Made by a program: the position numbers and the translations under genes | Shown: positions 1 to 64,000 of the stretch, piece after piece | How positions within the stretch are numbered: the first letter of the stretch is position 1 | Layout of the letters: every line of letters starts with the position of its first letter | Notes under the pieces: model-generated | Seen by the model: only the letters and a program-made list of their open reading frames with translations | What the model was told of the DNA's origin: nothing | The model's database searches: none | From: Subtercola boreus | Lineage (GTDB): Bacteria; Actinomycetota; Actinomycetes; Actinomycetales; Microbacteriaceae | Assembly: GCF_006716115.1 (NCBI RefSeq) | Contig: NZ_VFOO01000001.1 | Span: 1,302,001 to 1,366,000 of the forward strand | Direction: 5' to 3' | DNA length: 64,000 bases

Positions 1-554
1 TCCTCATCACCGCCGAGACGCTGCTGGCCGAGCGCAGCCTCGACGAGATCTCCATCGAAGACCTCGCGACAGGCGCCGGAATCTCCCGGCCGAGCTTCTA
101 CTTCTACTTCTCCTCGAAGGACGAGGTGCTGCTCGCGCTGCTCGACCGCGTGATCGGTGAAGTGCAGCAGCGCGTGGTGACGCTCCCCCGCGACTTCGAC
201 ACCGACCCCGCGGCGGCGTGGCGACGCGCCATCGGCGTGTTCGTCGACGTCTTCGCGGCGCACCGGTCGGTGTCGGCGGCCGCCATCGGGGCGCGGCTCC
301 GCAACCCCGAGGTGAATGCGCTCTGGTCGTCGGCGATGCAGACCTGGGTGGGCTACGCGACCGATGTGATCGTCGCCGAGCGGGCCCGCGGTGCGGCTCC
401 GGCGGGAACGGATGCCCGGCAGCTCGCCATCGCCCTGAACCTGATGAACGAACGTGTGCTCTCGGCGGCGTTCAGCGGGGAGACCCCCGCCGTCGACCAG
501 TCGGTCGCGCTCGACGTGCTGGCGGGCATCTGGATCCGCAGCATCTACAACTGA
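1..554 (+). CDS. TetR/AcrR family transcriptional regulator, 5' end cut by window
   Basis: The window opens inside this gene; 183 in-frame codons remain, starting at base 3. The fragment begins within the N-terminal DNA-binding domain: the helix-turn-helix reads DLATGAGISRPSFYFYF at fragment residues 20-36, followed by SSKDEVLLALLDRV, the usual join to the ligand-binding domain. The C-terminal part is alpha-helical and of the length expected for the family, with no recognisable ligand signature. It lies 43 bases upstream of the dehydrogenase at 598 on the same strand and may be co-transcribed with it and regulate it. Family call is firm; ligand and operator cannot be read. Confidence 0.9.
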   Translation, partial: LITAETLLAERSLDEISIEDLATGAGISRPSFYFYFSSKDEVLLALLDRVIGEVQQRVVTLPRDFDTDPAAAWRRAIGVFVDVFAAHRSVSAAAIGARLRNPEVNALWSSAMQTWVGYATDVIVAERARGAAPAGTDARQLAIALNLMNERVLSAAFSGETPAVDQSVALDVLAGIWIRSIYN

Positions 555-597
555 GACTGCTTCTCCGCCGTCAGCAACACAACAGAAAGGCAAGAAC

Positions 598-1455
598 ATG
601 CAGAAGATAACGAAAGTCACCGTGCTCGGAACCGGCGTCCTGGGTTCGCAGATCGCGTTCCAGGCTGCCTGGTTCGGTTACGACGTCACGGCCTACGACC
701 TCTCCGACGAGCTTGTGGCTGCCGCGCGGGAGCGGTTCGCGAAACTCGCCGGCGTCTACACCGCCGACAAGGTGGGCGGCGGGGGCGAGGGTCGAGGCGA
801 GCGGGTGCTGGCGGGCATCCGCGTCACCAGCGACCTCGGGGCGGCCGTGGCCGACGCCGACCTCGTGATCGAGGCGGTGCCCGAGAATCTCGACGTGAAA
901 CGCGACACCTACACGAAGCTCGCCTCCCTCGCTCCGGAGAAGACGATTTTCGCGACGAACTCGTCCACGCTATTGCCGAGCGATCTGAAGGAGTACACCG
1001 GCCGGCCCGACCGCTTCCTCGCCCTGCACTATGCGAACAACGTCTGGCGGCAGAACACGGCCGAGGTGATGGGCACTGCCGACACCGATCCGGCCGTGTT
1101 CCAGGCCGTCGTGGAGTTCGCGACCGGCAGCGGCCTCGTTCCGATCGAGCTCAAGAAGGAGAAGGCCGGTTACGTTCTGAACTCGCTGCTCGTGCCGTTC
1201 CTGAACGCGGCGGCCGGGCTGCTGGTCGGCGGGTTCGCCGACGTCGAGACGATCGACAAGACCTGGCGGATCGCGACCGGCGCACCGGTCGGTCCGTTCC
1301 AGATCTACGACGTGATCGGGCTCACGACGCCGTACAACATCGCGTCGGCCAACCCTGACGCCGGGTCCCAGGCCTTCGCGGCATTCCTGAAGGAGCAGTA
1401 CATCGACAAGGGCAAGCTCGGCGTCGCCACCGGCGAGGGCTTCTACCGGTACTGA
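598..1455 (+). CDS. 3-hydroxyacyl-CoA dehydrogenase family protein
   Basis: NAD-dependent oxidation of a 3-hydroxyacyl-CoA (or reduction of the 3-oxo form), cytosolic. The 285-residue product starts at ATG 598, preceded by GAAAGG at 585-590 with 7-base spacing. A Rossmann dinucleotide motif GTGVLG sits at residues 11-16, acidic D in YDLSDE ends the second strand (NAD preference), IEAVPENLDVK is the family's helix, and FLALHYANN carries the catalytic-type histidine at about residue 144. Length matches single-domain 3-hydroxybutyryl-CoA dehydrogenases. The preceding TetR gene suggests substrate-controlled expression. The exact chain length of the substrate is not readable; a 3-hydroxybutyrate-type role is possible. 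Confidence 0.85.
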   Translation: MQKITKVTVLGTGVLGSQIAFQAAWFGYDVTAYDLSDELVAAARERFAKLAGVYTADKVGGGGEGRGERVLAGIRVTSDLGAAVADADLVIEAVPENLDVKRDTYTKLASLAPEKTIFATNSSTLLPSDLKEYTGRPDRFLALHYANNVWRQNTAEVMGTADTDPAVFQAVVEFATGSGLVPIELKKEKAGYVLNSLLVPFLNAAAGLLVGGFADVETIDKTWRIATGAPVGPFQIYDVIGLTTPYNIASANPDAGSQAFAAFLKEQYIDKGKLGVATGEGFYRY

Positions 1456-1520
1456 GAGGCTGCGCTACTGAATCGCAGCGGAGCTGAGTTGTTCCAGCCT
1501 GTGGCTGCGGGCCGGCGCTG

Positions 1521-1937
1521 CTAGCGGGCCGGCCCCAGCAGGATCGCGAGCAGTGCCACCGCGCCGCCGACGATGAACAGCATCGTACCGAGCTGCATCG
1601 TGAGCGTCTTGTTGCGGTCGGCCGTCGGAACATCGACCTCGAGAATCGGGCACCCCGACCATCCGATGAGCCCGACGCTCAGCGCAACCAGGAAGGACGC
1701 GGCCCAGAACAGCACCGCGAGACCGCCGGTGAGGAGCGCCGGGCGCCAGCCCGATGCCGCGAGAACACTGACCACGAGGGCCACGGAACCGACCGCAGCG
1801 ACGAACCAGACCTTGCCGGTCTGCATGATCCGCGTGACGTTCTCCTCGGGACCCATCAGGTGGTGAACGGGCGGCGGCGCCTGCTGCTCCAGGTTGCGTG
1901 CGAAGGAGGAGGCGAAATCAGGAGTCGTGTCGGCCAC
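1521..1937 (-). CDS. Small membrane protein, function unknown
   Basis: 138 residues from a GTG start at 1937, chosen because AAAGGAAGA lies just upstream (1942-1949 on the minus strand) at good spacing; an open frame continues further upstream but has no ribosome-binding site. The N-terminal 40 residues are soluble and end in a basic stretch; three hydrophobic segments follow at roughly residues 42-60, 67-92 and 113-135, with a short polar loop carrying DVPTADRNKT between the second and third. I do not recognise the family. It is convergent with the dehydrogenase gene and divergent from the helicase gene. Confidence 0.6.
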   Translation of the reverse strand: MADTTPDFASSFARNLEQQAPPPVHHLMGPEENVTRIMQTGKVWFVAAVGSVALVVSVLAASGWRPALLTGGLAVLFWAASFLVALSVGLIGWSGCPILEVDVPTADRNKTLTMQLGTMLFIVGGAVALLAILLGPAR

Positions 1938-1977
1938 GGATCTTCCTTTCAGGAGTGCGGATCTGCCTGAGGCAGAC

Positions 1978-1995
1978 GGTACCACCGGCGGTACC
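1978..1995. promoter_or_regulatory. Near-perfect palindrome between divergent genes
   Basis: GGTACC occurs at both ends of an 18-base stretch whose middle is also almost self-complementary (one mismatched pair). It lies 41 bases upstream of the GTG at 1937 and could be an operator for the small membrane protein or the helicase. No regulator is evident. Confidence 0.3.
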
Positions 1996-2120
1996 GAAAC
2001 TGTAACCTCGCTGCCGGTCTGCTGATTCCCTTGACACGAAAAATCTTTCACATCCGCAAACTTTCGTCTCTGCAGAGTTCTTCACACCCCCCACCAGCCG
2101 CGGCCCGGCCCGGAACCGAC

Positions 2121-2132
2121 TACCGTTTGACT
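2121..2132 (+). promoter_or_regulatory. -10 element placed for leaderless mRNA of the helicase gene
   Basis: TACCGT at 2121-2126 is separated from the ATG at 2133 by exactly six bases, leaving no room for a Shine-Dalgarno site; none is seen. In actinobacteria this geometry puts the transcription start on the start codon. Confidence 0.5.
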
Positions 2133-4097
2133 ATGACCACCGACACGAACGCCGACCCGAGCGCCGCCACGAGCGCCGACCTCGAGGCGTCGCCCGCCGC
2201 TCCCGCCGAGGCCACCCTCACCTTCGCCGACCTCGGACTGAGCGACGCCGTCCTGAAGGCCGTGCGCGAGATCGGCTACGAGACCCCCTCCGCCATCCAG
2301 GCCGCGACCATTCCGCCGCTCCTCGCCGGGCGCGATGTGGTGGGTCTCGCCCAGACCGGAACCGGCAAGACGGCAGCGTTCGCGCTGCCCATCCTGAGCC
2401 GTCTCGATGTGAGCGCGAAGAAGCCGCAGGCGCTCGTGCTCTCCCCCACCCGCGAACTCGCCCTGCAGGTCTGCGAGGCGTTCGAGCAGTACGCATCCCA
2501 GATGCGCGGTGTGCACGTGCTGCCGGTCTACGGCGGCCAGGCCTACGGCGTGCAGCTCTCGGCCCTCCGCCGCGGTGTGCACGTGGTCGTCGGCACCCCC
2601 GGCCGCATCATGGACCACCTCGCCAAGGGCACCCTCGACCTCTCCGAGCTGAAGTACCTGGTGCTCGACGAGGCCGACGAGATGCTGAAGATGGGCTTCG
2701 CCGAAGACGTCGAGACGATCCTCGCCGACACCCCCGACGACAAGCAGGTGGCCCTCTTCTCGGCCACGATGCCGGCCGCCATCCGCCGCATCTCGAAGCA
2801 GTACCTCAACGACGCCGAAGAGATCACGGTCAAGAACAAGACGACCACGTCGGCGAACACCACGCAGCGCTACCTCATGGTCTCGTACCCGCAGAAGGTG
2901 GATGCCCTGACCCGCATCCTCGAAGTCGAGAACTTCGAGGGCATGATCGTGTTCGTGCGCACCAAGAGCGAGACCGAGGCCCTCGCCGAGAAGCTCCGGG
3001 CCCGCGGGTACTCGGCCGCCGCCATCTCGGGCGACGTCGTGCAGGCGCAGCGCGAGCGCACGGTGAACCAGCTGAAGTCGGGCAAGCTCGACATTCTGGT
3101 CGCAACGGATGTCGCTGCCCGCGGTCTCGACGTCGACCGGATCAGCCACGTCGTGAACTACGACATCCCGATCGACACCGAATCATACGTGCACCGCATC
3201 GGCCGCACCGGTCGTGCCGGCCGGAGCGGAGCCGCGATCAGCTTCGTCACCCCGCGCGAACGCCGGCTGCTCGGTGCGATCGAGAAGGCGACCCGCCAGC
3301 CGCTGACCGAGATGAAGCTGCCGACCGCCGACGACGTGAACGTCACCCGGCTCGCGCGCTTCGACGATGCCATCACCGCTGCGCTCGAACAGCAGGAACG
3401 CATCGCCGCCTTCCGTGACATCGTCGGCCACTACGTCGCGCACCACGACGTTCTTGAAGCGGATGTCGCCGCCGCCCTCGCGGTCGTGGCGCAGGGTGAC
3501 ACGCCCCTGCTGCTCGAGGAAGACGCCCGCGGCCAGCGCTTCACCCGCGACGACCGGCCCGGGCGCGACGAACGTTCGGGCTCCGGATCGGGCTGGGGCT
3601 CAGGCGGCAGCTCGGGCGCTCGCCCGGAGCGCGAGGGCCGCGTCACCCACGACGGCCGCGGCGGCTCGGATGATCGGAGCGAGCGTCCCGAACGGCGCCC
3701 CCGCAGCACCAAGCCCATGAAGGCCTACCGCATCGAGGTCGGAAAGCGCCACAAGGTCGAACCACGCCAGATCGTCGGCGCGCTCGCCAACGAGGGCGGG
3801 CTCAGCCGCGACGACTTCGGGCACATCGACATCCGCCCGGACTTCTCGCTCGTCGAGCTCCCCGTGGACATGGCCTCCGACGTGCTCGACCGGCTCCGCG
3901 ACACCCGCATCAGCGGCAAGCTGATCGAGATCGCGCCCGACAAGCGCGGCGGGGCCGTGCGTTCGGAGGGCTTCCGGCGCGACGCGCCGCCGCGCGGCGA
4001 CTCGCGCCCCAGCTACGGCGACCGCGCTGAGCGCCCGGAGCGCGCTGACCGTGCTGACCGTGCTGACCGGCCCGAGCGGAAGCCGCGCCACAAGTAG
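2133..4097 (+). CDS. DEAD-box ATP-dependent RNA helicase with DbpA-like RNA-binding domain
   Basis: ATP-driven unwinding of RNA duplexes, in bacteria linked to ribosome assembly, mRNA decay and cold growth. 654 residues. The helicase motifs appear in order: Q motif GYETPSAIQ (48-56), Walker A AQTGTGKT (73-80), PTRELALQ, DEAD at about 179-182, SATMP at about 210, and HRIGRTGRAGR at about 354. A Gly/Arg/Ser-rich linker leads to a DbpA-type RNA-recognition domain starting near residue 529 (MKAYRIEVGKRHKVEPRQIV) and a highly charged tail containing ADRADRADRPERK, a short tandem-repeat expansion. Start at ATG 2133 follows the leaderless promoter; an upstream in-frame region lacks a start signal. 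Overall architecture matches CsdA/DeaD-type proteins of actinobacteria. Confidence 0.95.
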   Translation: MTTDTNADPSAATSADLEASPAAPAEATLTFADLGLSDAVLKAVREIGYETPSAIQAATIPPLLAGRDVVGLAQTGTGKTAAFALPILSRLDVSAKKPQALVLSPTRELALQVCEAFEQYASQMRGVHVLPVYGGQAYGVQLSALRRGVHVVVGTPGRIMDHLAKGTLDLSELKYLVLDEADEMLKMGFAEDVETILADTPDDKQVALFSATMPAAIRRISKQYLNDAEEITVKNKTTTSANTTQRYLMVSYPQKVDALTRILEVENFEGMIVFVRTKSETEALAEKLRARGYSAAAISGDVVQAQRERTVNQLKSGKLDILVATDVAARGLDVDRISHVVNYDIPIDTESYVHRIGRTGRAGRSGAAISFVTPRERRLLGAIEKATRQPLTEMKLPTADDVNVTRLARFDDAITAALEQQERIAAFRDIVGHYVAHHDVLEADVAAALAVVAQGDTPLLLEEDARGQRFTRDDRPGRDERSGSGSGWGSGGSSGARPEREGRVTHDGRGGSDDRSERPERRPRSTKPMKAYRIEVGKRHKVEPRQIVGALANEGGLSRDDFGHIDIRPDFSLVELPVDMASDVLDRLRDTRISGKLIEIAPDKRGGAVRSEGFRRDAPPRGDSRPSYGDRAERPERADRADRADRPERKPRHK

Positions 4098-4121
4098 CGT
4101 CCCGCCCGCCGTGCGGCCTTG

Positions 4122-5411
4122 TCAGCCCAGCGCTGCTGCGACCATCCCTCGCACGGCGGCGTAGTCGGGGTTCTGCGGGTCCACCGCGGGTGGTGTGAGC
4201 TCCAGGGTCGTGACGGGCTGGTCGCGGGCCGCGGAGGCAAGCGCGAGCAGTCGTCCGAGCGCGCCTTCGGTGAGGTCCGTCCCCACCACACCGGGATCGC
4301 GTTCGGTCACCCGCGCGAAGGCCAGCCCGAGACTGAGCGGGCTCTTCTGCTCGAGCAGAGCCTGCTCGAGCTCGCGCTGGCGGGACATCCGGTCGAAGTC
4401 CGAGGTGCTCTGGCGTGAGCGGGCATACCAGAGCGCGGTCGTGCCATTCATCCTCTGGGTGCCCGGCTCGATGTACCCGGCAACACCGACACCGTTCTCG
4501 TCACCGTCGATCGGGAGCCGTTCGCTGACGTCGAGTTCGACTCCGCCCACCTCGTCGATGAGCGCGGAGAAGCCGAGCATGTCGACCTGCAGGTAGTAGG
4601 GGATGACCATCCCGAGCGCTCCCTCGGCGGCGTCGCGTACCGCCTCGACGCCGGGGCTGCTGTGCTGGGCCAGGGCGTCGGGGAACTCCTCAGGCGTGAA
4701 CTGCTCGGTGCGCTGGAACAGGAATCCCAGCTGGCAATCGTTCCCGCAGTCGTACACGCCCGACGGGTAGTCGGCCCGCAACGGCGAGTCTTCCGGCAGC
4801 GGCACCTGCTGCAGTTCGCGCGGCAGACCGACGAGCACCACCCGGCCGGTGGCCGCATCGACGCTGACCACGGAGATGCTGTCGGTGCGCCTGCCCTCCC
4901 GGTCGGGGCCGGCGTCCGTTCCGAGCAGCAGGATGTTCAGCCGCCCGTCGCTCAGGGTGACATCGGGCGACCCGACGAAGAGGCGCGTCTCGGTCTGGGC
5001 CACGGTGTGAAGCGCTCCGGCCGCAGCAAGAGGTATGCCCCCCGAGACGAGGGTCGCGACCACGGTGGCCGCCACCACGGCGATCCGGCGCCCGAGGGCC
5101 GCCCCGGTCATCCTGCGCCGACGCACCAACAGCTGCACCGTGAACCCACCGAGAACGAACCAGAGTGCCGCGAGAACGAGTGCCACAGCGCTCGCGACGG
5201 AGAGCCAGGACGAGTTCGCCGCAAGGCCGAACCCGGTGGCCGGGGAGGCGACGAACACCACCACGATCACCAGCAGCGCGAGCCACAGAAGTAGCCAAAC
5301 TGCCACGGCGATGCCGCCGATCAGGCGCCGACCGGCGCGCAGTTGGGCGCTGCCGGGCACGAGGAAAGCGAGCACCGCTTCGCCGGCCGGGCTGATTCGT
5401 CGGGCTGTCAC
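4122..5411 (-). CDS. LytR-CpsA-Psr (LCP) family glycopolymer ligase
   Basis: LCP proteins transfer undecaprenyl-phosphate-linked glycopolymers (teichoic-acid-like or arabinogalactan-like) to peptidoglycan outside the membrane. This 429-residue protein has three N-terminal hydrophobic segments (about 27-53, 66-93, 108-135), more than the single helix of classical LCPs, then the LCP domain: LNILLLGTDAGPD, RTDSISVVSVDAATGRVVLV and GLPRELQQ, and near the end ARSRQSTSDFDRMSRQRELE, which carry the conserved Asp and Arg residues that bind the polyprenyl phosphate and metal. GTG start at 5411 is divergent from the secreted repeat protein at 5523, so both surface genes share a 111-base promoter region. 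Confidence 0.85.
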   Translation of the reverse strand: MTARRISPAGEAVLAFLVPGSAQLRAGRRLIGGIAVAVWLLLWLALLVIVVVFVASPATGFGLAANSSWLSVASAVALVLAALWFVLGGFTVQLLVRRRRMTGAALGRRIAVVAATVVATLVSGGIPLAAAGALHTVAQTETRLFVGSPDVTLSDGRLNILLLGTDAGPDREGRRTDSISVVSVDAATGRVVLVGLPRELQQVPLPEDSPLRADYPSGVYDCGNDCQLGFLFQRTEQFTPEEFPDALAQHSSPGVEAVRDAAEGALGMVIPYYLQVDMLGFSALIDEVGGVELDVSERLPIDGDENGVGVAGYIEPGTQRMNGTTALWYARSRQSTSDFDRMSRQRELEQALLEQKSPLSLGLAFARVTERDPGVVGTDLTEGALGRLLALASAARDQPVTTLELTPPAVDPQNPDYAAVRGMVAAALG

Positions 5412-5522
5412 GAAGTTCTCTCACTCCCGTCTGAGGATTCTGGTAGTTTTCTCGCGGGGTCGCCCGCTGTGGGGCGAGAGGAACGGGTCTGCACCGCGTG
5501 CAGCCCGGTAGCGGGGGATGTC

Positions 5523-8069
5523 ATGACGGCCATTGTTCTGCGGGGCGCACCGAAACGATTCACTGTTGCGACCTTCATCACCATACTGGCCCTCCTCGCC
5601 CTTGTCTTCGTCGCCCCGCAGGCGGCGCAGGCGGCCACGGGCATCGGTGGCGTGCAGGTTCTCGATGCCGCGAGCAAACCCGTGGTCGGGGCGCGTGTCT
5701 CGCTGACGAGCACGACCCAGTCGTACACCTTCGACTTCGCCACCGACTCCGCGGGGGTGGCAACCTTCACGAAGAACCCCGTGTTCTCGTCGATGTTGTT
5801 CACCGTCTACGTCGCGCCGAAGGCCGGCTCGGGACTGCTCCCCGGCTACTGGGACGGCAAGCCGAGCGGCCAGACCGCGCCGCAGACCATCACCCCCGGC
5901 GGCGCGAAACTGAAGTATGTCGCGAAGGCCGGCACCGCAGCATCCATCGCCGGCACCGTGACAGGATCGGGCACCCCGGCCGTCGCCCTGGCAGGGGTGA
6001 AGGTCACGGCGCTGACCGCGACAGGGCTCGAAGCAGGTTCGGCCACCACGTCGAGCACGGGCGGCTACAAGGTCTCCGGCCTCTCCGTCGATTCCTACAC
6101 CCTGAGGTTCGACAACACGAACGCGGCCTACGCTTCGACCACCTGGTGGAAGAACAAGCCGGCCCAACAGTCCGCGGACGTCTTCCCGGTCGCCGCTGGC
6201 CAGTCCCTCACCGGCCAGAACATCGTGCTCGACAAGGTCACCACGATCAGCGGCACCGTGAAGGGGTCTGCGGCGACGCCGGTCGCGCTGGCGAACGTCT
6301 ACGTCACCGCGTACGCCGACACGGGGTTCACCGCCGGCTCGACCTCGACGAGCGCGACGGGCAAGTATGTGCTCGTGCTGCCCGCCGGAGGCACCTACAA
6401 GCTTCTGTTCAACAACTACCAGAACGACGACTTCCTCTCCTCCACCTGGTGGCGGAACAAGCAGACCCAGGAGACCGCCGACACGATCACCGTCGCCTCG
6501 GGCAAGCAGTCCACGGGCAACAACATCGTGCTCGACAAGGTGGCCTCGATCTCCGGAACGGTGACGGGCGCTGGCACTCCCGCTGTTCCGCTCATGACGT
6601 CGGTCACCGCCTACACGACAGCCGGAAGCTACGCCGGCTACGGCTACGCCGATTCCACCGGCGCGTACACCGTGTCGGGGCTCCCGGCCGGCTCGTACAA
6701 GCTCTTCTTCAACAACTCCTCCAACAGCACCTTCGTCTCGAGTGCGTGGTGGAAGAACAAACCGACGATGGCGCTGGCGGACGTCATCACCGTGACGAGC
6801 GGGCAGGTGGTCACCGGCAAGAACCTCACGCTCCCGAAGGGCACTTCGATCTCGGGCAGTGTGAAGGGTTCCGGTTCACCGACGACGCCCCTGGCGGGGA
6901 TCAACGTCGTGGCCTACCCGGGCGACGACAACACCTACGCGGCCTCGGCGTACACGGACTCCGCCGGGAACTACACGCTGCCGGGCCTGCTTGCGGGCTC
7001 CTACAAGCTGAAGTTCTACAACAACGCGAGCACCTCGTTCGTCTCGTCCGGCTGGTACAACAACCAGCCCACGCGGGAGAAGGCCACCGTCGTCACGCTG
7101 ACCGCGGGCACACCGGTCACGGGCAGGAGCTTCGTGCTCGCCAAGTCGGCGTCGATCTCCGGCACGGTCACGGGCGCGGGCACACCGGCCACGCCCCTGC
7201 CGAACGTCAATGTGACGGCCTACACGCGAGCCGGGGACTATGTCGGCAGCGGATTCACGGATGCCTCGGGCCAGTACGTCATCTCGGGACTCGCCGCTGA
7301 CACGTACAGGCTCCAGTTCCGGAACAACTATTCGAACCAGGCGTTCGAGTCGCAGACGTGGTGGAAGAACAAGCCGACCGCCGACCTGGCCGACCCCATC
7401 ACCCTCGCAGCAGGCGCCACCCGCGCGGGCACCGACATCACACTCGCGAAGGCCGTGGTGATCAGCGGAACGGTGACCGACGCGTCAGGCAGCGGTGTCT
7501 CGGGTGTCACCGTGCCGGTATGGCGTCTCGTGAACGGCAGCTACCTGAGACTGACCGACTTCTACAACCCGGGCACCGACTCGTCGGGCCGCTACACGCT
7601 CCCCGGCCTGTCGCCCGGAAGCTACAAGGTCGGGTTCACCGACTACTCCACCGGCAACAGCCTCGACGGCACCGGCGGCGTCAAGTACCAGGACGAGTTC
7701 TGGAACGACAAGGCGACCCTCACCGCGGCCACGCCGATCCCGCTGACAGCGGGGCAGACCGCCACCTCGAACGCCTCCCTCTCGAACAAGCTGCTCACCT
7801 TCACGAAGACGGCGGTGCCGACCGTCACCGGCACGACCCAGGTGGGCAAGAGGCTCACGGCGACACCCGGCACGTGGACCCCGGCTCCCGAGACGTTCAC
7901 CTACCAATGGAAGTCGGGCGGCGTCGCGATTTCGGGGGCGCGATCCAGTTCGTACGTCGCGACGAGCGCCGACGTGGGGAAGACGCTGACCGTGAGCGTG
8001 ACCGGGTCGAAGACGGGGTACAAGCCGGTGACGACGACCAGCCTCGCGACGGGGAAGATCGTTCCCTAG
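5523..8069 (+). CDS. Secreted repeat protein: six carboxypeptidase-regulatory-like domains plus C-terminal Ig-like A domain
   Basis: 848 residues. ATG 5523 is preceded by a GGGGG site and opens a signal peptide (RFTVATFITILALLALVF..., cleavage expected after AQAA near residue 38). A first diverged domain is followed by six repeats of about 100 residues (roughly bases 5938-7790), each beginning SISGTVTG.GTP, containing a TDS.G.YT..GL.AGSYKL.F core and ending WWKNKP..A..ITV. These are carboxypeptidase-regulatory-like beta sandwiches. The last 90 residues (TVTGTTQVGKRLTATPGTW ... YQWKSGGVAISGA) form an Ig-like domain common in actinobacterial exoproteins. No sortase motif, catalytic domain or membrane anchor is visible; it is probably released or held by wall interactions. 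Adhesin or structural role is inference. Confidence 0.8.
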   Translation: MTAIVLRGAPKRFTVATFITILALLALVFVAPQAAQAATGIGGVQVLDAASKPVVGARVSLTSTTQSYTFDFATDSAGVATFTKNPVFSSMLFTVYVAPKAGSGLLPGYWDGKPSGQTAPQTITPGGAKLKYVAKAGTAASIAGTVTGSGTPAVALAGVKVTALTATGLEAGSATTSSTGGYKVSGLSVDSYTLRFDNTNAAYASTTWWKNKPAQQSADVFPVAAGQSLTGQNIVLDKVTTISGTVKGSAATPVALANVYVTAYADTGFTAGSTSTSATGKYVLVLPAGGTYKLLFNNYQNDDFLSSTWWRNKQTQETADTITVASGKQSTGNNIVLDKVASISGTVTGAGTPAVPLMTSVTAYTTAGSYAGYGYADSTGAYTVSGLPAGSYKLFFNNSSNSTFVSSAWWKNKPTMALADVITVTSGQVVTGKNLTLPKGTSISGSVKGSGSPTTPLAGINVVAYPGDDNTYAASAYTDSAGNYTLPGLLAGSYKLKFYNNASTSFVSSGWYNNQPTREKATVVTLTAGTPVTGRSFVLAKSASISGTVTGAGTPATPLPNVNVTAYTRAGDYVGSGFTDASGQYVISGLAADTYRLQFRNNYSNQAFESQTWWKNKPTADLADPITLAAGATRAGTDITLAKAVVISGTVTDASGSGVSGVTVPVWRLVNGSYLRLTDFYNPGTDSSGRYTLPGLSPGSYKVGFTDYSTGNSLDGTGGVKYQDEFWNDKATLTAATPIPLTAGQTATSNASLSNKLLTFTKTAVPTVTGTTQVGKRLTATPGTWTPAPETFTYQWKSGGVAISGARSSSYVATSADVGKTLTVSVTGSKTGYKPVTTTSLATGKIVP

Positions 8070-8079
8070 CTCGCGGGGG

Positions 8080-8149
8080 TATCGGGGCTCAGGCGTCGGG
8101 GCTCAGGTATCGGGGCTCAGGTATCAGGGCTCAGGCGTCGGCGCTCGGG
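8080..8149. repeat. Five tandem 14-bp repeats overlapping the 3' end of the NYN gene
   Basis: Units are TATCGGGGCTCAGG (8080-8093), CGTCGGGGCTCAGG, TATCGGGGCTCAGG, TATCAGGGCTCAGG and CGTCGGCGCTCGGG (ending 8149). The array starts 10 bases after the stop of the repeat protein and runs across the stop codon of the convergent NYN gene, whose last codons (RPSADA) lie in the final units. Confidence 0.85.
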
Positions 8150-9198
8150 CGCAACCGGATGAGGCGCTGCGGCCCCTCCTCGCTGAGCTCGGCCACGTCG
8201 TCCCGCGACGAGAGGAAGTCGGTGAACGAGCGGTAGCCGAGCGGCTTCTCGTTGAACGACGGATCCATCCGGCGCATCTGGTTCTTCACCGTGCCCGTGT
8301 TCAGCCACTCCTCGGCGTCGCCCTTGGCGTGTCCGATCTGCAGCGCGCGGAGCAGCAGTTCGGTCGCGAAGGTCTGCGGATCCACGTCGTCGGCCTGGTC
8401 GGGCTCGTCGAACGCGACATCTTCGGTGTGCGAGAACATCGGGATCGTCGACACCCGGCGCGGCGCAGGGGCCGTGGCGGCGGGCTCGGATTCCGCCGGT
8501 TCGGTCGACCCCGCAGCATCCGGAGCCCCCGATCGGCGGCGCCGCGACGACCGCGAACCCGAGGCCGCTGCGCCTGTATCCCCGTCGGCCGTATCGCCTG
8601 AGGGCGGCACGACCGTCACCTTCTGGATGCCCGGGAGCGAGTCGTAGTCCTCGAACTCGTCGCACGCCGCGGCCAGCGACGTGCTCGTCGAACCCGCGAC
8701 GCCGATACCCACGACGAACCGGCCGAGACGCTTCGACTTCTGGGCGAGGGCGATGTAGTCGGAGTCGCCGGCGACGATGATCACGTGGGTCAGGTCGGGC
8801 AGGCGGAACAGGTCTTCGACCACATCGACGGCGAGCCGGATGTCTGCACCGTTCTTGGTGCCGCGGGTGGTCGTGGTGAAGAGCTGGGTGAGGTCGACGG
8901 CGCGCGACATGAGCTGGCGCTGGTAGCTCGCGTTGACGGGCACCGACCAGTCGGCGTAGGCCCGGTTCACGACCATGGTGCCGAACGAGGCGGCGAAGTC
9001 GATGATGGCGTCGAAGTCGACGGTGGCCGCGGCGAGGCGTGCGGCGACCTCAGGATCGGCGCCCTGCTTCGAGCGGTCGAAGTCGCGGATCCCGTCACGC
9101 TGGAAGGCCTGCCGCCCGTGCAACTGCTGGTAGCGCGAGATGACGATGTTGTCGAAGTCGATGTAGAGGCCGACGCGTGAATCACTCGGTTCGGTCAT
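8131..9198 (-). CDS. NYN-domain (PIN-like) protein with C-terminal OST-HTH/LOTUS domain
   Basis: 355 residues, ATG at 9198 with GAGGAG just upstream. The N-terminal half is a NYN (limkain-b1/LabA-type) domain of the PIN nuclease fold: VGLYIDFDNI at residues 9-18 supplies two metal-binding aspartates and HVIIVAGDSDYIALAQKSK near the middle supplies the GDSD motif. A proline/acid-rich linker (about 200-270) leads to an OST-HTH/LOTUS-like domain (about 275-350: LLLRALQIGHAKGDAEEWLN ... PLGYRSFTDFLSSR), which in other proteins binds RNA. A predicted RNA-processing or decay factor; the target is unknown. The gene stands alone, facing the repeat protein. Confidence 0.8.
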   Translation of the reverse strand: MTEPSDSRVGLYIDFDNIVISRYQQLHGRQAFQRDGIRDFDRSKQGADPEVAARLAAATVDFDAIIDFAASFGTMVVNRAYADWSVPVNASYQRQLMSRAVDLTQLFTTTTRGTKNGADIRLAVDVVEDLFRLPDLTHVIIVAGDSDYIALAQKSKRLGRFVVGIGVAGSTSTSLAAACDEFEDYDSLPGIQKVTVVPPSGDTADGDTGAAASGSRSSRRRRSGAPDAAGSTEPAESEPAATAPAPRRVSTIPMFSHTEDVAFDEPDQADDVDPQTFATELLLRALQIGHAKGDAEEWLNTGTVKNQMRRMDPSFNEKPLGYRSFTDFLSSRDDVAELSEEGPQRLIRLRPSADA

Positions 9199-9570
9199 GG
9201 TGAGCTCCTCAGCCGCTGTCTCACGGCCCGGATCGGCCGCCCCTCCAGTCTGGCCTACTTGCCCGCGCCCCGCCTCCCGCGCCCCTCGCCCCCCTCGCCC
9301 GCGCCCCTCCTCACGCGCCCCTCTCCCCTCTCCCGCGCCCCTCGCCCGCTCGCCCCCCTCTCTCCCAGCCACCCTGCGTCGAATCGATTCGATAGGACGC
9401 CAAGTGCTCCCATCGCGCCACATTCGAGCAGTTCGGGCCCCATCGAATCGATTCGACGCGGCGGCGCGAGCGCGGGGCAGGGAGGAAGGGCGGAGGGAGC
9501 GAGGGAGGAGGGGAGGTGGGGGTGTGGATAAGTCGGGCGAGGGACGGCGGGTGCGGGGCAAGATGTGCGG
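9199..9570. other. Non-coding region with pyrimidine-rich tract, palindromic element and purine-rich tract
   Basis: 372 bases without a gene. From the left: the NYN ribosome-binding site; a C/T-rich tract of repeating CGCGCCCCTC-like blocks (about 9262-9375); the 84-bp palindromic element (9376-9459); then a G/A-rich tract (about 9460-9520) leading to the DUF559 gene. Open frames that cross it are low-complexity Arg/Pro/Ser strings and are not credible genes. Confidence 0.7.
9376..9459 (-). repeat. 84-bp palindromic element, copy A (terminal inverted repeats of 18 bp)
   Basis: Ends GCGTCGAATCGATTCGAT (9376-9393) and ATCGAATCGATTCGACGC (9442-9459) are exact inverted repeats, each itself holding the palindrome TCGAATCGATTCGA. 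The 48-base middle, read on the minus strand, begins GGGGCCCGAACTGCTCGAA and matches the middle of copy B (10666-10713) at about three quarters of positions. Copies A and B are the same length and in opposite orientation, one on each side of the DUF559 gene. Confidence 0.9.
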
Positions 9571-10707
9571 ATGCGAGAAGCCACCTCACTCCCCCAGCCC
9601 CTCCCGCGTCATTCGTTCCTCGTGTCGAAGGCCCGCGCTGCGGGGGTGGGCGCCGGACGTCTCCGCGGGTCCGACCTCGAAGCTCCGTTCCGGGGCGTCC
9701 GCCGGATCCGCACCGTCCAGGCTGTACCGCCCTCCGAGGCCCCGATGCCCGGCCAATGGCACCCGCGCACGGGCCGACCCCAGGCCGCCGACGCAGCGGA
9801 GCGCGCCGGGCGCGCCGAACGTGAGCGGCGCGAGCGGTTCCTCGCCGACTGCGGGGCTCTGGCGCTGCTCCTCCGCCCGGGAGAGGTTTTCTGCGGTGTG
9901 ACCGCTGCCGAACTGTGGAACGCACCCCTGGCAGCTCGTTACCGCGACCGGGTTCTGCACGTCGCGGTGTGCCGTCCGGGTCGGGCGCGGCGGGCATCCG
10001 GAACCGCAGGGCACACCATCGCGCAGGGCGCCGACGTGCGGGCCCTGCGCCACGGGCTTCCGGTTTCGGATGCCGCGTCGACCTGGCTCGCGTTGGCGGG
10101 TCTTCTACCCCTGAATGAGCTCGTGGCCGTCGGTGATCATCTCCTCCACAGGCCGGTCTTCCCAGATCGGTCGGATCCGCTTCGCCCACACGTCACGCTC
10201 GAAGAACTCGAATCCCGGACCCGAGAGTTCGTCGGGCCAGGTGCGGCCGTGGCCCGCGCGGCGATCAAGCTGGTCGTGACGGGTGCCGAGTCGAGGCCGG
10301 AGTCCCTGCTGCGGCTCCTCCTGAACGATGCCAAGCTGCCTTCGCCCGAGGTGAACCCGACGATCGACGACGAGCGGGGGCGCATCGGCAGGTTCGATCT
10401 CGTCTACCGGGAGTGGAAGGTGATCGTGGAGTACGACGGTGACCAGCACCGCACGGATGACGAGCAGTACGAGCTCGACATGACCAGGGTGGAGCGTGTG
10501 ACGCAGGCAGGGTGGTCGGTCATCCGCGTTCGGAAGCGCGGACTCTTCCGCGAGCCGCGCGACACGGTGCGCCGCGTCACCGTCGCCCTCCAGCGGGCCG
10601 GCTGGCGCCGTCCCGCCCGCCGACCGCGCCCTGTGCCTGCGGCACGCATGTCGAATCGATTCGATGGGACCCGAACTGCTGGAAAAGAGCGGGATGGGAG
10701 CAGTTAG
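9571..10707 (+). CDS. DUF559-domain protein (Vsr/PD-(D/E)XK-like nuclease fold), AbiEi-like N-terminus
   Basis: 378 residues from ATG 9571. The N-terminal part (RHSFLVSKARAAGVGAGRLRGSDLEAPF) resembles the winged-helix start of AbiEi-like proteins; the C-terminal part is DUF559, a Vsr-like nuclease fold: ESLLRLLLNDAKLPSPEVN, then GRFDLVYREWKVIVEYDGDQH with the D...E-x-D/H catalytic-type residues, then VERVTQAGWSVIRVRKRGL. Such proteins are multicopy in Microbacteriaceae and of unknown role. The last 18 or so residues (SNRFDGTRTAGKERDGSS) and the stop codon are supplied by repeat copy B, so the natural C-terminus was probably replaced when the element arrived. No partner gene is present. Confidence 0.75.
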   Translation: MREATSLPQPLPRHSFLVSKARAAGVGAGRLRGSDLEAPFRGVRRIRTVQAVPPSEAPMPGQWHPRTGRPQAADAAERAGRAERERRERFLADCGALALLLRPGEVFCGVTAAELWNAPLAARYRDRVLHVAVCRPGRARRASGTAGHTIAQGADVRALRHGLPVSDAASTWLALAGLLPLNELVAVGDHLLHRPVFPDRSDPLRPHVTLEELESRTREFVGPGAAVARAAIKLVVTGAESRPESLLRLLLNDAKLPSPEVNPTIDDERGRIGRFDLVYREWKVIVEYDGDQHRTDDEQYELDMTRVERVTQAGWSVIRVRKRGLFREPRDTVRRVTVALQRAGWRRPARRPRPVPAARMSNRFDGTRTAGKERDGSS

Positions 10708-10731
10708 CGACCGATCGAATCGATTCGACGC
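10648..10731 (+). repeat. 84-bp palindromic element, copy B
   Basis: GTCGAATCGATTCGAT (10650-10665) and ATCGAATCGATTCGAC (10714-10729) are inverted ends; the middle starts GGGACCCGAACTGCTGG. Same length as copy A at 9376 and inverted relative to it. The 3' end of the DUF559 gene runs into it and terminates inside it. Confidence 0.9.
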
Positions 10732-10828
10732 GGAAGGCGGTGAGAGGTGGGGGCGCGGGAGGGGGGCGGGGAGGGGAGGGAGCGGGGAGGGGAGGGAGCG
10801 GGGAGGGGAAAGGGAGGGAGGAGGGGGG
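10732..10828. repeat. Purine-rich tract with 16-bp tandem repeats and G-quadruplex potential
   Basis: An almost pure G/A run on the plus strand between repeat copy B and the stop of the LLM gene. It contains the unit CGGGGAGGGGAGGGAG at 10767-10782 and 10783-10798, and a diverged third unit from 10799. Many closely spaced G-runs make it a strong G-quadruplex candidate on the plus strand. Confidence 0.75.
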
Positions 10829-12169
10829 TCAGAAGTCGCGGAGGTTGGCGCGGAGGCCGCCGCCGCCGAAGGAGGTGCGGAGGATGCCGCGGCGGCGGAG
10901 CTCGGGCACGGTCTCGTCGAGCATCCGGTGCAGGGTGACGGGGTGGAGGTCGCCGTTGATGATGAAACCGTCGTTGTCGGCCGACTCCCCGAGCTCTTCG
11001 ACGAAGTCCGCGAACTGCACCGCGGTGCCGACGAAGCCCGAGCCGTCGGCGAGGCGTCCCTTCCGGGCCTTGCGGGTCGCGATCTGGCGCACGGTGTCCG
11101 ACGTGAGCGAACCGCCGCGGCCCACGAGGTTGTTGATCGTGCCCTCCGACACGTGCTGCCCGAAGACGCCGGCGGGCAGGGGCCGGTCGAGGTCGTGCCC
11201 GGTGAGGTCGGTCTCGAGGTCGCTCGACTGCGCCGCGAGAACCGAGAGCAGCACCTCGTCGGTCGGATGCTCGGACTCCCGCACGACCCGATCCACCTCC
11301 TCCTGGCTGCCCAGGATCTCGGGCTTGATCACGAAGAGCACCGCGATGTCGGACGGTGCACGACCCTCTGCGATCGCCGCGGAGTGGATGCGCGCGCGGT
11401 ACTCCCGCACGCTCGACGCGTCGAGCGGGGCGAGCGCGAGCTGCACGTCGGACTGGTGCCCGGCGAAGGCGAGGCCGCGACCCGATCCGCCCGGTGACAC
11501 GATCACGGGATCCCCCGCGCCATCACCATCACCAGCGCTGTCGAACGGCAGCGCGTTCAACGGCCCGTCGAGCGAGAAGTACTCGCCGCGATGCTCGAAG
11601 GCGTCCAGCCGGGAGGCATCCGCGAACCGGCCCGATGCGACATCCCCCAGATATGCACCCTCCCCCCAGCTGTGCCACAGCCGCCGCACCACCGCCAACC
11701 ACTCCTCGGCACGGTCGTAGGCGGCGTCGTGAGCGAGTTCGGGCAGGCCGAAGTGCCGGGCGCTCTTCACATCCGTGACCACATTCACCCCGAACCGGTT
11801 GCTGCTGAGGTGCTGCAGGGTCGCGAACTGGCGGGCGGCGAGGTACGGCGGGTAGGCGCCGGCGTTGACGGTCGGCGCGACGCCGAGGTGCGTGGTCGCG
11901 CCGAAGAGGTAGGGGGCGAGCATCAGCGGGTCGTGCTTGGGTCCGCCGTACGCCGAATCGACGCGGAGCGGGAGCGTCGCGGGCGAGCCGAGCGAGAGCG
12001 CATCCTCGACGATCAGCAGGTCGAAGCCGGCCTGCTCGAGTTCGCGCGCCGACTGCTGGTAGAGGTCGGGGCGCTGCCAGGCGTAGTTCCACCGGTAGTC
12101 CGGCCGGCCCCAGCCCTGCGGGCCGAATCCCCGGCCGAAGAACCATCCGAAGTGCTGGAGCTGTGACAT
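10829..12169 (-). CDS. LLM-class flavin-dependent monooxygenase (NtaA/SnaA/DszA-like)
   Basis: 446 residues. A TIM-barrel luciferase-like FMN monooxygenase: FGWFFGRGFGPQGW at the start, the ELEQAGFDLLIVEDAL segment, ARQFATLQHLSSNRFGVNVVTD (typical of the nitrilotriacetate/dibenzothiophene-sulfone branch), YDRAEEWLAVVRRLW and EHRGEYFSLDGPLNA. These enzymes use FMNH2 from a separate reductase to cleave C-S, C-N or oxidise small substrates. It is divergent from the metY-malY-metY operon, which favours an organosulfur substrate, but the substrate itself cannot be read. A leaderless-type promoter precedes the ATG. Confidence 0.85.
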   Translation of the reverse strand: MSQLQHFGWFFGRGFGPQGWGRPDYRWNYAWQRPDLYQQSARELEQAGFDLLIVEDALSLGSPATLPLRVDSAYGGPKHDPLMLAPYLFGATTHLGVAPTVNAGAYPPYLAARQFATLQHLSSNRFGVNVVTDVKSARHFGLPELAHDAAYDRAEEWLAVVRRLWHSWGEGAYLGDVASGRFADASRLDAFEHRGEYFSLDGPLNALPFDSAGDGDGAGDPVIVSPGGSGRGLAFAGHQSDVQLALAPLDASSVREYRARIHSAAIAEGRAPSDIAVLFVIKPEILGSQEEVDRVVRESEHPTDEVLLSVLAAQSSDLETDLTGHDLDRPLPAGVFGQHVSEGTINNLVGRGGSLTSDTVRQIATRKARKGRLADGSGFVGTAVQFADFVEELGESADNDGFIINGDLHPVTLHRMLDETVPELRRRGILRTSFGGGGLRANLRDF

Positions 12170-12181
12170 GCCTCCAGTCTG
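12170..12181 (-). promoter_or_regulatory. -10 element for leaderless mRNA of the LLM gene
   Basis: On the minus strand CAGACT (12181-12176) lies exactly six bases before the ATG at 12169; the spacer GGAGGC could also serve as a very close ribosome-binding site. Confidence 0.45.
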
Positions 12182-12254
12182 GGCGAGACGCCCGGAACGA
12201 GGCCCAATGTTTCGTCATGTGAAGGGAGGCCGACGCTCCCGGGGCCCGAACCCG

Positions 12255-12260
12255 TAGCGT
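12255..12260 (+). promoter_or_regulatory. Likely -10 element of the metY-malY-metY operon
   Basis: TAGCGT lies 45 bases upstream of ATG 12305, giving a short leader that carries an AGGTAGGG ribosome-binding site. No SAM riboswitch fold is apparent in the leader. Confidence 0.4.
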
Positions 12261-12304
12261 GGCGGAATCGAGAACGAGCAGAGGCACGAACACAGGTAGG
12301 GCAG

Positions 12305-13657
12305 ATGACAACCACCCAGCAGGCATACGGCGAGGACAATTTCGGCTTCAGCACCGAGCAGGTGCACGCCGGCGAGGTCGTCGACGCCGAGTTCGGCGCC
12401 CGCATCACCCCGATCTACCTGACAGCCGGCTTTCTCTTCGACTCCTTCGACCACGCGGAGGCGCGCTTCGCGGGGCAGGATGGCGGGCTGGTCTACACGC
12501 GCTATGCCAACCCGACCCATACCGCCGTCGAGGCCAAGCTGACCGCCATGGAGCGCGGAGTCGACTCCCTGCTCGTCGCGAGCGGTCAGGCCGCGATCAC
12601 CGTCGCCCTGCTCGGCATCCTGCGCTCAGGCGATCATTTCCTCAGCACGCCGAGCCTCTACGAGGGCTCGAAGACGCTCTTCCGCGAGAACTTCGAGCGC
12701 CTCGGCATCGAGGTCGAGTTCGTGGATGATCCGCACGACCTCAGCGAATGGAAGCGCCGCGTGCGCCCGAACACCCGCGCGATCTACGGCGAGACGATCC
12801 CGAATCCGAAGAACGACCTCATCGACATCGACCTGATCGCCGGCTTCGCCCGCGAGGAGGGCCTGCCGTTCGTGATCGACAGCACGGCATCCACTCCCTA
12901 CCTGATCCGGCCGATCGAGCACGGCGCGAACATCGTGGTGCACTCGGCCAGCAAGTTCCTGAGCGGCCACGGCGCCTCGCTCGCCGGTGTCGTCGTCGAC
13001 GGCGGCAACTTCGACTGGGCGCGCTACCCGGAGAAGTACCCGCAGTTCAACACGCCGATCGGCAGGGCGGGCAGCCCCACCCTCGTGCAGAAGTTCGGCC
13101 GCAAGGCCTACCTCGAGTACACCCGTTCGGTGATCGCCGGCCGGTTCGGCCCGGTGCTCTCGCCAATCAACGCCTTCCTGTTGCAGCAGGGCCTCGAGAC
13201 GCTGTCGCTCCGCGTCGAACGGCACTGCCGCAACGCCCTGGCCGTCGCGACCTGGCTCGAACAGCAGCCGGAGGTGCTCTCCGTCGACTACCCCGGGCTC
13301 GCTTCGAACCCCTCCCACGCGATCGCACTCAAGCACTACCCGCGCGGCACGGGCTCGGTCTTCGGCTTCACCCTCGCCGGGGGGAAGGATGCCGCACGCA
13401 CCGTCATCGATGCGGTCGAGTTGTTCAGCCGGATGTCGCACATGGGCGACGTGCGTTCCCTCATCCTGCACCCGGCCTCTACGTCGCACGCGCACCTCAC
13501 GGATGACCAGCGGAACGCCCTCGGCATCCCCCAGGGCCTCGTGCGCCTCTCCGTCGGCATCGAGGACGACCATGACCTGCTCGCCGACCTCGAGCGCGCG
13601 TTCGCGGCGCTCCGCGCTTCGCAGCCCGTAGAGACGGTGGAACTCGCCCATGTGTAG
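12305..13657 (+). CDS. metY: O-acetylhomoserine sulfhydrylase-type PLP enzyme (MetY family), copy 1
   Basis: Replaces the acetyl group of O-acetyl-L-homoserine with sulfide (or a thiol such as methanethiol) to give homocysteine or methionine; cytosolic, PLP-dependent. 450 residues. The Cys/Met-metabolism fold is shown by [10 protein letters not shown], the phosphate-binding region [32 protein letters not shown], and the Schiff-base lysine in [12 protein letters not shown] (K217). The C-terminal [20 protein letters not shown] and [12 protein letters not shown] segments are typical of the family. First gene of a three-gene operon; malY follows 12 bases later. Paralogous to the third gene. Confidence 0.9.
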
Positions 13658-13669
13658 CTGTCAGCCCGC

Positions 13670-14998
13670 ATGACGGCTTCATCCTCCGCCGCGTCGCGCG
13701 ACCACGCGGCGCCGCCCGACCACGCAGCGTCGCCCGACCACGCAGCGCCGCACCGCTTCGACCTGATCGGCCGGGCCGATCTCGAGACGCCCAGCAGCCG
13801 CAAGTGGAGCCTGTTCCCCGGCACAGTCGGGGCCTGGGTCGCCGAGATGGACTTCGGCACCGCCCCGGAGATCACCGCCGCCCTGCACGACGCCGTGGAT
13901 CGCGGCCATCTCGGCTACCTCTCCCCCGCGACGAGTATGACGATGGCCGAAGCATGCTCGCGGTGGCAGCTGTCGCAGTACGGCTGGAGGGTACCGGCCG
14001 CCAACATCCACGCGGTCTCCGACGTCATGGCCGCGTTCGAGGTAGCGGTGACGAAGTTCTCACCCGCTGGGTCGGGTGTCATCATTCCCACGCCGGCATA
14101 TATGCCGTTCCTGAGTTTCACGCCCACCCTGGGCCGGGAGGTCATCGAGGTTCCGGGGGTCACCGAGGCGTCTCCAGGCTCCGATGCGAGCACCGCTGCA
14201 GCCGGGCACTGGAGGCACGACCTCGCCGGTATCGACGAAGCGTTCCGGCGCGGCGCCCGCACGCTCGTGCTCTGCAACCCGCAGAACCCCACGGGCACGG
14301 CGCTCAGCCGCGACGAACTCCTGGCGATCGCTGCCATCGTCGACCGCCACAACGGGCGGGTGTTCGCCGACGAGATCCACGCGCCGCTCCGCTACAACGG
14401 GGTGCCGCACATCCCCTACGCATCGCTGTCGACGGTCACCGCGCGGCACACCATCACCGCGACCAGCGCCTCGAAAGCGTGGAACCTGCCGGGCCTCAAG
14501 GCAGCCCAGCTCATCACGTCCAACGACGCCGACGAGGAGCTCTACCAGCTGTTCGGCTTCGCCGTGCTGCATGGAGCGTCGACCCCCGGCGTGATCGCCT
14601 CAGCGGTGGCGTACGACGAAGGCGCGGAGTGGTTGGCCGACGTGGTCGACTATCTCGAAGGGTCGCGGCTCGCGCTTGCCTCGTTGCTCGATGTTCACCT
14701 GCCCGGCGTGCGCTACCGCGTGCCCGAGGCCACCTACATCGCGTGGCTCGACTGCGCGGGTCTCGACCTGCCGCTCCGGCCCGGCGAGAGCCTGGCCGAC
14801 TTCTTCCGCGAGGAGGCCGGCGTGACGCTCACGGATGGCCGGCTGTGCGGCCACGGGTACGAGCAGTATGTGCGGCTGATCTTCGCCACCCCGGGGCCGA
14901 TCCTCGAGCAGGCGGTGCGACAGATGGGCGAGGCGGTCAGGCGCCGCCGGGCATCCGGAACCGCCGCAGCACCCACACCGAAAGGCTCCCTCCGATGA
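13670..14998 (+). CDS. PLP-dependent C-S lyase / aminotransferase (MalY/PatB family)
   Basis: Enzymes of this family beta-eliminate cystathionine or cysteine S-conjugates, releasing a thiol, pyruvate and ammonia. 442 residues. FGTAPEITAALHDAVDRGHLGY, LCNPQNPTGTALSRDEL, FADEIHAPLRY and the PLP lysine in TSASKAWNLPGLK (K269) identify the MalY/PatB branch of fold-type I enzymes. The N-terminus holds a small tandem expansion, DHAAPPDHAASPDHAAPH, encoded by 18-bp repeats, which is probably unstructured. Sits between two metY copies and overlaps the second by four bases (ATGA), so the three are made together: a lyase releasing thiol flanked by two thiol-fixing enzymes. Confidence 0.85.
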   Translation: MTASSSAASRDHAAPPDHAASPDHAAPHRFDLIGRADLETPSSRKWSLFPGTVGAWVAEMDFGTAPEITAALHDAVDRGHLGYLSPATSMTMAEACSRWQLSQYGWRVPAANIHAVSDVMAAFEVAVTKFSPAGSGVIIPTPAYMPFLSFTPTLGREVIEVPGVTEASPGSDASTAAAGHWRHDLAGIDEAFRRGARTLVLCNPQNPTGTALSRDELLAIAAIVDRHNGRVFADEIHAPLRYNGVPHIPYASLSTVTARHTITATSASKAWNLPGLKAAQLITSNDADEELYQLFGFAVLHGASTPGVIASAVAYDEGAEWLADVVDYLEGSRLALASLLDVHLPGVRYRVPEATYIAWLDCAGLDLPLRPGESLADFFREEAGVTLTDGRLCGHGYEQYVRLIFATPGPILEQAVRQMGEAVRRRRASGTAAAPTPKGSLR

Positions 14999-16305
14999 CG
15001 GACGACCGGAACACCCCCGAGTACGACTGGGAGGGGTACGCCTTCGCCACCCGCCAGGTGCACGCCGGCGAGGTCGACGACCCGGCCAACGGTGCCAGGG
15101 TGCAGCCGATCGCGATGACGGCCGGGTACCGGTTCGACTCGTTCGACGACGCCGTCGGGCGGTTCGCTGGCGAGGCTGACGGGCTGATCTACTCCCGCCA
15201 GCGGAACCCCTCCGGCGCGGTCGCCGAACGCCGCATCGCCTCACTCGAAGGCGGCACGGAGGCCATCGTCGTCGCCAGCGGCCAGGCCGCGATCACCGCC
15301 GCTCTCTTCGCCCTCGCCCAGCACGGCGAACGGATCGTGTCGACCGCGTCGATCTACAGCGGAACGCGTGTGCTCTTCGGCCGGAGCTTCGCCCGCATGG
15401 GTGTCGCGGTCGACTACGTCTGGAACGAGCTCGACGACGACGAGTGGGACCGGATGATCACCCCCACCACCAAGGCGATCTTCACCGAGACCATTCCGAA
15501 CCCGAAGAACGACATCGTCGACCTCGCACACGTTGCCCGGGTCGCGGCGCGGCACGGCATCCCGCTCGTCGTCGACAACACCATCGCCACCCCCTACCTG
15601 ATCCGGCCGATCGAGTTCGGCGCGGCGGTCGTCGTGCACTCGTCGACGAAGTTCCTCAGCGGCCATGGCGCCGCGCTCTCCGGCACCATCGTCGATGGCG
15701 GCACCTTCGACTGGGCAGCGTCAGCGCGGCACTATCCCCTGATCGTGGAGCCTCCCGCAAAGGGCGGCCCGTCCTTTCTCACGCGGTACGGCAGCACCGC
15801 CTACGCCCGGGCGGCCCGGGAGGCTGTCGTCAACGACATCGGCCCGGCGCTCTCGCCGTTCAACGCGTTCCTGCTGCACCAGGGGATCGAGACGCTCTCG
15901 CTCCGCATGGAGCAGCACCTCACGAGCGCGGCGACCATCGCGCACTGGCTGGCGGAGCAGCCGCAGGTCGAGAGCGTCGATTTCGCGGGGCTTACGGGCT
16001 CGGGACGCACCGCCCTCGCCGCGGAACTCTACGGCGGACGCACCGGCTCGATCTTCGCGGTGACCGTCCGCGGCGGCCAGGAGGGTGCCCGGCGGTTCCT
16101 CAACCGCCTGCGGATCTTCAGCCACATGACGAACATCGGCGACACCCGCTCGATGGCGCTGCATCCGTCGACGACCACGCACGCATCCTTCACGACAGAA
16201 CTGAAGGAGCAGCTCGGCATCATGCCCGGCCTCGTGCGGCTCTCCATCGGCATCGAAGACGCCGGCGACCTGATCGGTGATCTGGAGCAGGCGCTCTGTC
16301 CCTGA
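14995..16305 (+). CDS. metY: O-acetylhomoserine sulfhydrylase-type PLP enzyme (MetY family), copy 2
   Basis: 436 residues, start ATG 14995 overlapping the malY stop (ATGA). Similar to the enzyme at 12305 throughout: [59 protein letters not shown] lysine in [14 protein letters not shown] (K219), and GLVRLSIGIEDAGDL. The conserved divergence between two copies in one operon suggests different thiol substrates (sulfide versus methanethiol, for example) rather than recent duplication; this is inference. Stop at 16305, convergent with SURF1. Confidence 0.9.
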   Translation: MTDDRNTPEYDWEGYAFATRQVHAGEVDDPANGARVQPIAMTAGYRFDSFDDAVGRFAGEADGLIYSRQRNPSGAVAERRIASLEGGTEAIVVASGQAAITAALFALAQHGERIVSTASIYSGTRVLFGRSFARMGVAVDYVWNELDDDEWDRMITPTTKAIFTETIPNPKNDIVDLAHVARVAARHGIPLVVDNTIATPYLIRPIEFGAAVVVHSSTKFLSGHGAALSGTIVDGGTFDWAASARHYPLIVEPPAKGGPSFLTRYGSTAYARAAREAVVNDIGPALSPFNAFLLHQGIETLSLRMEQHLTSAATIAHWLAEQPQVESVDFAGLTGSGRTALAAELYGGRTGSIFAVTVRGGQEGARRFLNRLRIFSHMTNIGDTRSMALHPSTTTHASFTTELKEQLGIMPGLVRLSIGIEDAGDLIGDLEQALCP

Positions 16306-16317
16306 GCGGCAGTGGGC

Positions 16318-17451
16318 TCAGCGGTCGTCCGGTTCGGCATCCGGGACGGATTGCGGGGCCGCCTCGATGACGTAGACGTCCGGCGGAGCCGTCGGCGGGG
16401 TCGCAGGAGGGTCAGCCTGCTTCCCGGGAAGCGCGGTGCGTGGTGTGGTCGCCGACACCGCGCCCCCGGCGATCCCCCAGCGGGTCAGTGGGAGGAAGCC
16501 GTCGATCTCCTCGTCTTCGAGTTCCTCGTCGGTGAAGGGCTTCTTCGCGGCCTTCCGCTGCCGCGAGGCCGCGCGTTCCCGCTCCTCGGGGTCGTCGGAG
16601 TTGAGCTTCCGGAACTCCGACCGGATGCCGAGGCCGAGCGCGACGAACCCGAGCACCCCGAAGAACAGCCACTGCAGCGTGTACGAGTAGTGGGTGCCGA
16701 CGTCCTCGGTCGGCATCGTGGTCTGGATGGGCGCGAGCCCCGCCGCGGCGGCCGGGTTCTGGCCGGTCAGCACCCCGTACGCCCCGGTGTACACCTCACC
16801 ACCGATCACCTGCTGCACCCGTGGAAGGGTGATCGACGTGATCTGGTTGCCGTCGGGAACCGCTGCGCCGAGGGGCGCCTCGCTCGGCCGGAGCTGCACC
16901 GCGACATCCACCCGGCCTGTCGCCGGTGCGGGGATCGTGCCGGGAGCGAGGGCATCGTCGGACGCCGGCGCCACCCAGCCACGATCGACCAGGAAGACGG
17001 AACCGTCGCCCAGCTGCAGGGGGGTGAGCACCTCGAAGCCGTTCGCACCCGCGTTCGAGCGGTTGCGCACCACCAGTTCGTCGGCCTGCTGGTAGACGCC
17101 GGTGACGCTCACCCGCTGCCAGCTCTGGCCCGGGTCGTACGACACGAGCGTCGGCAGTGCCTGCTCGATCGGCACGGGATCGGCGCTGAAGTTGGCGGCG
17201 ACGATAGCGTTGTCGGCCGTGGCCTGCTGGCCGCGGTCGAACTGCCAGTTGGCGAGGAAGCCGCAGGCGATGGCGAAGACAAAAGCCGAGGCGATCAGCG
17301 CGAACCACCGTCTCGTACGGAGGAACTGCCGGCCGGTCATGCCCTCGGTGACCGTGTCGTAAACCGCGACCGGGCCCGGGCGACGGGCGGCGGGCCGGGC
17401 GAGCTCTGCGGCCCTCCGCGGCTCGACCTCGGCTCGGCGTTCAGTGTCCAT
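16318..17451 (-). CDS. SURF1 family protein (cytochrome c oxidase assembly)
   Basis: SURF1 proteins help insert haem a into cytochrome aa3 oxidase. 377 residues. A first transmembrane helix at about residues 48-67 (WFALIASAFVFAIACGFLANWQF) is followed by the extracytoplasmic SURF1 fold with WQRVSVTGVYQ, VFLVDRGWV and HYSYTLQWLFFG, the last beginning the second helix near residue 275. A long charged, proline-rich C-terminal extension (about 100 residues) is common in actinobacterial members. An alternative start is Met38 (17340). Upstream TAAACT lies nine bases before the ATG. Confidence 0.85.
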   Translation of the reverse strand: MDTERRAEVEPRRAAELARPAARRPGPVAVYDTVTEGMTGRQFLRTRRWFALIASAFVFAIACGFLANWQFDRGQQATADNAIVAANFSADPVPIEQALPTLVSYDPGQSWQRVSVTGVYQQADELVVRNRSNAGANGFEVLTPLQLGDGSVFLVDRGWVAPASDDALAPGTIPAPATGRVDVAVQLRPSEAPLGAAVPDGNQITSITLPRVQQVIGGEVYTGAYGVLTGQNPAAAAGLAPIQTTMPTEDVGTHYSYTLQWLFFGVLGFVALGLGIRSEFRKLNSDDPEERERAASRQRKAAKKPFTDEELEDEEIDGFLPLTRWGIAGGAVSATTPRTALPGKQADPPATPPTAPPDVYVIEAAPQSVPDAEPDDR

Positions 17452-17495
17452 CGTGTACAGAGTTTACGACCAGAGTCTGTCCAACCCCGGGCCGG

Positions 17496-17501
17496 TAGGG
17501 T
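17496..17501 (+). promoter_or_regulatory. Likely -10 element of mscR
   Basis: TAGGGT with a predicted transcription start about six bases later gives a leader of roughly 40 bases that contains GAAGGAG at 17534-17540, the ribosome-binding site used to place the mscR start. Confidence 0.4.
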
Positions 17502-17546
17502 GAATCCGGAAAGCAGCCCCACGCGCACCGCCCGAAGGAGTTCCCC

Positions 17547-18641
17547 ATTTCCACCACAGTGACCGGCGTCATCGTCCGTTCGGCGGGCGCCCCCGTCGAA
17601 CTCGTCAACATCGTGATACCCGATCCGGGGCCCGGCGAAGCCGTCGTCGACATCGAGACCTGCGGCGTCTGCCACACCGACTACCACTACCGGGAGGGCG
17701 GGATCAGCGACGACTTCCCCTTCCTGCTGGGGCACGAGGCCGCCGGCCGGGTCAGCGCCATCGGCGAGGGCGTCACGAACGTGGAGGTCGGCGACTTCGT
17801 CGTGCTGAACTGGCGGGCCGTCTGCGGCGAGTGCCGCGCCTGTGTGCGCGCCGAGCCCTGGTACTGCTTCAACACGTTCAACGCGGCGCAGAAGATGACC
17901 CTCGAGGATGGCACCGAGCTGAGCCCGGCGCTCGGCATCGGCGCCTTCGCCGAGAAGACCCTGGTGCACGCGAAGCAGTGCACGAAGGTGAACCCGGAGG
18001 CCGATCCTGCCGCCGTCGGCCTGCTGGGCTGCGGCATCATGGCCGGCCTCGGTGCCGCGATGAACACCGGGAACGTGGGCCGCGGTGACTCGGTCGCCGT
18101 GATCGGCTGCGGCGGCGTCGGCACAGCTGCCGTCGTCGGGGCGAAGCTGGCCGGGGCGAGCACCATCATCGCCATCGACCGCGACGCGAAGAAGCTGGTG
18201 ACCGCCGAGCGGCTGGGCGCCACGCACGTGATCGACTCCAGCGGTCTCGACGAGGCCGGCGTCGTCGCCGCCGTGCAGGCGCTGACGAACACGTTCGGCG
18301 CCGACGTCGTGATCGACGCGGTCGGCCGGCCCGAGACCTGGCGCCAGGCGTTCTACGCCCGCGACCTCGCCGGAACGGTCGTGCTCGTCGGTGTTCCGAC
18401 GCCCGACATGATGCTCGAGATCCCCCTGCTCGACGTGTTCGGCCGGGGCGGCTCGCTGAAGTCGAGCTGGTACGGCGACTGCCTGCCCGAACGTGACTTC
18501 CCGATGCTCACCGACCTCTTCCTGCAGGGCCGGCTGCCGCTGGACGAGTTCGTGACCGAACGGATCGGCATCCGGGACATCGAGCAGGCCTTCGACAGCA
18601 TGGCCGGCGGGAACGTGCTGCGTTCGGTGGTGGTGTTCTGA
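17547..18641 (+). CDS. mscR: S-(hydroxymethyl)mycothiol dehydrogenase, probable ATT start
   Basis: Oxidises the formaldehyde-mycothiol adduct (S-hydroxymethylmycothiol) with NAD; zinc alcohol-dehydrogenase superfamily, cytosolic. Features are [16 protein letters not shown] (catalytic-zinc cysteine), LLGHEAAG, the structural-zinc cysteine cluster [15 protein letters not shown], and the NAD motif [12 protein letters not shown]. The first conventional start is GTG 17559 (360 residues), but GAAGGAG at 17534-17540 is then 18 bases away. ATT at 17547 has 6-base spacing and would give [10 protein letters not shown], matching the usual N-terminus of this family (364 residues). The metallo-beta-lactamase gene overlaps its stop by one base and is its standard partner. 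Confidence 0.9.
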
Positions 18642-19288
18642 TGGCCACCAGCACCCCGAATGCCGCCCGCATCGAGAACATCGTCACCAGCGGATCGTTC
18701 AGTCTCGACGGCGAGAGCTGGGACGTCGACAACAACGTCTGGATCGTCGGCGACGACACCGAGTGCGTCGTGATCGACGCGGCACACGACGCCGAGGCGA
18801 TCCTGGCAGCGGTCGGTGAGCGCACGCTCACGGCGATCCTGCTCACGCACGCCCATGACGACCACATCGACGCCGTCGCCGAGGTGCGCGCGGCAACCGG
18901 CGCGCCCGTGCTGCTGCACGAGGGCGACCGGATGCTCTGGGACCGGGTCTACCCTGACACGGCGCCGAGCGCCGCCCTCGTCGATGGCCAGGTCATCCAC
19001 GTCGCCGGCGTCGACCTCGAAGTGCGGCACACGCCCGGGCACTCCCCCGGGGCCGTCTGCTTCGTCGCGCCCGCGCTCGGCACCGTCTTCAGCGGCGACA
19101 CGCTCTTCAACGGCGGGCCGGGCGCCACGGGTCGATCGTTCAGCGACTTCCCGACGATCATCGGGTCGATCACCTCGAAACTGCTGACCCTGCCCGCCGA
19201 CACGGTCGTGCGCACCGGCCACGGCGACTCGACCACGATCGGCGCCGAAGCCCCTCAGCTCGACGAATGGATCGCGCGCGGCCATTGA
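18641..19288 (+). CDS. Metallo-beta-lactamase fold hydrolase, partner of mscR
   Basis: 215 residues. The metal-binding signature THAHDDHIDAV gives H70, H72, D74 and H75; further ligands are in HTPGHSPGAVCF and FSGDTLFNGGPG and in RTGHGDSTTIG. In mycothiol-producing bacteria an MBL hydrolase of this type is encoded directly after mscR and is proposed to hydrolyse the S-formylmycothiol product or a related thioester, completing formaldehyde detoxification. ATG 18641 shares one base with the mscR stop. Biochemical role is by context. Confidence 0.85.
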   Translation: MATSTPNAARIENIVTSGSFSLDGESWDVDNNVWIVGDDTECVVIDAAHDAEAILAAVGERTLTAILLTHAHDDHIDAVAEVRAATGAPVLLHEGDRMLWDRVYPDTAPSAALVDGQVIHVAGVDLEVRHTPGHSPGAVCFVAPALGTVFSGDTLFNGGPGATGRSFSDFPTIIGSITSKLLTLPADTVVRTGHGDSTTIGAEAPQLDEWIARGH

Positions 19289-19376
19289 GCATAAAGCCGC
19301 TGAGCGTGTGCCCACTGGGCGCGCTACCAGAAATCGGCAGCGGTGCAAGGCCCCGGGCCGTAACACCGCTCCGTCA

Positions 19377-19388
19377 TAGTGTGGAGGC
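19377..19388 (+). promoter_or_regulatory. -10 element placed for leaderless mRNA of the SDR operon
   Basis: TAGTGT at 19377-19382, six-base spacer GGAGGC, then ATG 19389. The spacer also resembles a Shine-Dalgarno core but is directly against the ATG. Confidence 0.5.
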
Positions 19389-20288
19389 ATGACGTCGAGC
19401 GACCAGTACACCTTCGGTAACCCTGTCGAACGCTACGGACGGGTGGAGCCTCCCGTGCAGCACCAGCCGGTCCCCGGGGTGCAGGCCGAGATGACGCCCG
19501 TTCCCGACCTCGGCGAGAAGACCTACCGCGGCACCGGGCGACTCACGGGCAGGAAGGCCCTCATCACGGGCGGTGACTCCGGGATCGGCGGCGCTGTCGC
19601 GATCGCCTTCGCCCGGGAGGGTGCGGATGTCGTCATCGTGCACCTGCCCGCCGAACAGGAGGATGCCGACCGCATCCTCGGCCTGATCGCTGAAGCCGGC
19701 AGGAAGGGCCACTCGATCGCCGCCGACATCACCGACCCCGCACGGTGCCGCGCGCTCGTCGACGAGGCCGCAGCAGAGCTCGGCGGGCTCGACATCCTCG
19801 TCAACAACGCCGGCAAGCAGGTGGCCGTCGAGAACATCGAAGACCTCTCCGACGAGCAGTTCGAGCTGACGTTCCGCACGAACGTCTTCGCGAACTTCTG
19901 GATCACCAAGGCCGCTCTCGCCCACCTCCCGGCCGGTGCGAGCATCATCAACACGGCCTCGCTCGAGGCGTACAAGCCTGCTCCCGACCGTCTGGACTAC
20001 GCGGCGACCAAGGCGGCGATCAACAACCTGTCGAAGGGTCTCGCGCAGCAGCTCGTGCCCCGCGGCATCCGCGTCAATGTGGTCGCGCCCGGTCCCGTGT
20101 GGACGGCGCTCCAGGTCTCGGGTGGTGTCTCCGACGAGCAGATGAAAGCCTTCGACGACGAGAGCACCTACCAGCGCTCCGGGCAGCCGGCCGAGTTGGC
20201 ACCCGCCTACGTCTTCCTCGCCAGCGCCGAGTCGAGCTACGTCTCGGGGGCGACGCTGAACGTCAACGGAGGCATGGTCACCCCGTGA
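19389..20288 (+). CDS. Short-chain dehydrogenase/reductase (general-stress YhxC/YdaD type)
   Basis: 299 residues. An NAD(P)-dependent SDR with the ~45-residue N-terminal extension (NPVERYGRVEPPVQHQPVPG) seen in the stress-induced YdaD/YhxC subgroup. Cofactor motif TGGDSGIGGAVA, structural NNAG, and the catalytic tetrad: Ser in INTASLEAY and Y-x-x-x-K in YAATKAAINN. Substrate unknown, typically a small alcohol or aldehyde. The stop overlaps the GTG of the next gene (GTGA) and the third gene of the operon is a GMC oxidoreductase, so all three are likely one oxidation system. Confidence 0.88.
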   Translation: MTSSDQYTFGNPVERYGRVEPPVQHQPVPGVQAEMTPVPDLGEKTYRGTGRLTGRKALITGGDSGIGGAVAIAFAREGADVVIVHLPAEQEDADRILGLIAEAGRKGHSIAADITDPARCRALVDEAAAELGGLDILVNNAGKQVAVENIEDLSDEQFELTFRTNVFANFWITKAALAHLPAGASIINTASLEAYKPAPDRLDYAATKAAINNLSKGLAQQLVPRGIRVNVVAPGPVWTALQVSGGVSDEQMKAFDDESTYQRSGQPAELAPAYVFLASAESSYVSGATLNVNGGMVTP

Positions 20289-21697
20289 CCGCCCCGGGCA
20301 GCACCGTCGGCACCCTGTTCTTCCTTCCCGGCCTCGGCTTCAGCGCCGCGCTGGCCGCGCCCCTCAGAGCGGCTCTCGGCGACCGTTTCCGCGTCGTCGG
20401 CATCGACCTCCCGGGTCAGGCCGGGGCTCCGGATGCCCGGGACGGCTCCCTCGCTGCGATGGCGGATGCCGCACTCTCGGTCATCGAAGCCGAGGCCGAC
20501 GGTGGCCCGTGGATGATCGTGGCCCACAGCATGGGCGGCAAGGTCGCAGCCGTGCTGGCTGAGCGCGTGCTGGGCGGCCGGGCGAGTGTCTTCGGCCTCG
20601 CCGGTGCCGTGCTCCTCGCACCCTCCCCGCCCACCCCGGAGCCGATGGACGACGACAAGCGCGCCCAGATGCTCTCCTGGGCCGAGAACGGACCGCTCAC
20701 GGAGACCGCAGCGCGCGAGTTCGTCGCACAGAACGTCGCCGCACCGCTCGCCGACGCCCGGGAGACGGATGCCGTCGACCAGGCCCGGCGCACGTCGCCC
20801 CTCTCCTGGCGGCGGTGGCTCGACGAAGGCAGTCGTGAAGACGTGTCGGCGACCGTCGGCGTGATCGACCTCCCCGTCGTCGTGCTGGCGGGCGAGGACG
20901 ACGCAGACCTCGGTGCCGCCGCCCAGCCGGAGCTCCTCCGCGGGGTCTACCCGCGGGCGCGCTTCGTGCCCCTCCCCGCGACCGGCCACCTGCTCCCCTA
21001 CGAGCGCGTACCCGAGATCGCAGCCGAAGTCGTCCGCCTGTGGGAGGCGACGGTCGAGGCATCCCCCGCCCTGCCCGCGGAGTGGGGCCGGCTCATCGCG
21101 TCCCCCCGCACTCCCGTCGAGACACGGGCGCTGTTGGCCCAGCGGGCCGTCGCCGACGACCCGGACTACACTCCCCAGGCGCTCTCCCCCGGGCAGCTCA
21201 CGACTCTGCGTGCCCTGGCCGACCGGCTCGTTCCGCAGGCGGGTGACCGCCGGATCGATCTCGCCGCCCGTGTCGACGCCGACCTCGCGGCGGGCGGCGG
21301 GGACGGTTGGCGTCCCGCGGGGCTGCCGGTCGACGCCGCCGCCTACCGGTTGGGGCTCGACGCCGTCGCTGCCGCCTGGCCCGACGCCCCGGACGACCAG
21401 CACGAACTCATCCGCCGCATCGTCGAGGGCGAACCGATCGGCGACACAGCGGCGCACGGGACCGCCTGGGACAGCGACACCCTGCAGAGCTGGTTCGAAG
21501 ACCTGCGCACCGATCTGGCGAAGACGTGGACCTCGCATCCTGCAACCCTGGCGCGCATCGGATTCGACGGCTTCGCGACGAGCGGCACGGATGCCGATGC
21601 AGATGCCCAGCCGGGCTACCAGAACCTCGCCGCCGGCTCGCGCGATCCCTGGGAGCCCGCCGAGCTCGGCCAGACAACAGAGGAGCCCACCCCGTGA
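20285..21697 (+). CDS. Fusion: alpha/beta hydrolase + gluconate 2-dehydrogenase subunit 3-like domain
   Basis: 470 residues, GTG start in a GTGA overlap with the SDR stop. Residues 1-255 form an alpha/beta hydrolase: FFLPGLGF oxyanion region, nucleophile elbow VAHSMGGKVA (Ser82), late LPATGHLLPYERV with the catalytic-type His. From about residue 290 the sequence changes to a gluconate 2-dehydrogenase small-subunit-like domain: LTTLRALADRLVPQ, a helical middle (YRLGLDAVAAAWP), TWTSHPATLARIGFDGFATSG and PGYQNLAAG. In known membrane gluconate dehydrogenases that subunit has a Tat signal and pairs with a GMC flavoprotein; here no signal is present and the GMC gene follows in a GTGA overlap. I know of no described enzyme with this fusion; the hydrolase may open a lactone product. 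Function is inference. Confidence 0.8.
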   Translation: MTAPGSTVGTLFFLPGLGFSAALAAPLRAALGDRFRVVGIDLPGQAGAPDARDGSLAAMADAALSVIEAEADGGPWMIVAHSMGGKVAAVLAERVLGGRASVFGLAGAVLLAPSPPTPEPMDDDKRAQMLSWAENGPLTETAAREFVAQNVAAPLADARETDAVDQARRTSPLSWRRWLDEGSREDVSATVGVIDLPVVVLAGEDDADLGAAAQPELLRGVYPRARFVPLPATGHLLPYERVPEIAAEVVRLWEATVEASPALPAEWGRLIASPRTPVETRALLAQRAVADDPDYTPQALSPGQLTTLRALADRLVPQAGDRRIDLAARVDADLAAGGGDGWRPAGLPVDAAAYRLGLDAVAAAWPDAPDDQHELIRRIVEGEPIGDTAAHGTAWDSDTLQSWFEDLRTDLAKTWTSHPATLARIGFDGFATSGTDADADAQPGYQNLAAGSRDPWEPAELGQTTEEPTP

Positions 21698-23235
21698 ACC
21701 TCACCGGCATGCGCACCCACGACCACGACGAGATCGTCGACGTCGTCGTTGTCGGCACCGGAGCGGGCGGCGCCCCGCTGCTCGCCCGGCTCGCCGAACG
21801 CGGCCTCCGCGTCGTCGCGCTCGAGGCCGGCCCCGACTTCGATCCCGGCGACTTCAGCAACGACGAGGTCGAGGCGCCCCGCATCAACTGGATGTCCGAC
21901 CGGCTGAGCGGCGGAGAGACGCCCACGGCGTTCGGCCCGAACAACAGCGGATTCGGTGTCGGCGGCAGCACCCTGCACTGGGGCGCGTTCACGCCCCGCC
22001 CCGACATCCGGGACCTGCACCTCGAGAGCGAGTCCGGTGCCGGCGCGGACTGGCCGATCGATCACGCCGAACTCATCCGCTACATCGTGGAGGTCGAGAA
22101 GACGATCGGTGTCTCCGGCCCGACCCCCTACCCATGGGACCCGGAGCGCCGCTACCTCGAACCGCCCGTCGACCGCAACGCTCCCGCCGACCTGATGGCT
22201 CTCGGATGCTCGCGCCTGGGCATCCGCGCCACCGACGCCCCTGCGGCCATCCTGAGCCGCGAGCGCGAGCAGCCGCACCACGGTCGCCGTCTCGGCAGCC
22301 AGAACCTCGGCACCATCCACCAGGGTGAGCGCTACGGCACCAAGGCGACCACGGCGAACACGTACCTGCCCGCTGCGGTCGCTGCCGGGGCCGAGATCCG
22401 CGCGGACTCGATGGTGCACGGCATCGAACGCGACGCCCTCGGCCGCGTCACGGCCGTCGTCTACCGCCGGGGAGGTGAGGAGTTCCGGCAGCGTTGCGCC
22501 GCGCTCGTGCTCGCCGGCGGCGGCATCGAGACTCCGCGCCTGCTGCTGAACACCGGCCTCGCGAATTCGAGCGGGATGGTGGGCCGGAACTTCCTCGCCC
22601 ACGGCGGAGTGCAGGTCTGGGGCCGGTTCGACGAGCAGGTCCGCGGCTACCGTGGCTATCCGTCCGCCCTGATCAGCGAGGACTTCGTGCGGCCTGCCGA
22701 CGCGGACTTCGTCGGCGGCTACCTCCTGCAGAGCCTCGGCGTCATGCCGCTCACCTACACCACGTCGCTGGTGCGGGGCGCGGGCCTCTGGGGCGACGAC
22801 CTCATCGAGGCGCTCGACGCCTGGCGGTACTCCGCCGGGATCGGCATCAACGGTGAGTGCCTGCCCGCGGAGAACAACCGCCTCGAGCTCTCCGACGAGA
22901 AAGACGAGTGGGGCATCCCGCGCGCCGTCGTCACCTTCACGCAGGGCCCTAACGAGAAGGCGATCAACGAGCATGCCGTGGGAACGATGACCCGCATCCT
23001 GGAGGCGGCCGGCGCACGCGACACCCGGGTGCTGGCCCGCACCGCGCACACCCTCGGTACCTGCCGGATGAGCACCGACCCCGGCGCAGGAGTCGTCGAC
23101 GGCGACGGCCGGAGCCACGACATCCCGAACCTCTGGATCTCGGACAACTCGACGTTCCCGAGCTCCCTGACCGCGAACCCGGGCCTCACCCAGCTCGCGC
23201 TGTCACTCCGCACGGCAGACCGGATGCTCGCCTGA
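21694..23235 (+). CDS. GMC-family FAD oxidoreductase (gluconate dehydrogenase large-subunit-like)
   Basis: 513 residues, GTG 21694 overlapping the previous stop. FAD motif VVVGTGAGGAPLLARLAERG (residues ~18-37), ALEAGPDF, the GVGGSTLHWGAF signature near the isoalloxazine, ALVLAGGGIETPRLLL, and the C-terminal HTLGTCRM plus PSSLTANPGLTQLALSLRTA, which carries the family's active-site His/Asn pair region. No signal peptide, so cytosolic, unlike the periplasmic gluconate/sorbose enzymes. Its direct partner is the fused subunit-3 domain encoded upstream. Substrate is likely a sugar acid, polyol or related alcohol; electron acceptor unknown because no cytochrome gene is near. Confidence 0.88.
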   Translation: MNLTGMRTHDHDEIVDVVVVGTGAGGAPLLARLAERGLRVVALEAGPDFDPGDFSNDEVEAPRINWMSDRLSGGETPTAFGPNNSGFGVGGSTLHWGAFTPRPDIRDLHLESESGAGADWPIDHAELIRYIVEVEKTIGVSGPTPYPWDPERRYLEPPVDRNAPADLMALGCSRLGIRATDAPAAILSREREQPHHGRRLGSQNLGTIHQGERYGTKATTANTYLPAAVAAGAEIRADSMVHGIERDALGRVTAVVYRRGGEEFRQRCAALVLAGGGIETPRLLLNTGLANSSGMVGRNFLAHGGVQVWGRFDEQVRGYRGYPSALISEDFVRPADADFVGGYLLQSLGVMPLTYTTSLVRGAGLWGDDLIEALDAWRYSAGIGINGECLPAENNRLELSDEKDEWGIPRAVVTFTQGPNEKAINEHAVGTMTRILEAAGARDTRVLARTAHTLGTCRMSTDPGAGVVDGDGRSHDIPNLWISDNSTFPSSLTANPGLTQLALSLRTADRMLA

Positions 23236-23286
23236 CCGACGCTCGCTGACCGATACGCGCTGACCGATACGCGCTGACCGGCGGGT

Positions 23287-23302
23287 CGAACACATTTGTT
23301 CG
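23287..23302. promoter_or_regulatory. Inverted repeat upstream of mntP
   Basis: CGAACACATTTGTTCG: half-sites CGAACA and TGTTCG separated by four bases. It resembles a LexA/SOS box but the GAAC-GTTC spacing is six, not the canonical four. Could be an operator for mntP. It follows a 14-bp direct repeat CTGACCGATACGCG (23246-23273). Confidence 0.3.
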
Positions 23303-23318
23303 TCGCGCCGAGCACGCA

Positions 23319-23336
23319 GATACGTTCCGACGTATC
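23319..23336. terminator. Short perfect hairpin (stem 7, loop TCCG)
   Basis: GATACGT-TCCG-ACGTATC lies 84 bases after the GMC stop and 111 bases before mntP. It may end the upstream operon or act as an mntP operator. No U-run follows, so termination is uncertain. Confidence 0.35.
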
Positions 23337-23349
23337 CATGCAGATGAAT

Positions 23350-23447
23350 GAAAACCGGCCTCTGGCTGTGTCAGGCTGGAGGAGTCAACGGGGACGCCAC
23401 CCCCCCTCAGTACAGGCGTTCGGCCTTGACGAAAGGCCCTTCCCACC
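23350..23447 (+). ncRNA. Possible manganese (yybP-ykoY-like) riboswitch leader of mntP
   Basis: The 98 bases before mntP are structured: a GGAGGAGTCAAC segment, complementary runs GGGGACGCCACCCCCCC, and a hairpin GGCC...GGCC with GACGAAAGG just before the ribosome-binding region. mntP genes in several phyla carry a Mn-sensing yybP-ykoY riboswitch. The consensus match is partial and made by eye only; treat as a candidate. Confidence 0.25.
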
Positions 23448-24014
23448 ATGACCTTCGGTGCGCTCCTGCTCATCGCCGTCGGCGTCTCGGCCGATGCCTT
23501 CGCCGTCGCGCTCACCAAGGGCGTGCACATGCGCCGGTTCAACGCGCGGCATGCCCTCATCATCGCCCTGACCTTCGGTGTCTTCCAGGCGGTCATGCCC
23601 CTCATCGGCTGGGTGCTGGCCAGCCAGTTCTCCCGGTACATCACCGGCGTAGACCACTGGATCGCCTTCGGGCTGCTTTTCCTGATCGGCGCGAAGATGA
23701 TCTGGGAGGCGGTCACCGGCGGCGGCGACAGCGAAGCGGACTTCGACCAGCTGAAGGTGCGCGCCCTGCTCCTCCTCGCGCTGGCGACGAGCATCGACGC
23801 GCTGGCCGTCGGCATCACCTTCGCCTTCATCGACGTCTCGATCCTCCCCGCCGTCGCCCTCATCGGACTCACCACCGCCGTCTTCGCGTTCGCCGGGGTC
23901 GTTGTCGGACGACGGGTCGGTGCGCGCCTCGGCCGCCCCGCCGAGATCATCGGCGGCCTCGTGCTGATCGGCATCGGCACCCGCATCCTCTTCGACCACC
24001 TCGGCGTCTGGTGA
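23448..24014 (+). CDS. mntP: Manganese efflux pump MntP
   Basis: Exports Mn(II) across the cytoplasmic membrane. 188 residues with six hydrophobic helices. The paired family motifs are VSADAFAVALTKGVHMRRF (residues ~11-29) and its internal-repeat partner LALATSIDALAVGITFAFID near residue 107; each places an Asp in the membrane, as in MntP/YebN. GRRVGARLGRPAEIIGGLVLIGIGTRILFDH closes the protein as expected. Stands alone after the GMC operon; a structured leader and two inverted repeats upstream suggest metal-responsive control. Confidence 0.92.
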   Translation: MTFGALLLIAVGVSADAFAVALTKGVHMRRFNARHALIIALTFGVFQAVMPLIGWVLASQFSRYITGVDHWIAFGLLFLIGAKMIWEAVTGGGDSEADFDQLKVRALLLLALATSIDALAVGITFAFIDVSILPAVALIGLTTAVFAFAGVVVGRRVGARLGRPAEIIGGLVLIGIGTRILFDHLGVW

Positions 24015-24035
24015 CCTGCTGATCCACCGCTCCGG

Positions 24036-24557
24036 TCAGCAGTCCGGGCCGCGGTAGTCGAAACGGCGAACCGAAGCATCCTGTTGTGCGAGCCGGCGGA
24101 GGGCGAGCAGGAGTGGTTCGACGAGCACCGTGCCGAGCACCACGTAACGCACGGCCGCATCGACGGACTCTGTCGGTATCCTGGCCACCTCCTCGGTCGC
24201 GATCGCGGCCATGTGGGCGGCGTAGTGGTCGAGAACACCGTCCGGCAGTTCGAAGCCAGCCGCTTCGAGCCCGTCGAGAGCGTGCTCGAGAGCTCCCAGG
24301 GAAGCAGTGTCACCGGGGTCGATGCCCCACCCCCAGCGGGTGACCAGCCTCAGAACGCGGTCGAGCTCGATCCCACTCGCGACATCCGGAGTCACGGATG
24401 ACTGCGCGATGCCCAGCACTTCGGCGACGTGCGCATGGGGGGTCTGGAGCTGTTCGATGACCGCGCGGGCTTTCGCGACCGTGAGGCCGCCACTGTCGAG
24501 GAGCGCGCGCACCAACCGAAGCCGTTGGACGTGCTCCTCGTCCTAGCGCGCCTGCGT
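24036..24557 (-). pseudogene. MerR-family regulator lacking its DNA-binding domain
   Basis: The readable frame from GTG 24515 (159 residues) is the C-terminal part of a MerR-like regulator: RLRLVRALLDSGGLTVAKARAVI, GWGIDPGDTASLGALEHALD, and PTESVDAAVRYVVLGTVLVEPLLLALRRLAQQD are hallmarks of the long actinobacterial MerR group. These proteins begin with a winged helix and a YY-R-GLL wing, ending ATQARYD-EHV. Here the frame upstream reads ATQAR-stop-DEEHVQ: the Tyr codon position is TAG (24543-24545) and homology ends about five residues further upstream, so the whole helix-turn-helix is missing. A domain-deleted pseudogene, or at most a headless protein. The DUF4188 gene is divergent from it. 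Confidence 0.6.
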
Positions 24558-24625
24558 GGCAATCGTCAGAATATTGGATATCGGTGCTCTCCAATTGGAT
24601 GCCGACCCTTTCCCCAGGAGACCTC

Positions 24626-25114
24626 ATGCCTCGTGTCCTTCCCGGCCGGATGACCCACCGTCACGACGGCGAACTCGTCGTGTTCCTCATCGGGATGCGC
24701 GTGAACCAGTGGTGGCGGCCCGACCAGTGGCTGCCTGTGTTCCGCGCCATGGGCCCGATGCTGACAGAACTCAGCCGGGACACGGAGTCGGGGCTCGCCG
24801 GGTTCCGCCTGACGATCGGCGCCGACGGCCCCGTGCTCGTGCAGTACTGGACGAGCCTCGAAAAGCTCTATGCCTACGCCAGTGCGCCGTCCTCCACGCA
24901 TCGACCGGCGTGGAGCTCCTTCAACGCGCGCGCCCGGAAGGCGCCCCGCGCCGTCGGCATCTGGCACGAGACATTCGTGGTCGAACGCGCCGAGAGCATG
25001 TACGTCGGCATGCCGGAGCGAGGGCTTGCAGCGGCCACCGAGTCGGTTGTCGTCGATCGATCCAGCCACACCGCGCGGGCGCGCGCCGCCGCTGGCCGGA
25101 CCCGTTCCTCCTGA
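24626..25114 (+). CDS. DUF4188 (monooxygenase-family) protein
   Basis: 162 residues. ATG 24626 is set by AGGAG at 24616-24620 with five-base spacing. DUF4188 hallmarks: HDGELVVFLIGMRVNQWWRPDQWLPVFRAM, GFRLTIGADGPVLVQYWTSLEKLYAYA, HRPAWSSFN and IWHETFVV, a ferredoxin-like dimeric alpha/beta-barrel fold annotated as monooxygenase-like; no member is well characterised. The C-terminal 15 residues (ARARAAAGRTRSS) look random, suggesting a frayed end. Short similar sequences AATATTGGATAT (24571) and CATATTGGAGAT (25143) flank the gene. Confidence 0.75.
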   Translation: MPRVLPGRMTHRHDGELVVFLIGMRVNQWWRPDQWLPVFRAMGPMLTELSRDTESGLAGFRLTIGADGPVLVQYWTSLEKLYAYASAPSSTHRPAWSSFNARARKAPRAVGIWHETFVVERAESMYVGMPERGLAAATESVVVDRSSHTARARAAAGRTRSS

Positions 25115-25130
25115 TCGCGCAGACAACAGC

Positions 25131-25159
25131 TTGAACATTTGTCATATTGGAGATAGAGT
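25131..25159 (+). promoter_or_regulatory. Near-consensus promoter TTGAAC-17-TAGAGT
   Basis: TTGAAC at 25131-25136 and TAGAGT at 25154-25159 with 17-base spacing, pointing into the orphan gene at 25212/25338. It is the clearest two-box promoter in the window and sits in a visibly less GC-rich stretch. Confidence 0.5.
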
Positions 25160-25183
25160 GATGGTAGCAACGCGGGTAGCCCA

Positions 25184-25198
25184 CCGAACTCAGTTCGG
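25184..25198. promoter_or_regulatory. Perfect palindrome CCGAACT-C-AGTTCGG
   Basis: A 7-bp inverted repeat with a one-base centre, 25 bases after the TAGAGT box. Position in the leader suits an operator; as RNA it would make only a very tight hairpin. Confidence 0.35.
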
Positions 25199-25211
25199 CC
25201 GGTGAGGCGTC

Positions 25212-25826
25212 ATGCCCCAGATGTCATGTGACTCCCTGGGGCTGCTTTCATTCGGGGGCTACAGGAGCGACAGTCTCAATGACGTTCGTTCCCGCCTCCT
25301 CCGCCACGGCGCCGGCAGACCATTTCACGCCGGGCCCATGAACGCGGCGGGCCTGACTGCCGAACTGCAGAGTGCGATAGCCCTCGTCTCACATGAGCAG
25401 GACGGCCAGGACATCGTCGTCTGCGCCCCCGTTGACGATCGGGACCGACGTGCCGATGGAGCTCGCGCGGCTGCCCTCGGCTATGTCGCCTGTAAATTGC
25501 AGAACGACTTCGGCACAGTGAAGTTCGTGATCGAACGACGGCAGTTGGCGGACGAAGACGAACGTGATCGACGCACCATCAACGATCTGCGTCGGGCGGG
25601 ACGACTCGTTCGTGAAACGCAAGTCATCCACTCGCGACCGTCCAACGAACTGCTTCTGGGAATGCCTGACGTGCTTGCCTGGTCGTTCCGCCAGGAATAC
25701 CAGAGGAAGAACCCGTTCTGGTTCGCGCCATTCAAGGCGGGAACGCACGTCACGCAACTTCCGAGAGCTTCACCCGATGCGACCATCCGATCCACTGCGT
25801 CACGGGAGGCGCGACCCCGGGCGTAA
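25212..25826 (+). CDS. Orphan protein, possibly a DUF3800-like C-terminal fragment
   Basis: 204 residues if started at 25212; ATG 25338 (162 residues, MNAAGLTAELQSAIALV) is an equally good start. The second half reads FVIERRQLADEDERDRRTIND, then SRPSNELLLGMPDVLAWSFRQEYQRKN, which resembles the end of DUF3800 (RNase H-like fold) proteins where an Ile/Met-Pro-Asp-x-x-Ala-Trp segment is common. The expected N-terminal Asp-Glu motif of that family is not evident, so the gene may be truncated. Base use is less GC-rich than neighbours, with more A/T at third positions, pointing to transfer. No function assigned. Confidence 0.45.
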   Translation: MPQMSCDSLGLLSFGGYRSDSLNDVRSRLLRHGAGRPFHAGPMNAAGLTAELQSAIALVSHEQDGQDIVVCAPVDDRDRRADGARAAALGYVACKLQNDFGTVKFVIERRQLADEDERDRRTINDLRRAGRLVRETQVIHSRPSNELLLGMPDVLAWSFRQEYQRKNPFWFAPFKAGTHVTQLPRASPDATIRSTASREARPRA

Positions 25827-25928
25827 CATTCCGAGCGCTATGCGGGGGGCGTTGCTAACGTCGTCAGCGGAAGAGCCGGGCACACCGTCCGGTTCGGAGC
25901 GACAGCCGAGCCCGGCACTCGCCCCACC

Positions 25929-26018
25929 GTGAAACTTTCGGAGGGTTCCGGCGTGGTCTCTGTGTCATTCGAGCTGCACCCGGCGCAGAGGAACACGGCT
26001 GAGGCGGAGCGCCGATGA
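25929..26018 (+). CDS. Possible short leader ORF coupled to the LLM gene
   Basis: GTG 25929 opens 29 codons (ending RNTAEAERR) whose TGA overlaps the ATG of the LLM gene at 26015 (ATGA). The overlap suggests translational coupling, but no ribosome-binding site is clear and GC-rich DNA makes chance open frames common. It could also be the tail of a lost gene, since the frame is open back to 25827. Confidence 0.2.
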   Translation: MKLSEGSGVVSVSFELHPAQRNTAEAERR

Positions 26019-27487
26019 CCGGCCAGACCCGCACAGAGCCGGACGGGTTCTTCACCCGGTCGGGCCACGTCGTGCTCGGCAGCATGGTGCGGACGCTCGG
26101 CGCGTTCCCGTCGGGCTGGCGGATGCCCGGGGCCCACGCTGACCCGGCGGCCGACCCTCGGGCACTGAAGCGCCTGGCGGTCGCCGCCGAGCGGGCGCAC
26201 CTCGACTTCCTGTACTTCGGCGACTGGCTGTCGACGTCGGCCGAGCTGGAGCTCACGGACCCGCACCTGCTGGTGCGCACCGATCCGCTCAGCACGGTCG
26301 CCTGGCTCGCGGCCCTCACCCGACGCATCGGGCTGGTGGGCACGGCGAGTGTGCCGCACAGTGATCCGTACCAGGTGGCGCGGAGCGCAGCATCCATCGA
26401 CCGGCTGAGCGCAGGGCGTTTCGGCCTCAACCTGACGCTCGGCACGGAGCCGCGCGCGGCCGCCAACTTCGGGCGCACAGGGGCCGGCGCGGAGGGTTCT
26501 GCCGAGGCCAACGCGTTCCTGCAGGGCGACGAGTACCTGTACGTCGTGCGGGCGCTCTGGGCGAGTGTCGATGCGCGCGGTGTGGCTCCGGATGCCCGCA
26601 CGGGCCGCCTCACCGACGGCACCGTCTTCGCCCCCGTCGACCACCACGGCCCGCACTACAGCGTCGCCGGGCCGTTGAACGCTCTGCCGCCCGTGGCCGG
26701 CACTGTGCCCATCGTGCAGTCGGGCGCCTCCGAACGGTCGCGGGAGTTCGCGGCACGCCACGCGGACCTCTACCTCGCCGGCCCTGGCGGCCTCGGTGAG
26801 TCGATCAAGTTCTACCGGGACACGAAGCAGCTCGTGGAGGCGTACGGCCGACCCCGCACGGCGCTCCGCATCGTCGCTCCGCTGCTGCCCGTCGTGGCGT
26901 CGACGCGCGAGGAGGCGTTCGACCTGTACGACCGGCTCGCCGACGCCGTGCTGCTGGGCGAGTCGCCGGGCGAGGGGCAACCCGGGCAGTCCGAGCATCC
27001 GGAGCGCACGGTGCGACGACTGCTGCAGCTCGTCGGCCTGCCGCTCGCCAGCCGCGAACCGGGCGACCCCGTGACCCTCGCCGACGCCGAGCGGTTCAAC
27101 GCGCTCGGACACCGCCTGCTCGAGCTCGTCGCCGAACGGTCGGGCCGGGAACCGGGTGGGGTGCGCTCCGTGACCTACCGGCACCTGCTGGTGGCGCACC
27201 TCACCCCGCTTCCCCTCGTCGTGGGTTCGGCCTGCGATGTCGCCGACCACATCGAGACGTGGTACCGCGCCAGCGCGGTGGACGGCTTCACCCTGATGGC
27301 GGCCTACCTGCCGCACCAGTTCGACGCGTTCCTCGACCTCGTGGTGCCGGAACTGGTGCGGCGAGGTCTCTTCCGCGGTGCGTACGAGGGCAGGACGCTC
27401 GCCGAGCACCTGGGGCTGGGAGACACGGCCCCGCGGGCGGCTGCAGCCGAGCATCCGGCCGACGTCCCCTGGGCCCCCTGCACCTGA
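26015..27487 (+). CDS. LLM-class flavin-dependent monooxygenase (NtaA/SnaA-like)
   Basis: 490 residues, luciferase-like TIM barrel. HVVLGSMVRTLGAFPSGWRM at the N-terminus, ERAHLDFLYFGDWLST, RTDPLSTVAWLAALTRRIGLVGTASVPHSDPYQVARSAASIDRLSAGRFGLNLTL, DHHGPHYSVAGPLNA and IVQSGASERSREFAARHAD are the branch signatures, the last being part of the FMN-phosphate site. ATG 26015 has GGAG seven bases upstream. Stands alone after a degraded region. Substrate not readable; the abundance of this family in the window favours sulfur or nitrogen scavenging. Confidence 0.88.
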   Translation: MTGQTRTEPDGFFTRSGHVVLGSMVRTLGAFPSGWRMPGAHADPAADPRALKRLAVAAERAHLDFLYFGDWLSTSAELELTDPHLLVRTDPLSTVAWLAALTRRIGLVGTASVPHSDPYQVARSAASIDRLSAGRFGLNLTLGTEPRAAANFGRTGAGAEGSAEANAFLQGDEYLYVVRALWASVDARGVAPDARTGRLTDGTVFAPVDHHGPHYSVAGPLNALPPVAGTVPIVQSGASERSREFAARHADLYLAGPGGLGESIKFYRDTKQLVEAYGRPRTALRIVAPLLPVVASTREEAFDLYDRLADAVLLGESPGEGQPGQSEHPERTVRRLLQLVGLPLASREPGDPVTLADAERFNALGHRLLELVAERSGREPGGVRSVTYRHLLVAHLTPLPLVVGSACDVADHIETWYRASAVDGFTLMAAYLPHQFDAFLDLVVPELVRRGLFRGAYEGRTLAEHLGLGDTAPRAAAAEHPADVPWAPCT

Positions 27488-27515
27488 GCCCACCCGCCCT
27501 CAGGCCCCCAATCCC

Positions 27516-28535
27516 TCAGGCCCGTCGGGCGGCGACCGCGGCCGCGGTGTCCTCCATCAGCAGGTCGGCGTTCACGGCGGCCCCCGCCATCACCCCGGAG
27601 GCCGCGGCCGTGATCACCTGCGCCATCGGGTTGGCGAGGTTGCCGGCCACCCAGACCCCGTCGGCGGCCCGGCCGAACTCGTCCGCGACGGCGAACGTGC
27701 CGGCGCCGCTCGGATGCTCGGCCACCGCCGCGCCGAGGGGTACCAGCATCGCGTCGCTCACGACGATGCGCGTGGCGACGGCGATCGCCGCCAGGGGCAC
27801 GACGTGGCCGCCGGCCAGTTCAGCGCCCGTCAGGGATCCGGAGCCCGAGTCGCTCAGCACCCGCACCACCCGCCCCGTGACGACCTCGATGCCGCGCGCG
27901 GCGAGCTGCTCCCGTTCCTCGGGCGTCGGCTCGGGGGCGTCGTGCAGCAGCAGGGTGATGCGGTCGCTCCACTGCCGGAACAGCAGTGCCTGGAACACGG
28001 CGCGGGGACCGGTGCCGAGCACGCCGATCCGCTGGTCGCGCACCTCCCAGCCGTGGCAGTACGGGCAGTGGATGATCCCCCTCCCCCACTGCGCGCGGAG
28101 CCCCGGCACGTCGGGCAGCTCGTCGACCGCGCCGGTGCTGAACACCAGCCGCCGGGCCAGTACCTCGGTGCCGTCGCCGAGCGTCACGGCGAACCGCGCC
28201 GCCGGGCCGAGGGGCTCCCCGGGCAGGCGCCGCACGGACACCACCGTCCCCGGGCGCACCACACCGCCGTACTTCTGGACGTCGAGGCGGCCGAGCCGCG
28301 CCAGCTCGGCGGGCGGCGTGCCGTCCCGCGTGAGGAAGACGTGCACGCCTTCGGCCGGAGCGTTCCGCGGCTGCCCGGCGTCGATCACCAGCACGCTCCG
28401 CCGGGCGCGGCCGAGGGAGAGCGCCGCGCTGAGCCCCGCGGCCCCGCCGCCCACCACGACGGCGTCCCACACTGTTTCGGAGCCGTCACGGCCTGGCGTC
28501 TCCCGGGCCTCGTCTGCTGCTGGTCTGTTCGTCAT
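27516..28535 (-). CDS. NAD(P)/FAD-dependent oxidoreductase, thioredoxin reductase-like
   Basis: 339 residues. ATG 28535 is preferred over the adjacent ATG 28538 because GGAGG then has five-base spacing. FAD motif VVVGGGAAGLSAAL (26-39), redox-active CPYC at C157/C160 in IIHCPYCHGWEVRD, a second nucleotide motif GVLGTGPRA, and DGVWVAGNLANPMAQVITAAASG for the FAD pyrophosphate. This is the small pyridine-nucleotide:disulfide flavoprotein group often paired, as here, with a divergent XRE-cupin regulator. It could reduce a thioredoxin-like partner or act alone on quinones; the thioredoxin at 41174 is distant. Confidence 0.87.
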   Translation of the reverse strand: MTNRPAADEARETPGRDGSETVWDAVVVGGGAAGLSAALSLGRARRSVLVIDAGQPRNAPAEGVHVFLTRDGTPPAELARLGRLDVQKYGGVVRPGTVVSVRRLPGEPLGPAARFAVTLGDGTEVLARRLVFSTGAVDELPDVPGLRAQWGRGIIHCPYCHGWEVRDQRIGVLGTGPRAVFQALLFRQWSDRITLLLHDAPEPTPEEREQLAARGIEVVTGRVVRVLSDSGSGSLTGAELAGGHVVPLAAIAVATRIVVSDAMLVPLGAAVAEHPSGAGTFAVADEFGRAADGVWVAGNLANPMAQVITAAASGVMAGAAVNADLLMEDTAAAVAARRA

Positions 28536-28599
28536 CATGACCTCCACGGACATCCTCGGTCGCGGTTCGCCGTTTCGACAAGCTCCGTTGCCGTACTGG

Positions 28600-28611
28600 C
28601 AAGATGGTGGG
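28600..28611 (+). promoter_or_regulatory. -10-like element before the XRE-cupin gene
   Basis: CAAGAT (28600-28605), six-base spacer GGTGGG, ATG 28612: the same geometry as the other leaderless candidates, with a weaker hexamer. Confidence 0.35.
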
Positions 28612-29274
28612 ATGGTAGCCCCCGCGACATCCAGAACCCGCACCGGCCCGGCCGACCCGGCCACTGGCCCGACAGCCGACACGACAGCGGACAAGACGGC
28701 CGACGTGCTCGCCGGGGTGGGTGCGCGGCTCCGCGCCCTCCGCACGGCGCGGAGCATCACCCTGGCCGAGCTCTCGGCAGAGACAGGGGTGTCGGTGAGC
28801 ACGCTGTCGCGGCTGGAGTCCGGTCAGCGCCGCCCCGTGCTCGAACTGCTGCTGCCGCTGGCCCGGGCCTACGGCGTGCCGCTCGACGACCTGGTCGGGG
28901 CGCCGCCGACGGGTGACCCGCGCATCCACCTCACGCCGATCCGCCACGGCAGCCAGACGATCATCCCGCTCTCCCGCGGCGCGACCGGACTGCAGGCCTT
29001 CAAGCACGTGATCGCGGGCAGCGCGCCGGCCGCGCAGCAGGCTCCAGATCCGAAGACCCACGAAGGCTTCGAGTGGATCTACGTGCTGCGCGGCAACCTC
29101 CGCCTCGTGCTCGGCGAACACGACTTCGTGCTGGCCGCGGGCGAGGCAGCAGAGTTCGACACCCACACTCCGCACTGGTTCGGGCCCGCCGACACGCGCG
29201 CCGTCGAGTTCCTCAGCCTGTTCGGCCGGCAGGGCGAACGGATGCACGTGCGGGCCACCCCCGCGCGGCGATGA
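28612..29274 (+). CDS. XRE-family transcriptional regulator with cupin domain
   Basis: 220 residues. After a 30-residue flexible head, the helix-turn-helix spans about 36-90: LRALRTARSITLAELSAETG, VSVSTLSRLESGQRRP. A linker leads to a small cupin beta-barrel (about 125-215) with THEGFEWIYVLRGNLRLVLGEHD and ETHTPH-like FDTHTPHWFG, the two cupin motifs that usually bind a metal or small effector. Transcribed away from the flavoprotein at 27516-28535 with only 76 bases between starts, so it very likely controls that gene and itself. Confidence 0.88.
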   Translation: MVAPATSRTRTGPADPATGPTADTTADKTADVLAGVGARLRALRTARSITLAELSAETGVSVSTLSRLESGQRRPVLELLLPLARAYGVPLDDLVGAPPTGDPRIHLTPIRHGSQTIIPLSRGATGLQAFKHVIAGSAPAAQQAPDPKTHEGFEWIYVLRGNLRLVLGEHDFVLAAGEAAEFDTHTPHWFGPADTRAVEFLSLFGRQGERMHVRATPARR

Positions 29275-29298
29275 TGTGCCAGCCCGTCCCCGATGTGC

Positions 29299-29310
29299 CA
29301 GTCTGGGGGG
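29299..29310 (+). promoter_or_regulatory. -10-like element before the HEAT-repeat gene
   Basis: CAGTCT (29299-29304), spacer of six G, ATG 29311. A 10-base direct repeat GATGTGCCAG (29272, 29292) precedes it. Confidence 0.4.
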
Positions 29311-29844
29311 ATGAGCACTGAGCCGACGCCCGACCTGAACGATCCGATCGAAGCGCGCCTCGACGAGGCTGTTGCGCGGGAGGGCGCCGAGCGCGTCGCG
29401 CGACGGGCGACCTCGCTGCTCGCCGGGCGGTACGAGGGTGAGGAGTTCCTGCTCGTCGTCGGTGGCACCCACGCCGAGGGCATCGTGAACGGAGCCCCGG
29501 CGCTCTACTGGCCCGAGGTGTGGGGTGCCCGCGCGCTGCTGTACGTGTGGGATGACGCGGCGACGCCGACCGTGATCGGGGCGCTGACGAACCAGTCCTG
29601 GCGTGTGCGCGAGATGGCCGCCCGGGTGTGCGCCGCGCACGGCGTGGGTACGGCGAGGGATCTCGTGAAGCTGACGACCGACCAGAACCCGCGGGTGCGG
29701 GCGGCGGCGGCGCGGGCGATCGCTGCGGTGGGCGAGGCTCCGAGCATCCAGAGCCTGGAGGCGATGCTCCGTGACCGGGACAAGGACGTGCGGCGGGCCG
29801 CACAGCAGTCGATCGTCACGCTCAAAGGCCGGCTCGGCGAGTAG
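29311..29844 (+). CDS. HEAT-repeat domain protein
   Basis: 177 residues. The C-terminal two thirds form HEAT/armadillo-like alpha-helical repeats: IGALTNQSWRVREMAARVCAAHG, LVKLTTDQNPRVRAAAARAIAAVG and LEAMLRDRDKDVRRAAQQSIVTLKG, each with the conserved Val/Arg/Ala pattern. The N-terminal 75 residues (RATSLLAGRYEGEEFLLVVGG ... YWPEVWGARALLYVWDD) are conserved in small actinobacterial HEAT proteins of unknown role. A protein-binding scaffold is the safest reading. Confidence 0.8.
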   Translation: MSTEPTPDLNDPIEARLDEAVAREGAERVARRATSLLAGRYEGEEFLLVVGGTHAEGIVNGAPALYWPEVWGARALLYVWDDAATPTVIGALTNQSWRVREMAARVCAAHGVGTARDLVKLTTDQNPRVRAAAARAIAAVGEAPSIQSLEAMLRDRDKDVRRAAQQSIVTLKGRLGE

Positions 29845-29878
29845 TTGTGTTCTGTCAAACAGTTCGGTGATTCCGTCA

Positions 29879-29890
29879 TAGCATAGAGAT
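29879..29890 (+). promoter_or_regulatory. -10 element placed for leaderless mRNA
   Basis: TAGCAT (29879-29884), spacer AGAGAT, ATG 29891; no ribosome-binding site. Confidence 0.5.
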
Positions 29891-30304
29891 ATGAGCCGCA
29901 CCGATCTTCTCGTCAGTCCGTCCCGGCAGGCGGCCGAGCACTCGGCCGGCCAGGCCAAGGGCTGCCGGTTCGCGTCGAACTGCAACTGCGTGTTCGCGCC
30001 GGCCGAGTCCGCTGCCGCTGCTCCCGCCATTACTGCCGTTTCTGCCGCTGCCGCGGCCGCTGCCACTGCCACTGCCGCTCCGCGCGACACGGTCACCGAG
30101 ATCGAGGCCGAAGTCGCCGTGCTGCTGCAGCGCGGCTGGAAGGTCACGTCGGCCGACGCCCACACCGTCGTGCTCACCCGCCGGCGCAACATGCCGTTCT
30201 GCGTGAACGTCGGGCTGCTGCTCGTGACCGGCTTCCTGTGGTCGATCTACATGGTGGCCAGGGTGCGGCACCCGAAGATCGAGACGACGACGCTCACCTA
30301 CTGA
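29891..30304 (+). CDS. Small single-pass membrane protein, function unknown
   Basis: 137 residues. A cysteine-containing head (CRFASNCNCVFAP, residues ~26-38) and a long Ala/Thr run (SAAAAAAATATAAP) precede a compact domain: EIEAEVAVLLQRGWKVTSADAHTVVLTRRRNMPF, then a hydrophobic helix NVGLLLVTGFLWSIYMV near residues 105-121. The GW-x-V ... VVLTRR pattern next to a helix recurs in small actinobacterial proteins of unknown function. The Ala-rich stretch is a codon-repeat expansion (GCC/GCT/ACT). Confidence 0.6.
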   Translation: MSRTDLLVSPSRQAAEHSAGQAKGCRFASNCNCVFAPAESAAAAPAITAVSAAAAAAATATAAPRDTVTEIEAEVAVLLQRGWKVTSADAHTVVLTRRRNMPFCVNVGLLLVTGFLWSIYMVARVRHPKIETTTLTY

Positions 30305-30322
30305 CGCAGAGGTTCGTGGGGC

Positions 30323-30988
30323 TCAGGATGCCGCGAACCGCGCGTGCACGCGTGCGCTGACCGTGATGTCGTCCGGCTTCAGGTCGAGCCCCCCACCGTT
30401 CGTCGCGGAACCCGCGACGCGCGACATCATCGCCGTCTCGTGCGTGGCACCGCGTTTCGAACCGTCGCCGAGCATCCCCGGGTCTGCGACGGCCAGCGGA
30501 TGCACCGAGGAGAGCCCGAGGCTCTTCGCATACGCCGTCGCACGCCCCACCGCATCCTGAACCGCCCGGCGCTGGGCCTCGGCCGTGATGCGGGCCCGCG
30601 TCACCTCGGTGAGCGCCCAGTCGATGCCCGACACGGCCACACCCTCCTCGCCTGCCACGGATTCGACCCACTCCGCCAGAGCCGCCAGATCGGCGAACTT
30701 CACCTGCAGCTCGACCGCCGCATGGTGAACGAGTGGGAGCACCGCGCCGTCCTGGCTCCACGGCCGGTCGCTCCAGACGCGCATCCGGTCGGCTGACCAC
30801 CACGTCACCGCGCCGCCCGAACGGAGCTTCTCGGCCTGGCCCGCGAGCACGCTGTGCACGGCCGTGGTGCGCGCAAGGACGGGCGCCTTCTCCGGCCCTT
30901 CGAATCCCGCGGTCAGCCGAGCGGTGCCCCGCTCGGCGGGGTGGTGGTAGTCGAAGCGTCCCTCGACGGTGATGATCGTGTCGGCCAT
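30323..30988 (-). CDS. SIMPL (DUF541) domain protein
   Basis: 221 residues. SIMPL-domain features: ITVEGRFDYHHPAERGTARLTAGFEG in place of the usual VSGEG...PD start, VELQVKFADLAALAEWVESV, SGIDWALTEVTRARITAEAQRRAVQDAVGRATAYAKSLGL, which is the family's characteristic helix, and the DITVSARVHARF end strand. Unlike most members there is no signal peptide, so this one is cytosolic. Role unknown; characterised relatives are periplasmic stress or signalling-linked proteins. TAGAGT lies seven bases before the ATG. Confidence 0.8.
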   Translation of the reverse strand: MADTIITVEGRFDYHHPAERGTARLTAGFEGPEKAPVLARTTAVHSVLAGQAEKLRSGGAVTWWSADRMRVWSDRPWSQDGAVLPLVHHAAVELQVKFADLAALAEWVESVAGEEGVAVSGIDWALTEVTRARITAEAQRRAVQDAVGRATAYAKSLGLSSVHPLAVADPGMLGDGSKRGATHETAMMSRVAGSATNGGGLDLKPDDITVSARVHARFAAS

Positions 30989-31026
30989 GCCCCGCACTCT
31001 ACCCGCCCCGCCCGACACCGCGCAGA

Positions 31027-31182
31027 ACCTCTCACGGGCGGCGGCCGGGCGCAACATTTGTTGCGGCCTGTTGCAGGATGACCGAGTGTGACGGTCGCGG
31101 TGCGACCTCTCACGGGCGGCGGCCGGGCGCAACATTTGTTGCGGCCTGTTGCAGGATGACCGAGTGTGACGGTCGCGGTGCG
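31027..31182. repeat. Perfect tandem duplication of a 78-bp intergenic unit
   Basis: Units 31027-31104 and 31105-31182 are identical by eye, start ACCTCTCACGGGCGG and end GGTCGCGGTGCG. Each contains the inverted repeat GCAACA-TT-TGTTGC (31050s and 31128-31141) followed by a third half-site CTGTTGC. The duplication fills the divergent region between the SIMPL gene and the 31216 operon. Confidence 0.95.
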
Positions 31183-31203
31183 CTGACGGCTCGGGACGTT
31201 TCG

Positions 31204-31215
31204 TAGTGTGCACGC
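31204..31215 (+). promoter_or_regulatory. -10 element placed for leaderless mRNA of the 31216 operon
   Basis: TAGTGT (31204-31209), spacer GCACGC, ATG 31216. The duplicated 78-bp unit ends 21 bases upstream, so its palindromes are in position to act as activator or repressor sites. Confidence 0.5.
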
Positions 31216-32064
31216 ATGAGCATCACAGGGATCAACACCGACCGCGACCACGTGTCGTTCGCCTCCGACTGGCAGGACTGGCATGACACCCACGAGGCGA
31301 ATCGCGCCGACGGCCACGGCTTCCTCGCGATCTCCAGCCTGACCTTCCTGACGACCGAGCCGCTCCGCCTCACGGACGCGCCGGGCGAATGGTCGACGAG
31401 CGCTCGGGGCCCGGTCGTCGAGCTGGCGGAGGGCGAGAGCGTCGTCATCGACGGCGTCGAGGTCACGGGCCGCCACGCGTTCGGCCCGCTGGCCGAGCGC
31501 ACCGGCGTCGACGTCATCGCGGGCGAGACCGTCGTCGAGCTGGCGCGACGGGGCGGCAACGACATCGTGCGGCCGCGGCATCCGGAGACCCCCCTCCGCA
31601 CCGCCTACCGGGGCACGCCCACATTCGCGGCCGACCCGTCGTGGGTTCTGGATGCCACGTTCCATCCCTTCGACGAACCCCGACCGGTCACGGTCGGCTC
31701 TGTGGTCGAGGGGCTCGAGCACGTCTATGACGCGCCGGGCGAGCTGCGCTTCCGCCACGGCGGCCAGGAATTCGCGCTCACCGCTTTCACCGGCCACCGC
31801 CCGGGCACGCTCACCGTGCTCTTCACCGATGCGACCTCGGGTGTGACGACGTATGCCGCCAACCGCTCGCTGAGCGTCGACCTGCCGGACGCCGCGGCCC
31901 CCGGCGACGGCACCGGCACCACCACCACCTTCCTCGACTTCAACCGCGCCGTGAACCTGCCGTGCGCGTACACCGACTTCGCCACCTGCCCGCTCCCTCC
32001 CCGGGAGAACCGCCTGCCCTTCGCGGTCGAGGCCGGCGAGCAGACCCCATTCGAACGGGCGTGA
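31216..32064 (+). CDS. DUF1684 domain protein
   Basis: 282 residues, all within DUF1684: WQDWHDTHEANRADGHGFLAISSLTFL at the start and the strongly conserved end TFLDFNRAVNLPCAYTDFATCPLPPRENRLPFAVEAGE. Predicted all-beta and cytosolic; the catalytic role, if any, is unknown. Eight bases separate it from the LLM gene, so it heads the long rightward unit of transport and monooxygenase genes that runs to 43279. Confidence 0.85.
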   Translation: MSITGINTDRDHVSFASDWQDWHDTHEANRADGHGFLAISSLTFLTTEPLRLTDAPGEWSTSARGPVVELAEGESVVIDGVEVTGRHAFGPLAERTGVDVIAGETVVELARRGGNDIVRPRHPETPLRTAYRGTPTFAADPSWVLDATFHPFDEPRPVTVGSVVEGLEHVYDAPGELRFRHGGQEFALTAFTGHRPGTLTVLFTDATSGVTTYAANRSLSVDLPDAAAPGDGTGTTTTFLDFNRAVNLPCAYTDFATCPLPPRENRLPFAVEAGEQTPFERA

Positions 32065-32072
32065 GCTGAGCC

Positions 32073-33254
32073 GTGAAGTTCCAGATCCTCGACATCGTCC
32101 CGTACATCTCGAACCCGGTCACCGGCCGGCTCGTCTCGCCCGCCGACCGTTTCGCGCAGACCGTGCAGGTCGCCCGCCGGGCCGAGGAGCTCGGTTTCGA
32201 CGCCTACGCCGTCGGCGAGCGGCACGCCGGTCACTTCCTGTCGACCTCGCCGACGGTGCTGCTCGGGGCGATCGCGGCAACGACAACGCGCATCCGGCTG
32301 CAGACCGGTGTGACGGTGCTCTCGCTGCTCGACCCGGTGCGCGTCGCCGAGGACTACGCGACGATCGACCAGCTCTCCCGCGGCCGGCTCGAACCGACGA
32401 TCGGCAAGGGCAACGAGGTCAAGCACTACCCGCTGTTCGGGCTCGACATCGCCCGCCAGTGGGACCTGCTCGAGGAGAAGTACGAGTTGCTCCGCCGACT
32501 GTGGCGCGAGCAGAGCGTCAGCTGGCAGGGCGAGTTCCGGGCGCCACTGGATGGTGTGACCACCCTTCCCCGCCCGTTCGCCGGCCCGCCGCGCATCTGG
32601 CACGGGTCGGCGACGACGCTCCGCTCGGCGGCCCTCGCTGCGAAGTGGGGCGATCCGCTCTTCACCGCGAACGCCATCCAACCGCGCGAGAACTACGCCG
32701 TGCTGATCGACCACTACCGCGCCGAGTACGCCCGGCACGGGCACGATCCGGCTCACGCGTATGTGGGCTCCGGATCGGGTTTCACGTTCGTCGCCGACAC
32801 GACCCGTGAGGCCAAGGAGCAGTACGGCCCCGTCTACGAGGCCATCGTCGCGGCGACGAACGTGCCGGGGAACAACACACCGTTCCGGGACATCGACCAC
32901 GCCGTCGCCGAAGGGCCCGCCCTGGTCGGCAGCCCGCAACAGATCATCGACAAGATCCTCTCGTACCACGACCTCTTCGGGCACGACCTGCAGTCGCTCA
33001 GCCTGCCGACGACCGTTCCGTTCGAGCAGCAGCTCGACATGGTCGAGCGGTTCGCGGCCGAGATCATCCCCACCGTCAGGCGGGAGGCGCCCACCACGCT
33101 CTGGGAGGAGGCCGACCCGTTCGCGGGGCGACCCGCCTTCGCCAGGCCCCTCTTCGCCGCGCCCCCCTTCGCGACGCCCCCCTTCGCCGCGCCCCCCACA
33201 GCTCAGCCACAACTCGCACACACCATCAACCTCACAGCACCAGGAGAATCATGA
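32073..33254 (+). CDS. LLM-class flavin-dependent oxidoreductase (bacterial luciferase-like)
   Basis: 393 residues, GTG start. FQILDIVPYISNPVTGRLVSPADRF, RRAEELGFDAYAVGERHAGHFLSTSPTVLLGAIAATTTRIRLQTGVTVLSLLDPVRVAEDYATIDQLSRGRLEPTIGKG and GSPQQIIDKILSYHDLFGHD are standard LLM-class signatures. Near the end a tandem expansion yields repeated PLFAAPPF/ATPPF units (33140-33200), absent from relatives and probably harmless. It overlaps the substrate-binding-protein gene by four bases (ATGA), so enzyme and importer are co-produced. Confidence 0.88.
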   Translation: MKFQILDIVPYISNPVTGRLVSPADRFAQTVQVARRAEELGFDAYAVGERHAGHFLSTSPTVLLGAIAATTTRIRLQTGVTVLSLLDPVRVAEDYATIDQLSRGRLEPTIGKGNEVKHYPLFGLDIARQWDLLEEKYELLRRLWREQSVSWQGEFRAPLDGVTTLPRPFAGPPRIWHGSATTLRSAALAAKWGDPLFTANAIQPRENYAVLIDHYRAEYARHGHDPAHAYVGSGSGFTFVADTTREAKEQYGPVYEAIVAATNVPGNNTPFRDIDHAVAEGPALVGSPQQIIDKILSYHDLFGHDLQSLSLPTTVPFEQQLDMVERFAAEIIPTVRREAPTTLWEEADPFAGRPAFARPLFAAPPFATPPFAAPPTAQPQLAHTINLTAPGES

Positions 33255-34864
33255 CCACCCGCACCCTTCGACGAGCGGCCCCCGCCGTCGCCCTGCTCGG
33301 AGCCGCCGCGCTGCTGCTCACCGCCTGCGCCGGAAGCACTGACACCGGCGCAGCCCCGTCCGCGACATCCACCCCCACCGCCGGAGGCAACCTGACGTTC
33401 GCCATCTCGGTCGACAGCCATTGCATCGACCCGCAGCAGGTCGGCAACAACGACGCGATCGCGATCGCCCGCCAGACGGTGGCGTCGCTGACGATCCAGG
33501 ATCCCGCCACGGGCGAGATCAAGCCCTGGCTCGCGAAGTCGTTCGAGGCGAACGCCGACGCCACGAGCTTCACGTTCGTGCTGAACGACGGCCAGACCTA
33601 CGCCGACGGAACACCGATCGACGCGGCATCCGTGAAGACCAACTTCGAGGCCATCCAGGCGCTCGGTGCGAAGGCGATCCTCGGCAGCACCTATCTCGCA
33701 GGCCTGTCGGGCATCGAGGTGATCGACCCCACGACCGTGAAGGTCGACTTCTCCAAGCCCAGCGCCCAGTTCCTGCAGGCCACCTCGACGTTCAGCCTCG
33801 GGCTGCTCTCGACCTCGTCGGCCGCGCTCTCCATCGAGGATCGCTGCGCCGGAAAGTTCGTCGGCAGCGGCCCCTTCTCTGTGCAGAGCTACACGCCCGA
33901 CCAGAAAGCCGTGCTCGCCAAGCGCACCGGCTACACCTGGGGGCCGTCGACGAACAGCCACACCGGCGAGGCCTACCTCGACACGGTGACGTTCACGGTC
34001 ATCCCCGAGGCCGGAAACCGCACGGGCAGCCTCCAGTCGGGCCAGATCGACTCGACGGCCGGCATCTCGGCGACCGACCTGCCGCTGTTCGACGGAAACG
34101 GCTTCACCGAAGTGAACCGGGCGAACCCGGGCGTCGTCTACAACCTCTACCCGAACGAGTCGACGCCGAAGCTGGCCGACGAGAAGGTGCGCCAGGCGAT
34201 CTCGAAGGCCATCGACCGGGATGAGATCACGGCGACGCTGCTGACCTCGAACGACGTCGACGCCGTCTCGACCCTGTCGAGCACCACGCCCTACTTCTCC
34301 GACCTCAGCTCCGACCTGGCGTTCGATCTCGCCGGGGCACAGAAGCTGCTCGACGATGACGGCTGGGTGGCCGGCAGCGACGGAATCCGCGAGAAGGCCG
34401 GTGAGAAGCTCAGCTTCCTGGTCACCTACTGGCAGGCGCCGAAGGAGATCCTGGAGCTCGTGCAGCAGCAGCTGAAGAAGGCCGGCATCGACCTGCAGCT
34501 GAAGTTCGCGAGCATCGCCGACGTGACCGCCGCGAACGCCGCGGGCACAGCCGACTTCACCTACGGCAACCTCACCCGCTCCGACCCCGACGTGCTCCGC
34601 ACGATCTTCTCGGTGAAGGGCCAGAACGTGAACCACCGCGCAGCTTCGAGCGTCGACGATGTTCTCGACGCGCAGGCGGCGACGACCGATACGGATGCCC
34701 GGCAGAAGCTCGTGACAGAAGCCGCCACACAGCTGATCGATGAAGCCCACTCGATCCCGATCTACCAGCTGTCGACCACGATCGCGTCTGCCGACACGGT
34801 GCACGATGTGAAGTTCGAGGCCTCCAGCCGGCTCGACTTCTACGACGCCTGGGTCACGAAGTGA
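33251..34864 (+). CDS. ABC transporter substrate-binding lipoprotein, family 5 (peptide/nickel type)
   Basis: 537 residues. Lipoprotein signal with lipobox LTAC (Cys26). SBP family 5 segments: AISVDSHCIDPQQVG, IKPWLAKSFEANADATSFTFVLNDGQTYADGTPIDAASVKTNFE, EKVRQAISKAIDRDEI and the late IPIYQLSTTIA. Extracytoplasmic receptor delivering its ligand to the permeases encoded directly downstream. Ligand is unknown; the flanking monooxygenase genes suggest a modified amino acid, small peptide or sulfur compound rather than ordinary peptides. Confidence 0.9.
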   Translation: MTTRTLRRAAPAVALLGAAALLLTACAGSTDTGAAPSATSTPTAGGNLTFAISVDSHCIDPQQVGNNDAIAIARQTVASLTIQDPATGEIKPWLAKSFEANADATSFTFVLNDGQTYADGTPIDAASVKTNFEAIQALGAKAILGSTYLAGLSGIEVIDPTTVKVDFSKPSAQFLQATSTFSLGLLSTSSAALSIEDRCAGKFVGSGPFSVQSYTPDQKAVLAKRTGYTWGPSTNSHTGEAYLDTVTFTVIPEAGNRTGSLQSGQIDSTAGISATDLPLFDGNGFTEVNRANPGVVYNLYPNESTPKLADEKVRQAISKAIDRDEITATLLTSNDVDAVSTLSSTTPYFSDLSSDLAFDLAGAQKLLDDDGWVAGSDGIREKAGEKLSFLVTYWQAPKEILELVQQQLKKAGIDLQLKFASIADVTAANAAGTADFTYGNLTRSDPDVLRTIFSVKGQNVNHRAASSVDDVLDAQAATTDTDARQKLVTEAATQLIDEAHSIPIYQLSTTIASADTVHDVKFEASSRLDFYDAWVTK

Positions 34865-34874
34865 GTCGCAGGTC

Positions 34875-35828
34875 ATGATCAGGTTCGTCGTCCGCCGGGT
34901 GCTCCAGGGCGTGTTCGTGCTCTGGGCGGCCTACACACTCTCCTTCCTGATCCTGTTCCTGCTGCCGGGCGATGCGGCAGCAGTGCAGGCGGGTGGGGCG
35001 GACCAGGGCCAGCCCGACCCTGCGCTCCTCGCGAAGCTCCGTGAGGAGTACGGTCTCGACCGGCCGCTCTACGAGCAGTACGCGATCGCGCTGGTGAAGG
35101 CTCTCCGGCTGGACTTCGGCACCTCCGCGCAGAGCGGCGGGCCTGCTCTCTCGGCCGTCACCGATGTGCTGCCGCAGACACTCCAGCTCACCGCGACAGC
35201 GCTGCCGCTCGCGATCCTGTTCGGTGTGCTGCTCGCCGTCGCGAGCACCTTCGTGCGGGCGCGGTGGCTCCGCCAGCTCCTCTCGGCGCTGCCGCCGCTC
35301 GGCGTCGCCGTGCCGGTGTTCTCGGTGGGGCTCCTGCTGCTGCAGGCGTTCTCGTTCCGCCTGCGGGTGTTCCCGTCGATGGGCAACGAGGGGTTCGCGA
35401 GCCTCGTGCTCCCGGCGGTCACGCTGGCCATCCCGGTCGGGGCCTACCTCGCGCAGCTGCTCTCCCGCAACCTCCGGAGCACCCTGGCCCTGCCCTACAT
35501 CGAGCTGGTCAGGGCCCGCGGCGCGGGCGACGCGCGGGTGCACTTCGGCCACGCGCTCCGGAACGCGATCATCCCGAGCGTCACGATCCTCGGCATCCTG
35601 GTCGGCAGCCTGCTCTCGGCGTCGGTCGTGACCGAGACCGTCTACTCGCGCACGGGCATCGGCCGGCTGACCGTCACGGCGGTGAACAACCGCGACATCC
35701 CGGTCGTGCAGGCGATCGTGGTGCTGGTGGCTCTGATCTTCGTGCTCACCAGCCTGCTCGTCGACCTGCTCTACCCCGTGATCGATCGGCGCATCACGTT
35801 CTCGCGGTCTGCCCTGGTGCTCGCATGA
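34875..35828 (+). CDS. ABC transporter permease, DppB/OppB type
   Basis: 317 residues with six predicted membrane helices. MIRFVVRRVLQGVFVLWAAYTLSFLILFLLPGD is the canonical first helix, LREEYGLDRPLYEQYA the conserved periplasmic loop, YIELVRARGAGDARVHFGHALRNAIIP the EAA coupling loop, and VVTETVYSRTGIGRLTVTAVNNRDIPVVQAIV the C-terminal segment. Ten bases after the binding-protein stop and overlapping the next permease by four bases. Confidence 0.92.
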   Translation: MIRFVVRRVLQGVFVLWAAYTLSFLILFLLPGDAAAVQAGGADQGQPDPALLAKLREEYGLDRPLYEQYAIALVKALRLDFGTSAQSGGPALSAVTDVLPQTLQLTATALPLAILFGVLLAVASTFVRARWLRQLLSALPPLGVAVPVFSVGLLLLQAFSFRLRVFPSMGNEGFASLVLPAVTLAIPVGAYLAQLLSRNLRSTLALPYIELVRARGAGDARVHFGHALRNAIIPSVTILGILVGSLLSASVVTETVYSRTGIGRLTVTAVNNRDIPVVQAIVVLVALIFVLTSLLVDLLYPVIDRRITFSRSALVLA

Positions 35829-36706
35829 CGGCGACGCTGGTGGCCGGCCCCGGCCCGCGCACCTCCTCCCGGCCACGCCACCCGGCCGTCCGCATCGCCC
35901 GGCACCTCCTGCATCGCCCGAGCCTGCTGCTCGCCGTGGTCGTCATCGTCGTCGCCCTGCTCTGGGCCATCGCGCCCTGGCTCTTCACCGGGTACGACCC
36001 GATCGACGGCGTGCCGCGTGAGAAGCTGCAGGCTCCGACTCTGGCGCATCCATTCGGCACCGACAGTCTCGGCCGGGACCTCTACGCCCGGGTCGTGTAC
36101 GGCGCCGCGGTCTCGCTGGCCGCCACCGCCGTGGCCGTGCTGGTCGGCCTGGTCGTCGGGTCGCTGTTCGGGCTCGTAGCCGGGTTCCTCCGCGGAATCG
36201 TCGACGACGCGATCATGCGGCTGATGGATGTGCTGCTCGCCATCCCCGCTCTTCTGCTGTCGCTGGCGCTGATCACCGCGCTCGGTTTCGGAACCATCAA
36301 CATCGCTGTCGCTGTCGGGCTCGCGAGCGTCGCCAGCTTCGCCCGGGTGATGCGAGCCGAGGTGCTCACGGTGGCGACGGCCACGTATGTCGAAGCAGCG
36401 CGTTCCTCGGGGGTGCGCTGGCCGAGCATCCTGCGGCGGCACGTGCTGCCGAACTCGGTGGGTTCGGTGCTCGCGCTTTCGTCGCTCGAGTTCGGGGCGG
36501 CGGTGCTGGCCATCTCTGCGCTCAGCTTCCTCGGCTTCGGCGCTCCTCCGCCCTCGCCCGAGTGGGGTTCGCTCGTCGCGGGCGGACGGGACTATCTCGC
36601 CGTGGCGTGGTGGTTGACGACCATGCCCGGCCTCGTCATCGTCGCTGTGGTGCTCTCGGCAAACCGTATCGCCCGTGCTTTCGAGAAAGAGGAGGTGCGC
36701 GCATGA
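35825..36706 (+). CDS. ABC transporter permease, DppC/OppC type
   Basis: 293 residues, ATG 35825 overlapping the previous stop. HPFGTDSLGRDLYARVVYGA is the family hallmark; RLMDVLLAIPALLLSLAL and the EAA loop YVEAARSSGVRWPSILRRHVLPNS follow, with FLGFGAPPPSPEWGSLVAGGRDYL near the end. Forms the heterodimeric channel with the preceding permease. Confidence 0.92.
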   Translation: MTATLVAGPGPRTSSRPRHPAVRIARHLLHRPSLLLAVVVIVVALLWAIAPWLFTGYDPIDGVPREKLQAPTLAHPFGTDSLGRDLYARVVYGAAVSLAATAVAVLVGLVVGSLFGLVAGFLRGIVDDAIMRLMDVLLAIPALLLSLALITALGFGTINIAVAVGLASVASFARVMRAEVLTVATATYVEAARSSGVRWPSILRRHVLPNSVGSVLALSSLEFGAAVLAISALSFLGFGAPPPSPEWGSLVAGGRDYLAVAWWLTTMPGLVIVAVVLSANRIARAFEKEEVRA

Positions 36707-38547
36707 CCGCCGTGCAGACATCCACCCGTCCGAGTGTCATTCCGCTGCCGCAGGCTCCGCTCCTGGAGGTCGACGACCTCCGCGTGACCTACACCGTCGA
36801 CGGCGAACGCCTGCCCGCGGTCGACGGTGTCAGTTTCACGGTGAGCCGCGGCGAGACCGTGGCGATCGTCGGGGAATCCGGATCGGGCAAGAGCACCACG
36901 GCCCACGCGATCCTCCACCTGCTCGCCGGCAACGCCCGCGTCAGCTCCGGCGCCATCCGCTTCGGCGGGCGCGATCTCACCGGGCTCAGCCGCCGCGAGT
37001 GGCGGGCCGTGCGGGGAGCCCAGATCGGCCTCATCCCGCAGGACCCGGCCACCTCCCTCGACCCGCTCGCCAGGGTCGGCGCCCAGGTGGCGGAGGTGCT
37101 GCGCATCCATCACCTCGCCTCTCGGGCCGCCGCAGCCTCGTCGGCGATCGACCTGCTCGCTCTCGCGGGGATTCCGGATGCCGCTTCGCGGGCCAGGCAG
37201 TACCCGCACCAGTTCTCGGGCGGTATGAAGCAGCGCGCCCTGATCGCGGCCGCCCTCGCCGCAGATCCCCACCTCGTGATCGCGGATGAACCCACCAGCG
37301 CACTCGACGTGACCGTGCAGCGGCAGGTGCTCGACCACCTCGACCGGCTCGTCCACGAGCGGGACACCGCCCTGCTCTTCATCACGCACGACCTCGGTGT
37401 GGCGGCCGACCGCGCCGACCGCATCATCGTGATGCAGCACGGCCGCATCGTGGAATCGGGGCCGACCGCCCAGATCCTCGGGGCGCCGTCGCACCCCTAC
37501 ACCCGCGCCCTGATCGCGGCGGCACCGAGTCTCTCGAGCGCTCGCCTCCGCCCCACCCTCGCTGCCCCCGCCCTCGCTGCCCCCACCCTCGCTGCCCCCG
37601 CCCTCGCGCTGCCGACTCCTCCGGCGAACCGCGCCCTTCCGTCGCTTCCGCGCCTGCGCGCCGACGCGCGGATGCGACAAACGAGCGCGGAACCGGCAGC
37701 CGCGACGGTTCCGGCGCGCGACGCGCCGCTGCTCGTCGCGCGCGGGCTCCGCAAGGAGTTCCCGCTGCCGAGGGCCGCTCGCGGCGCGGCCGACGCCGGC
37801 GCGACCCCGCGAACCCTGGTCGCCGTCGACGACGTCTCGTTCGAGATCGCCCGCGGCGAGACGTTCGCTCTGGTCGGCGAGTCCGGCTCGGGCAAGAGCA
37901 CGACCGCGCGGCTCGCCCTGCGGCTCGAGACCCCGACCGCGGGCGAGCTGCTCTTCGACGGCGCTGACATCTCGGCCGCCCGGGGTGAGGCACTCCGCCA
38001 GCACCGGCGCCGGTTCCAGCTCGTCTATCAGAGCCCGTACGCGTCACTGGACCCGCGGTTCACCGTGGCCGACATCATCGATGAACCGCTCCGCGCGTAC
38101 GGCGTCGGCACCCCGGCGGAGCGCCGGCAGCGGGTGCTCGACCTGCTCGAACAGGTCGCCCTGCCCGCGTCGTACGCCACCCGGAAGCCCGCCGAGCTGA
38201 GCGGCGGCCAGCGGCAGCGGGTCGCGATCGCCCGCGCCCTCGCCCTCCGCCCCGACCTCGTGGTGCTCGACGAGGCGGTCTCAGCGCTCGACGTCTCCGT
38301 GCAGGCACAGGTCCTGCAGCTGCTGACCGATCTGCAGGCCGAGACCGGGGTCAGCTACCTCTTCATCTCGCACGACCTCGCCGTCGTGCGGCAGCTCTCC
38401 GACCGGGTCGGCGTGATGAGCAGGGGAAAGCTCGTCGAGGTCGGCGACACCCGCACCATTCTGGAGAGCCCCCAGGATCCGTACACCCGCCAACTCATCG
38501 ACGCCATCCCCGGCACCCTCAGACGAAAGACGGAGGCACCCTCGTGA
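36703..38547 (+). CDS. Fused dual ATPase of the peptide/nickel-type ABC transporter (DppD-DppF in one chain)
   Basis: 614 residues. Two complete ABC cassettes: Walker A GESGSGKST at ~58-66 and again at ~392-400; signatures FSGGMKQRALIAAALAADP and [19 protein letters not shown]; Walker [13 protein letters not shown] and LVVLDEAVSALD. The first half ends with the Opp-type Cys-less tail GAPSHPYTRALIAAAPSL. The linker (about 275-335) contains a tandem expansion, repeated A-P-T-L-A / A-P-A-L-A units, and a basic stretch. Powers the importer encoded upstream. Fusion of the two ATPases is common in actinobacteria and guarantees 1:1 stoichiometry. Confidence 0.92.
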   Translation: MTAVQTSTRPSVIPLPQAPLLEVDDLRVTYTVDGERLPAVDGVSFTVSRGETVAIVGESGSGKSTTAHAILHLLAGNARVSSGAIRFGGRDLTGLSRREWRAVRGAQIGLIPQDPATSLDPLARVGAQVAEVLRIHHLASRAAAASSAIDLLALAGIPDAASRARQYPHQFSGGMKQRALIAAALAADPHLVIADEPTSALDVTVQRQVLDHLDRLVHERDTALLFITHDLGVAADRADRIIVMQHGRIVESGPTAQILGAPSHPYTRALIAAAPSLSSARLRPTLAAPALAAPTLAAPALALPTPPANRALPSLPRLRADARMRQTSAEPAAATVPARDAPLLVARGLRKEFPLPRAARGAADAGATPRTLVAVDDVSFEIARGETFALVGESGSGKSTTARLALRLETPTAGELLFDGADISAARGEALRQHRRRFQLVYQSPYASLDPRFTVADIIDEPLRAYGVGTPAERRQRVLDLLEQVALPASYATRKPAELSGGQRQRVAIARALALRPDLVVLDEAVSALDVSVQAQVLQLLTDLQAETGVSYLFISHDLAVVRQLSDRVGVMSRGKLVEVGDTRTILESPQDPYTRQLIDAIPGTLRRKTEAPS

Positions 38548-39764
38548 CCACCCCGCTGTACCTCGGAATCGCCCTCGACGGCGCCGGCTGGCATCCCGCC
38601 GCCTGGCGGGAGGAGGATGCCCGCCCGCACGACCTCTTCGACGTCACGTACTACGCCGACCTCGTGCGCACCGCGAAACAGGCCGGCGCTGACCTGGTCA
38701 CGTTCGAGGATGCCGTCGGCCTCCAGTCGAGCGGCTTCGGACCCGTCGATGAACGCCGTGACGAGGTGCGCGGCCGCCTCGATGCCCTGGTACTCGCGAA
38801 CGCTATCGCACCGGTGGTCGGCGGCATCGGGCTGGTGCCGACGATCACCACGACGCACATCGAGCCGTTCCACACGGCCACGGGCATCCAGACCCTCGAC
38901 TACACCAGTGAGGGCTGGGCAGGCTGGCGTGTGCAGGTCTCGGGGCGGGCGCACGAGGCCGCCCACTTCGGCCGGCGCGACCTCGCGAGATTCGATCCGG
39001 CCACCCTGCAGGCGGGCGGCCCGGCGGCCGACGCGCAGCTGCGCGAACTCTTCGACGAGGCCCGCGACTCCGTGGAGGTCGCCCGCCGCCTCTGGGACAG
39101 CTGGGAGGACGGAGCGATCATCCGCGACGTGCCGACCGGCCGGTTCATCGACCGCGAAAAGCTGCACTACATCGACTTCGAGGGTGCGCAGTTCACGGTG
39201 AGGGGTCCGTCGATCGTGCCGCGCTCGCCGCAGGGCCAACCGCTGGTCTACGTGCTCGCGCACCAGACGGTGCCGTACGAACTGGCCGTCGCCGAGGCCG
39301 ACATCGTGGGTGTCACCCCCCGGAACGACGACGAGCTGTCGAGCATCCTGAACCAGCTGCACACGGCGGGTGAACGGGTCGAGCGGCGAACGGATGACGC
39401 GCTCCGGGTCTGGGCCGAGGCCGTCGTCCTCATCGAAGACACGGCGGCGGAGGCATCCTCGGCCCTCGACCGGCTCGACGTCTCGCACGGCAGCGCCTAC
39501 ACCTCGGATGCACTGCTCATCGTCGGCTCGCCGGCCGACGTGGCCGACCAGCTGGCGCACTGGCACGAACGCGGGCTCGACGGGGTGCGCCTCCGCCCGG
39601 CGAGGCTCCCGTACGACCTCGACCGCTTCGCCTCGGACGTCGCCCCGCTCCTCGCTGCCGGGGGGCTGCTCGAGCGTCCGCCGGGAGCGCAGAGCCTCCG
39701 GGAACGCCTCGGCTCCACCCGCCCCGCCAACCGGTACGCCCGCACAGAAAGCGATGCACGATGA
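38544..39764 (+). CDS. LLM-class flavin-dependent monooxygenase
   Basis: 406 residues, GTG 38544 overlapping the ATPase stop (GTGA). LYLGIALDGAGWHPAAWRE, TAKQAGADLVTFEDAVGLQ, THIEPFHTATGIQTLDYTSEGWAGWRVQVSG, EVARRLWDSWEDGAII and DFEGAQFTVRGPSIVPRSPQGQPLVYVLA place it in the NtaA/SnaA-like branch, though shorter. The tail segment LIVGSPADVADQLAHWHERGLDGVRLRP is the usual substrate-lid helix. Translation is coupled to the transporter and to the next monooxygenase, so the imported compound is the probable substrate of one or both. Confidence 0.85.
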   Translation: MTTPLYLGIALDGAGWHPAAWREEDARPHDLFDVTYYADLVRTAKQAGADLVTFEDAVGLQSSGFGPVDERRDEVRGRLDALVLANAIAPVVGGIGLVPTITTTHIEPFHTATGIQTLDYTSEGWAGWRVQVSGRAHEAAHFGRRDLARFDPATLQAGGPAADAQLRELFDEARDSVEVARRLWDSWEDGAIIRDVPTGRFIDREKLHYIDFEGAQFTVRGPSIVPRSPQGQPLVYVLAHQTVPYELAVAEADIVGVTPRNDDELSSILNQLHTAGERVERRTDDALRVWAEAVVLIEDTAAEASSALDRLDVSHGSAYTSDALLIVGSPADVADQLAHWHERGLDGVRLRPARLPYDLDRFASDVAPLLAAGGLLERPPGAQSLRERLGSTRPANRYARTESDAR

Positions 39765-41164
39765 GCACCAAGCAGGTCCACCTCGCCGCGCACTTCCCGG
39801 GCGTCAACCACACGACCGTCTGGAGCGACGGCAACCAGGCCAGCCAGGTGGCGTTCTCATCCTTCCGGCACTTCGCCCAGAACGCTGAACGGGGCAGGTT
39901 CGACTTCCTGTTCCTCGCCGAAGGGCTCCGCGTGCGGGAACAGAAGGGGCGCATCCACGACCTCGATGTCGTCGGTCGACCCAACACTCTCGCTGTGCTG
40001 GCTGCCCTCGCGGCCGTGACCCAGCACATCGGGCTCGTCGGCACGCTGAGCGCGACCTTCAACGAGCCGTACGAACTGGCCCGCGCCCTGTCGAGCCTCG
40101 ACTTCGTGAGCGACGGCCGGGCCGGCTGGAACGTCGTCACCACCTCCGACGCCTTCCACGGCGAGAACTTCCGGCGCGGCGCCTACCTCGACCGGAACGA
40201 CCGCTACTCCCGCGCCGAGGAGTTCATCCAGACCGCCCGGCAGCTCTGGGACAGCTGGGCTCCGGATGCCGTACTCGCCGACCGCGTGACGGGAGAGTTC
40301 CTCCGCGAGGGTGCTCTCACGGAAGTCGATCACCATGGTCCGCAGTTCGACGTGACCGGTTTCGCCACTCTGCCCCGGAGCCCGCAGCGCCACCCGGTGA
40401 TCGTGCAGGCCGGCGACTCCCCCGACGGCCGCGACTTCGCCGCGCGCACGGCAGAGGTGATCTTCTCCCGGCACGCCGGCTACGACGACGGCCGCGCCTT
40501 CTACGCGGATGTGAAGGGCCGGCTCGCAGGGCTCGGTCGCGACCGCGATTCGCTGAAGATCCTGCCAGCGGCGACCTTCGTGCTCGGCGCGACCGAGGAG
40601 GAGGCTCGCGAGCGCTCCCGCGAGATCGGTCGGCTGCAGATCACCCCGCAGACGGCCCTCGCTTTCGTGGAGCAGGTCTGGGGCACCGACCTGTCGGCGT
40701 ACGACGCCGAGGGTCCGCTGCCCGCCATCGACCCTGTGCTGCCCGACGGCGGAATCGTCAAGGGTCGCGTGCCGCTCTTCCCCGACCCCCTGAAGACCGC
40801 GGCCGAGTGGCGGGGGCTTGCCGATTCGAAGGGCTGGAGCATCCGCGATCTCGTCGTGTCGTTCGCCGCCGCCCACACGTTCGTCGGCACACCGCAGACG
40901 GTCGCCGAGACGATCAACCGGCACGTTCAGGATGATGCCTCCGACGGCTTCGTGATCGTGGGCCACACCAACCCCACCGGCCTCGACGAGTTCGTCGACC
41001 TCGTGATCCCGGAACTCCAGGAGCGCGGCGTCTACCGCACCGACTACGAGCCGGGCGCGACACTCCGCCAGACACTCGGGCTGCCGGAGCCTCGCGATGT
41101 CAATCCGGCCGGCGGCGATGTCACAGTGCGACACAACCTCCCGTCGGTGTCGGCGCGGAGTTAG
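39761..41164 (+). CDS. FMN-dependent monooxygenase of the NtaA/SnaA/DszA family
   Basis: 467 residues, ATGA overlap with the previous gene. Strong matches to the family: VHLAAHFPGVNHTTVWSD, FRHFAQNAERGRFDFLFLAEGLR, RPNTLAVLAALAAVTQHIGLVGTLSATFNEPYELARALSSLDFVSDGRAGWNVVTT, NDRYSRAEEFIQTARQLWDSW, HHGPQFDVTGFATLPRSPQRHPVIVQAGDS. This branch includes nitrilotriacetate, EDTA and dibenzothiophene-sulfone monooxygenases and the B. subtilis enzymes for S-alkylated cysteines; all need reduced FMN from a partner reductase, which is not obvious here. Confidence 0.9.
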   Translation: MSTKQVHLAAHFPGVNHTTVWSDGNQASQVAFSSFRHFAQNAERGRFDFLFLAEGLRVREQKGRIHDLDVVGRPNTLAVLAALAAVTQHIGLVGTLSATFNEPYELARALSSLDFVSDGRAGWNVVTTSDAFHGENFRRGAYLDRNDRYSRAEEFIQTARQLWDSWAPDAVLADRVTGEFLREGALTEVDHHGPQFDVTGFATLPRSPQRHPVIVQAGDSPDGRDFAARTAEVIFSRHAGYDDGRAFYADVKGRLAGLGRDRDSLKILPAATFVLGATEEEARERSREIGRLQITPQTALAFVEQVWGTDLSAYDAEGPLPAIDPVLPDGGIVKGRVPLFPDPLKTAAEWRGLADSKGWSIRDLVVSFAAAHTFVGTPQTVAETINRHVQDDASDGFVIVGHTNPTGLDEFVDLVIPELQERGVYRTDYEPGATLRQTLGLPEPRDVNPAGGDVTVRHNLPSVSARS

Positions 41165-41173
41165 CCTGTCGTC
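41162..41173 (+). promoter_or_regulatory. -10 element placed for leaderless mRNA of the thioredoxin gene
   Basis: TAGCCT (41162-41167) overlaps the stop codon of the preceding gene; spacer GTCGTC; ATG 41174. It suggests an internal start of transcription inside the long rightward unit. Confidence 0.45.
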
Positions 41174-41617
41174 ATGGATCCCCTCGTCGTCGTCATCCTG
41201 TTGGCCTCGCTCGTCGTGGTCGCGACGGGACTCGGCCTGCTGCACCGGCACCTCCGCGGCCGCGCCCGGCCGGCCCGGGGCGAGGAGATCGTTGACTTCG
41301 ACGGTCTGACCCTCGGCGAGAACGCAACCCTCCTCCAGTTCTCCTCCGAGGTCTGCGCACCGTGCGTCGCAACCCACCGGGTGCTCGAGGCGGTCGCCCG
41401 CGATCATCCGGGAACCCGCCACGTCGACATCGACATCACCGACCGGCCCGAGCTCGCAGAACGGTTCAACCTGCTCCAGACGCCGACGACCCTGGTTCTG
41501 GATGCCCGGGGGGCCCTCCGCGCTCGCATCGGCGGTTCGGTGCGGCGCGATGTACTGCTCGAACAGCTCGCCCGCGTGCTGAACCCCTCCACCACGTCAC
41601 AGATCGGCCCCGCATGA
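41174..41617 (+). CDS. Membrane-anchored thioredoxin-like protein
   Basis: 147 residues. One N-terminal membrane helix (LVVVILLASLVVVATGLGLL, residues 4-23) with a basic cytosolic flank, then a thioredoxin fold with CAPC at 61-64 (FSSEVCAPCVATHRVLEAVA) and the cis-Pro region LLQTPTTLVLDARG. The basic residues after the helix suggest the thioredoxin domain faces the cytosol. Overlaps the DUF4395 gene by four bases; such pairs are common in actinobacteria, often beside sulfur-transfer genes, and may supply thiol reducing power to the enzymes of this island. Confidence 0.88.
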   Translation: MDPLVVVILLASLVVVATGLGLLHRHLRGRARPARGEEIVDFDGLTLGENATLLQFSSEVCAPCVATHRVLEAVARDHPGTRHVDIDITDRPELAERFNLLQTPTTLVLDARGALRARIGGSVRRDVLLEQLARVLNPSTTSQIGPA

Positions 41618-42120
41618 CCAACGCCAGCCCCCGCACCCCGATCGACCCCCGCGGTCCCCGATTCGGAGCCGCCATTACGGCCGTGCTGCTGCTCGTGGCC
41701 GTCGGGCTCGCCCTCATCGGCGGGACCCCGGCGGCCCTCACCGAGCGACTCGTGCAGCCCGCGTTCCTGCTCTTCGCCTTCATCGTGCTCGTCTTCGCGT
41801 GGGGCGCTTTCGCCGGTGTGGGGCGTCATCCGTACGGCTGGCTCTACCGCCGGCTCGTGCGCCCACGGCTCGGCGCACCGGCGGAGCTCGAGAACCCGGT
41901 ACCACCCACCTTCGCCCAGGGCATCGGTCTCGTGGTGACCGCCGTCGGCCTGCTGCTCTTTCTCGTGGGAGTGCCCTACGCCCTGGTCGTGACCGGGTCG
42001 CTGGCCTTCATCGCCGCCTTCCTGAACTCGGTGTTCGACTACTGCGTCGGCTGCCAGATCTACCTGCTGCTGGTTCGCACGGGCGTGCTCGGCCGACGGA
42101 CCACCCCTGTCGCCCCGTAA
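41614..42120 (+). CDS. DUF4395 integral membrane protein
   Basis: 168 residues with four hydrophobic segments. DUF4395 marks: IDPRGPRFGAAITAVLLL at the start, VQPAFLLFAFIVLVFAWGAFAG, LYRRLVRPRLGAPAELENPVPPTFAQGIGLV, and the cysteine-bearing end AAFLNSVFDYCVGCQIYLLL. The C-x-x-C in the last helix could exchange electrons or sulfur with the thioredoxin encoded just upstream. Role unproven. Confidence 0.88.
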   Translation: MTNASPRTPIDPRGPRFGAAITAVLLLVAVGLALIGGTPAALTERLVQPAFLLFAFIVLVFAWGAFAGVGRHPYGWLYRRLVRPRLGAPAELENPVPPTFAQGIGLVVTAVGLLLFLVGVPYALVVTGSLAFIAAFLNSVFDYCVGCQIYLLLVRTGVLGRRTTPVAP

Positions 42121-42127
42121 GGAGTCC

Positions 42128-43279
42128 ACGACCGACGTCGTGGTCGTCGGCGGCGGAGCGATGGGTTCGGCCGCCGCCTGGCACCTCGCCCGCCGCGGCC
42201 GCAACGTGGTGCTGCTCGAGCGGTTCGCCCCCGGGCACACGAACGGTGCCTCCCACGGAGCCTCCCGCAACTTCAACCTCAGCTACGCCGACCCCACGTA
42301 CGTCTCGCTCCTCTCCGAGGCCCTGCCTCTCTGGCGGGAGCTGGAAGCCGAGACGGGTCAGTCGCTGCTCGAGCAGGTCGGGATCGTGAACCACGGCGAG
42401 AATCCCGCGTTCGACGACGTCGCCCGCGCGCTCGGTGGGGCGGGTTTCGACGCAGAGTTCCTGGGCCCCGCCGAGGCGGGCAGGCGCTGGCCGGGCATCC
42501 GGTTCGACCGGCGTGTGCTCTTCACCCCCCAGGCCGGCCGGCTGAACGCCGACAGGTCGGTGTCGGCGCTTCAGGCCGCGGCCGCGGGGCACGGGGCCGA
42601 GATCCGTCACCGAACCAGGGTCACGGGCATCCGGGAGCTGCGGGACGGCCGGGTGCACGTCGAACTGCAGGCCCAGGATGCCGCGGGCGAGACTGTCGGC
42701 GAACCGGAGGTGATCGTCGCCCGGCACGCCGTCGTCACCGTGGGCGCCTGGACGGGCAAGCTCCTCGGCACAGCGTTTCTCGGCACAGCCCTCCCCCTTC
42801 CGCGGCTGGTCGTCACCCAGGAGCAGCCCGCCCACTTCGCCGCGCGGGACGACACCCTCCGCTGGCCCGGCTTCAACCACACGCGTGCGGTCGGCGACCC
42901 CGACTACGACTACTGGCTCTCGTCCGTGTACGGCATGTTCACCCCCGGCCAGGGCGTGAAGGCGGGCTGGCACGGGGTCGGGCCGGTCACCGATCCGGAT
43001 GCGCGCACCTTCCGCTCGGATCCCGCCCAGCTCGAAGCGCTTCAGCGCTACGCGCGCGAGTGGCTGCCGGGCGTCGACGCCGACTCGTTCACGGAGATCA
43101 GCTGCACGTACACGACCACGCCGGATGAGAACTTCGTGCTCGACCGCCGGGGCGCGATCACCGTCGGCGCCGGCTTCTCCGGCCACGGCTTCAAGTTCAC
43201 CCCCGCCATAGGCCGCATCCTGGCCGACCTGGCCGACGGCCGCCCCGCCCCCCGTCTCTTCGCCCTCCCCCGCCCCTGA
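42128..43279 (+). CDS. FAD-dependent amine oxidase (sarcosine / N-methyltryptophan oxidase-like), probable ACG start
   Basis: About 383 residues. DAAO-family flavoenzyme: VVVVGGGAMGSAAAWHLARRG dinucleotide fold, LLERFAPGHTNGASHGASRNF, the family's His-Gly-x-Ser segment that lies by the FAD, PQAGRLNADRSVSALQ, and the C-terminal FSGHGFKFTPAIGRILADL (covalent FAD group in relatives sits on a Cys; none is obvious here). GTG 42140 is the first standard start but would cut into the first beta strand; AAGGAG at 42119-42124 points to ACG 42128, giving M-TTDVVVVGGG. Likely oxidises an N-alkyl or primary amino acid released by the island's enzymes. Confidence 0.85.
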   Translation, partial: TTDVVVVGGGAMGSAAAWHLARRGRNVVLLERFAPGHTNGASHGASRNFNLSYADPTYVSLLSEALPLWRELEAETGQSLLEQVGIVNHGENPAFDDVARALGGAGFDAEFLGPAEAGRRWPGIRFDRRVLFTPQAGRLNADRSVSALQAAAAGHGAEIRHRTRVTGIRELRDGRVHVELQAQDAAGETVGEPEVIVARHAVVTVGAWTGKLLGTAFLGTALPLPRLVVTQEQPAHFAARDDTLRWPGFNHTRAVGDPDYDYWLSSVYGMFTPGQGVKAGWHGVGPVTDPDARTFRSDPAQLEALQRYAREWLPGVDADSFTEISCTYTTTPDENFVLDRRGAITVGAGFSGHGFKFTPAIGRILADLADGRPAPRLFALPRP

Positions 43280-43315
43280 CCCCCCTCACCTCCCCTCCCT
43301 CCCCCTTCCCCCCCT

Positions 43316-43392
43316 CCAGAACCATCGAGTGGGCGATTTGGGCCCTAAAACACAAGTTTTGGGGCCCAAACTGCCCACTCGATAAATTCTGG
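43316..43392. repeat. Long palindromic element, tandem copy 1 (hairpin; probable bidirectional terminator)
   Basis: Nested inverted repeats: CCAGAA/TTCTGG at the ends, TCGAGTGGGC/GCCCACTCGA, then TTGGGCCC/GGGGCCCAA around a short AT-rich loop. It lies between convergent operons. A second copy follows at 43414 with the arms conserved and the loop changed. Confidence 0.9.
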
Positions 43393-43413
43393 GGCGGGGG
43401 GTCAGGGAGCGGA

Positions 43414-43490
43414 CAGAACCAGTCGAGTGGGCGATTTGGGCCCTTCAGCGCGAATTTTGGGGCCCAAACTGCCCACTCGATTGATTCTGG
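43414..43490. repeat. Long palindromic element, tandem copy 2
   Basis: Same nested arms as copy 1 (CAGAA, TCGAGTGGGC, TTGGGCCC and complements) with loop TTCAGCGCGAATTTT. Both copies share the segment GGGGCCCAAACTGCCCACTC with each other, and the core GGGGCCC-R-AACTGC with the 84-bp elements at 9376 and 10648. Pyrimidine-rich DNA lies left (43273-43315) and G-rich DNA right (43491-43560). Confidence 0.9.
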
Positions 43491-43504
43491 GACGGGGGGC
43501 GGGG

Positions 43505-45427
43505 TCAGGGGGTGGGGAGGAGGGCGGGGGCCGCGGCGGGGCGGAGGGCGGCGAGCCGGGCGAGCATCGCCCGCGCGACCCGGTCGTTCTCGCGGAACGA
43601 GATCGCGTTGGTGTTCGGCCGCGAGAACGCGCCCACGAACGGCGAGCTCGTGTACGGCCCGACGGCGTAGCGGCGCGAGTGCGCCTCGCCGCCCGCCGAC
43701 TCCACGCGCGTGTCGCCGCGCCGCACCGCGAGCTGGCCCAGGTCTTCCCGCCCGAGGCCCGACGCGATGAGCGAACGCAGCACCTCGTTCTCGCTCGACG
43801 TCACGTTCGAGGACGGCAGCCGGGCATCCACCAGGGCGCTCGCCCGCACCACCCGCGCGACGTTCGGGCTCGTTGCGACGAACTGCCCCGACTCGGCGTC
43901 GGCCACGACCTCCAGCTCGCCACCCAGGAACTCGATGACGCCCGCCTCCGACAGCGCGACGATCTCCTCCAGCCGGTGCGCGGGCGGCCCGCTCGCGATG
44001 TAGCTGAAGTAGCCGAGCCACCAGCCGTGCACGTCGCGCACGCGGGAGAGGGCGCTCCACGAGGGCGAGTCTGCAATGGTCGAGAACGTGAACAGGCTGG
44101 TCAACAGCCCCATGAACAGTCCGAGGGTCGCGCTGTGCTCCGGCGAGGTGCGGAGCTTCAGGTCTTCGGCGATGTACGTCCGCAGGGCCGACTGCAGCTC
44201 CTCGGGCGACGCGAACGTGCGTCCGCGGAGCGGCCGGTCGAACTCGGGCAGGAGCAACCGGTCGAGCGGATCCGGCACCGACCGTTCGACGAGCGACCGG
44301 AGCGGAGCATCCACCCCCACGATCGCGGCAGGGTCGATCGCCGCGAACTCGTCACCGAACTCCTGCCACGAGACGCGCACGCGCGACGGATGACCGGTGA
44401 AGAGTTCGCGGTAGTACCACCAGAGCATCTCCTTCGCGATCAGCGGCCAGACGTCGGCGTTGAAGTCGAGGTGGTCGGTGCCTGCTTCGAGCCGGGCCGC
44501 GATCTCGGGGGTGAAGAAGCGCGGCGTCGGCGTCTCGCCCACGAGGGTCGAGCTGATCTTGGAGTGGTATGGCACACCGCGCCGCGAGCCGAGCAGCAGG
44601 TGCGGTTCCCGGCCCGACGGCTGGTAGACGAGCGTTCCGGCGTCCGTGCGGTCGAACCGGCCGCCGCGCCCGAGGGTCAGCAGCACGATGAGGTCGACGG
44701 CGGCCAGGCCGAGGCCGCGCACGATGACCGGCTGTCCGGCCGCGAGGGCGCGGGTGTCGGCATCCGTCGTGAAGGCGGGAGGCAGGTAGTACAGCTCGTG
44801 ACGCGCAGCGAAGTCGATGAGCTCGGAGTGTTCCCGCTCGGGCGTCGACCCGTTGTGGCCGAGCGAGTACAGCACGACGTCCACCTCGAGTTCGACGCCC
44901 GTGTCGAGCACCACACGCTGGGCTCCCGAGTCGAGGTCGTCGACGCGCACGGCCCGCGCGGCGTGTGGATGCACGCGGTAGCCGTCCGGCAGGCTCGCAA
45001 GCGTCCGGCGGTGGAACCATTCCAGGTAGAGGCTCTGCAGCCGCCTCGTCGGGAAGCTCGCCGGCCCCAGGTGCGTCAGCTCCGACCGCAGCTGCGGGTC
45101 GTCGATGGCGACCCGGATCGCACCCTGCCGCACCTGCTCCGCCCACTCGCTGAGCGACGGTCCCGGGATGACCGGACCGTCGATCGTCGAACTCGCATCG
45201 GTGAACATGGTGACGTCGGCCGCCATCGAGTTGAGCTTCAGGAGCGGGGACTGGTCGTAGCGCCAGATGCGCCCCGGGCCGGCGGGATACGGGTCGATGA
45301 GGTGCACGACGACCTGCTGCCCGTCGTGATGGAACTCGGCCGCGTTCGCCACCAGCCGCTCGAGCACGCCGACGCTCCGCGGGCCGGCGCCGATGATCGC
45401 GATGGACTGCGCCCGAGCATCCGTCAT
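43505..45427 (-). CDS. Large FAD/NAD(P)-binding protein (NAD_binding_9-type)
   Basis: 640 residues. N-terminal nucleotide motif SIAIIGAGPRSVGVLERL (8-25), then HLIDPYPAGPGRIWRYDQSPLLKLN, ASFPTRRLQSLYLEWF, VVLYSLGHNG, and VIVRGLGLAAVDLIVLLTLGRGG, all typical of the FAD-NAD(P)-binding proteins related to N-hydroxylating and Baeyer-Villiger flavoenzymes. The C-terminal 300 residues are family-specific, ending GPYTSSPFVGAFSRPNTNAISFRENDRVA. ATG overlaps the acetyltransferase stop (ATGA). No member is characterised to my knowledge; in this operon it could oxidise the acetylated substrate or supply reduced flavin to the LLM enzyme. Confidence 0.8.
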   Translation of the reverse strand: MTDARAQSIAIIGAGPRSVGVLERLVANAAEFHHDGQQVVVHLIDPYPAGPGRIWRYDQSPLLKLNSMAADVTMFTDASSTIDGPVIPGPSLSEWAEQVRQGAIRVAIDDPQLRSELTHLGPASFPTRRLQSLYLEWFHRRTLASLPDGYRVHPHAARAVRVDDLDSGAQRVVLDTGVELEVDVVLYSLGHNGSTPEREHSELIDFAARHELYYLPPAFTTDADTRALAAGQPVIVRGLGLAAVDLIVLLTLGRGGRFDRTDAGTLVYQPSGREPHLLLGSRRGVPYHSKISSTLVGETPTPRFFTPEIAARLEAGTDHLDFNADVWPLIAKEMLWWYYRELFTGHPSRVRVSWQEFGDEFAAIDPAAIVGVDAPLRSLVERSVPDPLDRLLLPEFDRPLRGRTFASPEELQSALRTYIAEDLKLRTSPEHSATLGLFMGLLTSLFTFSTIADSPSWSALSRVRDVHGWWLGYFSYIASGPPAHRLEEIVALSEAGVIEFLGGELEVVADAESGQFVATSPNVARVVRASALVDARLPSSNVTSSENEVLRSLIASGLGREDLGQLAVRRGDTRVESAGGEAHSRRYAVGPYTSSPFVGAFSRPNTNAISFRENDRVARAMLARLAALRPAAAPALLPTP

Positions 45428-46011
45428 GCGGCGCCTCCCACCGGGATCGCCGGGTGCGCCGCCAGGAACTCCGCGAGCGACTCCTCGTGTGCGCGGATCA
45501 CTCCCGAGAGGTCGTCGCCCGCCGGCGTGAGCCCTTTCGCGAAACCGTGGATGACCACCTGCTCCGGCTCGAGCGACACGTCGAACAGGGGGGTGTACCC
45601 GGTGCGGAAGTAGAGACTCTTCGCCTCGGGCTGGCGCGGTCCCGTGGTCAGGTAGGCCCGCGCGTACCCCTGCCGGCGCGCCTCGTCCTCGAGCTCGACG
45701 ACGACCCGCCGCGCGAGGCCCTGGCGGCGGTGTGCGGCGGATGCCCAGATGCGCTTCAGCTCGACGGTGCTCTCGTCGAAGCGCATGAACGCACCCCCGG
45801 CGATCGCCACCCCCTCACGCAGCAGCAGCACGAACGCCCCGCCCTCGGCCCGGCTGAACCGGTCGGCGGGGTAGCGGGCGAGTTCGACGGCCGGGTCCTC
45901 CCCGAAGAAGTCGCCGTACCGCGTGCTGTACTCGTGGGCGAGCTCCGCGAACAGCGGAGCCGCGAGCGGATCCGTCGCCGCGACGAAGACGAACGTGTCC
46001 GGCTCAGCCAC
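45424..46011 (-). CDS. GNAT-family N-acetyltransferase
   Basis: 195 residues from GTG 46011, which overlaps the LLM stop by eight bases; a longer frame to 46074 would begin with a run of arginines and is rejected. GNAT acetyl-CoA site: VELKRIWASAAHRRQGLARRVVVELEDEARRQGYARAYLTTG (pyrophosphate loop RRQGLARR), followed by SLYFRTGYTPLFD. Sits between a sulfonate-type monooxygenase and the FAD protein, as in Bacillus yxeL/ytmI contexts where the enzyme N-acetylates S-modified cysteines before C-S cleavage. Substrate assignment is by analogy. Confidence 0.85.
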   Translation of the reverse strand: MAEPDTFVFVAATDPLAAPLFAELAHEYSTRYGDFFGEDPAVELARYPADRFSRAEGGAFVLLLREGVAIAGGAFMRFDESTVELKRIWASAAHRRQGLARRVVVELEDEARRQGYARAYLTTGPRQPEAKSLYFRTGYTPLFDVSLEPEQVVIHGFAKGLTPAGDDLSGVIRAHEESLAEFLAAHPAIPVGGAA

Positions 46012-47161
46012 GGGCGAACTCCCGTTCGGGCAGGGCCGACGCCGCCGGCGCCGCCGACGCTGCCGCAGCCGCATCCCGTCGCGCGACCTCCTCGCGCACG
46101 ATCGGGATCACGTACCGACCGAAGTCGATCGTGTCGTTCACGAAGTCGTAACCGCGCGCCGAGATGATGTCGACACCGAGGTCGATGTAGTCGAGCAGCG
46201 CGGCGGCGACCGTCTCCGGGGTGCCGACGAGCGCATTCGAGTTGCCGCGCCCGCCCGAGGCCGCGGCGGGCTTCGTCCAGAGCGCACGGTCGTACCGGTC
46301 GCCCTGGTCGGCGATCTCGAGCAGCCGCTTCGACCCGGCGTTCTCCGGCGTGCGGAGCGCGGCGACCGCTGCCGGCGAGCTGGCAGCCGTGAAGGCCACA
46401 CGCTGCTCGATGGAGCCGAGGATATCGTGCGCCTTCCTCCAGGCCAACTCCTCGGTGGCAGCGATGATGGGCCGGAACGCGACCTGGATCCTCGGCCTCG
46501 TGGCCCGACCGGCGGCACGCGCGCCCTCCGTGATCGTCTGGATCTGCTCGGCGGTGTTCACCAGCGGCTCCCCCCAGAGCGCGTAGATGTCGGCCTCGGC
46601 GGCACCGATGGCGTAGGCGGCATCGGATGATCCCCCGAACGACACCCCGGGCCGGGGCTGCTGCACGGGCCAGATGTCGCTCACGAAGTTCTCGAAACGG
46701 TAGTGCTCGCCGGTGAAGCTGAACGGCGAACGGTTGGTCCAGGCCTCCTTCACAATACGGATGTACTCCCCCGTTCGCGCGTACCGATCATCCTTCGACA
46801 GGAAGTCGCCCTCCGCCGCCTGGTCGGCCGTCGACCCGCCGGTGATGAAGTGCACATTCACCCGGCCGTCGCTGATCTGGTCGAGGGTCGCGAAGACCTT
46901 CGCCGCGTACGTCGGGTACGACAGGTTCGGCCGGTGCGCGAGCAGGATGTTGATCCGGTCGAGCTTCGACGCGATGAAGGCGGCGGCGGTCGCCGGATCC
47001 GGTGCGCCCGAATGGTAGGCGAACAGGATGCGGTCCCAGCCGTTGTCTTCGTGGGCGCGGGCGAACCGGAGGGTGTACTCCTTGTCGAAGCTCGACCCCG
47101 AGCGGGCGCGGGTCTCGCCGCCGTCGTTGGTTCCGGCTATTCCGAGAAATTCGATGGGCAT
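46004..47161 (-). CDS. LLM-class alkanesulfonate monooxygenase-like enzyme
   Basis: 385 residues. Close to the SsuD/YxeK-like group: ILFAYHSGAPDPATAAAFIASKLDRINILLAHRPNLSYPTYAAKVFATLDQISDGRVNVHFITGG, then KDDRYARTGEYIRIVKEAW, YRFENFVSDIWPVQQPRPGVSFGGSSDAAYAIGAAEADIYALWGEPL. FMNH2-dependent oxidation cleaving a C-S bond is the known chemistry. AAGGAGT upstream of ATG 47161; 20 bases after the binding-protein stop, so transporter and enzyme are one unit. A tail of alanines (AAAAASAAPAASA) is unique. Confidence 0.88.
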   Translation of the reverse strand: MPIEFLGIAGTNDGGETRARSGSSFDKEYTLRFARAHEDNGWDRILFAYHSGAPDPATAAAFIASKLDRINILLAHRPNLSYPTYAAKVFATLDQISDGRVNVHFITGGSTADQAAEGDFLSKDDRYARTGEYIRIVKEAWTNRSPFSFTGEHYRFENFVSDIWPVQQPRPGVSFGGSSDAAYAIGAAEADIYALWGEPLVNTAEQIQTITEGARAAGRATRPRIQVAFRPIIAATEELAWRKAHDILGSIEQRVAFTAASSPAAVAALRTPENAGSKRLLEIADQGDRYDRALWTKPAAASGGRGNSNALVGTPETVAAALLDYIDLGVDIISARGYDFVNDTIDFGRYVIPIVREEVARRDAAAAASAAPAASALPEREFARG

Positions 47162-47181
47162 GGTGTGACTCCTTGGAACGA

Positions 47182-48195
47182 CTACTGGTTGGTGATGGGC
47201 AGGCCGGCGGGGTTCACTTCAGACGTCGTCACGGCTTCGTTGGTGAGATTGTAGGCCGCCAACCACTGGGCGTACTGACCGTTCTCGATCAGGTAGTTGA
47301 TCGCGGCGGCGAGCGGCTCGGCGAGGCCGGAGTCCTTCTTGGTGGTGGCGGCGATCAGACCCTGGAGCGTCGAACCGGCACCCGAGTAGACCCCGGCGGT
47401 GCGGGTCGGGTTCGCGGCGGACGCGGTCTGCGAGTTCTGGTACGCGATGCCCGGGTTCGGCCCGAAATAGGTGTCGATCTGCTTCGAGTTCAGTGCCAGG
47501 TAGACCGAGTTGGTGTCCGGGAAGTACTTGATGTCGAAGTTCTTGCCCTCGGCCTGGAGCTGCGACTGCCACTCGAGGATCAGCTTCTCCTGGTTCGTGC
47601 CCGCACTGACCGAGACCGTCTTGCCGGCGAGGTCGTCGGCCTTGCCGGTGAAGGTCCAGTCGCTGGTGGCGAGCGTGGTGAAGGCGAGGTTGTCCTGGCG
47701 GTAGGAGGCGAAGTCGTACTTCTCCTTGCGCTGTTCGGTGTCGGTGATGTTCGAGAAGCCGACGTCGGTCTTCGCGGTGTCGATGCCGACGAACAGGTTG
47801 TCCCAGGTCGAGTTGTCGACGACCGGCTTCAGCCCGAAGACGGCGGCGACGAGGCGGCCGAGGTCGGGCTCGGACCCGGTCAACGTCTCCTGGTCGTCAC
47901 CCGTGAAGGCGAGGGGCGGGAACCCGGCGGGCAGGGCGCCGACGCCGATCGTCAGTTCGCCGCTGTCGAGCACGCTCTTCGGCAGGGTGTTGCGGATCTC
48001 GTCGACCTGGCCGACGGTGATGGTCGTCTCTGTGCCGGCGCCGTTGGCGTGGGCCCCGACGGTGACGGTTCCGGCCGCACTGTCACCGGTGCTCGCCGAA
48101 GCGTCGCCGGAGCAGGCCGCGAGCGTTCCGATGAGGGCTGCTGCGGTGAGGACGGCGCCGAAGGTGGTCGCCAGGCGTTTCTTACGATGTGACAC
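47182..48195 (-). CDS. ABC transporter substrate-binding lipoprotein, family 3 (amino-acid type)
   Basis: 337 residues from GTG 48195, which has AAGGAG at good spacing. Lipobox LAAC (Cys28). Family 3 features: SGELTIGVGALPAGFPPLAFTGDDQETLTGSEPDLGRLVAAVFGLKPV, FVGIDTAKTDVGFSNITDTEQRKEKYDFASY, DLAGKTVSVSAGTNQEKLILEWQSQL, and a late GLAEPLAAAINYLIENGQYAQWLAAY. Binds a polar amino acid or analogue outside the membrane; the neighbouring GNAT and LLM genes point to an S-modified cysteine or related compound. Confidence 0.9.
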   Translation of the reverse strand: MSHRKKRLATTFGAVLTAAALIGTLAACSGDASASTGDSAAGTVTVGAHANGAGTETTITVGQVDEIRNTLPKSVLDSGELTIGVGALPAGFPPLAFTGDDQETLTGSEPDLGRLVAAVFGLKPVVDNSTWDNLFVGIDTAKTDVGFSNITDTEQRKEKYDFASYRQDNLAFTTLATSDWTFTGKADDLAGKTVSVSAGTNQEKLILEWQSQLQAEGKNFDIKYFPDTNSVYLALNSKQIDTYFGPNPGIAYQNSQTASAANPTRTAGVYSGAGSTLQGLIAATTKKDSGLAEPLAAAINYLIENGQYAQWLAAYNLTNEAVTTSEVNPAGLPITNQ

Positions 48196-48245
48196 GGTGT
48201 TTCTCCTTGGTGTTGGTGCGCTGTGGATGGGAGTGGTGCGGGTGT

Positions 48246-49004
48246 TCAGAGCACTCTGCTCAGGAAGTCCTGGGTGCGCGGGTGCGCGGGGTGGTTGATC
48301 AGCTGGTCGGCAGTGCCCTCCTCGACGATGACTCCCTCGTCGACGAACACCACCCGGTCGGCGACCTCGCGGGCGAAGCCGATCTCGTGCGTCACGACGA
48401 TCAGGGTGCGTCCGCTGCCGGCGAGGGTGCGGATGACCTGCAGCACCTCCCCGACGAGCTCCGGGTCAAGGGCCGACGTGGGCTCGTCGAAGAGAATCAG
48501 TTCGGGATCCAGCGCCAGTGCCCGCGCAATCGCCACGCGCTGCTGCTGTCCGCCCGAGAGCTGCACGGGGTAGTCGGCCTCCTTGCCGGCGAGCCCCACG
48601 GCGGCCAACTGCGCGCGGCCCCGCTCCCGGGCATCCTTCGCCGGCACACCCGCCGAGAGCGGCGCTTCGACGACGTTCTCGAGCGCCGTGAGATGCGGGA
48701 AGAGATTGAAGTTCTGGAAGACGAAGCCGATGCGCGAGCGTTGCGCGAGGATCTGGCGTTCGGGCAGTTCCTTCAGCCGGTCGCCTTTCACCCGCACGCC
48801 GATCAGCTCGCCGCCGACGGAGACGTACCCCTCGTCGAGCTTCTCGAGGTGGTTGATGGCGCGGAGCAGCGTCGACTTGCCCGAACCCGACGGGCCCAGG
48901 ATGACCGTGACGGTGCCCGCGGCGACCGTGAGGTCGATCCCCCGGAGCACCCGGCGGTCGCCGTACGACTTGGTCGCGTTGTGGATCTCGACGACGGCGC
49001 TCAT
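48246..49004 (-). CDS. Amino-acid ABC transporter ATP-binding protein (GlnQ/TcyN type)
   Basis: 252 residues; ATG 49004 overlaps the permease stop (ATGA), preferred to the ATG at 49013 that lacks spacing. Walker [11 protein letters not shown] (36-45), Q-loop [16 protein letters not shown], signature [19 protein letters not shown], Walker [15 protein letters not shown], switch His in [17 protein letters not shown]. Energises the permease encoded upstream; together with the binding protein it makes a full importer. Confidence 0.92.
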
Positions 49005-49912
49005 CGCACCCATCCCTTCGAGTAGTACCGTTCGATGAAGTACTGGATCCCGGAGATCACGCTCGTGAAGACCAGGTACCAGATCGTCGCGACGACGAGC
49101 AGCGGGATCACATCGGTCGGATACGTACTGCCGAGGTTCTGCACCACCCCGAACAGGTCGAGGAGGGACACGTAGAACAGCAGCGAGCTCGACTTCAGCA
49201 GCCCCACGATCTGGTTGACGTAGGCGGGCACGATCGAGCGGAGTGCCTGCGGCAGCACGATCCGGGTGAACTGGCGACGCGGGCTGATGCCGAGCGCCTT
49301 CGCGGCCTCGTGCTGGCCCTGGCCGACGGCGAGCAGCCCCGAGCGCACGACCTCGGCCGAGTAGGCGATCTCGCTGAGGCTCAGCCCGATCACGCCGAGC
49401 GCGAGGGTGCTCAACAGGTCGACCGTCGGTACGGAGAGCTGCGGCCCGAATGGCACTCCGATGCCGATCGTCGGGTACAGGTTGCCGAGGTTGAACAGGA
49501 AGATGAGCACCAGGATGAGCGGCACCGACCGGAACACCCAGATGTAGAGCCAGCTCAGCGTCGACAGCACCGGGTTCTTCGACAGCCGGCCCAGCGCCAG
49601 AACGATGCCGCCGACGAAACTGACCACCGCGGCGAGCCCCGTCGCCACCAGCGTCAGCTGGATGCCCTTCAGGATGGCCGGGTGGAAGAGCCACTTGCCG
49701 ACCTTGTCCCACTCCCACGACGGATTCGTGAAGAGCGTCTGCGCGAAGTTCAGCAGCAGCACGAGCACGAGCGCGGTCGCGATCCAGCGGAGCGGGTGCC
49801 GGAGCGGCACCACCGGCCGCTCGGCGAGCCGTTTCAGGTCGACGCCGTCGGGCAGCGCCGGTCGCGGCGGCGACGCGCTGGCGGCGACCTCCCGGTCGGT
49901 CGTTGTGCTCAT
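49001..49912 (-). CDS. Amino-acid ABC transporter permease (HisM/GlnP type)
   Basis: 303 residues. A soluble 40-residue head precedes five or so helices: [19 protein letters not shown], then [35 protein letters not shown] (the family start), [20 protein letters not shown], and the EAA loop [46 protein letters not shown]. First gene of the leftward operon. The upstream spacer has diverged repeats of a CTTCTGGATGTGA-like unit (49940-49980). Confidence 0.92.
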
Positions 49913-50094
49913 GGTTCTCGCCTCTTCTGTTCGTCAGGTCTGCTGGATGTGAGCTTCTGGGTGTGGACTTCTGGATGTGAACAGTAGGACGGCGATGCTC
50001 CGCTGGTCGCACCCGGCGCTACACGCGGCGTAACACACGACACACGGCGCAACATCGTTGACAACCGCGTGCTTTCCTGGCGTGCCGCACCCGG

Positions 50095-50106
50095 CAGACT
50101 TGGTCC
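50095..50106 (+). promoter_or_regulatory. -10-like element before the membrane hydrolase
   Basis: CAGACT (50095-50100), spacer TGGTCC, ATG 50107; same hexamer and spacing as the minus-strand site at 12170-12181. Confidence 0.4.
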
Positions 50107-51081
50107 ATGGACACAGCACAGGTGACACGGTTCGACACGGTCGGGTTCTGGGCGGCTCGCATCGTCGCCACTCTGGGCGCGCTGGCCGTGGTCTGGGCGG
50201 CGGTGGCCACCGGCGCGATGCTCGTGCACGGGCATCCGGCCTACCTCGTGCTGCTCGTGGGGTCGTTCGTGACCTGCGCCGTGGTCGCCACCCGGGCCTG
50301 GCTGGCGCGAACGGTGCGACGGCGTCGCTTCAAGGTCGGACGCGGCATCCTGCTCGTCGTCGGGGTCGGCATCGTCGCCGGCACGGTCTGGCTGGTGCCG
50401 TCGTCTGCGGTTGAGCCTGCCCTTGCGGCGATGGACTCCAACGCCGCCGTCACGGTGAGCGAGACCCCGACCGAGATCGTCTTCACCCCGACCGGCAGCA
50501 CTGCGGGCCCGACCAGCTCGACGGGCGTGTTCTTTCAGCCGGGAGCGCGAGTGGATGCCCGGGCCTACGCCGCGCTGCTCCGACCCCTCGCGGAGGCCGG
50601 CCACATCGTCGTCATCACCAAGCAGCCGCTCGGTATCGCGTTCCTCGCGACCGGAGCGTTCGCCGCAGACCGCGACGCCTTCGCCTCCGTCACGCACTGG
50701 ATCGTCGGCGGGCACTCGCTCGGCGGCACCGTGGCCGCTCTGGATGCCGCGGCCCACGACACCGACACCACGGAACCGGTCGCGGGGTTGCTGCTCTATG
50801 CCTCCTATCCGGCGGGCGACAGCTCGGACCTCGTGGCGCAGGTGCTCTCGGTGTCAGGATCGCTCGACGGACTCGCGACGCCCGAGAAGATCCGGGCATC
50901 CAGAGCCGACCTGCCGACCGGAGCCACGTTTGTCGAGATCTCGGGCGGCGTGCACGCGTTCTTCGGTGACTACGGCCCGCAGGCCGGCGACGGGCAGCCG
51001 GCGATCTCGCACGATGACGCTCGCGCAGAGATCGTCGCTGCCACACTCTCGTTCGTCGATTCGGTCTCTGCGACGCCCTGA
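50107..51081 (+). CDS. Membrane-anchored alpha/beta hydrolase
   Basis: 324 residues. Three N-terminal hydrophobic segments (about 18-38, 45-60, 76-95) place the catalytic domain outside the membrane. The hydrolase part: VFFQPGARVDARAYAALLRPLAEAGHIVVITKQPLGIAF, nucleophile elbow HWIVGGHSLGGTVAAL, LLLYASYPAGD, and VEISGGVHAFFGDYG with the catalytic-type His. This is the dienelactone-hydrolase-like group found in many Gram-positives, substrate unknown. Convergent with the SDR at 51092. Confidence 0.82.
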   Translation: MDTAQVTRFDTVGFWAARIVATLGALAVVWAAVATGAMLVHGHPAYLVLLVGSFVTCAVVATRAWLARTVRRRRFKVGRGILLVVGVGIVAGTVWLVPSSAVEPALAAMDSNAAVTVSETPTEIVFTPTGSTAGPTSSTGVFFQPGARVDARAYAALLRPLAEAGHIVVITKQPLGIAFLATGAFAADRDAFASVTHWIVGGHSLGGTVAALDAAAHDTDTTEPVAGLLLYASYPAGDSSDLVAQVLSVSGSLDGLATPEKIRASRADLPTGATFVEISGGVHAFFGDYGPQAGDGQPAISHDDARAEIVAATLSFVDSVSATP

Positions 51082-51091
51082 GTGTGCGATC

Positions 51092-51883
51092 TCACGTCGT
51101 GCTGGTGAGCACACCGCCGTCCGCCCGCAGCGCGGCACCGTTCGTCGCAGACGACCGGGGGCTCGCGAGGTAGAGCACGAGGTCGGCGATCTCGGCCGGT
51201 TCGATGAACCGCTGCAGGAGCGACGTTCGGTTGCCCGCGCTGATGGCGGCCTTCAGCTGCCCTGCGGGCATCCCCTGCGCCTCGGCGAGCCGCTCGACGA
51301 CACGGCTGACCCCGTCGGAGTAGGTCGGCCCGCCCAGCACCGTGTTCACCGTCACGGCGGTGCCTGCGGTGAGCTTCGCCAGCCCGTTGCTGAGGGCGAG
51401 CTGGGCGGCCTTCGTCACGCCGTAGTGCAGCATGTCCGCCGGGACGTTCACCGCCGACTCTGTGCCGATGAAGATGATGCGGCCCGAGTTCCGGGTGAGC
51501 ATCCCGCCCAGCACCTGCCGGGACAACCGCACGCCGCTCATCAGGTTGACCTCGATGTAGCGGTACCAGTCCTCATCGGAGATGCTGTCGAACGGCGCGA
51601 CATCGAACAGGCCGACATTGTTCACGAGCACATCGATGTCGCCGAGGGACGCGAGGAGTCGTTCCACGTCGCCCGGGCGTTCGAGGTCGGCGGCGATCCC
51701 GGCGACCGAGGTGCCGGGGAACTCTGTGGCCAGTTCCTCCACGGTCGCCTGCACGGTGCTCTCCGTGCGCCCGTTGACGATCACCGACGCCCCCTCGCCG
51801 AGCAGGGCCCTCGCGACAGCGCGTCCGATCCCCTGCGTCGAACCGCTCACGAAGCAGCGTCTGCCGGCCAGCTGCAGATCCAT
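51092..51883 (-). CDS. Short-chain dehydrogenase/reductase
   Basis: 263 residues. Cofactor motif VSGSTQGIGRAVARAL, VNGR suggesting NADP preference, NNVGLFDVAPF (NNAG variant), and YGVTKAAQLALSNGLAKL with the catalytic Tyr-x-x-x-Lys; the catalytic Ser lies in IFIGTESAVNVP. C-terminal NGAALRADGG is usual. Divergent from a MarR-family gene with three operator-like repeats between, so its expression is probably induced by the regulator's ligand. Substrate unknown. Confidence 0.87.
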   Translation of the reverse strand: MDLQLAGRRCFVSGSTQGIGRAVARALLGEGASVIVNGRTESTVQATVEELATEFPGTSVAGIAADLERPGDVERLLASLGDIDVLVNNVGLFDVAPFDSISDEDWYRYIEVNLMSGVRLSRQVLGGMLTRNSGRIIFIGTESAVNVPADMLHYGVTKAAQLALSNGLAKLTAGTAVTVNTVLGGPTYSDGVSRVVERLAEAQGMPAGQLKAAISAGNRTSLLQRFIEPAEIADLVLYLASPRSSATNGAALRADGGVLTSTT

Positions 51884-51895
51884 TGTTCTCCCGTC

Positions 51896-51912
51896 ATTCG
51901 CTCAGTCAAGTG
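51896..51912. promoter_or_regulatory. MarR operator-like site 1
   Basis: ATTCGCTCAGTCAAGTG: matches the right half and centre (GCTCAGTCAAGT) of the palindrome ACTTG-CTCAGT-CAAGT seen intact at site 3. It overlaps the leader of the SDR gene. Confidence 0.6.
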
Positions 51913-51919
51913 CGTTTTC

Positions 51920-51936
51920 ACTTGCTCAGTCACATG
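51920..51936. promoter_or_regulatory. MarR operator-like site 2
   Basis: ACTTGCTCAGTCACATG: left arm and centre identical to site 3, right arm diverged by one inserted base. Confidence 0.6.
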
Positions 51937-51952
51937 AAAGCTACCCTCTCTT

Positions 51953-51968
51953 ACTTGCTCAGTCAAGT
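51953..51968. promoter_or_regulatory. MarR operator-like site 3
   Basis: ACTTGCTCAGTCAAGT: 5-bp arms ACTTG/CAAGT around CTCAGT. It lies just upstream of the TACACT hexamer of the regulator gene, suited to autorepression. Confidence 0.65.
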
Positions 51969-51978
51969 CAACCTCCCC

Positions 51979-51990
51979 TACACTCGAGGC
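51979..51990 (+). promoter_or_regulatory. -10 element placed for leaderless mRNA of the MarR gene
   Basis: TACACT (51979-51984), spacer CGAGGC, ATG 51991. Confidence 0.5.
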
Positions 51991-52488
51991 ATGGCCGACG
52001 ACACAAACTCCGGATCTCTCAGCGGCGACGAATTGGAGACCTGGGCCTCCCTGGCGACCGTGCTGGAGTGGCTGCCTGCAGCCCTCGACGCGCAACTGCT
52101 GCGTGAGGCGGGGATCACGCACTTCGAGTACGGGATCCTCTTCGCGCTCGGGAACGCCCCCGACGATACCCTGCGGATGAGCGTGCTCGCGAGCTACGCG
52201 AACAGCACCCTCTCCCGGCTGTCCCGCGCCGTGCTCCGCCTGGAGGGTCGCGGCTGGGTGACGCGCCGGCCCGACCCGGCCGACGGTCGCTTCACTCTCG
52301 CGACGCTGACGGCGGATGGCCGGCGGAAGTGTCGCGAGGCGACCCCCGGCCACGTCGACACGGTCAACCGCTTGGTTCTGGACGCCCTCACAGCGACACA
52401 GCAGAAGCAGCTCCGCGCGATCAATCGCAGCATCCTCCGCGCCATCCGCGCCGACGAAGGATGGCAGCCGCCCCGGGGCGACCGCTGA
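51991..52488 (+). CDS. MarR-family transcriptional regulator
   Basis: 165 residues. Winged helix-turn-helix: GITHFEYGILFALGNAPDDTLRMSVLASYANSTLSRLSRAVLRLEGRGWVTRRPDPADGRFTLATLTADGRRK, where the DPADGR wing tip is the family signature. N- and C-terminal helices form the dimer. Its own promoter and that of the divergent SDR contain three copies of a CTCAGTCA-centred inverted repeat, the obvious binding sites. A phenolic or electrophile ligand is typical but not proven. Five bases separate its stop from that of arsC. Confidence 0.92.
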   Translation: MADDTNSGSLSGDELETWASLATVLEWLPAALDAQLLREAGITHFEYGILFALGNAPDDTLRMSVLASYANSTLSRLSRAVLRLEGRGWVTRRPDPADGRFTLATLTADGRRKCREATPGHVDTVNRLVLDALTATQQKQLRAINRSILRAIRADEGWQPPRGDR

Positions 52489-52492
52489 CCCC

Positions 52493-52900
52493 TCAGAGGC
52501 GGAGTCTGAGCTCCTCCACACGGGCGCGGATGTCGTCGCGCACCAGGCGCATCCGTTCCATGCCGGCGATGCCGCGTTCGGAGGGCTCGTCGGTGATCCA
52601 CCGCTCGAAGCGCGTGCCGGGAACAGGCTCGACCTGCGCCTCCGCACCGAGCACAACGACGACATCGGCCCACCCCAGCATTGCGTCCGTGAGGGCTTTC
52701 GGATGCTCGTCTCCGACCCCGACGCCGACCTCCGTCAGGGACTCGACCGACTGGACGTTCAACGCCGGTCCCGGATGGGTTCCGGCCGACAGAACTTCAA
52801 CGGCGTCGCCCGCCAGGTCGCGCATCAGGGCGGCGGCGAGCTGCGACTTGCCCGCATTCTTCTGGCAGACGAACACGACCCGCGGACTGCTGACGGACAT
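52493..52900 (-). CDS. arsC: Arsenate reductase, low-molecular-weight phosphatase family
   Basis: 135 residues, ATG 52900. The phosphatase loop is VFVCQKNAGKSQLAAALM with nucleophile Cys12 and the C-x-x-N-x-G-K-S pattern seen in the actinobacterial mycothiol/mycoredoxin-dependent arsenate reductases; LSAGTHPG and a C-terminal DD-IR region follow. Reduces arsenate to arsenite. No arsR, acr3 or arsB gene is next to it, so either the efflux partner is elsewhere or the enzyme serves another phosphatase role. Confidence 0.82.
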   Translation of the reverse strand: MSVSSPRVVFVCQKNAGKSQLAAALMRDLAGDAVEVLSAGTHPGPALNVQSVESLTEVGVGVGDEHPKALTDAMLGWADVVVVLGAEAQVEPVPGTRFERWITDEPSERGIAGMERMRLVRDDIRARVEELRLRL

Positions 52901-53081
52901 CGAAGGGACCCTCTCTCGTTCTCGTTCGCAGGGGCGATGCAATATCGACCCGAGCGCAAAACTAGCAGGAGCCGAGGCCAGCGGTCACGACCAACCTTCG
53001 ATGTGGTCTGGCGTTTCTTGGCGCGCTCATTCCGGTGTTTCCGTCTGGCGCGCTCAGTCTGGGGTGGCCAGTCTGGGGCGG

Positions 53082-54575
53082 TCAGAAGGGTGCGGGTGTG
53101 CCGAGTCCGTTGTCGAATCGGACTTCGGGTGGGGCGAGGGGTGTGGGGTCGACGGTGTATTGGTGGCCGGCGGGTGAGGTCCAGGTGATGGTGCCGTCGG
53201 GGGTTTGTTGGATGTTCCATTCGGTGTGGTGTTTGACTTTGTGGTGGCTGCTGCAGAGGGGGCTGAGGTTGCGAAGGTCTGTGGTGCCTTGGTTGTTCCA
53301 GGGGATGGTGTGGTCGAGGTCCGCGGTCGCTGATGTTTCGGGGCAGTGGGGGAAGGTGCAGTGGGTGTGGGTGAGGCGGATGAGTTCGTCGAGGTCAGCG
53401 GGGGGTTTGTATTTCTGTCGTCCGTAGCCGAGGGCGCAGCCGGTGGCGGGGTCGGTGAGCACGCGGGTGAAGCTGGGTGCGTTGCGGGTGAGGTGGAGGG
53501 CGGTGAGCTGGTCGATGGGTCCGTAGCCTTCGAGGTTCGCCCACCCGTGCCCGCCGGTCAGGTCGCCGGGGGTATCGGTGCTGGTGGGGTCAATGCCGGT
53601 GGGGTCAGTGCTGGTGGCCCGACTGCCGGCCTTGGTGCTGGTGCTGGTGCTGGTGCTGCTGGGGCTGGTGGTGCTGCTCGCCCGGGGGCTGGTGTGGGTG
53701 TCGGTGGGTGGGTTGTGGTGGAGGAGGGTGAGGGCGGGGACGGTGACGTGGATGCGGGCGCGGATGCCGGGGGTGGTGCCGGGGGTGGTGGGTTCGGCGT
53801 TGAGGAGGAGGTCGGTGAGGGTGTCGACGCGGAGGTGGGTGAGGGATCTCGGGTCGCCGGATTGTTTGGTGGAGCGGGCGAGGTCGGTGGCGCGGTTGTG
53901 GATCGCGACGGCTTCGACGGCGGGGATGTAGAGGGTGAGGTAGGCCATGCCGTCGGTGGCGGGGTCAAGGTCCAGGCGTCGCCGGTTGGCGGCGTCGAGG
54001 TGGCGTTGCACGGCGGTCGTGGGTTGCGCGGTTTCGGTGGCGGCCCTTGCGAGCGTGTCGAGGCGTTGCACGGTGACTGTCCGGGCGTGCGGGAGCAGGG
54101 CGTGTTCGTACGCCGGGAACGAGGCGACAGGCAACGTGTGGCTGTGGTGCACGATCTTCTCGGCGTGCCGGTACGAGATCGCACCGGACTGGAGGGCTGC
54201 CCGGGTGGCGGTGAACGGGCCGGCCAACCCTTCGCTGGTGTGCAGGAGGCGTCGGGTGTCGTTCTCTGACAGGTGCAGGGCGACGGCGAGTTCGGTGATG
54301 ATCTGCCGTTCCACGACCATCTCGGAGGACCATTGCGGGCCGCCGGTGAACGAATCGACCGTATGCAGCGCGGTCCCCGCTTGGCGGGCCTCCTCGATCA
54401 GGTCGGCGAGGTGGGCGTGGGCGGCAGCGACGGCTTTGTGCTGCGCGATGACAGCGGACACCGCGGCCGCGAAACGTTCACGCTTCGACGGAACCGGTAC
54501 CACCAACGAGGCGGGCGCGGTCGGCGTTGGTGCCGCCGCTTCCGGCCGATCGATGGTGAGGGATTCTCGCGTCAT
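53082..54575 (-). CDS. DUF222 and HNH endonuclease domain protein
   Basis: 497 residues. Residues ~30-300 are DUF222 (AVIAQHKAVAAAHAHLADLI, ITELAVALHLSENDTRRLLHTSE, AISYRHAEKIVHHSHTLP, DGMAYLTLYIPAVEAVAI). A Ser/Thr-rich low-complexity insert (~300-345, repeats of ST and STD) precedes the C-terminal HNH domain: CTFPHCPETSATADLDHTIPW, LSPLCSSHHKVKHH and NIQQTPDGTITWTSPAGHQY. Such genes are multicopy in actinobacteria and include intron-like mobile families, with no agreed function. Base use is odd: coding strand unusually rich in ACC/CAC/CCA, giving GT-rich plus strand unlike neighbours. Confidence 0.88.
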   Translation of the reverse strand: MTRESLTIDRPEAAAPTPTAPASLVVPVPSKRERFAAAVSAVIAQHKAVAAAHAHLADLIEEARQAGTALHTVDSFTGGPQWSSEMVVERQIITELAVALHLSENDTRRLLHTSEGLAGPFTATRAALQSGAISYRHAEKIVHHSHTLPVASFPAYEHALLPHARTVTVQRLDTLARAATETAQPTTAVQRHLDAANRRRLDLDPATDGMAYLTLYIPAVEAVAIHNRATDLARSTKQSGDPRSLTHLRVDTLTDLLLNAEPTTPGTTPGIRARIHVTVPALTLLHHNPPTDTHTSPRASSTTSPSSTSTSTSTKAGSRATSTDPTGIDPTSTDTPGDLTGGHGWANLEGYGPIDQLTALHLTRNAPSFTRVLTDPATGCALGYGRQKYKPPADLDELIRLTHTHCTFPHCPETSATADLDHTIPWNNQGTTDLRNLSPLCSSHHKVKHHTEWNIQQTPDGTITWTSPAGHQYTVDPTPLAPPEVRFDNGLGTPAPF

Positions 54576-54721
54576 GGGTCAAGCCAACCACGATCCACCG
54601 ACGACCGCAGCCGAAAACCAGAACTGGTGGAGAACTCGCGAAACACGCCACCTGTGGAGGAGAAGATGCCGCGGCCGAGATGGTGCGGCGGCGGCGCGGG
54701 GAGGTGGCAGGTGGCGGCGAG

Positions 54722-54853
54722 GGCGGCTTGCGGCAGCGAAGGCGGCATGCGGCAGCGAAGGCGGCATGCGGCAGCGAAGGCGGCATGCGGCAGCGAAGGC
54801 GGCATGCGGCAGCGAAGGCGGCATGCGGCAGCGAAGGCGGCATCGGTAGCGAA
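54722..54853. repeat. 19-bp minisatellite, seven units
   Basis: Unit GGCGGCATGCGGCAGCGAA. Units 2-6 (54741-54835) are perfect; the first (54722-54740) has TT for AT and the last (54836-54853) is 18 bp with changes, so the edges are older than the centre. Unit length is not a multiple of three and no gene uses it. Confidence 0.95.
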
Positions 54854-54946
54854 GGCGGCGGGCGGCGAGAGGCGGCGCACGCCAGGCAGGCCACCGCGCC
54901 GCACCGCCCAGCAGGAACCCTGCACGACCGCACCCCGCGCCGGCGT

Positions 54947-54959
54947 TAGAGTTGCGCCT
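54947..54959 (+). promoter_or_regulatory. -10 element before the sensor kinase, near-leaderless
   Basis: TAGAGT (54947-54952), seven-base spacer TGCGCCT, GTG 54960. No ribosome-binding site. Confidence 0.45.
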
Positions 54960-56210
54960 GTGTGGACCTGGTTCGAGACGCGCCCCCGGCTGGCGGATGC
55001 AGCGATCGCCGCCGCGGCGTTCGTGCTGCTTGGCGCGGCCGATTTCGTGCGGGACGGAGCGGGCGGCACACTCATCGACATCGTGTTGGCGCTCTCGCTC
55101 GCTTTCTGGCGGCGACTACCCGGCCTCGGCCTTGCGATCGCCTGGGTCGGAGCCCTCGTGCAGGTCGCCACGGTCGACGGGCTGCTCGTCGGTGACATCC
55201 TGATCCTCGCCGCGGTGTTCGCGACAGGGCTCGCAGAGAGCCGCGCCGTGCGCTGGGCGGGGCTCGCCTCGAGCGTGGTGGGCGGCGGCATCGCCGGCGC
55301 CCGCCTCATCCTGTTCGCGCCGGCGACCGGGGACGGCGCGCTGGTACCCGTCGATCCGTTCTACCGTGGCGTCTACTTCGGGGTGGTCAGCGGAGTGGTC
55401 GCCGCTGCTCTGTCCCTGTTCTGGGCGCTCGGCGTGCTGGTGCGGAACCGCCGGGCCGCGGTCATCCTGCGGAGCGAACGCGACCGGGACCGCATCGTGG
55501 CCGAGGCCCGCCTCACGCAGGAACGCGAGCGGGCGCTGCTCAGCCGCGAGATGCACGACCTCGTCGGGCATGCGCTGGCTGTGGTCATCGCGCAGTCCGA
55601 CGGGGCACGCTACGCGAAGGCGACCGACCCCGCCGCCGAGACGACCGCCCTCGAGACGATCAACCGCACGGCCCGCTCCGCGCTCGACGATGTGCGCGAA
55701 CTGCTGAGCGTACTGCGGGAGCCGGGCGACGGCAGCGCCAGCGGCAGCGGCAGCACAGTCGACCTCGACCTCCTCGTGCGCTCGGTGCGCGAGGCGGGCC
55801 TCGACGTGGTCGTCTCCGAGACGGGCATCCGGATGCCGCTGACCGCCGCCCACGACCTGGCGATGTTCCGCGTGCTGCAGGAATCGCTGACCAACGCCAT
55901 CCGCCACGGCGGACGAGGCACCTCGGCAATCGTCAGCGTCGACTGGGGCACCGACGACGTGCGCTTCGGGGTCACGACGGTCGAAACCGGCGACCGGGTT
56001 CAGGATGCCCGGGTTCCGGACGTCCGAGTACAGGATGTCTGGGTACCGGATGCCCGGGCGGGAGCCGCACCCGGCCAGGGGCTGATCGGCATGCGGGAGC
56101 GGATGCGGCTGCTGAACGGCAGCGTCGAGACAGGCCCGCGCACCGACGGCTCCTCCGGCTTCCGGGTCGCGGCGCGTCTCCCGTACCGGGCACCGGAGGT
56201 GCAACGATGA
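54960..56210 (+). CDS. Sensor histidine kinase (NarL/DesK-type, HPK7)
   Basis: 416 residues. Five or so N-terminal helices (about 12-165) with no large external domain, then a coiled linker and the HisKA_3 dimerisation helix: LLSREMHDLVGHALAVVIAQ with phospho-acceptor His199, SALDDVRELLSVLRE, and the ATPase domain with FRVLQESLTNAIRHGG (N box) and GLIGMRERMRLLNG (G box). Between them the usual DxGxG is absent and a repeat-derived insert (RVQDARVPD-VRVQDVWVPD) occupies the ATP-lid region. It overlaps its response regulator by four bases. Likely senses envelope stress and controls the ABC exporter that follows. Confidence 0.9.
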   Translation: MWTWFETRPRLADAAIAAAAFVLLGAADFVRDGAGGTLIDIVLALSLAFWRRLPGLGLAIAWVGALVQVATVDGLLVGDILILAAVFATGLAESRAVRWAGLASSVVGGGIAGARLILFAPATGDGALVPVDPFYRGVYFGVVSGVVAAALSLFWALGVLVRNRRAAVILRSERDRDRIVAEARLTQERERALLSREMHDLVGHALAVVIAQSDGARYAKATDPAAETTALETINRTARSALDDVRELLSVLREPGDGSASGSGSTVDLDLLVRSVREAGLDVVVSETGIRMPLTAAHDLAMFRVLQESLTNAIRHGGRGTSAIVSVDWGTDDVRFGVTTVETGDRVQDARVPDVRVQDVWVPDARAGAAPGQGLIGMRERMRLLNGSVETGPRTDGSSGFRVAARLPYRAPEVQR

Positions 56211-56923
56211 GCGCAGGAATGAGCGCAGGAACAGGCGCAGGAACGAACGCGGAAGCGAGCCGGAGGATCCGTGTCGGGCTCGCCGACGACCAGCCGCTCT
56301 TCCGGTCGGGCATCGCCATGATCGTGAACTCGCAGCCCGACCTCTGTGTCGAATGGGAGGCCGCCGACGGCCTCGAAGCGGTCGACCTGATCGCGAGCCA
56401 TCCGGTCGACGTCGTACTGATGGACCTCGAGATGCCGAGGCTCGGCGGCATCGAGGCGATCAGCCGCGCAATCGGCAGCGCGAACAGCAGCACAGCACCG
56501 CCCCGGTTCATCGTGCTGACGACGTTTGACCTCGACGACAAGACGTTCCGGGCGATCGAGGCCGGTGCCAGCGGGTTCCTGCTGAAGTCGACGGATCCCG
56601 AGTTCCTGCTCGCCGCGATCCGCACGGTGAACGCGGGGAACGCCGTCATCGCCCCGAGCGCGACCGCCGGCCTGATCCGGCGTTTCGCGGCCCCCCGCGA
56701 CGAGAGCTCCCGAAGCTCCCTCGACGCCCTGACCCCCCGGGAGCACGACCTCTTCGATCTGGTGGCCACAGGTCTCAGCAACGCGGAGATCGCCCGGAAG
56801 CTGCAGCTCAGCGATGCGACCGTCAAGACGCACGTCAGCCGGATCCTCACGAAGCTCGAGCTCCGCGACCGAGTGCAGCTGGTGATCTTCGCCTACCGGA
56901 ACGGCCTCATCGACCGCGAGTGA
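56207..56923 (+). CDS. LuxR/NarL-family response regulator
   Basis: 238 residues. After a repetitive head (MSAGMSAGTGAGT), the receiver domain reads RIRVGLADDQPLFRSGIAMIV, VVLMDLEMPRLGG with phospho-acceptor Asp73, FIVLTTFDLDD and FLLKSTDPEF (conserved Lys). The C-terminal LuxR helix-turn-helix is LDALTPREHDLFDLVATGLSNAEIARKLQLSDATVKTHVSRILTKLEL. ATG 56207 overlaps the kinase stop; an internal start near residue 20 is possible. Followed after 132 bases by the MacB-like transporter genes, its probable targets. Confidence 0.93.
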   Translation: MSAGMSAGTGAGTNAEASRRIRVGLADDQPLFRSGIAMIVNSQPDLCVEWEAADGLEAVDLIASHPVDVVLMDLEMPRLGGIEAISRAIGSANSSTAPPRFIVLTTFDLDDKTFRAIEAGASGFLLKSTDPEFLLAAIRTVNAGNAVIAPSATAGLIRRFAAPRDESSRSSLDALTPREHDLFDLVATGLSNAEIARKLQLSDATVKTHVSRILTKLELRDRVQLVIFAYRNGLIDRE

Positions 56924-57020
56924 GTGAAGTGGAGACATCCAGACGCCCGACTCGCTCGTCATCACAGCGATGTAGTCGAAGATCGCCAGCTGTGCTGACG
57001 CGCATCCAGAGCCGTGTTCC

Positions 57021-57026
57021 TAGCGT
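57021..57026 (+). promoter_or_regulatory. Likely -10 element of the MacB-like operon
   Basis: TAGCGT 30 bases before ATG 57056, leaving a short leader with AGGAG (57043-57047). The region just upstream is where the response regulator would bind. Confidence 0.45.
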
Positions 57027-57055
57027 GGGGAGTACCCACGAACAGGAGCCTCCCG

Positions 57056-57811
57056 ATGAGCGAACCCACCCCGACGGTCGCGGCCCGCGCCACAGGCGTC
57101 AGCAAGGTCTACGGCTCCGGCGACAGCGCCACCACCGCCCTCGATGCGATCGACCTCGAGATCGCCGCCGGCTCCCTCACCGCGATCATGGGCCCGAGCG
57201 GATCGGGTAAGTCGACGCTGATGCACGTCTTCGCGGGGCTCGACTCCGCCACCCGGGGCCGCGTCACGATCGGCGAGACCGACATCACCCACCTCGATGA
57301 CACCGCACTCACACTGCTCCGCCGCCGGAGCCTCGGCTTCGTGTTCCAGGCGTTCAATCTCGTGCCGACCCTCTCCGTGCTCGGCAACGTCACCCTCCCG
57401 TTCGAACTCGACGGCCGGCGGCCCGATGCCGCGGAGCTGGCCTGGATCCGGGAGTTGCTCGGCCGGCTCGGAATCGGGATGCTCGAGACCCGCCGACCCC
57501 ACGAGCTCTCCGGCGGGCAGCAGCAGCGCGTCGCGATCGCGCGGGCCATCGCGATGCGCCCCCAGCTGGTCTTCGCCGACGAACCGACCGGAAACCTCGA
57601 CTCCCGTTCCAGCCGCGAGGTGCTCGGGCTGCTGCGGGACCTGACCCGCGAGTACCGGCAGACCGTGGTGCTGGTGACGCACGATCCGGTCGCTGCGTCG
57701 CACGCCGACCGCGTGGTCTTCATCGCCGACGGCCGGGTCGCCCGCGACGTGGGAGCGAGTTCGCCGAAGGAGCTCTCCGACATCATCCTGAGCCTCGAGG
57801 TGGCCGCGTGA
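57056..57811 (+). CDS. ABC transporter ATP-binding protein, MacB/LolD type
   Basis: 251 residues. ATG 57056 has AGGAG at eight-base spacing. Walker [13 protein letters not shown] at ~45-56, Q-loop FQAFNLVPTLSVLGNVTLPF, signature [20 protein letters not shown], Walker B LVFADEPTGNLDSRS, and switch His in VTHDPVAASHADRVVF. The TGNLD form marks the MacB/LolD/FtsE group of mechanotransmission exporters. Overlaps the permease start by four bases (GTGA). Confidence 0.93.
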   Translation: MSEPTPTVAARATGVSKVYGSGDSATTALDAIDLEIAAGSLTAIMGPSGSGKSTLMHVFAGLDSATRGRVTIGETDITHLDDTALTLLRRRSLGFVFQAFNLVPTLSVLGNVTLPFELDGRRPDAAELAWIRELLGRLGIGMLETRRPHELSGGQQQRVAIARAIAMRPQLVFADEPTGNLDSRSSREVLGLLRDLTREYRQTVVLVTHDPVAASHADRVVFIADGRVARDVGASSPKELSDIILSLEVAA

Positions 57812-59232
57812 TCGCCCTCGCCGTCCGGGAGCTCCGGCACGGCGGCCGCCAGCACACCTCCAGCCTGCTCGTCGCGATCATCACCGCCGTCTTCGCGACG
57901 ATGATGATCGAGATCGACCAGGTGCTCCGCGTGCAGTCGATCGGCGGGCAGTTCATCAAGCACGGCTACGTCGTCGCGCTGCTCGACGTGCTCGACCTGC
58001 TCTTCTTCTTCATCGCGGTGTTCGTCGCGTGCATCGTCACCGCCAACACGTTCGGCATCATCATGGCCGGGCGGGCGAAGCACATCGCGCTGCTGCGCCT
58101 GCTCGGCGCTTCGGCCAGGACCCTCCGCGGCGCCATCGCGATCGAGGGCGCCGTCGTCGGCCTGGTCGGCGGGGTCGTCGGTCTCGTCATCGGTCTCGTG
58201 GTCACGCAGCTCGCCTACGGGGCGCTCGTCTCCTCGGGCACATTCGTGGACGTTCCGATCGACACCCTCACCCCGCTGCTCGTCGCGCCCGTGCTCGTCG
58301 GTCTGCTGAGTACGACGGGCGCTGCGTGGTACGGATCCCGCCGCATCCTGACCGTCTCGCCTATTGAGGCGACGGGCACCAGCCAGGAGCCACCCGCCCA
58401 GAGCGTCTCGGAGATGCCGAGGCGAGTCCGCACCCTGGTCATCGTGCTGTTCGCCGGCGGGATCGTGATGCTCGTCGGTGGGGTGGCGATCGGCCTGAAG
58501 TCGCCGCTCGGCCTCCTGCTCGCCGCTCCCGGCGGGGCTGTGAGCTTTGCGGGCTTCGTGCTCGGCTCCGGCTTCTTCATCCCCGCCCTGCTGAAGGCGG
58601 CCGGACGCCTGACGGGCCGGTCGACGCCGAGTGTCCTCGCGAGCGCCAATGCGCTGCGGTACCCGGCCCGGTCGTCCCGCTCGACCATCGGCCTCGTGAT
58701 CGGCGTCACCCTGGTGACGATGTTCACCGTCGCCGGACAGTCGTTCCTCGCCCTGTCGGCACCGATCGCCGCGAATGCGGAAGCTGCCGACGCAGAAGGC
58801 GACCAGGCGTTCCTCCGGCTCACCATGGGCATCCTCGCGGTGCTGATCGGCTTCTCGCTGGTGATCGCGGCGATCGGGCTCGTGAACTCGCTCTCGCTCA
58901 GCGTGATCCAGCGCCGCCGCGAGATCGGCCTGCTGCGCGCCCTCGGATTCACAAAACGGCAGGTTCGCACGATGATCCTCCTGGAGAGCATCCAGCTCAC
59001 CGTGGTGGGCGGAGCCACGGGGCTCGTGCTCGGCATCTTCTACGGCTGGGCCGGGGTGCTCAGCGCCATCGCGAGCGACCACCACATCGGCGGATTCTTC
59101 GCGCCGACGATCCCGCCGTGGATCGTCATCAGCATCGTCACCGGGGCGGTCGTGCTCGCGATCGTCTCGTCTGCGGTGCCGGCACGCTCCGCCGTGCGTG
59201 TCTCCCCGGTCCGGGCGCTGGCGATCGACTGA
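57808..59232 (+). CDS. FtsX/MacB-like ABC permease
   Basis: 474 residues, GTG start. Two FtsX domains: a first with helices at ~12-35, ~52-85, ~108-135, ~150-180, and a second at the end containing QRRREIGLLRALGFTKRQVRTMILLESIQLTVVGGATGLVLG, the family's cytoplasmic hairpin. Extra helices between suggest an eight- to ten-helix, BceB/MacB-like exporter without a large external domain. With the upstream two-component system this resembles antimicrobial-peptide or cell-envelope stress modules. The stop codon lies in the first unit of a 25-bp direct repeat. Confidence 0.9.
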   Translation: MIALAVRELRHGGRQHTSSLLVAIITAVFATMMIEIDQVLRVQSIGGQFIKHGYVVALLDVLDLLFFFIAVFVACIVTANTFGIIMAGRAKHIALLRLLGASARTLRGAIAIEGAVVGLVGGVVGLVIGLVVTQLAYGALVSSGTFVDVPIDTLTPLLVAPVLVGLLSTTGAAWYGSRRILTVSPIEATGTSQEPPAQSVSEMPRRVRTLVIVLFAGGIVMLVGGVAIGLKSPLGLLLAAPGGAVSFAGFVLGSGFFIPALLKAAGRLTGRSTPSVLASANALRYPARSSRSTIGLVIGVTLVTMFTVAGQSFLALSAPIAANAEAADAEGDQAFLRLTMGILAVLIGFSLVIAAIGLVNSLSLSVIQRRREIGLLRALGFTKRQVRTMILLESIQLTVVGGATGLVLGIFYGWAGVLSAIASDHHIGGFFAPTIPPWIVISIVTGAVVLAIVSSAVPARSAVRVSPVRALAID

Positions 59233-59275
59233 ACGGCGCGGCAGCGCCCTCGACTGAACGGCGCGGCAGCGCCCT
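59226..59275. repeat. Tandem 25-bp duplication containing the FtsX stop codon and a small hairpin
   Basis: CGACTGAACGGCGCGGCAGC begins each unit (59226-59250, 59251-59275). Each includes GGCGC-GGCA-GCGCC, a 5-bp stem with four-base loop, so the transcript end carries two identical mini-hairpins. May assist termination. Confidence 0.85.
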
Positions 59276-59312
59276 CTGGCCTTCGAAGCAGACCACGGAT
59301 AGTATCGATATA

Positions 59313-59336
59313 CGAACTTCTGTTCGACAGTCGAAC
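59313..59336. promoter_or_regulatory. PcaR (IclR-family) operator of the pca operon
   Basis: GTTCGA-CAG-TCGAAC at 59322-59336 is a perfect 15-bp palindrome matching the pattern of IclR-type pca regulators as I recall it (GTTCGATAATCGCAC in Pseudomonas). A further half-site CGAAC (59313-59317) makes CGAACTTCTGTTCG with the first arm. TAGTAT at 59300-59305 is a possible -10 box, so the regulator would bind at or just after the transcription start of pcaI. Confidence 0.65.
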
Positions 59337-59361
59337 ACATCTGATCCGCCAAGGGAGTGCG

Positions 59362-60060
59362 ATGATCTCGAAGACCCGCAGCAGCGCCGCTGACGCGTTG
59401 GCCGACATCCCCGATGGGGCGACGATCATGATCGGCGGGTTCGGGCTGGCCGGTCAACCCGTGCAGTTGATCGACGCCCTCCTCGACCAGGGCGCCACCG
59501 ACCTCACGATCGTGAGCAACAATGCCGGCAACGGTGAGACCGGCCTTGCCGCGCTGCTGGGCGCAGGGAGGGTGAAGAAGATCGTCTGCTCCTTTCCCCG
59601 GCAGGTCGACTCGCAGATCTTCGATGCGCTCTACCGTGCCGGCCAGATCGAACTCGAGCTGGTCCCCCAGGGCAACCTGGCCGAGCGGATCCGCGCCGCC
59701 GGTGCCGGGATCGGCGCGTTCTTCACCCCGACCGGGTTCGGCACCACCCTGGCCGAAGGTAAGGAGACACGCACGATCGGCGGCCGCGACTACGTGCTCG
59801 AGTTCCCGATCGTCGCCGACTACGCCCTGATCAGCGCCTACCGCGCCGACCGCCTCGGCAACCTCACCTACCGCAAGACCTCCCGCAACTTCGGGCCGAT
59901 CATGGCCAGCGCCGCGACGGTCACGGTGGCGCAGGTCGACCGGATCGTGCCGCTCGGCGACCTCGACCCCGAGTCCGTCGTGACGCCCGGCATCTTCGTC
60001 GACGCCGTCGTGGAGACCGGCGACCGCTTCGAGAGAGAGGAATGGGCCGATGTCCGATAG
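59362..60060 (+). CDS. pcaI: 3-oxoadipate CoA-transferase subunit A
   Basis: Transfers CoA from succinyl-CoA to 3-oxoadipate with PcaJ, the penultimate step of the beta-ketoadipate pathway for protocatechuate and catechol. 232 residues. Strong PcaI signatures: DGATIMIGGFGLAGQPVQLIDALL, TIVSNNAGNGETGLAALLGAG, KIVCSFPRQVDSQIFDALYRAGQIELELVPQGNLAERIRAAGAGIGAFFTPTG and YRKTSRNFGPIMA. GGGAGTGCG precedes the ATG. Overlaps pcaJ by 11 bases. Confidence 0.92.
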   Translation: MISKTRSSAADALADIPDGATIMIGGFGLAGQPVQLIDALLDQGATDLTIVSNNAGNGETGLAALLGAGRVKKIVCSFPRQVDSQIFDALYRAGQIELELVPQGNLAERIRAAGAGIGAFFTPTGFGTTLAEGKETRTIGGRDYVLEFPIVADYALISAYRADRLGNLTYRKTSRNFGPIMASAATVTVAQVDRIVPLGDLDPESVVTPGIFVDAVVETGDRFEREEWADVR

Positions 60061-60739
60061 TCCAGAGCAGCAGGGCGACTCCTGGACCCGGGCCCAGATC
60101 GCCGAACGGCTCGCCGCCGACATCCCCGACGGGGCCTACATGAACCTCGGCATCGGGCTCCCCACGCTGGTGTCGAACTATCTGCCGAGAGACCGGGAGA
60201 TCATCCTGCACACCGAGAACGGGATGCTCGGCATGGGCCCCGAGGCTGTGGCCGGCCAGATCGACCCCGACCTCATCAATGCGGGGAAGATCCCGGTGAC
60301 CGAACTGCCCGGCGCCTCGTACTTCCACCACGGCGACTCGTTCGGCATGATGCGCGGCGGGCACCTCGACCTCTGCGTGCTCGGTGCGTTCCAGGTCTCG
60401 GCGAACGGTGACCTCGCCAATTGGAGCACCGGTGCGCCCGACGCGATCCCGGCGGTCGGCGGAGCGATGGACCTCGCCATCGGCGCGAAGAGCGTCTACG
60501 TGATGATGGAGCTCGCGTCGAAGAAGGGCGTCTCCAAGCTCGTCGAGGCCTGCACCTACCCCGTCACCGGCATCGGCTGCGTCGACCGCCTCTACACCGA
60601 CCGGGCCATCTTCGAGCTCGGCCCGGAAGGGGCGACCGTGATCGAGCTGGTCGGGAGCACCACGATCGACGAACTCCGCGAACTGACGGGTCTCACCCTG
60701 GGCTTGAGGCTGGACACACTGGAAGAGAGCATCGCATGA
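60050..60739 (+). CDS. pcaJ: 3-oxoadipate CoA-transferase subunit B
   Basis: 229 residues. Catalytic subunit: the glutamate nucleophile lies in ILHTENGMLGMGP; other marks are DIPDGAYMNLGIGLPTLVSNYLP, GGHLDLCVLGAFQVSANGDLANW, VGGAMDLAIGAKSVYVMMEL and CVDRLYTDRAIFEL. Slightly longer than Pseudomonas PcaJ because of a short N-terminal head. Overlaps pcaF by four bases (ATGA). The operon has no ring-cleavage genes; those upstream steps must be encoded elsewhere. Confidence 0.92.
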   Translation: MSDSPEQQGDSWTRAQIAERLAADIPDGAYMNLGIGLPTLVSNYLPRDREIILHTENGMLGMGPEAVAGQIDPDLINAGKIPVTELPGASYFHHGDSFGMMRGGHLDLCVLGAFQVSANGDLANWSTGAPDAIPAVGGAMDLAIGAKSVYVMMELASKKGVSKLVEACTYPVTGIGCVDRLYTDRAIFELGPEGATVIELVGSTTIDELRELTGLTLGLRLDTLEESIA

Positions 60740-61905
60740 CGAGCAGCTTCATCTACGACGGCATCCGCACGCCCATCGGCCGGTTCGGCAAGTCCCTCGC
60801 CGGTGTGCGACCGGATGATCTGGCCGCCCATGTCGTCAAGACCCTCGTCGCGCGGCAGAGCGACCTCGACCCCGCGCGCATCGACGACGTCATCTTCGGC
60901 GACGCGAACGCCGCGGGCGAGGACAACCGCGACGTGGCGCGCATGGCGAGCCTGCTCGCGGGGCTCCCCACCTCCGTTCCCGGTGTCACCGTGAACCGGC
61001 TCTGCGGATCGGGACTCGAGTCGGCCATCCAGGCCTCCCGCGCCGTCGAGGCCGGCGACGCCGACCTGGTGCTCGCGGGCGGCGTCGAGTCGATGAGCCG
61101 TGCACCGTGGGTGCTGCTGAAGCCCGACCGCGCCTACCCGGCCGGATCCGAGACGCTCCACTCGACCACGCTCGGCTGGCGGATGGTCAACCCGAACATG
61201 CCCGCAGAGTGGACGGTGCCCCTCGGGGAGACCGCCGAGATCCTCGCCGACCGCTACAGCATCAGCCGCGAGCAGCAGGACGCGTTCGCTGTGCGGAGCC
61301 ACCAGCGTGCGGCCGCTGCGTGGGACGCCGGGGTGTACGACGACGAGGTGGTCGGGGTACCGGGCACCACGCTCAGCCGCGACGAGAGCATCCGCGCCGA
61401 CTCCTCGCTGGAGTCGCTGGCGGGCCTGAAGCCGGCGTTCCGCAGCGCGGGCACGGTCACGGCGGGCAACTCCTCTCCCCTGAACGACGGGGCGGCGGCG
61501 ATGTTCATCGGCGCCGAAGGTGTGCTCGACCGCGAGCCGCTCGCGCGCATCGTGTCCCGCGCGGTGGCCGGCAACGATCCGAACATCTTCGGCATCGCCC
61601 CCGTCGAAGCGGCGAACCGGGCCCTCGCCCGCGCCGGCAAGACGTGGGCCGACGTGGATGTGGTCGAGCTGAACGAGGCGTTCGCCGCCCAGTCGCTGGC
61701 CTGCCTCGCGCTCTGGCCCGAGCTCGACCCCGAGATCGTCAACGTCGACGGGGGTGCGATCGCGATCGGGCATCCGCTCGGTGCCTCCGGGGCGCGCATC
61801 CTGCTGCACCTGGCGCGCGCGCTCGAACGGCGCGGCGGCGGGGTCGGGGTCGCGGCGATCTGCATCGGGGTCGGCCAGGGCCTCGCCGTGGTGCTCGAAC
61901 GCTGA
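60736..61905 (+). CDS. pcaF: 3-oxoadipyl-CoA thiolase
   Basis: Cleaves 3-oxoadipyl-CoA to succinyl-CoA and acetyl-CoA. 389 residues. Thiolase signatures: nucleophile Cys90 in VTVNRLCGSGLESAIQ, VLAGGVESMSRAPWV, TAGNSSPLNDGAAAM, ELNEAFAAQ, GGAIAIGHPLGASGARI with the catalytic His, and AAICIGVGQGLAVVLE with the second Cys. PcaF identity rests on the pcaIJ context; other acyl-CoA thiolases share the motifs. Confidence 0.9.
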   Translation: MTSSFIYDGIRTPIGRFGKSLAGVRPDDLAAHVVKTLVARQSDLDPARIDDVIFGDANAAGEDNRDVARMASLLAGLPTSVPGVTVNRLCGSGLESAIQASRAVEAGDADLVLAGGVESMSRAPWVLLKPDRAYPAGSETLHSTTLGWRMVNPNMPAEWTVPLGETAEILADRYSISREQQDAFAVRSHQRAAAAWDAGVYDDEVVGVPGTTLSRDESIRADSSLESLAGLKPAFRSAGTVTAGNSSPLNDGAAAMFIGAEGVLDREPLARIVSRAVAGNDPNIFGIAPVEAANRALARAGKTWADVDVVELNEAFAAQSLACLALWPELDPEIVNVDGGAIAIGHPLGASGARILLHLARALERRGGGVGVAAICIGVGQGLAVVLER

Positions 61906-61917
61906 GCGGCACGCCAA

Positions 61918-61929
61918 TACCATGAACAC
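61918..61929 (+). promoter_or_regulatory. -10 element placed for leaderless mRNA of pcaR
   Basis: TACCAT (61918-61923), spacer GAACAC, ATG 61930. Gives the regulator its own promoter behind pcaF. Confidence 0.5.
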
Positions 61930-62745
61930 ATGACGCCCGAGCAGCGCCCTGTGCCTTCAGAACACCCCGGGCATCCGGAGCCCAGCGACCAGTATGTGCA
62001 GTCGCTGGTGCGCGGGCTGAGCGTGATCCGGGTCTTCGACGCCGAGCATCCGCAGCTCACGCTCAGCGAGATCGCCGCGCTCACCGCCCTGACACGGGCG
62101 ACGGCGCGCCGGTTCCTGCTGACGCTGGTCGAGGTCGGCTACGTGCAGACCGACGGGCGCCTCTTCTCCCTCACACCCCGCGTTCTCGACCTGGGTTTCA
62201 GCTACCTCTCCGCCCTGGGGCTGCCCGACATCGCGCAGCCCCAGCTCGAAGACCTCTCCCGCACCACCGGCGAGTCGAGCTCAGCCTCCGTGCTCGACGG
62301 CACCGAGATCGTCTACGTCGCCCGTGCGGCCGTGCGGCGCATCATGAGCGTCTCGATCAGCGTCGGCACCCGCTTCCCCGCCCACACCACCTCGATGGGA
62401 CGGGTGCTGCTTGCTGCGCTGGCCCCGGATGACCTGGCCGCCCGCCTCGACCGTGCCGTGTTCGACGCCCGCACCCCGCGCACCCTGCACACCCGCGCCG
62501 ACATCGAGGCGGAACTCGGTCGCGTCAGAACCCAGGGCTTCGCCCTCGTCGACCAGGAACTCGAGCTCGGCCTCCGCTCGATCGCCGTGCCTGTCATCGC
62601 CCGCGGCGACACCGTGGCTGCCGTCAACGTCTCCGTCTCGGCGGGAACCTTCACGGTGCCCGACATGATCGACGGACTCCTGCCGCCGCTCCAGCGCGCG
62701 GCCGCCCTCATCGCGGCCAACGTCGCCGCGAGCCGCACCCGCTGA
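61930..62745 (+). CDS. pcaR: IclR-family regulator, PcaR type
   Basis: 271 residues. N-terminal winged helix-turn-helix: QYVQSLVRGLSVIRVFDAEHPQLTLSEIAALTALTRATARRFLLTLVEVGYV, followed by the IclR effector domain: FSLTPRVLDLGFSYLSALGLPDIAQPQLEDL, SVSISVGTRFPAHTTSMGRVLLAAL, and GFALVDQELELGLRSIAVPVIARGDTVAAVNVSV. The QSL-x-RGL start and SYLSS-like segment are typical of the PcaR/PcaU/PobR branch. Expected to bind 3-oxoadipate or protocatechuate and to act at the palindrome 59322-59336. Confidence 0.92.
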   Translation: MTPEQRPVPSEHPGHPEPSDQYVQSLVRGLSVIRVFDAEHPQLTLSEIAALTALTRATARRFLLTLVEVGYVQTDGRLFSLTPRVLDLGFSYLSALGLPDIAQPQLEDLSRTTGESSSASVLDGTEIVYVARAAVRRIMSVSISVGTRFPAHTTSMGRVLLAALAPDDLAARLDRAVFDARTPRTLHTRADIEAELGRVRTQGFALVDQELELGLRSIAVPVIARGDTVAAVNVSVSAGTFTVPDMIDGLLPPLQRAAALIAANVAASRTR

Positions 62746-62789
62746 CGCGCTCGCCACGCGCCGCTGCCTCCCGCCGCCGCGCGACGGCC

Positions 62790-62850
62790 ATCGAGACACC
62801 GAAAGTTGTCGGTATCCCGCCGTTTTACCGACAAGTTTCGGGGTTTCGAT
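62790..62850. repeat. Palindromic hairpin element between convergent genes
   Basis: Arms CCGAAAGTTGTCGGTA and TACCGACAAGTTTCGG (one mismatch pair) around TCCCGCCGTTT, with outer ATCGA/TCGAT ends. It lies between pcaR and the convergent metallopeptidase gene. C-rich DNA precedes it and a G-rich run (62851-62925) follows, as around the 43316 elements. Probable bidirectional terminator. Confidence 0.8.
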
Positions 62851-62923
62851 CGCGGAGCCGGGGCCGGGGCCGGGCGGCGGGCGGGGGGGCGAGGGCTGGG
62901 GGCGGGGGGGGGCGGGGGACGGG

Positions 62924-64000
62924 TCAGGGCTCGAAGAGGCGCGCTCCGAGGTCGGGGTCCGGCATGTCGGGGTCGAAGGGGTGCAGCGGGCGTTCGATGC
63001 GGCGGTGGCCGAGCCGCAGGATGTCCTGGTCGACTCCGCCCGGCGTCAGCGCGAGCATCCAGCCGCGGGCCAGGTCGAACAGCTCCGGTTCGAGGTAGCC
63101 GATCTTCACGATCACGATGTCGGCTGCCCGCGGATCGAGCCCCAGGTCGGTGAAGTCGTGCTCGTGGTGGTACGGCTTCCGATGTTCGGTGACGATCGCG
63201 AAGACACTTCCGGTGCGGATCACCACCTCCACCAGCGCATCGCTGTCACCGTGGTGGATGCTGTACACCACCCCGCTCAGAGTGACAGGCCCGGCGTGCC
63301 GGTCGTCGACCTCCGCGCCCACCGTCACCGTCACCGGGGCACCGACGCCGGCCGCGACCGCCGCCGCGACCCCGGAGGCGGACGGGACCGACGCGTAGAT
63401 CACCACCGGCCCGTCCTCCGCCCGGAACTCCGGCCGCGCAAGCAACTCCCGGAGCCCCCAGGTCACGTCGCCCGCGCCTCCCGCCGTGGGGTTGTCGCCG
63501 GAGTCGCTGATGAAGAAGGGCCGGTCAGGGCTCAGCAACGCAGCATCCAGCGCCTCGGAGTAGCTGCCGGTCGGGGCGACGAAGTCGAACGCGGCGCGGG
63601 CGGTCCAGAAAGCGCAGGCGAGGTGTTCGGCGGCCAAAGCGACGGCCTCGCGGTCGTGGCCCGTGACGACCACCGCAGCACGGTTCCGCGGTTCGTCGGC
63701 CCACGCGTAGCCGACCCAGAGGGCGGCGTCGAGGATGCCCGGCAGAACCTCGGCTGCGGCCACCTGCTCGTAGAGCCCCTTCGCGGGCTCCAGCCGGGTG
63801 GAGGTCTTCTCGCCGGGCAGCAGCACAGGAATGGGGATCCACGCCTTCACCGGCTTCGGCCCGCCGCCCACGAGCAGCTCGACGAGGTTCCGCACGGCCC
63901 GCTCCTTCGTGAGGGCTGTGTCCTCGTGCGGCGCGGTGCGGTCGGTGGTGATCAGGTCGGTCAGCTCGACGAGCCGGGCGGAGACGTTGCCGTGCAGGTC
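62924..64000 (-). CDS. M81-family metallopeptidase (MlrC-like), 5' end cut by window
   Basis: The gene enters from the right edge; 358 codons are visible. The upstream-most residues DLHGN (63986-64000) are the conserved metal-binding D-x-H of the MlrC N-terminal domain, so about 130-160 residues are missing. Other hallmarks: PIPVLLPGEKTST, WVGYAWADEPRN, FFISDSGDNPTAGGAGD (conserved Asp/Ser cluster) and the C-terminal IVIVKIGYLEPELFDLARGWMLALTPGGVDQ. MlrC hydrolyses linearised microcystin in Sphingomonas; actinobacterial members have unknown peptide or amide substrates. Confidence 0.88.
   Translation of the reverse strand, partial: DLHGNVSARLVELTDLITTDRTAPHEDTALTKERAVRNLVELLVGGGPKPVKAWIPIPVLLPGEKTSTRLEPAKGLYEQVAAAEVLPGILDAALWVGYAWADEPRNRAAVVVTGHDREAVALAAEHLACAFWTARAAFDFVAPTGSYSEALDAALLSPDRPFFISDSGDNPTAGGAGDVTWGLRELLARPEFRAEDGPVVIYASVPSASGVAAAVAAGVGAPVTVTVGAEVDDRHAGPVTLSGVVYSIHHGDSDALVEVVIRTGSVFAIVTEHRKPYHHEHDFTDLGLDPRAADIVIVKIGYLEPELFDLARGWMLALTPGGVDQDILRLGHRRIERPLHPFDPDMPDPDLGARLFEP

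What the first reader, a model, noticed from the sequence alone, without database searches (positions are those of the whole stretch)
9376..10731. DUF559 nuclease-like gene bracketed by two inverted 84-bp palindromic elements
Copies at 9376-9459 and 10648-10731 have the same length, 16-18 bp terminal inverted repeats containing TCGAATCGATTCGA, a conserved 48-base middle and opposite orientation. Between them is one gene with a Vsr-like DUF559 domain, and that gene's last codons and stop are supplied by the right-hand element. This layout (single-strand-foldable repeats in inverted pairs around an endonuclease-fold gene) recalls REPtrons, where a RAYT transposase is flanked by REP palindromes. 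A nuclease of another fold mobilising its own flanking repeats would be new. A simpler reading is two independent insertions of a non-autonomous element, or paired LacI-type operators (the two inner palindromes are 64 bp apart in both copies).
Basis: partly seen in the sequence, partly recalled or inferred. Interest (0 to 1): 0.7.

Follow-up and report, generated by a model that had tools for sequence, protein, structure and literature searches.

The report
Nuclease genes framed by matching hairpins
In this soil actinobacterium and many relatives, genes for a little-known DNA-cutting enzyme tend to lie between two copies of a short hairpin-forming repeat particular to that gene, with further copies scattered over the chromosome, so the enzyme may be an independently evolved counterpart of the proteins thought to spread such repeats in other bacteria.

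Summary
The two 84-bp elements are imperfect hairpins; at least 27 places in this Subtercola genome carry the family, so most copies are not beside a DUF559 gene. But each DUF559 gene of this subfamily tends to have its own hairpin family on both sides. Upstream and downstream flanks share a gene-specific repeat in 48 of 70 Microbacteriaceae loci and 20 of 23 loci of a second set (mostly other Micrococcales families); mismatched flanks give 4 of 280 and 4 of 506. All four such genes of this genome are framed. Two further families here (about 53 and 11 places) match two of these genes; in another genus, three genes within 400 kb each have stand-alone cognate copies. No Y1/HuH transposase was found in 12 of 12 Subtercola genomes. 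Layout, matched flanking repeats, fast gene evolution and intergenic placement resemble REPtrons, with a Vsr-like PD-(D/E)XK nuclease instead of a HuH transposase. That the nuclease cuts or spreads the hairpins is inferred, not shown. LacI operators, terminators or two chance insertions explain less. My searches of open-access papers found no description of it.

The parts
9376..9459 (-). left hairpin element (family R1, 84 bp; core 9385-9450)
   Evidence: R1 83.7 bits; same family at 27 or more places of the genome
9523..9531 (-). TTATCCACA (DnaA-box consensus by recall), 48 bp before ATG 9571
   Evidence: read; same motif at -46 to -48 in 21 of the 31 homologues (of 78 examined) that have TT[AGT]TCCACA upstream
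9571..10707 (+). DUF559 / Vsr-like PD-(D/E)XK nuclease gene (ORF possible from GTG 9565)
10648..10731 (+). right hairpin element (family R1; core 10657-10722); supplies the last 20 codons and the stop of the gene
   Evidence: R1 76.6 bits
9258..9349 (+). C-rich low-complexity tract outside the left hairpin
   Evidence: partly aligned in S. boreus G008
10742..10829 (+). G-rich low-complexity tract outside the right hairpin
   Evidence: shorter in G008
43321..43386 (-). stand-alone hairpin of family R2, cognate to the DUF559 gene at G000:C1 3.63 Mb
   Evidence: 76.1 bits
43419..43484 (-). second stand-alone R2 hairpin, 98 bp from the first
   Evidence: 81.8 bits

Best explanation
The unit is a REPtron-like cassette with an unrelated enzyme: a Vsr-like PD-(D/E)XK nuclease gene (DUF559/MTES_1575 subfamily) framed by two copies of its cognate hairpin element, with further non-autonomous copies dispersed in the genome. 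Shown: the framing, its gene-specificity, the dispersed cognate copies, stems far more conserved than loops, purifying selection on the gene, and no Y1 transposase found in the genus. Inferred: the protein recognises its cognate hairpin as DNA (extruded, or single-stranded at replication), cuts in or beside it, and repair or replication at the cut copies the hairpin into, or converts, other intergenic places; the framing copies are the master copies and make the gene transferable as a unit.
For: Flank-against-flank score 40 or more: 48 of 70 own pairs against 4 of 280 mismatched pairs and 1 of 276 other intervals of the same loci; second set 20 of 23 against 4 of 506 and 3 of 138. Strong hairpins: 40 in the upstream 220 bp and 29 in the downstream 220 bp of 80 loci, 21 in the other 484 kb. 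In G000 all four genes of the subfamily are framed, each by a different hairpin (scores 154, 77, 88, 81). The R2 gene clade occurs in G000, G008, G010 and G011, which have the four best R2 results of 12 genomes (E 2.3e-14 or better; the other eight 2.6e-10 or worse). In G014 three genes within 400 kb have 3, 5 and 3 further copies of their hairpins; 41 non-cognate hairpins hit 0 (40) or 1 (1) place. Stems 0.94, loops 0.54, flanks 0.38-0.43 identical among 20 R2 copies; R1 0.81 and 0.42 among 21. D278, E289, H295 and D305 invariant in 72 proteins. dN/dS 0.17-0.24 in five pairs. PF01797: 0 of 12 genomes. A junction without the unit in G011; one stand-alone copy absent in G008 and G010.
Against: Nothing here shows binding, cutting or movement. 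22 of 70 and 3 of 23 loci miss the threshold, as do 10 of 28 Subtercola loci, among them the syntenic G008 gene (30), though its hairpins are recognisable. No target-site duplication was seen. G011 has about six L099-type places without such a gene seen, and G010 has two R1-like places without the R1 gene. Loops differ between all inspected copies, so recent copying is not evident. Flank orientation is not constant (25 inverted, 21 direct, 2 ties). Other transposases, such as DDE types, were not searched for.
Confidence: 0.58

Rival explanations
1. Regulator or chromosome organiser: the protein binds its hairpin family without moving it; the upstream copy is its operator and the dispersed copies are a regulon or structural sites kept by selection.
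For: Stems are conserved and loops are not, as for binding sites; the upstream hairpin lies about 100-170 bp before the start in many loci; a fixed TGTGGATAA motif near -48 suggests a conserved promoter region; 2 of 72 members weakly match an AbiEi antitoxin regulator model.
Against: Only 2 of 44 inspected stand-alone copies are in divergent, promoter-bearing gaps; 25 are between convergent genes (rough gene calls). The downstream copy needs a separate reason. Copy numbers differ strongly between congeners. The nuclease site is kept.
Confidence: 0.24
2. Non-autonomous elements moved by some other transposase; the DUF559 gene is a passenger or lies in a hot spot of insertion.
For: Dispersed copies, a site empty in relatives, and one convergent junction that holds an R1 hairpin in G000 and G008 but an R2 hairpin in G010.
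Against: Would not explain why hairpins of unrelated sequence frame different DUF559 genes in matching pairs, nor R2 copy number following the R2 gene.
Confidence: 0.08
3. Homing-type cassette: the nuclease cuts sites without the unit, and recombination through the hairpin-flanked ends copies or replaces the unit.
For: Best meaningful structure match is the Vsr-like homing endonuclease I-Bth0305I (3r3p_B, TM 0.74 on the target, E 0.053). dS between the window gene and the syntenic G008 gene is 1.53 against 0.33 for neighbouring NYN, which suggests replacement of the unit at one site; G011 lacks it there.
Against: Does not by itself explain dozens of stand-alone hairpins; the sites are intergenic rather than in conserved genes; no target sequence was identified.
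Confidence: 0.07
4. Intrinsic terminators or paired LacI operators that happen to frame the gene.
For: Many copies lie between convergent genes; the outer 14-mer equals a site next to a LacI-family gene.
Against: No T-run follows either window hairpin (the scan is blind to loops over 8 nt); gene-specific stem sequence is unneeded for termination; copies without the 14-mer exist.
Confidence: 0.03

Closest known systems
REPtron (RAYT / TnpAREP gene with cognate REPs or REPINs)
   Same: Single nuclease-type gene framed by cognate palindromes; dispersed, mostly intergenic cognate copies; flanking repeats co-vary with the gene; gene evolves faster than its neighbours; gene hardly seen on plasmids or phages (REPtron features from passages of PMC2817692, and section 3 of PMC8266576).
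   Different: Enzyme is a Vsr-like PD-(D/E)XK nuclease, not a HuH/Y1 protein; hairpins of about 50-84 nt with a variable loop; no conserved GTAG tag seen in 18 R2 copies; found here in Micrococcales.
DUF559 (PF04480) / MTES_1575 (PF18741) endonuclease-like proteins
   Same: C-terminal domain belongs here; catalytic residues kept.
   Different: No association with flanking hairpins was found for them in the papers listed (14 papers, listing only). A distant DUF559 relative of the same genome (2.147 Mb) shows no pair (score 37, shuffled maximum 36).
Vsr-like homing endonuclease I-Bth0305I
   Same: Fold of the catalytic domain (weak E-value, TM 0.74 on the target).
   Different: No intron, intein or interrupted host gene here; hairpin pairs and dispersed copies are not part of homing (recalled).
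MITEs and CGTC-type repeats without known transposase
   Same: Short palindromic dispersed repeats; CGTC repeats are said to lack a dedicated transposase (abstract passage of PMC3733652).
   Different: Here each family has a candidate partner gene; no target-site duplication seen.

Membership tests
REPtron / RAYT | HuH Y1 transposase (PF01797) encoded | tested here: not met
   Window protein matches only DUF559 and MTES_1575; PF01797 in 0 of 12 Subtercola genomes, while the control rings in 5 of 14 known genomes
REPtron / RAYT | gene flanked on both sides by its cognate palindromes | tested here: met
   window; 48 of 70 and 20 of 23 loci against controls
REPtron / RAYT | palindromes in inverted orientation about the gene | tested here: inconclusive
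   window inverted; 14 of 18 scoring Subtercola loci inverted but 25 inverted, 21 direct, 2 ties; near-palindromes make this hard to call
REPtron / RAYT | dispersed cognate copies, mostly intergenic | tested here: met
   40 of 44 inspected copies outside rough ORF calls
REPtron / RAYT | GTAG (or like) tetranucleotide tag beside the stem | tested here: not met
   GTAG/CTAC near a stem base in 3 of 18 R2 copies; other tags not tested
REPtron / RAYT | protein cleaves its cognate single-stranded hairpin | not testable with these tools
   needs biochemistry
DUF559 (PF04480) | domain score above Pfam gathering cut-off | tested here: met
   30 bits against 20.6
PD-(D/E)XK, Vsr-like nuclease | conserved acidic/His active site and fold | tested here: met
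   D278, E289, H295, D305 invariant in the 72 proteins of A9; in the 78 of A8 H295 is invariant and the other three 90% or more; model pLDDT 89.4; closest usable PDB match I-Bth0305I, no match at E 0.001 or better
MITE / insertion sequence | target-site duplication | tested here: inconclusive
   longest flank repeat 0-4 bp in 18 R2 copies, mean 0.89 against 0.44 (sd 0.24) shuffled
MITE / insertion sequence | a DDE or other transposase with matching ends | not tested
   only PF01797 was searched
LacI operator pair | operator palindrome is the shared part and a LacI gene is adjacent | tested here: not met
   genes beside the window unit are NYN and luciferase-like; copies without the 14-mer; a LacI gene beside one single site elsewhere
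Intrinsic terminator | stem followed by a T-run | tested here: not met
   no T-run beside either window hairpin by reading; the scan cannot see 16-nt loops; other copies not scanned

The most novel reading that the evidence does not exclude
A second, independently evolved class of repeat-spreading system: Vsr-like PD-(D/E)XK nucleases of Micrococcales, each with its own hairpin family on both sides of its gene, recognise and spread (or homogenise) that family, so that one genome holds several parallel nuclease-hairpin pairs whose specificity changes as fast as the gene.
Probability: 0.5. Interest if true: 0.92.

Novelty: categorically new. Interest (0 to 1): 0.85.

Why it matters
REP-type repeats are explained by one enzyme superfamily (HuH). 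A non-homologous nuclease with the same layout would show that this way of life arose twice, would give a likely function to a widespread domain of unknown function, and would supply a large natural set of protein-hairpin pairs from which to learn how a nuclease reads a DNA hairpin. It also makes testable whether such repeats are selfish or kept for the host, because several families with and without a partner gene coexist in related genomes.

Tried and rejected
RAYT/IS200-type transposase as partner: PF01797 absent from G000 and from 12 of 12 genus genomes. One universal element tied to all DUF559 genes: rejected, each gene has its own stem sequence. LacI operators: see above. Rfam on 9000-11000: only matches far below the gathering scores, taken as chance. 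Defence-system annotation: no PADLOC or NCBIfam match for the window protein. Plasmid or phage carriage: 3 of 72,556 plasmid records, all Arthrobacter, and 0 of 50,697 phage records. Target-site duplications and GTAG tags: not found. Simple vertical descent of the unit at the NYN-luciferase junction of G000 and G008: disfavoured, because dS is 1.53 against 0.33 for NYN; the first attempt at this figure failed. The fold search gave no match at E 0.001 or better; the top rows are mitoribosome proteins with low TM.

Rows dropped before counts: one search used 70 of 80 loci (both 400-bp flanks needed); one search used 28 of the 36 Subtercola matches; alignment A9 used 71 of 80 loci plus the window (truncated, frame-broken or duplicate ones left out); one search compared 36 of 80 loci; one search compared 28 G000 loci with the 14 G008 loci fetched. 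The sets overlap (several Subtercola loci occur in both) and include near relatives, so the counts are not independent. The R1 count in G000 is a lower bound because only 52 candidates were scored. R2 was built from G000 copies, so its scores favour G000.

Full report
What is there. The window lies in G000, a genome of the genus Subtercola by kinship (its congener G008 has contigs of the lengths of S. boreus P27479). Two inverted 84-bp elements frame one DUF559 gene as reported. Each is an imperfect hairpin: an outer TCGAATCGATTCGA palindrome, a stem arm of the form GGACNCNAACTGCTC, a variable loop of about 16 nt and the complementary arm. In 21 aligned copies the pairing survives by changes on both sides at 7 of 23 pairs; score and paired cells exceed 500 of 500 shuffles, with the caveat that related copies can do so without constraint.

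Genome-wide copies. The exact 14-mer occurs at 25 places in G000 against 2-4 in each of 11 congeners. A covariance model of the core (R1) finds at least 27 places in G000 (52 candidates scored, all used) and about 27 in G008, and matches 15 of 99 relatives at E 0.01 or better.

The turn. Searching R1 near the other DUF559 genes showed diverged hairpins on both sides of them. Inspection showed that each gene has its own pair: the stems are alike on the two sides of one gene and unlike between genes. Of the 28 Subtercola loci examined (of 36 matches), 18 have an upstream-downstream score of 40 or more, 14 of them in inverted orientation. In G000 all four genes of the subfamily are framed (1.31 Mb, 0.71 Mb, 3.63 Mb, 0.82 Mb), each by a different hairpin; a fifth, distant DUF559 match at 2.147 Mb is not (37 against a shuffled maximum of 36).

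Test against chance. A scan of genome contigs gave 348 relatives, of which the best 80 were kept. With 400-bp flanks, 48 of 70 loci score 40 or more, against 4 of 280 mismatched flank pairs and 1 of 276 other intervals of the same loci. A second set of 23 loci (18 from other Micrococcales families, 2 from a further Microbacteriaceae genome, 3 Arthrobacter megaplasmids) gives 20 of 23, against 4 of 506 and 3 of 138. Strong hairpins number 40 in upstream and 29 in downstream 220-bp windows of 80 loci and 21 in the remaining 484 kb. Loci below the threshold are not all negative: the G008 gene syntenic with the window's scores 30 although both hairpins can be read.

Cognate families are dispersed. 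R2, the hairpin of the 3.63-Mb gene, gives 106 strand matches in G000 (about 53 places), 93 in G010, 39 in G008, 16 in G011, 20 in G009, 14 in G005, 10 in G002, 2 in G003, 1 in G004 and 0 in G001, G006 and G007. The R2 gene clade is in G000, G008, G010 and G011 (64-91% identical), the four genomes with the best R2 E-values. The hairpin of the 0.71-Mb gene gives 11 places in G000, about 20 in G008 (two of them R1 places) and 6 in G011 at E 0.1 or better and none in the other nine genomes; its gene is in G000 and G008, not seen in G011. G010 has two R1-like places without the R1 gene. In G014, of another genus, three genes within a 400-kb sample have 3, 5 and 3 further copies of their own hairpins, whereas 41 hairpins of other loci give 0 (40) or 1 (1). 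The hairpin family of the 0.82-Mb gene was not searched genome-wide. The window itself holds two R2 copies at 43321 and 43419.

Evolution. Stems are conserved and loops are not: R2 0.94 against 0.54 with flanks 0.38-0.43 (20 copies); R1 0.81 against 0.42 (21 copies). Both families keep an irregular spot in mid-stem: in R2 columns 15-16 with 51-52 vary and often mispair while their neighbours are almost invariant, and in R1 columns 15 and 17 are unpaired. Hairpins change fast between genes: at 55-70% protein identity 2 of 20 pairs of upstream hairpins score 40 or more, at 45-55% about 1 of 102; Mantel rho 0.20, p 0.001 on 36 loci. The two hairpins of one gene nonetheless stay alike (median 54.5). 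The window gene and its G008 counterpart are 59% identical with dS 1.53 and dN 0.35, while neighbouring NYN has dS 0.33; four other pairs of genes have dS 0.25-0.85; dN/dS is 0.17-0.24 in all five. So the gene is under purifying selection, and the unit at this junction was probably replaced, or gained twice, rather than inherited without exchange.

Presence and absence. NYN and the luciferase-like gene are neighbours in 4 of 12 Subtercola genomes as fetched. The unit is between them in G000 and G008; in G011 about 55 bp stand in place of 1589 bp, and in G007 there is another gene (GrpB-like by eye). The stand-alone R1 copy at 3.830 Mb lies in about 297 bp of GC-rich sequence where G008 and G010 have 5-6 bp; the copy at 3.824 Mb is matched in G008 by an R1 hairpin and in G010 by an R2 hairpin at the same convergent junction. 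Four G000 loci have an occupied G008 counterpart among the 14 G008 loci fetched. Of 44 stand-alone copies inspected, 25 lie between convergent genes, 13 between tandem genes, 2 between divergent genes and 4 overlap a rough ORF call.

Protein. D278, E289, Y290, H295 and D305 are invariant in 72 proteins. The model is confident (pLDDT 89.4). PDB matches are weak (none at E 0.001 or better); the most sensible is the catalytic domain of the homing endonuclease I-Bth0305I. 62 of 72 members match MTES_1575 and 61 match DUF559.

Upstream motif. TTATCCACA, by recall the DnaA-box consensus, is within 250 bp upstream in 23 of 70 loci, downstream in 0 of 70, and in 1 of 350 control windows. Of the 31 of 78 loci with TT[AGT]TCCACA, 21 have it at -46 to -48; in the window it is at 9523-9531. 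The control windows were not chosen as promoters, so this may be a general promoter element.

Mechanism. I think it most likely that the nuclease reads its own hairpin as DNA and cuts in or beside it, and that repair or replication then copies or converts hairpins elsewhere. Shown: association, specificity, dispersal, selection. Inferred: recognition, cutting, spread. The strongest rival is a DNA-binding regulator or chromosome organiser whose sites are kept by selection; stem conservation fits both.

Comparison. REPtrons (passages of PMC2817692; section 3 of PMC8266576; passages of PMC3733652, and PMC8049555) share framing, dispersal, co-variation and fast gene evolution, but are defined by a HuH transposase, which was not found in this genus. 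I therefore do not file this under REPtrons; it works like one. I call it categorically new because enzyme and repeats are both unrelated; a reader who defines the kind by layout alone would call it a new variant. Literature searches covered open-access PMC papers only, mostly as listings; subscription papers and preprints were not searched.

Noticed in passing
window 9523-9531; upstream of DUF559 homologues: TTATCCACA (DnaA-box consensus by recall) at a fixed distance of 46-48 bp before the start codon in 21 of the 31 homologues (of 78) that carry the motif; possible link of expression to replication.
   Followed up: partly
window 43321-43386 and 43419-43484: Two near-tandem hairpins of another family (R2), whose DUF559 gene lies 2.3 Mb away in the same genome.
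   Followed up: yes
G000:C1 3117259 (L024) and 828406 (L019): Single TCGAATCGATTCGA sites next to MFS-type genes, the first beside a LacI-family gene; congeners have 2-4 exact 14-mers each, so the outer palindrome of R1 coincides with what looks like a real operator.
   Followed up: partly
window 9258-9349 and 10742-10829; flanks of many stand-alone copies: C-rich tract on the left and G-rich tract on the right of many hairpins, complementary in kind, of unknown origin.
   Followed up: no
G000 3.824 Mb, G008:C41 65518, G010:C28 about 33.9 kb: The same convergent junction holds an R1 hairpin in two species and an R2 hairpin in a third: a preferred site, or replacement of one family by another.
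   Followed up: partly
stems of R1 and R2: Both families keep an irregular spot at stem columns 15-17, which recalls the bulge of some REPs.
   Followed up: no
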